Shown in pieces: positions 1-64,000 of a DNA stretch of 64,000 nt. Source of the DNA: Pomphorhynchus laevis (lineage: Eukaryota > Acanthocephala > Palaeacanthocephala > Echinorhynchida > Pomphorhynchidae). The translations under genes were made by a program, and so were the position numbers. The stretch spans positions 186,001-250,000 of the forward strand of contig WNNJ02001180.1 of assembly GCA_012934845.2 (NCBI GenBank), in the 5' to 3' direction. The notes under the pieces are model-generated. The model was not told where the DNA came from. It saw only the letters and a program-made list of their open reading frames with translations, and searched no databases. Position 1 is the first letter of the stretch. Every line of letters begins with the position of its first letter.

Positions 1-39
1 ATCCATTGTATACAGTTTTGTTTCTGTTTGTTGTATTTA

Positions 40-418
40 TAAATTTATTTAATAAATTTAAGATTATTTGGTAAAATGCATTTGAACCATTTGGCATCAA
101 AGGGTGTTTAGCTTAGAATAATTTGAAATGATCCAAAATAGTTTGAAGCTGCATTTTTATCAATCAATAACAAATCTATCGATTTCAAGATCAATAAGAA
201 AATTTAATTTTCACATAATTTAATCTATTGATTAGATTAAGAGGATATTATAAATTATAAATTAATTTAATAAATTTAAGATTATTTGGTAATTTGATAG
301 TTTAAACAAGAATACATTTAAAGTGAGTAAAATGCATTTGAACCATTTGGCATCAAAGCGGTTTTTAGCTTAGAATAATTTGAAATTATCCAAAATAGTT
401 TGAAGCTGCATTTTTATC
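40..418. repeat. Direct duplication of an AT-rich block upstream of MPDU1-like gene
   Basis: Two copies of a roughly 90-150 bp block are seen, about 73-160 and 328-418, each running from AAAATGCATTTGAACC through TTGAAGCTGCATTTTTATC. Copies differ by a few substitutions. Both are also preceded by a shared AAATTTAAGATTATTTGGTA string, with about 45 extra bases in the second copy. No coding potential is seen. It lies directly 5' of the MPDU1-like ATG, so it may include promoter sequence or be a transposon remnant. Confidence 0.75.
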
Positions 419-488
419 GTTGCTTATCAATTTTAGATAATTTAATCTACTGATTAAATTGTGATTAAATTATCGCAGCGTTTAACGG

Positions 489-1301
489 ATGCCCAAAGCA
501 TATGAAAACATATCAGAAACTGCAGCATTCTGTATGCAACAATTCAAAGGCCTTGATTGGATTAGGAGATCATCAATTCTGCCACCAGAATGCATAGAAA
601 AATATTTTATTCAAGGAAATTTTGCGGATATACAGTGTTTCCGTTCAATTCTAAGTCGTGTGTTTGGATATTTGATTATAATTTGTTCCGGCTTCATCAA
701 GTTACCGCAGATTATAACGATATGGGGAGTGAGAAGCGCTGATGGTGTAAGTCTACTCTCTGAACTTTTGATGCTATGCTCAATATTCGGAAATTTAACA
801 TATGGATTTACTCATAATTTACCGTTACCTGCATACGGAGATTCATATTTCCTATTTCTTCACACTGCATTTATAATTCTAATGATAGTGAATTATAGTA
901 ATCTAAAATTTCGTCGAAACATTTCACTGGTGTTCCTCCTGATATCAACCGGACTGTGTGTTTTATTATTTACCAATCTCCTTCCAAAGCTAATTGCTCA
1001 ATTCGTTATAGATACATCAATGGCATGTGCGGCAGTTAGTCGCTTATGGCAAGCCTATGTCAACTGGCGTAATAAGAGCACAGGACAGCTGTCTAGTACA
1101 ACCACAATCCTGATAATATTGACGACGTTCAGCAGAATATTCACATCAATGCAAGATGCTGATAACTATACCACCATAACATTCATTTTAATATGCGTTT
1201 TAAATATCATTCTACTTTATCAATTAGGATACTATTGGAATTACTCTCCTAAAACAACATCGTCAGCGTCGAATGAACAATTTGATAAAAAGTCAGATTA
1301 A
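489..1301 (+). CDS. MPDU1: Mannose-P-dolichol utilization defect 1 (PQ-loop membrane protein)
   Basis: A 270-residue ORF in one uninterrupted exon. It matches the MPDU1 family along its length: an N-terminal block with LPPECIEKYF, the first PQ-loop KLPQIITIWG followed by SADGVSL (about residues 71-90), and a second loop region with GQLSSTTT and SRIFTSMQD, then a final membrane helix ending in YYWN. Several hydrophobic helices (about residues 57-80, 90-105, 120-136, 143-162, 205-222, 228-247) suggest a seven-helix membrane protein. In animals MPDU1 sits in the ER and is needed for use of dolichol-phosphate mannose and glucose in glycan assembly. It is slightly longer than the vertebrate protein of about 247 residues, with extra residues at both ends. 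The first ATG was taken; Met16 is a possible alternative. A single exon is unusual and could mean intron loss or retroposition, but the frame is intact. Confidence 0.88.
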   Translation: MPKAYENISETAAFCMQQFKGLDWIRRSSILPPECIEKYFIQGNFADIQCFRSILSRVFGYLIIICSGFIKLPQIITIWGVRSADGVSLLSELLMLCSIFGNLTYGFTHNLPLPAYGDSYFLFLHTAFIILMIVNYSNLKFRRNISLVFLLISTGLCVLLFTNLLPKLIAQFVIDTSMACAAVSRLWQAYVNWRNKSTGQLSSTTTILIILTTFSRIFTSMQDADNYTTITFILICVLNIILLYQLGYYWNYSPKTTSSASNEQFDKKSD

Positions 1302-3140
1302 TTTGTTTATTCACTTATTTTTGATTTTCGGTTTATGATTCTCGATTATGTAAATTAAATGGAAAACAGATATTCACTAAAATGCATTTTACAATTGTTT
1401 TTCAATAGATTTTATCAAAAAAATACCCTTGAAATTAAAAATAATTCATTTTTAAGCAACTTTAATAATTTAAAAAATTACTTTATAACTCAATTTGTAA
1501 AATAAGTTGTTATTCTTTAAGAGATATTTTACCAAACTATATCCATCAACCCAAATTACAATCCGTTTGGTTTTAATGTCAGCATTTTCATTTCAATTGA
1601 GTTATGAGACCAATTAACACATTAAATGCTTTTGGAATAAGTTTTATTTGGCAAAATATTTTATCAAATAAAGCTAATAAATCACGAAAAGTGTTTGACT
1701 CTACGACACTTTCTGAACATATACGATGTCTGAACACACTAAGACAGTGCGTTTTCTACCGATCGTTCTAATGGCAACAAATAGTTCTGCGTTGTGCTAC
1801 TAACTTATTTTTGAAGAAACAGTAATTTATTGTCTTTACATTCCTGGACATAATTATCGAATTATATCTTTTTGACAAATTATACTAAACTCCTAATTCA
1901 CGAGAACCATAAAAAAGAAACTTTAAACAAACTCAAAATTAAGAAAAAAATATATATCCAGAGATCAACAAAAAAGTCCTCATACTAGCATTTCTAAGAA
2001 TCCCCATAATTGGCAAACACTAAATTAGTGACAAACTGTAAATACCACTATTACCAATTGAACTGTTTACGTTCATTAATGACAGAACCAACACAATCGT
2101 AAAAACGTTTTACTATCACAGGTAAATAGCCCATACAATATGATACTAGTATTTTTATATTTGTAGTAAAATAATCTATTATTAGTATATTGTATACCGA
2201 ATAAATCAAAACGTTATCGCTTAACGTTCTGTAATGGAGTTAACTGTGATCGCTTTTGGTGCAAAACCACTTTACAACATTCTTCTTCGCTAAAAATTGG
2301 TTGGATTATCTTAAGTCGCTTAATTCCAACCATAAAAACAGGAACTTTTTTAGTACGCGTAGATCGTGGCAGTGTTTGTTGAACTACAACCGACGTTATA
2401 TCAGGTTCTTTAAACATGATATAACGTTTGTTATTAGGTTCTTTGAACCTGATATAAGTATATAATTTACTTAATTACGAACGAAACTTCATACCGGTTT
2501 GTTCGAAATGGTGAATACTATATTGACCAGCTAAACTGTTATATTGAATGGAATATTTATCTTTAGATTCCGTTTTTAACATTTATTGAGCTGTTGAACT
2601 GTTATAAAATCTTTTGACATCTCACCTTTACTGTTCTCATCTAATCTGCATATCAAATTGGACTTTAAATGCTTTGGCGTTTCCGTTTATATAGTATAAT
2701 ACCTACACACTACGATCGACTATATGCATTGTGATCATAGTTTGCTATTATTCTCTTGATACCACGCATCGTCAAAACCAAACTGTCGAGTTCTGCATTT
2801 TTATCAAAATATTGCTTACTATTTTCTTGATAATCCTAATTTGTCGATTATGCTTTAGCCGATCTAATAGTGTCGGTAATATCGAAACCATTTTAACATC
2901 TCTGATGGAGTATGAGTATTTTATAAATATTGCGACATGATAACTAAAACTGACGAAGTCGTTTTTGACGTTATCCCACATCATAAGAAACCTAAAAAAA
3001 TTTGGTTTCTTATAAACATACATTTGAGATAAAATAACATACAATCGGAAAAATCATTCATATCGATCTGGAAAATCCAAAGGCTGGAAGTGGAGTGATA
3101 ATACTAAATAAAATCAGTAATTTGAATCAATAAATTTAAA
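1302..3140. other. AT-rich intergenic region with a 12-bp inverted repeat
   Basis: No gene is recognised. Short ORFs on both strands between 2214 and 2465 and between 2731 and 3044 have no recognisable domain. The only clear structure is an inverted repeat, TATATCAGGTTC at 2397-2408 and its complement at 2445-2456, with a nested GGTTCTTTGAACC palindrome. Confidence 0.5.
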
Positions 3141-3164
3141 TCGACTATACACATCGACTATACA

Positions 3165-3240
3165 ACTACTACTTACAAGCTACTACTTACAAGCTACTAC
3201 TTACAAGCTACTACTTACAATACACAACTACTTACAAGCA
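3165..3240 (+). repeat. Tandem CTACTTACAA repeats in the LINE A 5' UTR
   Basis: Five copies of a core ACTACTTACAA, mostly in 14-bp units with AGCT spacers. The complement of the same core recurs in the 5' leader of LINE family C at about 18029-18105, always oriented 5' of ORF1. It is followed at 3289-3300 by GAGCGAAGCGAG, also shared with family C. Confidence 0.8.
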
Positions 3241-3314
3241 AGCCCAACGAACACACAAGCTTAAACACATAATTATTCGATTACAACGAGCGAAGCGAGT
3301 TGACACAACAATCG

Positions 3315-4810
3315 ATGGCAAGAACAAAGAAGACAGAAACGAAAAAATGCTTAGCAAGTCAGCAGATTAACGGTACTCGCAATCAGACTGTACCAAAATT
3401 AGCAAGCCCCTCCTCTGGGTATCAGCAACACGAGGTCTCTTGCAGCAGATCTGGATGCGACATATGGACAGCTGTCAACGTTCCATCCTGTCTGACGAAA
3501 TCGCTACTCTCTAGGGATTTTGTTTGTGGGTTCTGTGCCTCCGAATTGCTCTCCTTGTTGTTCAAGGGCCATTGTGACGAGCAAGTATCAATAAATGCTT
3601 TAAAGAGGAAAGCAGATTCAAACAGTCACAACGATGGGGAAGATCTTAGTATTAACGAACCAGAACGGAGTTCAGAAGCGTTCAGAAAGTCAAGCAGCTT
3701 GTCGTCAGGGATTGATGATGTTTCGGCCACTCCAAAATTATCTGAGATAGGAACCAATAATGCTATTCATGTACTCAATCATTCTCTCACGCAGCAGTCG
3801 AAGTTAGAACTGAGCGATCGATCAATCATACCCTTCAATAACAATTCAACTCAATGCTTCGTTAGGGATGCATTGCATGAGACTAATGTGATGGATTACT
3901 CCTTCAAACAACTTCCTGTTTTGGATTCTATTGTTCATCCCCATATATTGGACTCGAGCAGCGTCGGTCTTGATGTAGATAACAAATGTTTTGCCCTCAA
4001 GCATGCAAATGTTGATTTGTCAACTCCTGTTAACACTTCCTCGGGCAGTGATTGTTCTCAAAACTGTCCTCTAGGTAGCGATTGTACTGAGCGTCCTTGT
4101 GCTTACCCGCAGCAACTGCATCACCGCTGCAGTTTATGTGTTGCTCCTCTAGTAGCCCCGTTTATTGAGAGCGTTAAGGATCTTGCAAAGGCTAGTCAGA
4201 TTATAGTTAGGCCTATAGATAATCTACGACAAATAGTTAGCCTGCAAATAATAAACAACATGCAGTGATTCCTCCAAATCATCGTCGGCCATCGATTACC
4301 CCTGAGACTAATTCTTCATTAGTTCCGTCTGCTAGCCCTAAACAATTTAGCTCTAGACAATTTAACTCCAGAAGAGAGTTAAACGTTATCGTGAGCGGTG
4401 TTGAAGAATCTCTCAGTAACAATCCCCAAAGTAGACTGGATGACGATATTATGCATCTTCGCGCAGTGTTTTCTAAGATTTTTCTCCAGTGCGATGTGGA
4501 TGTTGCGAAGTGTCTTAAAGTTCGAAGAGTTTTTCGTCTAGGCAAGAAACTTTCAGATAGACCTAGACTTCTAAAAGTTGTTCTAGACTCAAAAGATCAT
4601 GTTGACTTTCTACTCAAGCATGCATTTAGATTATCGCGCTCTGATTTTCATATACTCCGTGATTTATCTCCTGCAGATCGTTTGAGAAGACACGAGGCTT
4701 TCAACGAGCTGCATCGACGGCTGGAAAGTGGTGAGGGTAACTTATGTGTACGGAATTTTCGGGTGGTCAAGTGGCGTCCGACTGTCCGGTGGCATCCCTT
4801 ACTCCTGTAG
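3315..4810 (+). pseudogene. LINE A ORF1-type protein with Cys4 motif, frameshifted
   Basis: The first ATG in frame is at 3315. The N-terminal part contains C-x4-C-x2-W-x19-C-x2-C (the CSRSGC to CGFC block, residues about 43-74 from this Met), a zinc-ribbon or PHD-like half domain with the same spacing as in families B and C. A stretch rich in Ser and Asn follows. The frame closes at 4268 and continues in another frame from about 4265 to 4810, encoding a segment with FRLGKK, RPRLLKVV and ILRDLSPADR, which is the C-terminal nucleic-acid-binding-like region also found in B, C and D. In family B the two parts are one frame, so the break at 4265 looks like a frameshift rather than a gene boundary. 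Role inferred: RNA binding in the retrotransposition particle. Confidence 0.75.
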
Positions 4811-7720
4811 AGTCAGACCTCTTTAGTAGTGATGGTTCGTGTGTAGGAAAACTAGTAAACTTCGATAGTGTCACCGAGCGTGTCAAATTTTCCCATTATA
4901 CGAACATTTTTGTCGGTTATTCAAATGTTCGTAGTCTCCTGGCTCAGTTCTCGGAAATTAAATTCATAGTTACTTCGAAACGTTTTGATGTATTTTGTAT
5001 AACCGAAACATGGCTACATTCTGACATTTCGGATGACTGTGTTGCCATCCCTAACTATTTTGTAATACGTTCGGATCGCTCATGTGGTAAACGTGGAGGT
5101 GGGGTAGCCGCCTATGTGCGAAATAGTCTCCTGGTATCGAATATCTCGGCTTTTCGCGACGATATTGGTTATTCCTTTGAAGGTCTTGCTTTTACACTGG
5201 GAAATGGTCAACGATCCCGATTCTGCGTCCTTTACCGTTCTCCGTCCTATGAATTAAGATTAGACTCTCTTAAATCACATTTGCTGAGTTTATCTTCGTA
5301 TCCTCTGATTTTGCTCCTGGGAGACTTCAATATCCCCCAAATAGACTGGAAAAATAGTCATTCATGACCAATTCACGGAATTGGGAAAGTACTGAGTGAC
5401 TTTCTGTTACTCGAGATGCTACTAGTTCAACATATTAAAGAACCTACTTGTGTGACAGGAACGCCTTCTATACTCGATTTGGTCTTTACTAAGTGTTTGG
5501 GTGACGTTTCAGGTGTTCGTTATGACGCACCAATTGGCAATAGCGATCACTGTGTACTCTCTATGCGGCTGTCGCTGTTCAACAGAGCCTCACAAAACTC
5601 TAATTTTAAAAAACGTTGTTGGGTAGGTGTTGATGCTAATCAACTAGCTGCAAGCTTCCCAAAAAATATCTGTGATAGTCTTCGTATCCACTTCGGTTTG
5701 GAGGTTCCTGTAGTCTTTGATCTGCTCCATGATGAATTGATGCGAATTTCTGATATCTTTGCTCCGCTACGTGCCTGCAAGTTCAAGCATGGACATCCTC
5801 CTTGGTTCGACAGAGAGCTTCTTGATGCTATAAGATCCCGCAACAAATTGTGGCGCGAATTTAGGCGTTCTTCTGCTTCAAAACGTGCCTACATCGACTC
5901 TCGGAACTTATGCAATCGGCTAAAATTTCAGAAACGCTATTCGTACGAAGATAGTATCGCCAGGGATGCATCTTTGAATCCTAGGAGGTTTTGGTCTTAT
6001 GTAAGAAACAACAGAACACTTGTCGCCACAATTAGCTCAATCCAAACGCCAACTGAAACTTTGACCGATCCGTCTCTAATCGCCCAACATTTAGCTGATG
6101 GCTTCTTGGTACAGGCTTTGACCTCTAACAAACTGCATGACTTTAGTTGGAAGTATGTTCCGGTTGCTCATCGGTGTTGTGTTCGTCCACTCAGAGTGGA
6201 TGAGGTGTTGAACGAGGTTATGAAGCTCGATTCGTTTACATCTCCGGGACCAGACAATATCGCCCCCTTCCTCGTCAAATCCCTAGCGAACGAACTGAGC
6301 AATGATTTAACTATGTTTTTCAGATACAGCTTAGACACATCTTGGATTCCTGACAGTTGGAAGTGTGCAATTGTGGTGCCTATTCCCAAAAAGCATCCTG
6401 CTAGCTTTTGCGCAGACTTTCGGCCCATTAGCTTAACTAGCGTATTCTGCAAACTTTTAGAAAGAATCATTGCTAGTAGAATCAGGGATCATTTGGATCG
6501 TAATCACATATTGGTTGAATCTCAACATGGTTTCAGGATCGGACGTTCATGCCTTACTAACCTACTAACTGCGCGTGAAAAATGGGCTGATGCCCTGGGG
6601 GCTGGGTTTCAGGTTCATACAGTATTCCTTGATTTTTCGAAAGCTTTTGATAGTGTACCACACGACGGCATAGTGTCTTTACTGTATCACTATGGACTTC
6701 ATTCATATATTTGTGAGTGGGTCAGGGAATTTCTATCGAATAGGTCTTTCCGAGTTTGTGTGGGGGGGCGTGTTTTCTTATTCGGTAAATATTAATTCTG
6801 GCGTACCGCAGGGATCAGTCCTTGGCCCACTGCTCTTTATAATCTTCATTAATGATCTGCTACTCCGCTTATCATGCTCTCATCTAGCGTTTGCAGACGA
6901 TCTAAAGATTTGGTCGATCATTAGAAGTCCTGCTGATCGAGTATCGTTACAAAATGATCTAAACTCCCTGATCAAGTGGTGCGATTCTACCGGACTACGG
7001 TTGAATGTTGATAAATGTGTCTTCATGCAACTAGGTCGCCCTATTGAAACTCTAAGGTACTTTATTGGAGATATGGTCTTAAAGGAAGTGTCTCATCATA
7101 AGGATTTAGGGATTATTGTTCATAGATCCTTGAAAACAAAGTTGAACACCGACTTCTTTCTAGGTAAAGCTACTAGGGCGTTATATTGTATTAAAAATGC
7201 ATTCCTCAGGTTAAGCTGTCAGATGTTCAAGAGGTAATTCATCTCCATCGTCAGGCCACACTTGGAGTACTGCATTCAGGCTTGTTTCCCTGTCACTAAG
7301 CAAGAACTATTAGACCTTGAGTCTATTCTTAGGCGCGGATCGAGGCTCTGTATTGGCTTAAGTGGTATTGACTATTATGTACGTCTAAGTCGTATTGGGA
7401 TGTTGTCGGTACGTGAGAGGTTCATATCCTTGGAAATGCTATGTATATGGCATATGTCGAATGATGTGGTAGGTTATCCCACCGATGTAATCACTAGGCG
7501 GGTAGATCAGTTGCGGGGACATAGCAGAGTCTTGTATAAATTTAGATTTGGCAGATTACCAAAAGTGTATAGACTCTCAAGAAGAGGAATTAACATGTGG
7601 AATTCGTTGCCTGAGGAAGTCGTTGCAGCCCCCAGTTTGAGAACGTTTAAATCACGATGCTACAAATGGATACATGAACAATGCCGCCATTCAACACTAC
7701 CACTGGAATACCCTAATTAG
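4744..7720 (+). pseudogene. LINE A endonuclease and reverse transcriptase, broken
   Basis: Endonuclease blocks seen in 4744-5367 are YSNVRSLL, ITETWLHS, RGGGVAAYV and LLGDFNIPQIDW, typical of APE-type LINE endonucleases. An in-frame TGA ends this at 5367 and the same frame resumes at 5416 with SDHCVLS, followed by the RT fingers (ADFRPISL, LERIIASRI, QHGFRIGRS) and motif A (FLDFSKAFDSVPHDG). A frameshift near 6780 moves reading to the frame with GVPQGSVLGPLLF and motif C FADDLKIW. A TAA at 7235-7237 interrupts it, then VRPHLEYCIQAC and NSLPEEVVAA mark the usual CR1-like C-terminus. The catalytic residues are present but no continuous protein can be made. The nearest relatives by eye are CR1/Jockey-group elements. 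Confidence 0.85.
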
Positions 7721-7810
7721 CTACGTTGACTGACCATTTGCTTTTGTTTTATTTTTTTTGGACTCTGCCTGAATAGCCTTTTGGCTTTGGTATGTATTGG
7801 AATAATAATA

Positions 7811-8347
7811 ATTTCTTGGAGAGAAAAGCTCAGTTAGTCCATTTGACGGGCAAATATTTTGCGCCGTACGCAAATCGTTAAATTCACATTAGTAGTTTAT
7901 ATCTTGAACATCTAAGAGTACTTTATAAGACGCATTTGACAACTATATAATATTTATCATTGCTCTGCATGCAAAACCAACGAGCACTCTTGTCCATAGA
8001 TTTGATGGGATTGGCAAATTATGCGATTGGTGATTTGGTTCACTGTTGCTAAGTCTTTGACAATATTCACGCTGTTGCACTTAACTCTCGACGTGGGGGT
8101 AAATTTTAGGTCACCAAACATAATAGTGAGATAAAGTCTTCATTGATACTATCCCTTGATATCCCACTTGTAAAATTCTCAACAATTTTTTCGATATATA
8201 AATTAAATCATTACTCTAGCTCCAAGTAGAACAATGTCGCCTTCGGTTGATAATTCATCTCGCCGAATGCTGTATAATGAATGTTTTATCTATTTTATAA
8301 GGCTAACTCGTCTTTAAATAAAACCAAATTTTACTTGAAATTTGATC
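7811..8347. other. Spacer between LINE A and LINE B
   Basis: No intact gene. A weak minus-strand match to the endonuclease-RT linker (SARWF-like string near 7990) hints at another eroded LINE piece, but I cannot support it firmly. Confidence 0.35.
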
Positions 8348-8565
8348 TTATTATTATTAATGTTTCAACAGCACATAAAAGCATGGCTTAATTGGCTGGT
8401 TCACTGCAGAAAAAAGAAAATATAATAAAAGTATCACAAATACGGAAAAGCAGCTTTCCCCATGGCATTCTCCATCCGTAATTTCTTTTTGAATTCGTTG
8501 ATATTGCTACTGCACACTGTTGACTCTCCAAGCCTATTCCACAGAGATACAACTCGCCGATCAAA

Positions 8566-10769
8566 TTAGACAGCTCGTGATTTTCTTATCCTTTCACGTC
8601 GCAGGGTTAAACCATGGCCTCGGAGGATATTGGATGAGCGCAAATGAAGACAATCTCGAAGTGGATGATCCAAATCATTAAGAATTTGCCAGACCATACT
8701 CATATCGATGTACCGGCGGGTCCACGTGACAGTCTCAAGTCTAAGTGCTTTTAATCGATCAGGGTACGACAAAAATTTCAGTTGCGGTGCTAGCTTGGTA
8801 GCTCTATGAAGTACCCTCTCTGAACTAATATGTTCTTTTGAATTTTGGGGATACACACACGGCGCAGCATATAGAAGACGGCGCAGCATATAGAAGACGG
8901 CTCAACACATGAGCAAAGATTAGCGGACGTAGGGCAAATTGATTAAGTGCAATGAAAGTGCGTCGAAGTTGACCGATTATCCCCAACGCATTTGAACAAG
9001 CATGTTCAGTATGTGTGACGGTACTCAAATCACTGTTTATCCACACTCCCAAGTCCTTATATTTGTTCACTCGTTCTATATCACTGCTTTGAAAGCTATA
9101 ATTAACTAAAGATTGAGCATTTCCGCCACGAACACGTAAATGTTTGCATTTTGATATATTTACAATCAACCTATTGAGCAGAGCCCAATTTTCGACTTCA
9201 TCGATATCCCGTTGCAGTTTGACTATATCATTGGGTGAACGAATTGCCCGCCAGATTTTCAAATCGTCTGCATATAAAAGCATCCGAGAATCAATAAATT
9301 CCGGGATATCGTTGATGTAGACACTAAATAACAATGGACCCAATACTGAACCTTGAGGCACCCCTATATTACATGGCCGCGAAGAAGAGTAAAAATTATC
9401 TACATGCACACAATAACTACGATTGCTTAAAAACGATTCAATCCATCTAACAAGCAAGAATGGAATGCCACTTTTCTCTAGTTTATTTAGGAGGAGTCTA
9501 TGGTCTACTCTGTCAAATGCCTTAGAGAAATCGAAGAATATGATGTCAGTAGCAATTGATACGGCTTTATTAGCTGACCAATCAAGATGGGCAGCGAGTA
9601 GATTAGTAACTGTCGAATAACCCTTACAGAAACCATGTTGCTCAGAAGCTATTACATTATTCTCACTATAAAACTTGACCATATAACCATGTATAATTCG
9701 CTCTAACATTCTACAACATAAGCAAGTAATACTTACTGGTCTGTAATTGTCTACTGCAGATCTATCACCCTTTTTGAAGATGGGGTGAATGATCGATTGT
9801 TTCCACTCTTTTGGAAGAGTCGTATCAATAATAGATTGTCGAAATATGTTACAAAGTGGTGTATATATTGAGTCTGCTATTCGACGAAGATATATCGAAG
9901 GTAACAAATCAGCACCTTTGGAGTTTGTCTCTTTAAGACGATGCAGTTCAGCTAAAACTTTCTCGGGAGTTATCAAATTAGCTATGTCTAAACTAGGATA
10001 TGAAACACTAGCACCTCTTATCGTTTCACTGTTCTGGATAGGTTCAGAATACTCGTTTGTAGTCTCTTTGTACAAGTAAAAATGCCTTGAGAACATCTCA
10101 GCAAGGTCGTCTTCAATAACGCTATCAAAATATTGGCCAATTGTTTTATTAGCGTTCCTACTACTATTCACATATAGAAAGAGAGCTTTGGGATCATGTC
10201 TACAACTATGAGCTAGACCATTTTCAAAGCATTTGAAAATGACCCACCCTTAAAGCATTTGAAACTGGAGTCACGAGCCTTCATTGCAGTAGCCAGCTCA
10301 GTATGAAACCAACGAGCGCTTTTCTGACTAGTCTTAGACTTCAAAGGTGAGAATTTTACCATTAGAGAATAAAGCGTCATGCGAAAATGATCCCAGGCCT
10401 CGTCAACTCCGACAACAGCCGGATCAGCCCAACTTACTCTATGCAGCTTTGATGTAATAACATCATAGTTCGCCCGAAAGACATTAATCTGACGATTGTA
10501 CCGAGCACGATGAAACACCCCATTTGTATATTTAGCAAAACTTTAACTACACAGTGATCAGACAAACTAACAGGAGAATCATATTGGATACTACTGATTA
10601 ATTGACTGTTTGTCGATAGGCAAAGATCAAGAAGGGAAGAACTACAACTCGAAAAGCGAGTATGTACATCAACAAATTGAGCAAGACTACAAAAAGTAAA
10701 ACACTCCACACAAGATTCACTATCACAAGTAGGAAGAACCGTATTCGAAGTCCATTCAACATCTGGCAT
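8566..10769 (-). pseudogene. LINE B endonuclease end and reverse transcriptase, frameshifted
   Basis: Reading passes through three frames: 10769-10434 (MPDVEWTSN, SDHCVVKV), 10518-10213 (SARWFHTELA), and the main RT frame 10171-8825 with the finger motifs VDNYRPVSIT and ASEQHGFCKGYS, motif A IIFFDFSKAFDRVDH, GVPQGSVLGPLLFS and motif C LLYADDLKIWRA. A tandem duplication of about 20 bp (GGCGCAGCATATAGAAGAC, near 8864-8898) shifts the last part into the frame 8889-8566, which encodes LLYAAPCVYP and ATKLAPQLK. The sister copy has this segment once. The RT motifs are intact, the protein is not. Confidence 0.85.
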
Positions 10770-10771
10770 AT

Positions 10772-12415
10772 TCAGATCCCAATTATCACAGTATCACAAT
10801 CTCCTCGCGTATACAACTCTATCTCTTTAATGAGTTTCTTAGATATTGCCTTAGGAGCACGATACACAAGACCCAGTATGATGGGTGAGCTGTTATCAAA
10901 CTTCACCTGACACCACAAACTCTCAACTCTATCAATAGACGACTTACTCAAAACACGCACCTTAACTTCGTCTCTAATAAAAGGAGCTACGCCACCACCC
11001 CTACCCCCTATCCGATCACTACGGAACAAAGAATAGTCTGGGATGGATACCTCAGCATCGGATACATCACAATTAAGCCAAGATTCTGTAATACCAACTA
11101 TAATTGGATTAACATACTTGATCTTAAACTTTAGCTCATCGACTTTCTGTAACAAGCTCCGAACATTACAATAAAATATACTATGACTTTTATTCACACC
11201 AGTGCGAGTAGTAATATCATCTCTAGCAATCTGACACACTTCAGATCCCAAATCAGCTAGGCACTCATATGCTATAAGACCTTGCCAAAACCCTTCACAT
11301 TGACGAGAGGCGATACATCTAGTGGAGACCAACTGATTCAAATGTGTCGCCTCACTACTTGAAAATTTTGCACACAGATTACTCTCACCAAGTGCAACAC
11401 GAGATGCGAGTTCTTTCTTAGCTTGAGACAATTTCTCCCTTTGAAGAGCGTCAAGATCTTTCAAGAGACTAACATGGGATCCTTTTAAACGATATGAATT
11501 CCGAAGAATTAACTCAGCATGTGACTGCTCTCTAAATACGGCCTTGAGTAAACGCGGCCTATTACTAAGTGTATCACGCTTACCCAGTCGAAATAATGCA
11601 ACGAGTTTAACACGTTTGACAATATCCACATTGCAAGAACCAAGTACCTGCGTCAATATAAATCTCACACTCTGGACGTCCTCGTTAAGACGTACTTGTG
11701 CGTTCTCAAATAAAGATTCTCTTACATTGGCCAGAATAACAGATCTACATCGATCAGCGGTGTGTTTCCTATTATTACCAATTTGCAATTCGAGACTGTC
11801 ACGTGACACTGCGGATAGTGTATGTTGACTTATCGTTGACGCTTGTTCCTTCTTTTTGACAGTCCCATTATCAGACATATGACCATGATTCAAAACCTGA
11901 CAATATGTATTTTCATCATTAGTAACATCAGGTAAATGCACTGGAACATCCATGGCTACAGTCTCACCCTCTACAGTTAAATCTATATTCATTGGATTAT
12001 TTGCAAGACTTGAGGAGGGATATATAGAGTTAAGACTTGAGGAGGGATATATAGAGTTAGAATAGCTTCCATCACTATGACTGGAATTTTCAACATTCTT
12101 AGTAGATTTGGAAATAAGAACTTCCTTACTTTGACCGGCACTTATGCTTTTTGGAATTGGTGGAGCTGATATGGGTCCAAGAGAATTACAACTCGACTGA
12201 CCGACAACCAAGGGGGTAGATTCCGTCTTCAAATCATTTATCAAAGATGCGCAGCAGTACCCGCAGTAGAAAGATGCATTAGACAGAGCTGTTTTCTTTT
12301 CCCCGGGAACTGAAACACTTGTCCACACATGACAATCTTCACTTGAACACCGAACCTGATAATCCACGAACTTGGCAGCATCACCTCGCTTTGTAGTCTT
12401 CCTCTGTTTGACCAT
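10772..12415 (-). pseudogene. LINE B fused ORF1-endonuclease protein, cut short by a frameshift
   Basis: A 547-residue frame starting at an ATG (complement of 12413-12415). Residues 23-54 hold C-x4-C-x2-W-x19-C-x2-C. Around residues 125-145 a 27-bp in-frame tandem duplication (about 12004-12058) doubles NSIYPSSSL. Residues about 225-345 form the ORF1 C-terminal block (VALFRLGKR, RPRLLKAVF, LLKDLDALQ). The APE endonuclease follows directly from about residue 405: FYCNVRSLL, ITESWLN, GGRGGGVAPF. The frame ends at VIIGI followed by a stop. One extra G there would restore the expected GDLNMPDVEW, so a 1-nt deletion is inferred. ORF1 and ORF2 functions in one polypeptide is noteworthy among CR1-like elements. 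Confidence 0.8.
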
Positions 12416-12480
12416 TATATGTATGTATATTCAGACTTTATCAGAGTAAAGTCTCTCGTGTAGATTTCAATAAAGATTGT

Positions 12481-13014
12481 GTCCAATAAATCTTTTTCAG
12501 TAAAGATTTCAATAAGGATTGAGTTGACTAATCCAGAATTGTTTCAATTTTCTTGATTTCGCATTGTAATTTGCTGCAGAGCGACGTCAATTGTAATTTG
12601 TGTAATTTGTGTATGATCTTCATTCATTGCTCCTCTAAGAACTGATTTGATCAGCATAGAAGCACCGTCAAGTTGACGACAATATGCTTATATGATTTGT
12701 TACAATTTTGGTTGTTTAATCTATATTGCTTGAAGGATCCGACAATACATTAGTCACAGTATTTTCTGGCCCAGAAACAAACTAACTCGTTGTCATATTC
12801 GCTCTACTGTAACGACTACCTTGCTAAATTTTGGTTAGTGACTCTTAACATCATATGATATCGACATTTTAAGTCAAACATGTGCTTTTTAACGATTAAA
12901 ATTTGCGTTCTATTTTTACTTGTTTTTAATTGAATTATTATTCGTACAACTCCGAACAATGACAACGCAATTATAAAATAAATACCCAAGTATTCTTACA
13001 GTAAAATAAACCGT
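12481..13014. other. Spacer upstream of LINE B
   Basis: AT-rich sequence with no recognisable ORF or RNA gene. It may include more of the LINE B 5' leader. Confidence 0.4.
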
Positions 13015-13168
13015 TGTAAGAATCCCAACTCACCAAGAAAAGCACGAAGCTGCTTTTGATTATTAGGTGAGGGAATATCATGGATCACTTTAATGTTTTT
13101 ATCTTAATCACAAATTGTAGATCCGTCTAATATATGACCCAAGAACTTGACTGGTTTCTTCGTGAACA
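13015..13168 (-). mobile_element. Ty3/gypsy pol fragment (RT to RNase H connection)
   Basis: The minus strand encodes VFTKKPVKFLGHILDGST, one in-frame stop, then IHDIPSPNNQKQLRAFLGEL. FLGHxx and xKQLRAFLGL-type strings are diagnostic of the thumb/connection region of Ty3/gypsy LTR retrotransposon polymerases. No LTR or flanking pol domains are visible, so this is an isolated relic. Confidence 0.7.
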
Positions 13169-13299
13169 CATTTTTACTTTCAAGACAACATAGACCTATC
13201 ACATGCATTTAGGTCAGTTGATATATATTGGTCCGTACACAGGTGGTGCTACCATAAAGAATGTCGACCAAGTCAAGGTATCATATTCGCTAAAAACTT

Positions 13300-13912
13300 G
13301 ACATGCGCGCAGGCGCACGCTTTCATGACCACGAATAAACAAAAAGAACAAATATAAAAATCATGTGTCGAGAAGGTGGGTACGGAGGCGGTTTTGAATC
13401 TAATAAAGAGGAGAGCGCGGCGGACGTCGAAAGGGAGCTGATTCTAGGCGAGTGGGGCGGCAACGAGGAAGGATCGGAGACCGGAGTTGTTAGAGTAATT
13501 GGGAACGTGGAGTAAGATGGAATCGGGAACTCAGTGATAGAGATAGGTGGAGCGATTGTTGTCTAAGAAATGGAGGTTAATGAACGATGGGGAGCCGTCG
13601 ATGAACGATGGGAGGGAATTATTTAAAGAGAAGCGAGGGTACAAGGGTGCTATGGGTAGTAGGTAAAGTAAATTAGATAGCTTAGGTTGTAGATAAGAAG
13701 AAAATTCATCAGGATTTATATTACAAGGGGTAGATGATCGTGAAAGAATTGAGTTTAAGATTTTCCAATGAGATTTAGAGTTGGAAGATGACTCGAGTTG
13801 ATTTCGCCAAAAGATAGTACGTTTAGTACTTATAAGAATAAGATGTGAACGGCGTTGAGAAGAGTAGGAATCACGGAGATTTGGAGTGAGTGAGTTGGGA
13901 GAACGTTTAATA
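13300..13912 (-). mobile_element. Internally deleted copy related to LINE family C
   Basis: 13300-13620 matches the 3' end of the LINE C/E family (compare 53500-53790 in inverse orientation). At about 13617 the sequence jumps to an internal endonuclease-RT junction segment, and 13617-13905 repeats about 15573-15866 of the adjacent LINE C with small differences. The copy thus lacks most of the RT and is 5' truncated. It sits head-to-tail just downstream of LINE C in the same orientation. Confidence 0.75.
13305..13320 (-). other. 3'-terminal hairpin of the LINE C-like copy
   Basis: On the minus strand GCGTGC-GCCT-GCGCGC forms a 6-bp stem (one G-U pair) with a tetraloop. It occupies the same place as the hairpins at 13936-13951 and 53757-53772. 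Confidence 0.6.
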
Positions 13913-13935
13913 ATAATTTATATAACGTGGCAAAT

Positions 13936-13951
13936 GCGTGCAAATGCACGC
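13936..13951 (-). other. 3'-terminal hairpin of LINE C
   Basis: On the minus strand GCGTGC-ATTT-GCACGC is a perfect 6-bp stem with a tetraloop, followed by ATTTGCCACGTTA. The stem is conserved in three copies while the loop differs, which is expected for a 3' RNA element recognised by the element's RT. Confidence 0.65.
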
Positions 13952-13962
13952 TTACATGATCA

Positions 13963-15599
13963 CTAACAAAAATAAGAACAGCAAAAGTCACGGATTAATT
14001 TGTTAATTGTTGAAATAGAATTGGATATGGCGTTTAAGCACGGCATTGATGTTAATTGCCGGATATGAATGGGCAGATGATTCCAAGAGAGAAGAGCAGC
14101 CACAACGAAGGAGCGGAAGCCAAAAGAGGTAGAGTAGTTTGGGACACGTAAAAGAAGGGAATTACAGGAACGCAGAGCACAGTACACAGTACGAGAATTG
14201 TCGAGAAAAGGAAGGTTGATTAATGAAGGGGTATGATAAGTTATAAGGCGAAAAACAATAATAAGAAGACAAATTTGAACACGACAATAAATGGTAGGCA
14301 AATCGAGGGAAGCAAGATAGTGGGATGTATGATCAAAACGACGAAGACGGAGGAGAACTCGGACGGTAGCGTTGATGATGCGTTGTAAAGGAAGAAGAGT
14401 GGATTTAGGTGAGTTGGAAAATAGACTGAGACAGTAATCAAGTCTTGAGAAAAGAATAGAAGATATGAGAGTCATACAAGAAGGGAAATCGATCAATCTA
14501 CGAACTTTGACGGAGATTGCGGAGTATCAAGGTAGATGAGCGTACTTTATCACTAACGAAAGGTTTAAGTGAAAGTCGGTTGTCGAAATGAAATCCTAGG
14601 AAAACGAGATTATCAACGATAGGAATAATTGTAGAATTTAATGATATGGAAGTAGGTTCTACGCCGAAGCTTCGAGGTAGGATCCACATAATTTTAGATT
14701 TATCAGGATTCAGAAAATGCGAAGGGAAGAAAGATGATTGGAAATTGAGACAAGACAGCTGGAAACAGAAACACTGAGATCATGAATACGATTGCAGGTG
14801 TGTGAGCATAGATGAGAATGTCATCAGCATATTGCATAACATGGAAGTTAAATTTGAGAAATCGAAGACAAGTCACCGAGAAGAAGAGAGAAAAGCATAG
14901 TGCCTAATACGGAGCCTTGTGGAACACCGGTCGGGATGGATGAAGGATGGGAGAGAGAAGAGTTAGAATAGACGCGAAATGTACGGTTTGATAGATATGA
15001 AGAAAACCATGATACAGTGGGTAAATAGAAGCCATAATCATGACGAAGGCGATGTAGAAGAATCGAGTGATCAACGATTTCAAAAGCAGACGATAGATCA
15101 AGAGAAACTATGACAATACATAATTTATGATCGCGCGATACGAGTAAGTCATTATAAACTTTAAGACAGGCAATTTCAGTAGAGTGATTAGAGCGAAAAG
15201 CGGATTGGTAGGAGGAAATAAGTTGGAGGAAAATAGATATGTATTAACTTGCTTGAGAACGAGACGCTTAAGGAGTTTAGAGAGGGTTGGGAGAAGTGAG
15301 ATAGGACGGTACGAAGATGGTAGTGAGGAATCGAGAGATTGCTTTTTGATGAGATGACGAACAGTGGCGCATTTCCAGATGGAAGAAAATGTACGGCTAC
15401 GGATGGACGAGTTAAACAATGTGGTTAGGAAGGGTGAGATGGAGGAGCAGATATTTTTAAGCAAGTGATTTGGAATTAGGTCAGAAGGAGAGGTTTTAGT
15501 AGGTAATGACAGCAGAACCGAAGAAACTTCATCAGACGAAACGGGAAGAAGGTGGAATAGTTCTGGGAGGGAAGTATTTAAAGAGAAGAGTGGGTACAA
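13963..15599 (-). pseudogene. LINE C reverse transcriptase, broken
   Basis: 15599-15108 encodes the RT N-terminal part (SPSDLIPNHLLKNI, SYRPISLLPTLSKLLKR). 15101-14904 holds the region with SLITRFF in disturbed frames, and near 14800-14940 GVPQGSVLGTMLF and, in another frame, MQYADDILI (motif C with both Asp) are readable. 14689-14498 has MWILPRSFG and LGFHFD. 14496-13963 has SRLDYCLSLFSNSPKS, RRFDHTSHYL and LPFLDNSR, shared with copy E. The series of frameshifts and stops makes it non-functional. Confidence 0.8.
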
Positions 15600-15757
15600 G
15601 GGGGCTACGGGTTGTAGGGAAAGTAAATTAGATAGCTTAGTTTGTAGATAAGAAGAAAATTCATCAGGATTTATATTACAAGGATTAGATGATCGTGAAA
15701 GAATTGAGTTTAAAATTTTCCAATGAGATTTAGTGTTGGAAGATTACTCGAGTCGAT

Positions 15758-16591
15758 TTAGCCAAAGATAGTACGTTTAGTACTTATAAGAATAAGATGT
15801 GAACGGCGTAGAGAAAAGTAGGAATCACGGAGATTTGGAGTGAGTGAGTTGGGAGAACGTTTAAGAAAGCGATTATACACACGAAAAGAGTGACGGAGTC
15901 GACGCTTAGAAAGACTACAGTCAGAATCGAACCAGGGAACATCTCGGAAGCGCTGAGAACATCGGAGTCGACTAGGCAGAAGGTTATTGTTGATAAACAT
16001 AAGTTCAGAATCAAACAGAATGCAGAAATCATCGTAAGAGAGATAGTTAAGAGGAAGTGAAAAGAGTGAAGAATTGAGTAAGGCTGTGCAGAGAATAGGG
16101 ATATCGAGAAGTTTCCAGGGTCGACTTAGTGTGGATATTAGTGGATGCGGAGAAGGAGGATGGGGACGAGTAAGAGTAAGAGTGACAAGGAAATTATCGG
16201 GCAAATCGGGATCAGTAATTGACAAGGAAGTATAGTCATTGAAGCAGATAGGGACAGCAATGATGTCGAGAGCACCGTCGAGAATATGAGTTGGGCTTGT
16301 TGAAAGTAATTTATAGTTAAAATCAGAAAAAAGATTAGTTAAAGTGATAGAGTCAGAGTCAGACGGGCGATCAAAACGAATGTTAATGTCACCGAGAACA
16401 AAAGAAGGAGTATAAGACAATGAACAGTGAGACATAAGATCTGCAAGGTCGTTAAAGAAGATACGTGAGGGGGCAACTGAACCTGGACGGTATGCAATCA
16501 CAAGTTCCAGAGGGAAAGGAGTTGATAATCTGCATATGAGTAATTCGAACGAGGTGTAACGGATGTTAACGTTAATTTTACGTAAAGACAT
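15758..16591 (-). pseudogene. LINE C APE-type endonuclease fragment
   Basis: A 277-residue frame on the minus strand contains VIAYRPGS, FVLGDINIRFDRPSDSDS and the downstream RFRDVPWFDSDCS linker. GDINIRFD corresponds to the GDFN catalytic block of LINE endonucleases, here with Ile in place of Phe. Upstream sequence to about 16860 continues the domain in other frames. Confidence 0.7.
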
Positions 16592-16860
16592 TGGGTGACG
16601 AACAATGGCAACTATACCGCCATGGTTAAAAACAGTAGATGTATGAGAGGCAATTGGACGAGCTGATTCAACTAAAGAACAACCAGAGCGACATAGACGA
16701 CGAATAGCAAGATCGTCGGAGTCATAATGCTAGGATTCGGTAATGCAGAGAATATCGATAGATAATTGATCGAAGATATCAAGGAGCATATCAGCTTTAT
16801 GAAGAATGGAGCGAGTGTTGAATAGACTAAGACGAAAAGTATGCTTAGGAGCGAGATCGA

Positions 16861-17184
16861 CTAGCGAAGAAGACAAGGGGGAGAGATGGGACGCCATCGA
16901 ATTTTTGGCCTTGTGTGTACAACGTGAAAATTTCCATTGATTTGACGTATATATAAGGATGACTCGCCGTTTGTTTCACGTCGATGTTTCTCAATGCGAG
17001 CTAAATTGAGCTGGGCAATATCAGAAGGGGAGCGGTCAGGAAATATACGACTAGTAGACGAAGTGGTAAGAAGTTTAAAACGTTGGGAAAGTACCAAGGA
17101 TGCATGTGAACTATGTCGGAAAACGATTTTTAGGAGTGGAGGACTGAGATGATTGGATTTAGTGGATTTGTTTAAACGGATCAA
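16861..17184 (-). pseudogene. LINE C ORF1 C-terminal fragment
   Basis: A 107-residue frame with LLKIVFRHSSHASLVLSQRF, FPDRSPSDIAQLN and SSLYIRQINGNFHVVH. It aligns by eye with the same block of families A (LLKVVLDSKDH, LRDLSPADRLRR) and B (LLKAVFREQSH, LKDLDALQREK), supporting a shared ORF1 architecture. Confidence 0.7.
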
Positions 17185-17712
17185 AGATATAGGAGCGATA
17201 TTACTGAAGAGGGATGGATTATTATCAGGAAGAATGGTTGCTAGAATAGACCTGAAAGTAGATACATCATCATCGAGGCGACATTGGGGAGAAGCAGATT
17301 CGGAAACCTTTAAATTAGATATGATAATGCATCGATCGCGCGAAGGAAAACGATTACGTAGTTGTGGACGGACAGACTTGGTAGTAGTAGAGGCAGAAGA
17401 GCAGATAAACGTGGGAATGACAAGGGTGCTAAGTGAAGATTTATGATAGTTTGGAGCATGTATGACAGGAGTGGAGTGTTGAATCGGTTGATCGGAGATG
17501 TTACTGGAGATGATTTTGACGGAAGGATGTAAATTATTGATAGGTGATACGGTTGGAGCATGTGTGACAGAAGTGGATTGTTGAATAGGTTGAACGGAGA
17601 TGCTACTGGTGATAATTTTGACAGAAGGATGTAAATTATTGAGAAGTGATACGGTAGAGATAGAGTAAGGAGTACGTGAAGATAAGAAAGTATGAGATGT
17701 ATTATTTATTGA

Positions 17713-17973
17713 TCACAAATCTGTTTTGTTAGCGTTCAGAACGTCTTCACCGTTTGAGTGGTCATTCTTCATTAGCTTACCTACGAGGGCAGCACAACAG
17801 AAGCCGCAGAGGAAATTCCGATTTGAAACGTTGTCCTCGTCAGTGAAAGGAATGGCAACGTGAGTCCAAACATTGCAGTTCTTGTTGTCGCATCCAATTT
17901 GCTTTTCGATGTAAGTTTCCTTGACGGACTTGAGTTGCTGGCCGACATTTTTAGTTAGCTTTCTCTTTGCCAT
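17713..17973 (-). pseudogene. LINE C ORF1 N-terminus with Cys4 motif
   Basis: Starts at an ATG (complement of 17971-17973). Residues 28-59 carry C-x4-C-x2-W-x19-C-x2-C (GCDNKNCNVWT to LCGFCC), the same spacing as in A and B. The frame stops after 86 residues and the ORF1 remainder lies in other frames. Between 17310 and 17700 a block recurs about 115 bp apart (YHLSIIYILPSK-like), an internal duplication. Confidence 0.75.
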
Positions 17974-18004
17974 AATAAAATGTTAATTAGTTAGTTATAA
18001 TCAA

Positions 18005-18290
18005 GAATGTTTAAACTCCGTTAGTCTGCAAGTCGTTAGTTGTAAGTAGTTCGCGTTAGTTGTAAGTAGTCGTTAGTTGTAAGTAGTCTTTAGTTGTAAG
18101 TAGCGAGCGGATGTCGTCGATGGTTGTCGATGGTTGTCGATAATTGTCAAGCGGATTGTTGTCGATGGTTGTCGTTAGTTGTCGTCGAATGTTGTCGTTG
18201 GCTGTCGACGAAGATTGTAGTTTGATTGTTTTACAATCTTGGTGGACATGATTTTCCGCTCGCTTCGCTCGCGGAACTGAAATTGTAATT
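18005..18290 (-). repeat. LINE C 5' leader with tandem repeats and palindrome
   Basis: Four copies of GTTAGTTGTAAGTAG-like units (about 18029-18105) are the complement of the CTACTTACAA repeats of LINE A. They are followed by several GTTGTCG-rich units to about 18205. The end at 18257-18276 is the imperfect palindrome CCGCTCGCTTCGCTCGCGG. A related string with flanking AATCTTGGTG recurs at 43129-43175. Confidence 0.7.
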
Positions 18291-18299
18291 TGCTAGAAC

Positions 18300-19275
18300 T
18301 GTTATAAATTTTCTTCAATTTATATTTCTTCAATAAATGACATTTGTTAAAATTATTAAGGAGGATAGAGGACTGAAAGTCACATTCTGGTAAGCTCGAA
18401 TAACTGTTCCGATTAATACGAGGAGTATTAAAATCACCTAAAATGCAAACATTGTATGTGAGCCAAAATCGTATAATATCATTTTTAATGTTTTGTGAGT
18501 CAGTTCAATGACTGCGATAATTGAGACCAACAATCACGCTTGAAGATTTTTCTTCAACTAAGATTCTACACCCCAAAAATTATGAGCGGTTAATCGAATG
18601 ACTGCTCAATACCTCAGCATTCATTTGATTTTGGGCATACATAGATTTAGTGGACTTGTAAGCTTGCAGCTTGTACGCATTTGCCACCCTAAATAAATTT
18701 CTATTATTATACATAATAACACCACCATCTTTTGAGCCATCACATCTGAATTAGACATAACCCGGAATGATAATATCAGAGTCAACGATATTGGTGCGTA
18801 ACCATGATTCCGTTATTGCAATTAAATGAAATGAATATTTTGCTAGCAGAAAGCAAATTTCATCCAGTTTAAGCATTAGGCTTTGAACGTTAGTATACAT
18901 AATACCAATGCTTCAACTGTGCGACAATTCAAAAGTGAGATTAGATGTTGAATATGCTGATTTAAGAGAAAGTTGAGTAACAAATGCACCCACACCGTTA
19001 ATGGTACAGACGCGGTGTAAGGTGTTAGTGTTCTTAGTAGTAGGGCTTAATGATAACCAATGCACTCGAACACGATGCAACACTACTTGAAAATTCTGAA
19101 ACGTGAGGTTACGTTCCTCGTTTTGGAGACGACTACTGAGTTATTTCTGTGCTGCTTTTAAACGCTGCCGATAAGATATGTCAAGATCACGCAAAAAATC
19201 GTATTCCTGAGTCTTTTACACGAAATGCAATCTTAAACAAGGTATCTATCGAATCCTTACAACTAAATACTACTT
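18300..19275 (-). mobile_element. LINE fragment D: ORF1 end and endonuclease, minus strand
   Basis: Read on the minus strand from 19275: LFKIAFRVKDSGI, then DISYRQRLKAA and LTFQNFQVV (ORF1 C-terminal block), then MYTNVQSLMLKLDEI, ITESWLRTNIVDSD, KDGGVIMYNN and CILGDFNTPRI, which are APE endonuclease motifs. Several stops and frameshifts interrupt it. It differs from B, so it is a separate LINE copy into or beside which B' was inserted. Confidence 0.65.
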
Positions 19276-19316
19276 ATTGTTTAAAAGGATATATCATATC
19301 TTTTTAAACGATATTT

Positions 19317-22300
19317 CATATCATTTAAAAGGATCCCATGTTAGTCTCTTGAAAGATCTTGACGCTCTTCAAAGGGAGAAATTGTCTCAAGCTAAGAAAG
19401 AACTCGCATCTCGTGTTGCACTTGGTGAGAGTAATCTGTGTGCAAAATTTTCAAGTAGTGAGGCGACACATTTGAATCAGTTGGTCTCCACTAGATGTAT
19501 CGCCTCTCGTCAATGTGGAGGGTTTTGGCAAGGTCTTATAGCATATGAGTGCCTAGCTGATTTGGGATCTGAAGTGTGTCAGATTGCTAGAGATGATATT
19601 ACTACTCGCACTGGTGTGAATAAAAGTCATAGTATATTTTATTGTAATGTTCGGAGCTTGTTACAGAAAGTCGATGAGCTAAAGTTTAAGATCAAGTATG
19701 TTAATCCAATTATAGTTGGTATTACAGAATCTTGGCTTAATTGTGATGTATCCGATGCTGAGGTATCCATCCCAGACTATTCTTTGTTCCGTAGTGATCG
19801 GATAGGGGGTAGGGGTGGTGGCGTAGCTCCTTTTATTAGAGACGAAGTTAAGGTGCGTGTTTTGAGTAAGTCGTCTATTGATAGAGTTGAGAGTTTGTGG
19901 TGTCAGGTGAAGTTTGATAATAGCTCACCAGCCATACTGGGTCTTGTGTATCGTGCTCCTAAGGCAATATCTAAGAAACTCATTGAAGAGATAGAGTTGT
20001 ATACGCGAGGAGATTGTGATACTGTGATAATTGGGATCTGAATATGCCAGATGTTGAATGGACTTCGAATACGGTTCTTCCTACTTGTGATAGTGAATCT
20101 TGTGTGGAGTGTTTTACTTTTTGTAGTCTTGCTCAATTTGTTGATGTACATACTCGCTTTTCGAGTTGTAGTTCTTCCCTTCTTGATCTTTGCCTATCGA
20201 CAAACAGTCAATTAATCAGTAGTATCCAATATGATTCTCCTGTTAGTTTGTCTGATCACTGTGTAGTTAAAGTTTTGCTAAATATACAAATGGGGTGTTT
20301 CATCGTGCTCGGTACAATCGTCAGATTAATGTCTTTCGGGCGAACTATGATGTTATTACATCAAAGCTGCATAGAGTAAGTTGGGCTGATCCGGCTGTTG
20401 TCGGAGTTGACGAGGCCTGGGATCATTTTCGCATGACGCTTTATTCTCTAATGGTAAAATTCTCACCTTTGAAGTCTAAGACTAGTCAGAAAAGCGCTCG
20501 TTGGTTTCATACTGAGCTGGCTACTGCAATGAAGGCTCGTGACTCCAGTTTCAAATGCTTTAAGGGTGGGTCATTTTCAAATGCTTTGAAAATGGTCTAG
20601 CTCATAGTTGTAGACATGACCCCAAAGCTCTCTTTCTATATGTGAATAGTATTAGGAACGCTAATAAAACAATTGGCCAATATTTTGATAGCGTTATTGA
20701 CGACCTTGCTGAGTTGTTCTCAAGGCATTTTTATTTGGACAAAGAGACTACAAACGAGTATTCTGAACCTATCCAGAACAGTGAGACGATAAGAGGTGCT
20801 AGTGTTTCATATCCTAGTTTAGACCTAGCTAATTTGATAACTCCTGAGAAAGTTTTAGCTGAACTGCATCGTCTTAGAGAGACAAACTCCAAAGGTGCTG
20901 ATTTGTTACCTTCGATATATCTTCGTCGAATAGCAGACTCAATATACAATTGAGTAATATATATAGTAATATATTAAGGTGTATACTCAATATACACCAA
21001 CTTGGAAACATATTTCGACAATATATTATTGATACGACTCTTCCAAAAGAGTGGAAACAATCGATCATTCACCCCATCTTCAAAAAGGGTGATAGATCTG
21101 CAGTAGACAATTACAGACCAGTAAGTATTACTTGCTTATGTTGTAGAATGTTAGAGCGAATTATACATGGTTATATGGTCAAGTTTTATAGTGAGAATAA
21201 TGTAATAGCTTCTGAGCAACATGGTTTCTGTAAGGGTTATTCGACAGTTACTAATCTACTCGCAGCCCATCTTGATTGGTCAGCTAATAAAGCTGTATCC
21301 ATTGCTACTGACATCATATTCTTCGATTTCTCTAAGGCGTTTGACTGAGTAGACCATAGATTCCTCTTAAATAAACTAGAGAAAAGTGGCATTCCATTTT
21401 TGCTTGTTAGATGGATTGAATCGTTTTTAATCAATCGTAGTTATTTTGTGCATGTAGATAATTTTTACTCTTCTTCGCGTTTATGTAATATAGGGGTGCC
21501 TCAAGGTTCAGTATTGGGTCCATTGTTATTTAGTGTCTACATCAACGATCTCCCGGAATTTATTGATTCTCGGATGCTTTTATATGCAGACGATTTGAAA
21601 ATCTGGCGGGCAATTCGTTCACCCAATGATATAGTTAAACTGCAACGGGATATTGATGAAGTCGAAAATTGGGCTCTGCACAATAGGTTGATTGTAAATA
21701 TATCAAAATGCAAACATTTACGTGTTTGTGGCGAAAATGCTCAATCTTTAGCTAATTATAGCTTTCAAAGCAGTGATATAGAACGAGTGAACAAATATAA
21801 GGACTTGGGAGTGTGGATAAACAGTGACTTGAGTACCGTCACACATACTGAACATGCTTGTTCAAATGCGTTAAGGATAATCGGTCTACTTCGACGCACT
21901 TTCATTACACTCAATCAATTCGCCCTACGTCCGCTAATCTTTGCTCATGTGTTGAGCCGTCTTCTATATGCTGCGCCGTGTGTGTATCCCCAAAATTCAA
22001 AAGAACATATTAGTTCAGAGAGGGTACTTCATAGAGCTACCAAGCTAGCACCGCAACTGAAATTTTTGTCGTACCCTGATCGATTAAAAGCACTTAGACT
22101 TGAGACTGTCACGTGGACCCGCCGGTACATCGATATGAGTATGGTCTGGCAAATTCTTAATGATTTGGATCATCCACTTCGAGATTGCCTTCATTTGCGC
22201 TCATCCAATATCCTCCGAGGCCATGGTTTAACCCTGCGACGTGAAATGATAAGAAAATCACGAGCTGTCCAATTTGATCATGAGGAAAGCTGCTTTTCCA

Positions 22301-22394
22301 TATTTGTGAAACTTTTATTATATTTTCTTTTTTTCTGCAGTGAACCAGTTAATTAAGCCATGCTTTTATATGCTGTTGAAACAATAATAATACT
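19317..22394 (+). mobile_element. LINE family B', 5'-truncated inverted sister of LINE B
   Basis: From CATATC at 19317 the sequence follows LINE B in inverse orientation with very high identity to the 3' tail at about 22394 (TGCTGTTGAAAC and AATAATAAT). The 5' end is truncated within ORF1. Differences from B include a local duplication of about 50 bp at 20940-21000 inside the RT, a nonsense TGA at 21345-21347 within motif A (SKAFD then stop), and absence of the 20-bp tandem duplication near the B 3' end. Confidence 0.9.
19329..22356 (+). pseudogene. LINE B' ORF1 end, endonuclease and RT, broken
   Basis: Frames in order: 19277-20041 (ORF1 end GSHVSLLKDLDALQ plus endonuclease ITESWLN and RGGGVAPF, ending at VIIGI stop), 20044-20379 (MPDVEWTSN), 20295-20600 (SARWFHTELA), 20642-20953, 20950-21348 (VDNYRPVSIT, FFDFSKAFD) and 21400-22356 (GVPQGSVLGPLLF, LLYADDLKIW, to the C-terminus). 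The first three frame breaks coincide exactly with those of LINE B. Confidence 0.85.
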
Positions 22395-22429
22395 TTCAAT
22401 AACCGTCGCTTTCTGCTATTTGTAGAAAA

Positions 22430-23391
22430 CTTTCCTAAGCGGAAGATGGATATAATAAGTGGGAAATGTAATAGGATCATAACCACTAAGAATAAGAGAG
22501 ATGATTGATCGTACTGTCTCTAAATCATTGTTGAATTGATGTTAGCAATTAACTGCTGATGACTCACCAATGCCAGCTATGAGCATTAAGCGATCCCTGT
22601 TCGTAACAAGCCGATGTCTACTTTTTACTGACTTATTCAATGAAAAATCGGGGAACGATCTATTTTGATATTCTTTACTGGCGGACTCGGTAAGTCTTTT
22701 CGTAATTGGTGTAGGGGAGTGTCTTATGCTTGGCAGTAGAGAGTAATCAGGATTGTTACTGAGACAATTATTTGCGAATGATTCAGTTCGTTTCTCATTG
22801 AGAATATCGCTTGCAGAAGTTCTTTACGTCGTAAAATTTGAGTTTTGACGTAACTGCGTATATGGCTTAAGATACAAAACTGTATTTGACAAAGCGTTGA
22901 GCGAATTTAAATACGAGTGATTATTATGGTGGCAAGATCCCAGACTTAGATTATCATTTATTTTAACGCTGAAAGACACACAACTTATGTCACCATCTAA
23001 GGTTTGTTAGCCAAGCAATTGTTGGTCCTATAAAATTACTTGGCTTTCTGCTTAGTTCTCTTAATTGTATCAAATTTAGATTTCTGATCACTATGGGAAT
23101 CAGAAATAATTTTGATTGAACTATCCTCGGTACAGCTGACCTTAGTTGAAAATGATAGTAGTTAATAAGCTCTGAATTCGCATGTATACTCTATGGTAAG
23201 TAGGGATTTCGAATGTCTGGATGAAACCGCAACGGTTGTCCATATATAGCATGCATATCTACTGCACCCGATCTCGTGTCGTTTATAGCGGAAGTAAAGT
23301 ATAGTAGTTCCGGAACAGATTGACAATGGTTACTGTTGGATTGCTGGCTAGCCGCGGTACTTCCTACTTTCGTATTTTTGGCTCTAGTCAT
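22430..23391 (-). pseudogene. Decayed ORF1 N-terminal LINE fragment
   Basis: Minus-strand frame from 23391 begins MTRAKNTKVGSTAASQQ, similar to the MARTKKTE...ASQQ start of LINE A ORF1. A shift into another frame then gives CSRYACYIWTTVAV, the first half of the Cys4 motif. The second half reads TCEFR, so the final Cys is lost. Further traces (RPIDHLSYS near 22500) match the LINE A ORF1 interior. The sequence 23392-23850 upstream would be its AT-rich leader. Confidence 0.6.
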
Positions 23392-23399
23392 TTTGATAT

Positions 23400-23918
23400 A
23401 AGTTATGTGCGTGATATCTCCTTATGCATTGTGTAATCTCCTTATGTGCTGTATTCTCTATATTGTATTGTGATTGTAATCCTGTATTGTAATTGTATAC
23501 TTTAACTCTCTAACTTTAGTTTGCGTGTGATATGCATATGTTATAATAACTATCTTTTATTGTAATCAGTCTTTGGTCAATATGCATATATATTATATAT
23601 GCAATAATCTTTGATCAACGTTAATATATTATATTATAATCCTTATATTAATATATGGATAATATACCATAATCCATATATTTATGCAATAATATTCGAT
23701 AATTCAATAATATATTGAAGATGTAATCCTTGGTCAATGCACGATTTATAATAATATACATGTAATGCTCGTTATTGCTTATGCGTTGATTTTCTTCTTG
23801 TAATACTTTTAGTATTATGAATAGCAGTGGTTACCAGTGAGTATAATGGATCTAATAAAGTTTGCCGTATTTAACGAGATTTACAAATATCTTTACATTG
23901 ACTGAGTTTTTCGTCAAA
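23400..23918. other. AT-rich region upstream of the SDR gene
   Basis: Long TATATAAT-rich stretches with no ORF. It presumably holds the SDR promoter and the leader of the LINE fragment on the other strand. No motif is firm enough to call. Confidence 0.4.
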
Positions 23919-24938
23919 ATGAAAAGTCGATTAACTGTTTGCTTGGTATCAAGTTTGCCCTTGGCGATTGTTGCTGTAATCCTATTTGTAAAACAGATAC
24001 TTGCTCGCATTAGAAAATGTAAATGCGTTCGACCAGACGGACCCTGCACAGTTGTACTGACTGGGGCCACTGGTGGCATCGGACAACAATTATTGGTAGA
24101 GTTTTTACGTCAAGATTGTAATGTAATAATTGGTGTCCGGGATATGGAAAAAGCAAAATCCATGACGAATAAAATCAGATCGACGCTAGTTCCTAAATGT
24201 GGAACAATAACTATATTGTGGCTTGATCTTAGTTTTTTAAAATCTGTTAAAGAATTTGTCAATCAAATCGAGACACTCGAAGATCGCATTGATATTTTAG
24301 TAAATAATGCAGCTGTATTTCATACTACTGATCAAATTAAACTAAGTATTGATGGCTTCGAAGAGCATTTTCAGGTAAATTATTTAGCTCCGATGTTGCT
24401 ATGTGAATTGCTATGGCCAATGATGACTTTTGACGATAATGGAAACGATAGGACAAAACATATTAGTTCAAAAATAATCAACATAACATCTTCCTTATCA
24501 TCTCGTATGCGACGTCCGTTCGCTTTGGCGGACGTCAATTTTGCTAACTCTGCCTATTCTCCGTATGCTGCTTACGTGAGAAGCAAGTACGCTCTAAATC
24601 TTTATACTTTTGATTTGTATAAACGGATGTATGAAAAGAATATCAGGGTATTTAGCGTACATCCAGGGATTGTAATAACGCCTATGCATAGACGGAGGTC
24701 ACCAAACTTCTTTGCATTTCAATTATGGAGAACACTTGGATTTTTCTTATTTAACAGTCCATCCCAGTGTGCAAGGTCAATCGTTCATGTGTGTCTGTCT
24801 GGTCATTTCAATTGTCTACCTGAAGTAATGCTTAAATTAGATAAGCCCGAAAGTTGGCCGATAAATTTACATCAGCCAGAATTCACTAAAGAACTTTTTG
24901 ATTTTAGTAGGCTTGTATGCCTTTTACCGCCTATCTAA
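23919..24938 (+). CDS. Membrane-anchored short-chain dehydrogenase/reductase, retinol dehydrogenase-like
   Basis: The first ATG in frame is at 23919 (339 residues); the open frame extends upstream to a TTG but without an ATG. An N-terminal hydrophobic helix (LTVCLVSSLPLAIVAVILFV, about residues 5-24) suggests ER membrane anchoring. The Rossmann signature TGATGGIG follows near residue 47, then a dinucleotide-binding LDLS, NNAA near residue 129, the catalytic Ser in NITSS, the YxxxK pair in YVRSK and the downstream VHPGIV. This order is that of classical SDRs related to RDH11-14 and other oxidoreductases of all-trans-retinal or lipid carbonyls. The substrate cannot be read from sequence. A single exon; the nearest genes are LINE relics. 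All catalytic residues are present, so it is likely functional. Confidence 0.85.
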   Translation: MKSRLTVCLVSSLPLAIVAVILFVKQILARIRKCKCVRPDGPCTVVLTGATGGIGQQLLVEFLRQDCNVIIGVRDMEKAKSMTNKIRSTLVPKCGTITILWLDLSFLKSVKEFVNQIETLEDRIDILVNNAAVFHTTDQIKLSIDGFEEHFQVNYLAPMLLCELLWPMMTFDDNGNDRTKHISSKIINITSSLSSRMRRPFALADVNFANSAYSPYAAYVRSKYALNLYTFDLYKRMYEKNIRVFSVHPGIVITPMHRRRSPNFFAFQLWRTLGFFLFNSPSQCARSIVHVCLSGHFNCLPEVMLKLDKPESWPINLHQPEFTKELFDFSRLVCLLPPI

Positions 24939-25650
24939 TCGCTGAATTATTGATTTTTTGATATCTTTATAGATTAATTGTTTCAGCAATTAATTTAAAC
25001 ATTTAAAAACAATTATCTATCTCTTTTAATTTTAAAATTTGTTCTCTTAATTGGTTGACTTTCATTTGAAATTTATTTGTCCTGCTTTACTGTAATCGGA
25101 ATTATAGTTATGCTCACTTTTATGGCATTGCCTTCTAAAATTTTTGTTTTATTTTAAAAATCAATAATAATTATTATTGACTATAAATCTGTAAATGCTT
25201 TTAAATAGTGTCGAAACCTAATAACATAGCAGCTCATTCCGAAAAACTCTTATCTTTATCCTAACGCATACTATATGTGCATCTATATAAAATATAAAAT
25301 GCTGCAAATATTTCATGTGTATAATATAATTTTTTAACAAAAAATAGATATTATTTTGTTATTTATAATGTATTTATATTATATCTAAATATAATTTATT
25401 ATATAAAAATATATCAAAGTAAAACATACAGGTAAACCTTCGTTTTTATTTATTATATACTTTATAAAGTATACAGTTTGAACCTGCTGATTCAATTTAT
25501 TCAATGTTAATATGTAAAAGCACTGACAAACTTGAAGAATTAAAACACTGTGACGATTACTTAAAATGCTATGATTATATTATTTATTTTATTACTTATA
25601 AGTCTATTCATAAAGTACTATAATAAAATATTTTTAAATAATAAATTCAT
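24939..25650. other. AT-rich intergenic region downstream of SDR
   Basis: No gene seen. Composition is almost entirely A and T with runs of TATA and TTTAAT. The SDR 3' UTR should lie at its left end. Confidence 0.4.
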
Positions 25651-25654
25651 CATT

Positions 25655-26800
25655 TTAATTTCAGCAACATTTCGGAAAGGTCATTCAACGCTAACGAATT
25701 TGCTGTTATCACACGATAGCTGCACCAGATATCATGATTCTGGCATTCCGTTTGACGCCATCTTCGACTTCTCTAAGCCATTTGATATAGTCCTTCATGT
25801 TAATTTAATTAAAAAACTGCGTAATATCCACCTTGATGAGTGTTTAGTTCGCTGAATTATTAAATTTTTGTCTGACCGTCATTGATTCATAAGGGTAAAC
25901 GACGAATTATCTGATCGCTTTCCTAAAAATCTTGGAGTACCTCAGGGATCTATACTCGGTCCATTGTGTTTCAGCATATAAATTAAATACCTAATTCCTA
26001 AACTTAGATCTGAGTGTGTTCTTTATGCTGACGATTTAAAAATCTGACGTTTTATATTTTTGGAGTCAGGTGTAGACATCTTGCAGTATGATATTAACAC
26101 CATTGGCCTACATTTACATATCAAGACGTCCAGCGGAGTCAACTCATATTTATCATATAAACAGCAGTGTTATTCTTAGGACGAACTCATACAAAGATTT
26201 AAGTGTTTATATATGTTCTAACTTATCGACACGTTTACATACTGAAACTCCATGTTCCAAAGTGAGAAGGGTCATCGGCCTGATTCGCCGAGCTCTTGTT
26301 CATATTAACATCTCGTGCTTCAAAACAATCTCACAAGCACTTATTTTGAGCATCCTTCTATATGCTTCGCCGGCATGTTACCTAATCACCTTAAGAGAAC
26401 GTAATAATCTAGAGTCTGTCTTTCGATCAGCTACTAAAATGGTAAAAGCGGTTAGACATATGGAATATCAGGATCGGCTCTCGAGTTCGGGAATGAGATC
26501 ACTTCGATATCTGCACGACAAGGCGGACCTGTGCCTTGCCTGGCAAATTTTACACGACAATCGTCATCCACTCAGCTCGCTAATGCATACGCGTGATATA
26601 ACCTCACTTCGTGATCATTAGTTCACGCTAAAAACACGACGATTACGCTACAAACGAACGTCCCTATACTTCCAGCGAATCGTTAATACTTGGAACCACC
26701 TTGCTGACTCAACAGTTGCAACCTCGAATCTGGATTCTTTTAAACGAAATCTGGCGGAAGATCCCTTCTTGAAGACGAAGACCGAGTTAGAGGACATATG
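25655..26800 (+). mobile_element. LINE RT fragment, plus strand
   Basis: Translated pieces read FRKGHSTLTNLLLSH, DAIFDFSKPFDIV (motif A), LGVPQGSILGPLCF, VLYADDLKI (motif C, both Asp present), then DLSVYICSNLSTRLHTE, LLYASPACYL, ATKMVKAVR and TWNHLAD. Several in-frame stops occur. The order is that of the CR1/Jockey RT C-terminal half, closest by eye to family B. The 5' part is missing. Confidence 0.8.
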
Positions 26801-26985
26801 AACAATAGCAAGTACCCTGTACATTTACTTTTTCTACATTTACTTTTTCTGATTGTGACGCAACGTGTAATGAGACTCCCTGCTCACTTTGTTCTCAATT
26901 TTTTAAGATTATATTTTTTTCGAAAAACAATCAATTTTGAAAAGCATTGCATGTTATAAACTTTGAATGTTAAAGAAAATTAAGC

Positions 26986-27240
26986 TCATTGAGTGTTAGT
27001 CTGCGCATTCCCTCTCGAACTTGTCGGGTCTCGGAGGCACGCGGATGAAGCACGGGCCACTTTAAACGACAACCTTCTTTTGAGGTTTGATATTATGTCG
27101 GCATAGCTTGTTAGGCTCTGTCTTGATTTTGCAGTAGCGTTTGATTTTATTATAGATCGAGGATCGCGATCTCCAAATCCACTGACGATGATAGGATAAA
27201 TGATATAAACGAACCTTTTGATTGTTTTCACTCTTTCTTC
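26986..27240 (-). pseudogene. Terminal fragment of a LINE related to the one in Rpt4 intron 9
   Basis: The minus strand reads EERVKTI, then YADIISNLKRRLSFKVARASS and CLRDPTSSR. This resembles the end of the element at 43280-46150 (ITWLRTKISILSARMRSAS, LRNHRTSSRD). The match is short and made by eye; it could be chance, but the order and spacing agree. Confidence 0.45.
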
Positions 27241-27724
27241 GTATTTAGAAATCTTCCTTTCTCGTTGTATTCAAACGAGGACGAGATGGCTCGGTTGGAA
27301 AACGATTGAGCAAAAATGGAAAAGACACTGACATCCAAGAATGCCCGCTCATATCATGTGCCATTGAGTCCTGTTCCTACCACTTCTAGCCTTGCTCCAT
27401 ATTCTCTTGAAGTTTTCGACGCGTCAAATTTAAGGTTGCCAGGAACTGGGGATAGTTGTGGTTCGATTTTCCCGCTGTGACACACACTGGTTAGTTTATG
27501 AGCAATTATGTCACGTAACGCATTGTGCTTGATGGTTGGGAGGCCACATGATATATAATATAATTTACATACAAAGTATATGTAAATGATACAAATTTAT
27601 TAATTTAATTCACGAGGAAGCAACATTTTCATTTTAACTTTTTTAATTATCTTTCTATACCACAGAAAGCTAGTAACTGTTTGAATTTATCTAGTTATCT
27701 CCATTTATAGATGAATGTATTATT
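27241..27724. other. Unassigned spacer
   Basis: No domain is recognised. Base composition is more balanced at 27250-27500 than around it, so it may hold further worn transposon coding sequence on the minus strand. Confidence 0.3.
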
Positions 27725-28610
27725 AAATACAAGGCGATAGCTGAGAAGCTGTTTTGCCTGATGAAATAAAATTTACAAATTAATTCAGTAAATTGTTAGC
27801 ATCAAGATCAGCAGGATTCAAGATATCCGTTGAAGTGCGAATGTCGATTATCCATCCATGCAAGGCACAGTCACTTAAAGTGCTTCATCGAAGAAGCGGC
27901 GACGACTTCCTCAGGCAACACATTCCACAAGTTGAGCGCGCGATGTGACAGTCGAAAGTTGGCAGGCAATTGAGAATGGTGCCTCTTATACAGCGATTTC
28001 GAGTGACCGCGTAATGCCCTACTTCTCAATCCAAAGATTTTAGCGGGGAAGCCATCAAGTTTGTTTACAATCGCCCAAAGGCAAGACAAGTCTAGTAAAA
28101 TAAATCTGTCACGAATTGAGCTTATCCCCAGCGCACGCAGCCGCATGGGGTAGGACGTTCCAGGCCTAAAGCATATCCTTGAACATCTCTTCAGTACCGA
28201 CTCATAGTCGAGCAATTCACGCTTAGTGGTAGGAAAGCATGCAGAAATGCAGTACTCCAGATGAGGGCGGACTAGTGAAGAAAATAAGATACTAAGCATT
28301 GGAGGTGACAGTCTGAGAAATGTATTTTTGATGTAGTACACAATGTTATAGTTGCTTTTGTCTTTGCATGCTCACTATTCATCGTGTCTTAAGAAAGTGA
28401 TGAATTGTTACACCTAAGTCTTTATGGTGTTCAACTTTTTTAATAACTAACTACCAATGCGATACTGGTACGACGAAGTAGCCTTCCCCATTCGCATCAA
28501 AACACATTTATCAACGTTTAACATGAGTCCAGTGACTTCACAGCATTCAGTAAGGCAGTCCAGGTCGTCATGTAGTGACTGACAATCGGTAGGAGTACGA
28601 ACAACATTTA
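27725..28610 (-). mobile_element. LINE RT C-terminal fragment, minus strand
   Basis: From 28610 downward the minus strand gives GLMLNVDKCVLMRMG in one frame and, from 28341 to 27871, YYIKNTFLRL, RPHLEYCISACFP, LKRCSRICF, and LWNVLPEEVVAASS. These are the thumb and C-terminal blocks of family A-type RTs. The 3' end near 27725 has TGTATTTAATAATA, like the tails of A and its degenerate copy. The 5' end is truncated after motif C. Confidence 0.8.
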
Positions 28611-28704
28611 TGTAGGATAAAAAATATCGATAATTATCAATTTACTTGTGTGATTTTTAATAAATATAATGAATATATGAATTTCTATAATGAATTGATC
28701 TATA

Positions 28705-29133
28705 ATGGATAAAAAGGGTATAAAGGTTGAATTAGATAATAAAACTATACCTATATTATATTGGAATCCAAAATTACATAAAAATCCAATAAAACCTAGG
28801 TTCATATGTAGTGCGTTTAAATGTACATTAAAACCACTTTCTGTTTATATGAATAAAATGCTTAAAGTAATTAAAGCACATTTTAAAAAATATTGCAAGG
28901 TAATCGAAATTAATACTGGTATAAAACACTATTTCAGTATTAATTCTACAAAAGAATTTTTAGAACACACAAAAGGAATAAATTTTCAAAATATAAATAC
29001 ATACGATTTTAGTACTCTTTATACAAATCTAGATTTAGTAGATATTAAAGAAGCGTTAGTAAAATTAATTAATCTTATATTCGGAAAAAGATATACAGAT
29101 ATATGTTATAATAATTATAAATTTAATATTTAA
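28705..29133 (+). pseudogene. Penelope-like element reverse transcriptase fragment
   Basis: A 142-residue frame with PILYWNPKLHKNP, RFICSAFKCTLKPLSVYMNK, KKYCKVIEINTG and YDFSTLYTNL. The PKLHKxP and KPLS blocks and the motif A form DFSTLYT are characteristic of Penelope-like element RTs, not of LINEs or LTR elements. The fragment ends just after motif A; the remaining RT and the GIY-YIG endonuclease are not seen. It is flanked by AT-rich sequence without recognisable pseudo-LTRs. Confidence 0.85.
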
Positions 29134-29617
29134 ATTTACAAGAAACATATTTCTGCATGAAATAATCAATTATTTTATTATTTTATTTTTATTCATAAAT
29201 AATTTAGTATAGTAGACTCAGTTACCTTAGCTGATTTGCCGAATGATTGGTTCAATTCGGGTCTCGTATCCGCCCGAATAAATTAATTTTTTATTTTATT
29301 ATTTTATTTTATTAATCATTATGTTTAATTTATAAATAATTAAGTATACGTAAACTCAGTTAACTTTTTCTAATATTTAAAGTTAACAAAGAAATGCTAC
29401 ATTGACATAATCGTCAACAATATTATCCCTTCTCATTAACAATGTGCAATGAACGATTAATAGTAATCTGTGGACATAAATATAATGTCAACGACTTTGA
29501 TAATCTCTTGATTAGCATATTCGTAATTCTTATTTAAGTTTATTAATTCTAATTTAATTCTTATTCTTATTTTAGTTGGTAGCATCTGTACACATTTTCT
29601 GTTCTCAAATTGATTTA
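29134..29617. repeat. AT-rich imperfect direct repeats after the Penelope fragment
   Basis: A block of TTATTATTTTATTTT followed by TAATTTAGTATA and ACTCAGTTA (29165-29230) recurs degenerately at 29290-29365. No coding sequence is seen. Confidence 0.45.
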
Positions 29618-30009
29618 CTGAATTAAAATGCAACTCATCTATCCAAACGCCATACAACTTATCAACTGATCAATCAGTTATGATCAGTTATTAGATTATT
29701 AATAATCAGTCACTAATAATTAATTGCAATCAGTTGATTGCAATCTTTAGTAATTTGTTTACAAAGTTCAATTTATATAATTCTATTATATATTCTATAT
29801 TCTATTTTATATTCTATTCTATATTATCTCATAATTTATTATCTGATAATTTTATATTGTCTAATGAAACTGAATTAAAATGCAACTCCGCTACGTAAAG
29901 GCTATACAACTTATCAACTGATCAATCAGTTATGATCAGTTATTAGATTATTAATAATCAGTCACTAATAATTAATTGCAATCAGTTGATTGTAATCTTT
30001 AGTAATTTG
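29618..30009. repeat. Direct repeat of about 140 bp containing short palindromes
   Basis: 29622-29760 and 29870-30009 are nearly identical from ACTGAATTAAAATGCAACTC to CTTTAGTAATTTGT. Each copy is dense in dyads such as TGATCAATCAGTTATGATCA. The 110-bp spacer is TATTCTATATTC-rich. The second copy ends about 160 bp 5' of the Rpt4 start codon. Confidence 0.75.
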
Positions 30010-30167
30010 TCTAATGAAACAATTTAAAAACGCTCAAATTTTTACAAATATGAAATGAATGTAAAATGAGTCGCCTTTTATCAAAATTTTGTTTTAATAA
30101 CAAAAAATATATACTATTTTTATTTCAGATTCGTACAAGCAAAGTAATATTTTTATAATCACGACTG

Positions 30168-47843
<17,676 letters not shown>

Positions 47844-48044
47844 TTATATATGACATCTTTGTGTGCTTTCGACGTGCGATTTAACGAATACATTTTTATT
47901 CGTTTTTTAAATGTAATTATTACTACGATGAGGTGGTCAGCACAAAGCTGGCTACCTTATATTTTTATCTAACTAATACATTTTGATCTAATTATATGCC
48001 TTCGGTTTTTTCGATTATTACTTAAATTTTCAAATGCTTTCAAA

Positions 48045-48905
48045 GTTTAAAATATGGTGCCGATAATAATGAAATATGGTGTCAAAAATAATGGAATAAG
48101 GTGTTATAATAGTTAAGTATGGTGTCAATTATGGTAAAATATAGTGCCAATAATGGTTAAATATAGTGTCAATAATATTGAAATATGGTGTTAATAATAG
48201 TGAAATAAGGTGTCAATAATAGTTAAATATGGTGTGAATTAGTGTGAAACAAAGTGTTAATAATAGTTAAATATGGTGTAAATTATAGTTAAATATAGTG
48301 TCAATAATATTGAAATATGGTGTTAATAATAGTAAAACAAGGTGTCAATAATAGTTAAATATGGTGTGAATTAGTGTGAAACAAAGTGTTAATAATAGTG
48401 AAATATTGTGTTAATTATAGTTAAATATAGTGTAAATAAAATAGTGAAATATGGTGTTAATAATAATGAAATAAGGTGTCAATAATAGTTAAATATGGTG
48501 TGAATTAGTGAGAAACAAAGTGTCAATAATAAAATAAGGTGTCAATAATAATAATGAAATACGGTGTCAATAATAGAAAAATATGGTGTCAATAATAGAA
48601 AAATATGGTGTCAATAATAGAAAAATATGGTGTCAATAATAGAAAAATAGGGTGTTAATAATAATGAAATAAGGTGTCATTAATAATGACATACGGTGTC
48701 AATAATAATGAAATAAGGTGTCAATAATAATGAAATACGGTGTCAATAATAATGAAATACGGTGTCAATAATAGAAAAATAGGGTGTTAATAATAATGAA
48801 ATATGGTGTCAACAATAGAAAAATATGGTGGTTATTATAATGAAATAAGTTGTCAGTAATAATGAAATATGGTGTTAATAATAGAAAAATATGGTGTCAA
48901 TGATA
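48045..48905. repeat. Minisatellite, about 22-bp unit
   Basis: About 40 imperfect units of AAATATGGTGTCAATAATAG with variants (GTTAATAATAGTG, AAATAAGGTGTC, AAATACGG). It starts about 200 bp past the Rpt4 stop codon. The most regular units are 48560-48660. No coding function is inferred. Confidence 0.9.
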
Positions 48906-50559
48906 ATTGTATGTATTAAAACAACATATTTCTTATTTCATTTAATTTTAAACTAAAATACTCTTTGGATTTCAATATTTTAATATTTTAAAATATTTTA
49001 ATTATTAATTAAAATAGATAATATAATTATTGATTTAATATAATTTTTATATTATAATGACATAGTTAACTTTCATAAAATTAAAACATTATAAAAGTCA
49101 TGTATAAGTCGTCAAATAAATTCCCACCATTTCCGAATTTCAATTATAGAATTGTTTGTTGAACCTCGAATATATTGGATATCAAATATTAATAATTAGG
49201 ACGCTATTTATTTACCACTAAATTGCTGTCAATAATCAAGCGTTTAACTGCTTTTAATTTAAAAATATATAATTTTTTTGCCTTCTAATGGCAGCCACAC
49301 AAGCGATAATTTTTGGATTTCAAAAATTGAGGCGGCTTACACTAATGCCTGTAGCGAATTTACGCATTTAAGTATAGATCATTACTTTATGCGTATTGTA
49401 AAAGTTTAGATTGAAAGAGAGAGACCCACTGTACCGAAGGTCCGAACACTTCTAGGATAAGCTAACAATAGTGTTTAGATATTAAATACAGTTTGATATT
49501 ATTGATACATTACATACTTTTTGGGAGTAATTTAAATCATCCATTGGGCATTTTAATGGAAGTCGCCGATTTCAGTAAACAACATGCAGTTTAATTAAAC
49601 GTAGATAAGGCGGATAAACATGATATAATTTAAAATATTTATTATTTTGTAAAATATTAAATCTATTAATATTATCTAGTGGTAAACATAAAATAAACAT
49701 AAAAGTCATAATAAATGAACCACTTAGCAAATTATCAAGAATTGCATTGAAACGTCAGTGATCCCAAAGCAATCATGGCGAGAACATCCAATTGATTTTT
49801 GGTAAATATAGGCAACTATTGCGAACTTTGTAAAACCGTAATTAAGAAAATCACTAATCTAATTAATAAGAAGACGGAGAAACTGAATTTATTTAATTTA
49901 ATATTTAGATGATAACATGACAACAATTACATTAAATTGGGTGCACATTTTTTTACAGAATCGCCGCTTATTGAGAAATTAGTGCAAACACGTGTGTCAA
50001 CTGTTTGTCGATCTTTAACATTTTTGAAATATCTGCTTTGTTATTATTTTTAAACGATGTCTCGGTTTAAGTCTATATACTCAGGGATTAATAATTTCCG
50101 TCTTTTGAATTATCACTTTAGAGTTTTGAATCGAACTAATATTTATTAAGTGATTGGTTTCGTGAATATGCTGGATTATGACGTAAATGATACGTGTACA
50201 GCGTTTTTAATGTCATTTAGTTATTCCTTAGAAAATGTGCCATAGCATCAACTGGACAGTTCGAGTAAAGATAATAAAATAAATTGTTAAAAGTTTATGA
50301 GATGTAAACTAGGAAGACTTAATAATCTACAAATTAAGAAGACTTAACATTAATCGTATGAACATTGTCAACTAATTATTCATAAATCTGTAAATTACTC
50401 CAAATAATTTCAAACCTATCATTTTGATGAGAGTAGAATAATTACGGCAGGGTTGCGAAATAAAATAATGTTAAATACAAATAACTTATTTTGTTTATTT
50501 GTTTTGTCGGAAATCAAAAAATATATATTTTAAACATATTTTTTATATTTATTCAAATA
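48906..50559. other. Intergenic region without a recognised gene
   Basis: AT-rich sequence. No ORF above background and no repeat family that I can match to the rest of the window. Confidence 0.5.
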
Positions 50560-51000
50560 CATGCCAAAAGGCTATTCAGGAAGAGTCCAAAAAAACGCAA
50601 ATAGTCATTCAACAGATCGTAGCTAAATAGGATAGTTCATCAGAGCTGCTGAATGTCGGCATTGTTCACAAATCTATTTGCAACATCGTGATTTAAACGT
50701 GGCCAAGCTTGGAGCAGCAACGACTTCATCAGGCAGTGAATTCTACATATTAATTCCTATCCTCGAATCTAAGTATTTTCGGTAATCTGCCAAATCGAGA
50801 TTTATACAAAACTTTAATATATCCCCGCTACCTACCCAACTAGTGATTACATCGGTGGGATAACCCATTGCACAATTCGATATCTGCTATATGCAAACCA
50901 TTTCCAAAACTATGAATCTCTCACGTACAGACAGCATTCCAATACGACTAAGACGTACATGATAATCACCACCACCTGAGTCACACAGAGATTCGAACCC
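50560..51000 (-). mobile_element. Degenerate 3' end of a LINE family A copy
   Basis: The minus strand follows 7370-7810 of LINE A: ATCATGTACGTCTTAGTCG, GGGTTATCCCACCGATG, GATTTGGCAGATTACC, and the 3' end AATAGCC-TTTT-GGC followed by ATGTATTTGAATAAAT. Many indels. It is truncated on its 5' side near 51000. Confidence 0.8.
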
Positions 51001-51059
51001 AGTTTAAGAATTGACTTCAAGTGTATATATATTATATATACATATTATTATTTCACACA

Positions 51060-52185
51060 ACTTATTAGCCTCAAATGGCTATTTTAACTGTTCACTGAAA
51101 AGAAAAAAATCAATGACTAAAATAACTTAAAACGTCCACACCATTATTTAATTGTCAGTGTCGAATATTTTGTTTGAAGCTGCAGTAGCTGGATGCACAT
51201 ACAATTTCTTTAGGCAGCGCATCCCATACGTTTAAGGACCGATGTGAAAATCGCATCACGCTTGAGATTTTGTCATGTGGTAATTTATATAGTGATAGAA
51301 GATGACCTTTACGAGCCGTCGAACTAATCTTAACATAGTGAGAAGGAAATCTCTCTGTGGAACGATCCATCTGCCACGTGGCAATAATGTCTAGGTAAAT
51401 GAAGTCTAAGCGGTCTACGTATGACAACGCAGATTGAAAACATATTCTGGAGCCTCTTCGAAGCACTGACTCAAGCTTTGTGATTTCGGCCTTTGTAGAT
51501 GGAAATGATGCCTGTATACAATATTCAATGTCTGGGCGAACAAATGCGAAATATAGTCGCTTAAAACTTAGTGGGCGTAGTTTTGCAAACGTATTTTGGA
51601 TGTAATGCATAGCTTTCATCGCCTTAACATGAATAAAGTCAGTAAGCGATTTCTCAATGTCCTGTCCAAAATTACACACAAATACCTACGTTCAGATACA
51701 ACTTCGAATGTATGAACCCCAAATTGAAATTCACGACCATGTTTACTTTTTCCTAGCTTCATTTTCCTAGCTTCAGTATCATACCCGTAACTTCATTTGT
51801 GTATTCGATCAAGGTCGTCCTGTACGTATCATTGATATTAGCAGATAAAAGTTTAAGATCATCCGCAAAAGCCAATAAGAGTTCTGGATTCTTAACAGCA
51901 AGTCATTAAGGTAAACAATAAAGAAAAGAGGAGCGAGTACAGTACCCTGCGGAGGTCCACAATTTACACGTTTAGGGGAAGATAAATGGCTTCCAACTCT
52001 AACTTTCAAAAATCTATTTCTGAGAAAATCGCCAACCCACCTAAACAGCAACGAAGAAACTTTATAATGAGACAACAAGCTAAGCTTTCTTTCAAGCAAA
52101 CTTTCATGCTGAACTCGAACGAAGGCTCTCGAAAAATCAATAAATATTACATCAATTAAATTGCCAAAACTAAGTGCATCAATCT
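51060..52185 (-). mobile_element. LINE 3' half (RT), minus strand
   Basis: From about 52185: VIFIDFSRAF (motif A), 52099-51809 with SSLLFRWVGDFLRNRFLKVRV and GPPQGTVLAPLFF, then a 1-nt shift to the frame with LLLAFADDLKLLSAN (motif C), and 51679-51155 with MHYIQNTFAKLRPL, RPDIEYCIQASFP, LRRGSRICFQ and WDALPKEIVCASS. The 3' end near 51062 has TAGCC-ATTTGA-GGCTA. Related to family A but distinct. The 5' half is missing. Confidence 0.82.
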
Positions 52186-52199
52186 ACATTTCGCCTTGC

Positions 52200-53790
52200 A
52201 ACATATCCCCATGATTATTCGTCATTTCTCAAGACCAAAGTATCCACGTTGCTCTCTTACACCCCGGTCTCCATCCTATCCCACTCTGCACCGCCTAGGC
52301 TCATCCTCCCGGAACACTTTCATCTTCTCCCTGTCTCACCTACCGAAGCCTAATCTGTCCTCATGTCCTTGCCCAACAAAACCTCACCTGCCGATCCCCT
52401 GCCTACCCACATACTTAAATCCATATGCACATAGATATTCCCTTTTCTCACAACCTTGTTAATCTCGTCCATCCGCAGTCGTATCTTCCATTCACACTGG
52501 AAATCCGCAATCGTTTGTCCCCACCTTAATAAACAATATCTCGACCCCTCTTTTCCTTCTAGCTATCGCCCATTTCACTACTCCCTACGCTTTCTAAGCT
52601 CTTAAAACGCCTCATCTTAATACAGATAAACGCTTATTTCTCCTCATCCAATCTGTACCCTCCTTTCCAATCCGCTTTTTGCTCTAATCACCCCACAGAA
52701 ATCGCCTGCATGAAAGTGTACAACGACTTACTCGTTTCTCAAGACAATGCTCTATATAGTGTTCGCATTTCCCTTGCCCTCCCCTCCGCATTCGACATTG
52801 TCGACCAATCCGTCATCATTTCTCGCCTTCGCTATGATTACGGCTTTTCTTCCTCCTCCGTAGCATGGTTTGCCTCATATCTATTCAACCGTTCCTTTCG
52901 TGTCTGTTCTAATTCATCATCCCATCCCATCCTTATTTTTTGCGGGGTCCCACAAGGTTCAGTCCTAGGTCCCCTGATTTTCTCTCTTCTGCTTGGCGAT
53001 CTCTCTCCGTTTATCAAACCTTTCTCCTTTAACGTCATGCAATACGCCGATGACATCCTAATCTATGCTCATGCACCGGCACATCGTATACACGATATCG
53101 GCATTTCTGCCTCGAACTGTCTTTCTTCTATCAACAAAGGTCTCTCCAATCTCCATCTCGTTCTAAACCCCGACAAGTCTAAAATAATGTGGATCCTCTC
53201 CCGTAAACCAAGCATATTCCCTCCCACTGTATCTTTTGCCTTATCTATTACTGCATCAGCCTATTCGCAAATTCTCTTCCCTAAAATCGATTACTGCCTC
53301 AGCCTTTTCGCAAATTCTCCAAAATCTATCATCCTATTTCTACAACGAATAATCAACTCCGCCGTTCGAGTGCTCTTTCGTCTCCGTCGCTTCGACCGCA
53401 CATCCACATATCTTGCCCAACTCTCCCAACCCACCATCCACATCCGCGTCAAACTCCGCCTTCTCGTCACTTTTCGTCTCATTGATATCGGCTTACCATC
53501 GTTCACCAACCTTCCTTTCTTAGACGACACTCGCCCCACCTCGCTATCGCTGCGTTTCCGTCATTCTCTTTTACTCCACGTTCCCAATTACTCTAACAAC
53601 TACTGTGTCCGATCCTTCCTCGTCACCGCCCCATCGCTTGGAATCAGCTTCCTCTAGACGTTCGCTGCGCTTCCTCGTCATTAACATTCAAACACCTCCT
53701 CCGTTCACATCTTCTCGACACACGATTTACATTTTTGTTTTGTTGTGGTCATATAAGCGTGCGCTGGCACGCATTTGCCACGTTAAAATA
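52200..53790 (+). mobile_element. LINE copy E, GC-richer relative of family C
   Basis: The N-terminal RT part is in shifted frames at 52300-52690 (HLLPVS, LPNKTSPADP, SYRPF). 52710-53657 is a long frame with FDIVDQSVIISRLRYDYGF, GVPQGSVLGPLIFSLLLGD, MQYADDILIYAHAP (motif C intact), LNPDKSKIMWILSR, then FPKIDYCLSLFANSPKS. Relative to LINE C about 60 residues are missing before FPKIDYC. The 3' end carries the family hairpin at 53757-53772. Its composition is distinctly richer in C than its surroundings, suggesting more recent arrival or a different subfamily. Confidence 0.82.
53757..53772 (+). other. 3'-terminal hairpin of LINE copy E
   Basis: GCGTGC-GCTG-GCACGC, a perfect 6-bp stem with a tetraloop, followed by ATTTGCCACGTTA as in LINE C. 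Confidence 0.65.
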
Positions 53791-54838
53791 AATGTTGTGT
53801 TTTGAGAAGGCGCTATGACTCCATGTCTGCTTAAGTGAATCCAGATTCTACGAGCGACAAAGTTTTCAAAATATATAAAAATATAATATATTTGTATTAT
53901 ATAAATATAAATATTTGTATAATAAATAATAATTTGAAAGGTTTAGTTACAGTAAAAACTTATCCAAAATTTATCTAAAATATAAATATTTTGTGAATAT
54001 CTTTTGATCTGGAGAGTGCGTATTTTGAAGTGTTGACGAAAAACGTTAACAAAGGTTTTTTAAAATTGAATTATTTTGTAGATAAAATTCTCAGGTATAT
54101 GGATTATATGCTTTATAAATTGACAATTATGTCTGATGTCGATACATCCCTTAAATTATGCCCTAAAATTTTCATTACTTTGAATTGTCAAAATTAGTAC
54201 AACGTAAGGAAAACAGATAATTGTGCCTTATTGACAACGGTGATGCATGTAGAATATATAACAATTAATTATCGCTTAGTATTTTCGTTTTTATCCACTG
54301 TATTGAAGATTTATTATGTAAAATATATGTTCTTATACTTTAAATATTAAAAAATATTTTTTAAATGTTTTAAAAATATGTATTTTTTGAATATTCACTA
54401 ATATAAATTTATGTACTTTGCTACAAATTTGATCCGTAATTTTATTATCCTGTAATAGTTTGCAATTTAAAGATTACTTGAGAGATATGGTGTTATCACT
54501 GTCCGATATTATACGCAGTAGAGCAATCTAAAAATGCATTACTGAACAGTAGAAATGTCGAATTGTAAAAGTTGAACGGGTAAACAAAGAAATGAATAAC
54601 GCGGTTGGATGATAAGGAACAAAAGAATTTGAACATCTTAAAGGAGAAATATCGTTGAATGCAAAATTACACAAATTTTTGCATTAAGTTATAATAACCT
54701 AGGATAACAATGACCTTTGTTAAATTTCAGAATGACTATTATTTTGTGAGTGCAAAGAATTAGCTCAATAGATTCAAAAGCAATTCATGAGAGAAGGTAT
54801 GATGACCTATTTTTGAAGTGTTGAATAGTAAGTAAATG
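53791..54838. other. AT-rich intergenic region
   Basis: No gene or repeat recognised. Short palindromic TATAATATATTTG runs only. Confidence 0.45.
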
Positions 54839-54844
54839 TATAAA
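54839..54844 (+). promoter_or_regulatory. Candidate TATA box of the secreted repeat protein
   Basis: TATAAA about 64 bp before the start codon, spaced suitably for a transcription start near 54870. Such hexamers are common in AT-rich DNA, so this is tentative. Confidence 0.35.
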
Positions 54845-54907
54845 CAGAAAATTTTATTCTCGACAATTTAATCTGGAAAGAGCTGCATCCCGAACAATCT
54901 TAAGAAA

Positions 54908-55846
54908 ATGAATTCGCTACTTATTGGAATTTTCTTTTGCTGTGGATTTATTAGTTCTTCACCACTTGCTGCTAATGAAAATAAGCAATCAACATTGTTG
55001 GTCAATTCGAACACCGATAACTTAGCTGCGATTTCTGACGCTATGTTTAACTTACTCAATATGGGCGACAATGAAATTAAGAACAAACTCTTATATTTAC
55101 TGACTGGTAAAAAGCAATCAGAAGTTATCCCCGTGACAGAATCGGCTGATGTCGTATCTACTATTTCCGTTATCCCCGCTACGGAAAGTGTTGATGCCGT
55201 ACCTACCATTTCTGTTATCCCCACTACAGAAAGGACTGATGTCGTATCTACTGTTTCTGTTGTCCCGATAACTGAAAAGGCTAACGTATTATCAACTATT
55301 TTACCCGAGAGCGATCCTGTATTTTCTTTTACTGATAATACCGATGACAATCCAGTAACTATTTTTAATGATAATGATGACTCTGCAGGTGTAACGGTTG
55401 AGACCGTCCAAGTTGTAAAACCAATTAATAATGAATCAATAGAGGAACCATCAATAGAAGAAGCAACAATTAATCCGATAATTGAAATGATAACGATCAA
55501 TGATTCGCCAGTTAAAATAGTATCAATTGATAATACACCTTTGGAGGATACTATTGATTTAGAAATTGAGTCAATGCCTGATCAAATGCAGAGTTTGGAT
55601 CAAGAAGATCTAATGAAGCCTATTACATTATTTTCAAAAATCAGAATGAGCGGTGTATTTCCTATGCATAATTTGGATCATCCTAAATTCATTAAAGGCT
55701 TGTTCTTTGTTCCTAACTCCAACCACGATGATTCGTTCAATGAATATTTATCACAACCCCTAGTCAGTAAATTATTTAGTTATTTTGCTAATATCATGCC
55801 TACAAGCCTGCAGTCTGAAAACGACCAGCTATGTACATTATGCTGA
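54908..55846 (+). CDS. Predicted secreted protein with 20-residue tandem repeats
   Basis: 312 residues in one exon. The N-terminus is a classical signal peptide (SLLIGIFFCCGFISSSPLAA, cleavage likely after residues 20-22). Residues about 75-135 hold four imperfect repeats of about 20 residues with a VIPxTExxDVVSTIS core, encoded by 60-nt units at about 55129-55310. An acidic, Asp/Asn-rich segment (TDNTDDNP, FNDNDDS) and a stretch of Ile/Glu-rich sequence follow. The C-terminus has FSKIRMSGVFPMHN, ending in LCTLC with two Cys. No known domain is recognised. Thr/Ser/Pro content suggests an extracellular, possibly O-glycosylated protein. The flanks hold a TATA-like box and an AATAAA signal, which support a real gene. 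Confidence 0.68.
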   Translation: MNSLLIGIFFCCGFISSSPLAANENKQSTLLVNSNTDNLAAISDAMFNLLNMGDNEIKNKLLYLLTGKKQSEVIPVTESADVVSTISVIPATESVDAVPTISVIPTTERTDVVSTVSVVPITEKANVLSTILPESDPVFSFTDNTDDNPVTIFNDNDDSAGVTVETVQVVKPINNESIEEPSIEEATINPIIEMITINDSPVKIVSIDNTPLEDTIDLEIESMPDQMQSLDQEDLMKPITLFSKIRMSGVFPMHNLDHPKFIKGLFFVPNSNHDDSFNEYLSQPLVSKLFSYFANIMPTSLQSENDQLCTLC

Positions 55847-55950
55847 TGCATAGAAGCATGAGTGATCCAATCTAATTGCCAGTAATTAGACCTGTAACAA
55901 ATAATCAAACAAGAAGTAATTGTATCCAAAAGCGATTAAAATGTATTTTT

Positions 55951-55960
55951 ATTAAATAAA
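55951..55960 (+). terminator. Poly(A) signal of the secreted repeat protein
   Basis: Overlapping ATTAAA and AATAAA hexamers about 105 bp after the stop codon, followed by a T-rich stretch. Confidence 0.55.
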
Positions 55961-55989
55961 GTATCATATTATCTTTAGTTTGAACCAGA

Positions 55990-56846
55990 GAATTATTGCC
56001 GCATCGTTAGAGTTTTAATTTTTTGTTTTGAAAGTAACCTAAAAATAAGTCTTTTAGTGCATTTATTTGGAAAATTGTATAAAATGAAATTAATCAACTG
56101 ATGGAATCGATTAGATTAATAAAGGTATTTTAAGCGATACGGATTTAGATCTAATTTTGTAAATAAATTTTGAGAGTAGTTTCTTTTAAATGATCTCAAG
56201 TGGTTGATTACAAAAATGTTCTTAACTGAAATTATCAATTTTTTGGATGCATTTAGATATAAACGACAATGTCTTCCCAAGCAAAATTAGCATTAATTAT
56301 CATCTCAAAAGTACCGACTTTGGTCAAACATAAATTGTATATATATTTTATATATTGTGTAAAGATCAGTAAAATACCGAAATTTGAGTTTTATTTTACC
56401 AGGCAAGTTTGAAGATTTTGAACTTATTTTGATTCATTTTGTAACCTCGAGCGTTCTTTGAGTTTATATATTCATTTTATTTAAAAATAAATACTAAAAT
56501 ATTTGTTTTATTTTACTAAAATATATGTAATATTCTAGTATTAAAGTTTTTAGCTGTGAAATTATTCGAATGCTGATGAACATCAACATTATTAAATTAT
56601 CATAATGTTGATGCGAAGGTTTTGTTTAACGATTGGCCTGTCACGAAGTCTATCGCCAACGCTCTGCACGGGCTTTCTCTGCACGGGCTTTGGACCATGG
56701 CCGAATTTAATAAAATATGGAATATACTAGCATTAAAGTTTTTTGTAATATACCGTAAAGTTAATCGAATAAAGTATTATTCGTTATTCAAAAAGAATAA
56801 ATTAATTTCGACAAATGTTAAATCATTCTTATTTGAATACAAGTTT
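55990..56846. other. AT-rich intergenic region
   Basis: No recognised gene. A small GC-richer patch at 56625-56705 contains a 17-bp tandem repeat (CTCTGCACGGGCTTT twice) of unknown origin. Confidence 0.4.
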
Positions 56847-57523
56847 TAAAATTCAAAACATCAAAATGCTCTGATTTGACTTTAAGAAAATAAATTCTTT
56901 TGATCAAATGAATATTAAATTTAGTAATTATGAGCTTTGAAGAATTATTTTATTTTACAAATATTTATTTTTATTTTTTTTTATTTTTTTTATTTTCAAA
57001 TATTAATTTTTAATATTCTTTTTATTTCCAAATATTAATTTTGATTTTAATCTTCAAATATCAATTCTTAATACTTTTATTTTTTTATTTCCAAATATTA
57101 TTTTTTTATATTCTTTATTTCCAAATATTAACTTTTTATATTTTTATTTTTTTTTCTAATATTAATTTGTCCCCATTAAAAATACCAATATATTTTACTT
57201 AATTATTAATCCTACTTCATTATTATCAAATTATCATATTATATGAGAAACTTATATAATGTAAGAGAAATATAATATAATATCATAATATATGAGAAAC
57301 TTACATAATATAATATATAGAAACTTATTATATAAGAAAACATGTTTTAAACATTGAGTGTTACCATAAACGTTACCGGGAAATAAGAAATTTAAAATTC
57401 AAAACATCAAAATGCTCTGATTTGACTTTAAGAAAATAAATTCTTTTGATCAAATGAATATTAAATTTAGTAATTATGAGCTTTGAAGAATTATTTTATT
57501 TTACAAATATTTATTTTTATTTT
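56847..57523. repeat. Identical direct repeats flanking T-rich DNA
   Basis: 56847-56980 and 57390-57523 are essentially identical for about 130 bp (AAATTCAAAACATCAAAATGC to ACAAATATTTATTTTTATTTTT). Between them lies T-rich sequence with TATTTCCAAATATTAATTTT units and an AACTTATATAAT repeat. Confidence 0.85.
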
Positions 57524-57936
57524 TATTTTCATTTCAAACTATTAATTTTTAATATTCTTTATTTCCAAATATTTATAATTAATACTAAACCCATAATCTT
57601 CTTCCATCTCAAATATACAGCTATTACAAGAACAAAGAAGCAGAAAAAGTTATCCTTTATTTGATAAAAATTCTTTATTTCGATAGCTCCTGCTATTATC
57701 ATCAGGATTACAATAAAATGTTTCACAAATTTTTGTTAAAAAATTAAGTTAGAAGAAATTCACGCGGAATGGTCTAACTCTCCTTAAATAAAAGTTAGCC
57801 GATATTAAAGAGACCTGCGCTGGCATTTGCCAGTGCTTTGCTAATGATTCTTTTTTGGTGAAGCTGTAGTACTGATTTAGTACTCTAAGATGTTACTAGA
57901 AAATTTTACATCATACACATTGATTCATTCATTGAT

Positions 57937-58015
57937 TGCCGTCTGCCAGTCCTCCTCTGCATCCAGTAGTGGGAGGGATCTGGCACTGATGAGTCATTGT
58001 GATGACGAAACGGCA
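57937..58015 (+). ncRNA. Hammerhead ribozyme, type III order, monomer 1 (intact)
   Basis: Stem III strands GCCGU (57938-57942) and ACGGC (58010-58014) pair, with a further U-A. The cleavage site is GUC, after C57943. Stem I is UGCCAG (57944-57949) with CUGGCA (57980-57985), extended beyond an internal loop by CCUCC with GGAGG. The core CUGAUGA is 57986-57992. Stem II is GUCAU-UGUG-AUGAC (57993-58006). GAAA starts at 58007. All core nucleotides expected for self-cleavage are present. Confidence 0.92.
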
Positions 58016-58242
58016 TTCGTCAACCTTTCGAATCTGGCTTACATGTTTTACAAGAAATTCACGCGGAATGGTCTCACTCTCCTTAAATAAAAGTTAGCCG
58101 ATATTAAAGAGACCTGCGCTGGCATTTGCCAGTGCTTTTGCTAATGATCCTTTTTTTGGTGAAGCTGTAGTACTGATTTAGTACTCTATGATGTTACTAG
58201 AAAATTTTCTAGTACATCATTCACATTGATTCTTTCATTGAT

Positions 58243-58321
58243 TGCCGTCTGCCAGTCCTCCTCTGCATCCAGTAGTGGGAGGGATCTGGCACTGATGAGT
58301 CATTGTGATGACGAAACGGCA
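58243..58321 (+). ncRNA. Hammerhead ribozyme, monomer 2 (intact)
   Basis: Core, stems and GUC site as in monomer 1; cleavage predicted after C58249. Confidence 0.92.
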
Positions 58322-58543
58322 TTCGTCATTCTTTCGCGTCTGGCATACATGTTTTACAAGAAATTCACGCGGAATGGTCTCACTCTCCTTAAATAAAAGT
58401 TAGCCGATATTAAAGAGACCTGCGCTGGCATTTGCAAGTGCTTTTGCTAATGATCCTTTTTTTGGTGAAGCTGTAGCACTGATTTAGTACTCTATGATGT
58501 TACTAGAAAATTTTACATCATTCACATTGATTCATTCATTGAT

Positions 58544-58622
58544 TGCCGTCTGCCAGTCCTCCTCTGCATCCAGTAGTGGGAGGGATCTGGCACTGATGAG
58601 TCATTGTGATGACGAAACGGCA
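58544..58622 (+). ncRNA. Hammerhead ribozyme, monomer 3 (intact)
   Basis: Identical core and stems; cleavage predicted after C58550. Confidence 0.92.
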
Positions 58623-58842
58623 TTCGTCATTCTTTCGCGTCTGGCTTACATGTTTTACAAGAAATTCACGCGGAATGGTCTCACTCTCCTTAAATAAAAG
58701 TTAGCCGATATTAAAGAGACCTGCGCTGGTATTTGCAAGTGCTTTTGCTAATGATCCTTTTTTGGTAAGCTGTAGTACTGATTTAGTACTCTATGATGTT
58801 ACTAGAAAATTTTACATCATTCACATTGATTCATTCATTGAT

Positions 58843-58921
58843 TGCCGTCTGCCAGTCCTCCTCTGCATCCACTGGTGGGAGGGATCTGGCACTGATGAGT
58901 CATTGTGATGACGAAACGGCA
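58843..58921 (+). ncRNA. Hammerhead ribozyme, monomer 4 (intact, loop variant)
   Basis: Core and stems intact. The stem I apical loop reads CATCCACTGG instead of CATCCAGTAG, a change outside the core. Cleavage predicted after C58849. Confidence 0.9.
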
Positions 58922-59148
58922 TTCGTCATTCTTTCGCGTCTGGCTTACATGTTTTACAAGAAATTCACGCGGAATGGTCTCACTCTCCTTAAATAAAAGT
59001 TAGCCGATATTAAAGAGACCTGCGCTGGCATTTGCAAGTGCTTTTGCGAATGATCCTTTTTTTGGTGAAGCTGTAGTACTGATTTAGTACTCTATGATGT
59101 TACTAGAAAATTTTCTAGTACATCATTCACATTGATTCTTTCATTGAT

Positions 59149-59227
59149 TGCCGTCTGCCAGTCCTCCTCTGCATCCAGTAGTGGGAGGGATCTGGCACTG
59201 ATGAGTCATTGTGATGACGAAACGGCA
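59149..59227 (+). ncRNA. Hammerhead ribozyme, monomer 5 (intact)
   Basis: Core and stems as in monomer 1; cleavage predicted after C59155. Confidence 0.92.
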
Positions 59228-59453
59228 TTCGTCATTCTTTCGCGTCTGGCTTACATGTTTTACAAGAAATTCACGCAGAATGGTCTCACTCTCCTTTAAT
59301 AAAAGTTAGCCGATATTTAAGAGACCTGCGCTAGTATTTGCAAGTGCTTTTGCTAATGATCCTTTTTTGGTGAAGCTTTAGTACTGATTTAGTACTCTAT
59401 GATGTTACTAGAAAATTTTCTAGTACATCATTCACATTGATTCATTCATTGAT

Positions 59454-59532
59454 TGCCGTCTGCCAGTCCTCCTCTGCATCCAGTAGTGGGAGGGATCTGG
59501 CACTGATGAGTCATTGTGATGACGAAACGGCA
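59454..59532 (+). ncRNA. Hammerhead ribozyme, monomer 6 (intact)
   Basis: Core and stems as in monomer 1; cleavage predicted after C59460. Confidence 0.92.
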
Positions 59533-59757
59533 TTCGTCATTCTTTCGCGTCTGGCTTACATGTTTTACAAGAAATTCACGCGGAATGGTCTCACTCTCCT
59601 TAAATAAAAGTTAGCCGATATTAAGGAGACCTGCGCTGGCATTTGCCAGTGCTTTTGCTAATGATCCTTTTTGGTGAAGCTGTAGTACTGATTTAGTACT
59701 CTATGATGTTACTAGAAAATTTTCTAGTACATCGTTCACATTGATTCTTTCATTGAT

Positions 59758-59836
59758 TGCCGTCTGCCTGTCCTCCTCTGCATCCAGTAGTGGGAGGGAT
59801 CTTGCACTGATGAGTCATTGTGATGACGAAACAGCA
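59758..59836 (+). ncRNA. Hammerhead ribozyme, monomer 7 (stems damaged)
   Basis: The core CUGAUGA and GAAA remain, but stem I reads TGCCTG against CTTGCA (two mismatches) and stem III has ACAGC against GCCGU (one C-A mismatch). Activity is probably lost or weak. Confidence 0.8.
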
Positions 59837-60062
59837 TTCGTCATTCTTTCGCGTCTGGCTTACATGTTTTACAAGAAATTCACGCGGAATGGTCTCACTC
59901 TCCTTAAATAAAAGTTAGCCGATATTAAAGAGACCTGCGCTGGCATTTGCAAGTGATTTTGCTAATGATCCTTTTTTGGTGAAGCTGTAGTACTGATTTA
60001 GTACTCTATGATGTTACTAGAAAATTTTCTAGTACATCATTCACATTGATTCATTCATTGAT

Positions 60063-60141
60063 TGCCGTCTGCCAGTCCTCCTCTGCATCCAGTAGTGGGA
60101 GGGATCTGGCACTGATGAGTCATTGTGATGACGAAACGGCA
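60063..60141 (+). ncRNA. Hammerhead ribozyme, monomer 8 (intact)
   Basis: Core and stems as in monomer 1; cleavage predicted after C60069. Confidence 0.92.
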
Positions 60142-60362
60142 TTCGTCATTCTTTCGCGTCTGGCTTACATGTTTTACAAGAAATTCACGCGGAATAGTCT
60201 CACTCTCCTTAAATAAAAGTTAGCCGATATTAAAGAGACCTGCGCTGGCATTTGCAAGTGCTTTTGCTAATGATCCTTTTTTGGTGAAGCTGTAGTACTG
60301 ATTTAGTGCTCTATGATGTTACTAGAAAATTTTACATCATACACATTGATTCATTCATTGAT

Positions 60363-60440
60363 TGCCGTCTGCCAGTCCTACTCTGCATCCAGTAGTGAGA
60401 GGGATCTGCACTGATGAGTCATTGTGATGACGAAACGGCA
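60363..60440 (+). ncRNA. Hammerhead ribozyme, monomer 9 (stem I damaged)
   Basis: One G is missing from the stem I 3' strand (CTGCA for CTGGCA), and the upper stem has CCTAC against GAGAGG. Core and stems II and III are intact. The same changes occur in monomer 11. Confidence 0.82.
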
Positions 60441-60667
60441 TTCGTCATTCTTTCGCGTTTGGCATACATGTTTTACAAGAAATTCACGCGGAATGGTCTC
60501 ACTCTCCTTAAATAAAAGTTAGCCGATATTAAAGAGACCTGCGCTGGCATTTGCAAGTGCTTTTGCTAATGATCCTTTTTTTGGTGAAGCTGTAGTACTG
60601 ATTTAGTACTCTATGATGTTACTAGAAAATTTTCTAGTACATCATTCACATTGATTCTTTCATTGAT

Positions 60668-60746
60668 TGCCGTCTGCCAGTCCTCCTCTGCATCCAGTAG
60701 TGGGAGGGATCTGGCACTGATGAGTCATTGTGATGACGAAACGGCA
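60668..60746 (+). ncRNA. Hammerhead ribozyme, monomer 10 (intact)
   Basis: Core and stems as in monomer 1; cleavage predicted after C60674. Confidence 0.92.
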
Positions 60747-60967
60747 TTCGTCATTCTTTCGCGTCTGGCTTACATGTTTTACAAGAAATTCACGCGGAAT
60801 AGTCTCACTCTCCTTAAATAAAAGTTAGCCGATATTAAAGAGACCTGCGCTGGCATTTGCAAGTGCTTTTGCTAATGATCCTTTTTTGGTGAAGCTGTAG
60901 TACTGATTTAGTGCTCTATGATGTTACTAGAAAATTTTACATCATACACATTGATTCATTCATTGAT

Positions 60968-61045
60968 TGCCGTCTGCCAGTCCTACTCTGCATCCAGTAG
61001 TGAGAGGGATCTGCACTGATGAGTCATTGTGATGACGAAACGGCA
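60968..61045 (+). ncRNA. Hammerhead ribozyme, monomer 11 (stem I damaged)
   Basis: Carries the same stem I lesions as monomer 9. The array ends 35 bp later, where T-rich DNA resumes. Confidence 0.82.
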
Positions 61046-61080
61046 TTCGTCATTCTTTCGCGTATGGCTTACATGTTTTA

Positions 61081-61560
61081 CTTCAAATATTTACTTTCTA
61101 TATTTTTATTTATTATTTCTAAATGTTTATTTTTAAAAATTTGTATTTTCAAATATTTATGTTTTAAATTTATATTTTTTATTTCCAAATATTAATTTTT
61201 ATTTTTATCTTTAAATATTTTTTCTATTTTTATTTATTATTTCCAAATGTTTATTTTTTATTTTTTTTCGATATATTTATTTTTAATTCTTTTATTTTAT
61301 ATTTCCAAGTATAAATTTTAAATTTTTTTATTTACAAATATTTATTATTTATTTTTTTCTTCAAATACTATTTTCTATATTTTTATTAATTATTTCTAAA
61401 TATTAATTTTTTATATTTTTATTTCCAAATATTTTTTTTTATATTTTTATTTTTTATTTCTAAATATTAATTTTAAATTTTTTATTTACAAATATTTTTT
61501 TTTAATATTTTTTTTTACAATTTAGAATTTTTTTACAAATAACAATTTTTTAGGGAAGTA
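61081..61560. repeat. T-rich minisatellite right of the ribozyme satellite
   Basis: Imperfect units of TTTTTATTTCCAAATATTAAT. The same units occur left of the satellite at about 56980-57160 and 57500-57590. Confidence 0.8.
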
Positions 61561-61647
61561 AAGTAATCATTTAATTAATACAATCGACTTAAGGAGAACG
61601 TTTGTCTTCTTCGTAGAGAAATGTCATTCTTTTAGCAAGACTGGCTG

Positions 61648-62988
61648 CTACCACCAGCCTACCATGTTCTTGCCCTTTGGAGCCGTCGCCAGAATGCTGA
61701 CAGCATTTCCATGTTGGATTGCGATGCTAACGTTTTGGAAGAGGTATGAAGTAGCACATGAATCCCCGGTAACGTGATTCAATATTTTTCCTATCTCCTT
61801 AAGAAGAGCCAACGCGGAAGAACTCAGTGATCTATAGGTATCTACTCCAAAAGAGCAAAATATGTGGGACATGGTCAAGTCGGCATATTTCAGCCGTTTC
61901 CGCTCCTCGGCATATGAAACTGCTTCGCCTGCTCCTCTGGCTGCATTCCTAACATTGCTGGCTGCGAGGGTGTCCACGCAGGTGGCGTCCCACATCAAAC
62001 ATTTCCCTTCACGCCAAGGGAAAATGGTGACTCCATCAGGACGTCGACCGTCCGATCTGCATATATTGGATGGCTCTAGAATGTTTGGAGCGTTGACGGT
62101 GTTGAGGACTCTGCTTATCACTGAATTTATTTCCGCGTGTCTGGGGAATCTGCCTATAAAAATTCTGCATGCGAATCCGTGTCGTCCTGACTCGTCAACA
62201 GACGCTCCACAATGACATATGTGTGGAGTACATGTAGGAAGGCCTAGTCTTAGGGAAATGCTCAATCTCACAACCTCGTCATCGAGCAAAGTTCCCAGGG
62301 CACTAATCGGAACTGTGTTTAGCCAAGCACCAGACTCACTTGTGGAGACCGCCATAATTCGCACGCGAGATGCCTCGTCTTCCGAGCCTTCAATGAAAGA
62401 TTTACGAGCTTGTTTTATGAGGGGAGTGTCCCAAGCGGATTGTTTATGGCTATTAGACTGTGCCTCATTGAGACCCGTCTTGACCAACCAAGTTGAGTAG
62501 CCAGCGTCAAAATGTGGGCAATGTGTAGAGTTATTCAAAATAATATTGACGCAGTCCTCCGTTGCCACTGCAGACGATAAAAAAGCCGGAAGAGCAATGT
62601 CCGCTGAACTGTTGATCCTCAAACCACCGAACGGCACGGGCAATGAAGCTTGACGCAAATAATCGTTCGTTATCGCGCAATTTGTGATGTGGGATAAATA
62701 TTTTTCCAGTACACCATCGAGCTTATAGAGTTCCGCGTACATGTTGAAGCAAGGAGTTGTACGGAACTTATAAAGCAGTATGGGCATGTAAAGACGGTTT
62801 TTTATACGGAAAAGTGCCTCGTGAGCACGAAGTAGGCAAACCATGGTGCACATTAATATCAATTGCTCCTCGCTCTGAGCCAAATCTTTCGGTGAATTCT
62901 CTTCATAGACAACGCTTCCAAGGATTTGCAAATTTTCCCTGCCAATCACTTTTATGTTTGGGGATACGGATGAAAAGGTAGTTGTCAT
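61648..62988 (-). pseudogene. LINE C-terminal region with restriction-like endonuclease
   Basis: A 446-residue open frame on the minus strand. The first half is the RT thumb and connector (FRIKNRLYMPILLYKFRTTPCF, LPVPFGGLRI). Residues about 255-285 have a Cys/His motif, CHCGASVDESGRHGFAC, followed by PRHAEINSVISRVLN. EPSNICRSDGRRPDGVTIF and LMWDATCVDTLA form the PD-(D/E)xK-like endonuclease core (PDG, then WDAT). This is the RLE architecture of R2-related and similar early-branching LINEs. The frame is open to the C-terminus but the upstream RT is broken, so it is classed as a pseudogene. Confidence 0.8.
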
Positions 62989-62989
62989 C

Positions 62990-64000
62990 TGTTCGATTTC
63001 ATGTTCCCCATATTCAGGAACATGAGCTCACATTTGCCTGCATTGAGCTCAGGACCTAATCGATTAGCTGATGCCAAAATCGTTTCCAAATCGTGCAGCA
63101 CAACAGATGAATCTCCTCCAAGCGTTGCTACGTCCAAGTACCACGCGTTAAAGGTGGCTTGAAGGGAGTGCGAAATAGGATTTACTGCTAGAGCAAAACC
63201 AATTGGACCAAGGGGATCGCCCTGTTGAACGCCTGTTTTGGACCAAATGATTCGATTTTTATAAACCAGAGGTGTCTGAGAGCCGTAGGCAGGTTGGAAA
63301 TATGGAAATGCTTCTGGACGTGTTCTTTTACTGCTTCGAGAAGAACACCGCGATCTATGATGTTAAAAGCATTTCGAAAGTCTATTTTGAGAACAACTGT
63401 GGGCTGTTGGCAGTTTATTATGAATGATCGAACTGCGTGAACAATCGCTTCTGCTCCGCATGGTGTACAACACCCTAGTTGTTATGGACGGAGGTGATCA
63501 CTACTTTTTGTGATATTCTTATACACAGTATCTTGGCAGCAATGCCACGGAGTGTGTTCCCGATTGCGATTGAGCGAATCCCGCCATCCTTTTTATTAAG
63601 TGCACATAAGGACGCCGAAAAGAAAAGCTGCACTCCTTCCGCGACGAGATTGCCATTGATAAAACCATCGATTACACGAGAAAGATCGAGTTCCAGAGAC
63701 GGAACTGCATCTCCAGCGCTATAGGACATCATATCGTTCAAGTGTTAAGGGCGAAGGCTATCCATTCCATGTCCCGAATCATTGGCGAAATTCGAAATGG
63801 CCCTTCTTATCTCGAAAGAGTTGGAACGACTCGAATTTTCTCTAGGATAGTTTTGAGGAATGAAACTATCTCTTGTGTGTAAAGAGTGCATTTCCTTAAG
63901 AGACTGAAAGGAACTCTCTCTCTATATTGTCAGCAAAGGAGTCAGATGATGTGAGTAGCCGTACAGCTCCACGAAGATCACAGTCTGCAAGCTTCGTAGA
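62990..64000 (-). pseudogene. RLE-type LINE reverse transcriptase, broken and running off the window
   Basis: The minus strand from 63741 reads GGIRSIAIGNTLRGIAAKI (RT finger). In other frames follow TVVLKIDFRNAFNIIDRGVLLE (motif A), GVQQGDPLGPIGFALAVNP (about 63180-63240) and WYLDVATLGGDSSVVLHDLE (about 63090-63150). Motif C is normally YLDD, so the second catalytic Asp is replaced by Val. Frameshifts separate these parts. It belongs with the endonuclease at 61648-62988 as one element whose 5' part lies beyond 64000. Confidence 0.8.

Follow-up and report, generated by a model that had tools for sequence, protein, structure and literature searches.

A dispersed tandem repeat with a type III hammerhead in Pomphorhynchus laevis, probably a non-autonomous retrozyme

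The tandem array and its hammerhead motifs

The window, by which we mean the whole 64,000-nucleotide stretch of Pomphorhynchus laevis DNA that was analysed, contains a tandem array of monomers of about 305 bp on the + strand at 57749..61081. TRF gives this array a period of 305, 11.0 copies and 96% matches, in agreement with the 11 monomers counted in the initial annotation. With position 1 of the monomer set at the first base 3' of GCCGTC, boundary mapping places the first base of the array at about position 105, away from the predicted cleavage site, and the last at about 108; no target-site duplication was seen at the array's own junctions. The array has a GC content of 41% and contains no open reading frame of more than 67 amino acids, no tRNA and no B box (one mismatch allowed). 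One pair of monomer variants occurs twice, as copies 8-9 and 10-11. LINE-type open reading frames with Exo_endo_phos and RVT_1 domains are also present in the 64-kb window. A gene tree groups the host with an acanthocephalan; a protein search that used a second gene of the window recovered that gene alone.

All 11 monomers carry, in the same order, GCCGTC, a stem I hairpin of 41-42 nt, CTGATGA, GTCATTGTGATGAC, GAAA and C(G/A)GC, and neighbouring cleavage triplets are spaced 299-306 bp apart. This is the order of a type III hammerhead (a stem III 5' strand bearing the NUH triplet, a closed stem I, CUGANGA, a closed stem II, GAA and the stem III 3' strand), as had been proposed from first inspection. 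A strict descriptor, comprising the core with stems III and I of at least 5 bp and stem II of at least 4 bp, found exactly the eight complete motifs claimed earlier on the + strand and none on the - strand, and there were no complete type III motifs in 300 dinucleotide shuffles of the array or in 20 shuffles of the window. The monomers of this array encode a type III hammerhead on the + strand. Intact motifs lie at 57938..58014, 58244..58320, 58545..58621, 59150..59226, 59455..59531, 60064..60140 and 60669..60745 (hammerheads 1, 2, 3, 5, 6, 8 and 10), with predicted cleavage after 57943, 58249, 58550, 59155, 59460, 60069 and 60674, respectively; hammerhead 4 (58844..58920, predicted cleavage after 58849) has intact basal stems and a variant apical stem I. 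Three further copies on this strand keep the core and have defective stems: hammerhead 7 (59759..59835) has a stem III mismatch (GCCGT/ACAGC), hammerhead 9 (60364..60439) is one base short in the stem I 3' strand through a deletion, and hammerhead 11 (60969..61044) has a defect identical to that of hammerhead 9.

Predicted fold and sequence conservation

Three pieces of the array were folded. For a 90-nt piece (58541-58630), the minimum free energy structure was the textbook three-way hammerhead, at -37.4 kcal/mol with a z of -3.1, while a 96-nt piece of copy 2 gave a different fold (see the off-switch hairpin considered below). A third piece, which holds the defective copy 9, took the hammerhead form, yet was level with shuffles (z of 0.02). 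The covariance-model search that the initial annotation had put forward as a check produced no significant match, so that the claim would fail on that annotation's own criterion taken literally: at gathering thresholds, Rfam had no match in the whole window, and at relaxed thresholds the type III model RF00008 scored 19.2-21.6 bits (E of 0.3-1.4) against a cut-off of 48.5, in alignments that misplaced the stem III 5' strand. On the genome, RF00008 gave no matches among 68 scored of 56,174 candidates. We take the low scores of the array hammerheads to be due to their long stem I; support for the motif comes from the direct descriptor and its shuffles. As the curated Rfam cut-offs miss this array, similar families may be overlooked elsewhere.

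Covariation, examined in 48 of 78 distinct copies, gave no signal (one pair changed on both sides versus 1.5 in shuffles) because the copies are too alike, the ribozyme being nearly identical among them. In close copies the ribozyme shows no extra conservation, with an identity of 0.946 versus 0.956 elsewhere in the unit. Among 30 divergent loci at 65-88% identity, about 20 of which cover the relevant bins, TGCCGTC (positions 300-306) is 0.96 identical, versus 0.64 and 0.79 in two bins upstream. A conservation peak at CUGAUGA/stem II in divergent loci is biased because many of them were picked by that pattern; the conservation of TGCCGTC is less so.

Genomic copies and their ends

Core and stem II together have 1,320 exact matches in the 249-Mb genome, whereas the reversed-pattern control has none. 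The same exact pattern was absent from viral contigs, among which the unit has no kin by that test. Loci were fetched because they held the hammerhead core or resembled a window monomer, and copies without the core are therefore under-sampled. Ends were counted in 78 segments of at least 90% identity after removal of duplicate elements, and the counts were unchanged by three rotations of the reference (79 segments).

The 5' end was at position 306, 1 or 2, no more than 1 nt from the predicted cleavage site, in 13 of the 78 segments. This pile-up has a P of 9e-13 against uniform placement and of 1.7e-10 with only 200 start positions allowed, a restriction made because loci were selected for the core. 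Overall, 32 segments begin within 306..15 and 46 outside it. Genome-wide, 164 of 538 exact matches to the 21 nt that follow the cut lacked the upstream GCCGTC, versus 99 of 524 that lacked the neighbouring 6 nt at a control position, the one tried (Fisher P of 1.4e-5). That many scattered copies begin at the expected self-cut site suggests that cut RNA has been copied back into the genome.

Most 3' ends of the fetched segments (65/78) fall at two A-rich places, 31 at site A and 34 at site B. In one representative monomer these predicted priming sites lie on the + strand at 58954..58968 (site A, positions 105-119, around TTTTACAAGAAATT) and 58990..59002 (site B, positions 141-153, around TTAAATAAAAG). 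Opposite-strand neighbours no more than 150 bp apart were head-to-head in 44 of 44 cases; before filtering there were 46 head-to-head and one exception, found in a divergent locus (L043) with repeated head-to-head blocks on either side of it. Of 42 elements with an identity of 88% or more, 24 had target-site duplications of 9-14 bp and in the other 18 none of at least 9 bp was found, against a background in which mismatched flanks share at least 9 bp anywhere in 4.2% of cases. One locus (L040) is a one-armed insertion that starts at position 1 and has a 13-nt duplication, and at another (L005) both arms reach the RNA 5' end. A defined 3' priming end, a variable 5' end, duplications and twin-primed inversions, as in target-primed elements, are all found. 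Per-locus mean divergence was 0.042 for units that share a segment (lower than the locus's own between-locus value in 25 of 35 loci) and 0.046 for units of opposite arms (16 of 24 loci below), versus 0.053 between loci.

Origin of the copies and relation to known systems

We consider it very likely (a probability of about 0.85) that this repeat, with its type III hammerhead, is an animal retrozyme of the non-autonomous kind and that its self-cleaved RNA was copied through target-primed reverse transcription, which often began at both DNA ends. In a read-through transcript of a copy or array, the hammerhead would cut after GCCGUC and so release RNAs of at least one unit whose 5' end is fixed. 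An A/T-rich target would be opened by a reverse transcriptase supplied in trans, most likely by a LINE, and the DNA 3' end would pair with an A-rich stretch of the RNA, either site A or site B, which lie about 110 and about 146 nt, respectively, from the cleavage site. The enzyme would copy toward the RNA 5' end and in a good part of cases run off at the cleavage site; the second DNA end would often prime too, which would account for the inverted, head-to-head copies, and the duplication would arise when the staggered cut is repaired. We infer cleavage in the animal, a LINE partner and circularisation, as well as growth of the window 11-mer by local unequal exchange.

An ordinary DNA satellite that carries the hammerhead as a passenger and spreads through unequal crossing-over, through replication slippage or when DNA circles re-integrate would fit the window copy, a long array of 11 units with no visible duplication, with a repeated monomer-variant pair and with the same hammerhead variant in copies 9 and 11; it would also fit a ribozyme that is not extra-conserved in close copies. 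However, satellite dynamics predict neither the duplications nor the two-place 3' ends, the cleavage-site 5' ends or the head-to-head rule, and the end statistics contradict them as sole mechanism, which makes this account improbable. Satellite dynamics may explain the growth of long arrays, but the term satellite in the initial annotation is too narrow for a unit that occurs genome-wide and whose fetched copies are largely short insertions, the close ones with duplications in the proportion given above; the window array is one long copy. Head-to-head arms and target-site duplications are also features of a DNA transposon (a MITE or foldback element), with the hammerhead in its arms by chance. 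Here, however, the outer ends are unlike (A versus B), so there is no terminal inverted repeat, and one-armed insertions such as L040 exist; a fixed foldback element is excluded because the inner junctions vary as well. We think a transposon of this kind highly improbable.

For the retrozyme, the clustering of 5' ends where the RNA is expected to be cut suggests that some of the events had a linear, self-cleaved RNA as their template, whereas in the published model circles are the final template (PMC4918200). Circular RNA may have templated part of the copies, with the enzyme going round the circle and stopping at the primed DNA, a route compatible with the retrozyme explanation to which we give somewhat less than an even chance. 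Near-identical start and end sites would be consistent with it (L081 on the + strand, 143-142, 2.02 units; L086 on the - strand, 144-144; the window, 105-108), and circles are demonstrated for animal type I retrozymes in the cited passages of PMC7229834. However, 10 of 79 5' ends lie in positions 100-147, where a uniform spread gives about 12. The divergence of units within and between insertions, given above, did not tell circular from multimeric linear templates, and only two positions served as diagnostic variants.

A further proposal, which we hold to be rather unlikely, is that a single self-cleaved RNA bridges both target ends, A to one and B to the other, each being extended toward the ribozyme-made 5' end, and that a downstream 8-nt complement shuts the ribozyme. 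The 26 pairs at 90% identity or more comprised 18 A+B, no A+A, one scored as B+B and seven with an end elsewhere; the lone B+B pair (L023) has a split segment, and its outer end at 107 is A. Independent priming would be expected to give about half A+A or B+B, and the A+B excess has a P of 4e-6 (18/18) or about 4e-5 (18/19). One RNA bridging both ends, if true, would be the reason that pairs with both ends at a site have one A and one B. The putative off-switch hairpin involves TTCGTCAT (58922..58929, +), the complement of ATGACGAA (the stem II 3' strand and core GAA), which lies just downstream and, with a further 14 nt or so of transcript, would close the ribozyme. In two window copies that were folded, the predicted probability of stem III fell from 0.99 with 10 nt past GAAA to 0.02 with 14 nt; in a folding series of L082 the stem II pair that was followed stayed at 0.0 throughout, and that series is informative for stem III only. 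The full complement is present in 101 of 143 distinct copies, versus 0.07% of shuffled flanks. If true, such an off-switch would let the RNA cleave only while it is being transcribed, and multimers would be spared.

In L1 twin priming, reportedly described by Ostertag and Kazazian in 2001, both target strands are said to prime, giving a head-to-head inverted copy. Unlike in L1, the arms of the worm unit can both reach the RNA 5' end (as in L005) and use two different fixed priming sites. The R2 LINE with a 5' HDV-like ribozyme, in the cited passages of PMC3774820, likewise has a 5' end defined by ribozyme cleavage (predicted in the worm), but R2 is autonomous and site-specific and has a different ribozyme.

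Animal retrozymes carry type I hammerheads in the cited passages of PMC7229834 and PMC7761336. The worm unit resembles these metazoan non-LTR retrozymes in its tandem units of about 300 bp, lack of protein, stable RNA fold and many dispersed copies, and in target-site duplications, which in theirs exceed 4 bp when present. Its size and content (about 305 bp, GC 41%, no open reading frame above 67 amino acids, no tRNA) agree with theirs, in which units of 150-450 bp each hold a hammerhead, have a GC below 50% and encode no protein; theirs also lack LTR, PBS and PPT, as the worm unit probably does, and are expressed as linear as well as circular monomers. It differs in its type III hammerhead, with an open stem III, in 11 of 11 monomers. 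Ends at the cleavage site and at two internal A-rich sites, and paired head-to-head insertions, are not described for metazoan non-LTR retrozymes in those passages, and the word "inverted" is absent from the main text of PMC7229834. Plant LTR retrozymes share the type III topology and a hammerhead predicted to be blocked in longer RNA, but at about 600-1000 nt, with GC above 55%, LTRs, PBS, PPT and 4-bp duplications, they are unlike a 305-bp unit with 41% GC and 9-14 bp duplications. Newt, schistosome and Dolichopoda satellites also have a hammerhead within tandem monomers (cited passages of PMC7761336 and PMC2837043), but satellite hammerheads of vertebrates and invertebrates are listed as type I in those of PMC7761336, whereas the open helix of the worm's is stem III.

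The cited passages bear out the view that animal repeats do not usually carry type III, but termite genomes hold isolated motifs of this type and dipteran genomes hold others, as already published (PMC7936874, cited passages). Like the atypical type III hammerheads that this source describes from HDV-like RNAs, termites and dipterans, the worm motif is from an animal and has a long, interrupted helix I with a short basal stem and an additional hairpin. It differs in a basal stem of 6 bp and a 2-nt bulge in the predicted fold. The termite motifs are described as isolated, whereas the worm motif belongs to a repeated mobile unit, and the HDV-like type III hammerheads have a loop I/II pseudoknot (GCCR/YGGC), whereas no such loop sequences were seen by eye in the worm. 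The cited passages of PMC3088659 raise the possibility that repeat propagation requires type I; our results indicate that a type III hammerhead can accompany a mobile repeat in an animal. According to the cited part of a 2020 review (PMC7761336), animal retrozyme repeats show no conserved motif that would reveal the machinery of re-entry. Dozens of genomic copies record re-entry here, with an RNA 5' end often at the ribozyme cut, internal priming at two A-rich places and use of both target strands, and this record of insertion ends makes the re-entry pathway of a retrozyme testable. Type I hammerhead repeats, a separate family, are also present in the same genome and are available for comparison.

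A type III hammerhead in every monomer of the array

The tandem array occupies 57749-61081 on the + strand, the hammerhead strand, with a period of 305 and 11.0 copies. In all 11 monomers GCCGTC is followed on this strand, in order, by a closed stem I of 41-42 nt, CTGATGA, GTCATTGTGATGAC, GAAA and C(G/A)GC, which is the type III arrangement and bears out the claim of the initial annotation that each of 11 monomers has such a hammerhead. Its count of eight intact hammerheads also stands: 8 of 11 monomers match a strict type III descriptor, which found nothing on the - strand, in 300 shuffles of the array or in 20 shuffles of the window. A 90-nt piece of the third monomer is predicted to fold as a hammerhead, with a stem I made up of a 6-bp helix, a 2-nt bulge and then helices of 7 and 4 bp. 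The Rfam hammerhead covariance models, proposed earlier as a means of recognizing the motif, missed the array at their curated cut-offs and aligned it, but poorly, at relaxed ones. A covariance model of the family, built on 48 copies out of 78 distinct ones (collected loci and window), identified exactly the 11 array places within the window, all on the + strand, which is no independent test because the model was trained on the same family. An A/T-rich minisatellite (TTTATTTCCAAATATTAATTTTT-like) flanks the array on both sides (56948-57149, 57491-57573 and 61082-61520).

Dispersed copies and their ends

The genome searched comprised 3,242 contigs totalling 249.4 Mb. Exact matches to the core plus stem II number 671 in forward and 649 in reverse orientation, with 0 occurrences of a reversed-pattern control, and a DNA search with one monomer gave at least 285 matches (from the best 40 of 1,791 candidates). 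One variant junction is present at 549 genome places at up to 2 mismatches, and there are divergent subfamilies that have the ribozyme in common and a changed body. We analysed 88 records, namely the window and 87 loci, 38 of them from the core-pattern and monomer searches (5 of these 38 being pieces of the window array) and 49 others.

Removal of duplicates left 71 elements of any identity, and end statistics were taken on their 78 segments of at least 90% identity. Counting from the first base past GCCGTC, where cleavage is predicted, 13 of the 78 segments have their 5' end at position 306, 1 or 2, and 32 inside 306..15; the 3' ends cluster at two A-rich places, site A (105-119; 31/78) and site B (141-153; 34/78). 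The pile-up of 13/78 has a P of 1.7e-10 even with possible starts limited to 200 positions, under a null that is imperfect because loci were picked for having the core. Genome-wide pattern counts, with one control position, agree with this pile-up. At the junctions of 82 segments, position 1 abuts A/T-rich DNA or the opposite arm, and flanks outside the element ends are A/T-rich. The window array both starts and ends near site A, shows no visible target-site duplication at its ends and contains a repeated two-monomer pattern; we infer that its length reflects one insertion amplified locally.

Opposite-strand neighbours no more than 150 bp apart are head-to-head in 44 of 44 cases (46 versus 1 otherwise when unfiltered). 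Among the 26 pairs of at least 90% identity, 18 combine one A with one B end, 7 have an end elsewhere and the remaining one, a split segment at locus L023, scores B+B; of the 18 less similar pairs (under 90%), 2 combine A with B and the other 16 carry an end outside both sites. Junction duplications of 9-14 bp were found in 24 of 42 elements (at least 88% identity), compared with 4.2% of mismatched control flanks sharing 9 or more. Several duplications overlap element ends, for example AATAAATTTATTGT at locus L031, where one end looks like site B and the other like site A. This overlap suggests that DNA primes through short base-pairing with the element RNA.

A proposed route of insertion

The end, orientation and duplication features fit a process in which RNA, self-cleaved as predicted, would be copied by target-primed reverse transcription. 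The other target strand may frequently prime as well, in the manner of the twin priming known from L1. The window itself holds reading frames of the LINE type, with domains for an endonuclease and a reverse transcriptase. A likeness to R2 is that there too the 5' junction is a ribozyme cleavage site (PMC3774820).

Longer products would require RNA with internal ribozymes left uncut, or circles. A possible cause of uncut ribozymes is a downstream complement, TTCGTCAT, whose addition to the second and sixth monomers of the window array shifts the predicted fold to a hairpin burying stem II and GAA. The full 8-nt complement is present in 101 of 143 distinct copies. At locus L082 the predicted stem III is lost somewhat later, going from 0.95 at 14 nt to 0.04 at 18 nt, and at locus L006 the switch is absent from the predicted folds; the putative switch is therefore not universal. 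For plant retrozymes, PMC4918200 describes a hammerhead that is blocked.

Relation to known repeats and other features of the sequence

Published accounts agree with the initial annotation that hammerhead repeats are mostly type I in metazoans and type III in plants (PMC7229834, PMC7761336, PMC3088659, PMC4918200). Motifs with a comparable type III architecture have been published from HDV-like RNAs and from termite (isolated) and dipteran genomes (PMC7936874). The genome that holds the array also carries type I repeats of ~296 bp, with at least 65 matches among the best 73 of 40,608 candidates scored; 62 of the 65 matches listed are above the Rfam cut-off. Classic tandem examples lie at C2913:307-3156, C2049:11066-12590 and C1351:62837-64064, and some neighbours are oppositely oriented. 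Because type III animal motifs and type I repeats are already in print, the type III mobile repeat is a variant on an already known kind of element; its insertion records are unusually clear. A full-text search of open-licence literature for hammerhead ribozyme together with acanthocephala returned no paper, and the words "hammerhead", "ribozyme" and "satellite" are absent from the main text of the Pomphorhynchus laevis draft genome paper (260.3 Mb, 4,021 contigs, 32.9% GC; PMC7310846). A second, type-I-like hammerhead lies in a 342-bp tandem repeat at L072:2440-2844 (Rfam HH9, 30.6 and 28.7 bits; cut-off 52).

The window has a GC content of 34.3%. Its PQ-loop/MPDU1-like gene has a closest relative at 52%, with bdelloid rotifers and the acanthocephalan Neoechinorhynchus agilis at ~40%; in a tree built from 23 of the 49 proteins listed, with long branches among the outgroups, it clusters with the 52% sequence and Neoechinorhynchus (support 97/95), so that an acanthocephalan is the most likely host. 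Two opposite LINE copies (8559-11498, -; 19315-22279, +) share 98.8% identity over 1,635 bp and 95.8% over 1,316 bp, and a 22-bp satellite spans 48050-48905 (38.9 copies, 78% matches). A 446-aa open frame at 61648-62988 (-), with no Pfam match at E 0.001, is possibly a mobile-element remnant. AATACTAAACCCATAATCTTCTTCCAT lies near an element copy twice, at 57581-57607 of the window and in the right flank of the element at locus L085, and is perhaps another repeat family serving as target. At a contig start, L088:1-1534 holds a divergent COX1-like piece followed, by eye, by reverse-transcriptase-like sequence; the two together read like either mitochondrial DNA inserted into a nuclear chromosome or a join introduced during assembly.
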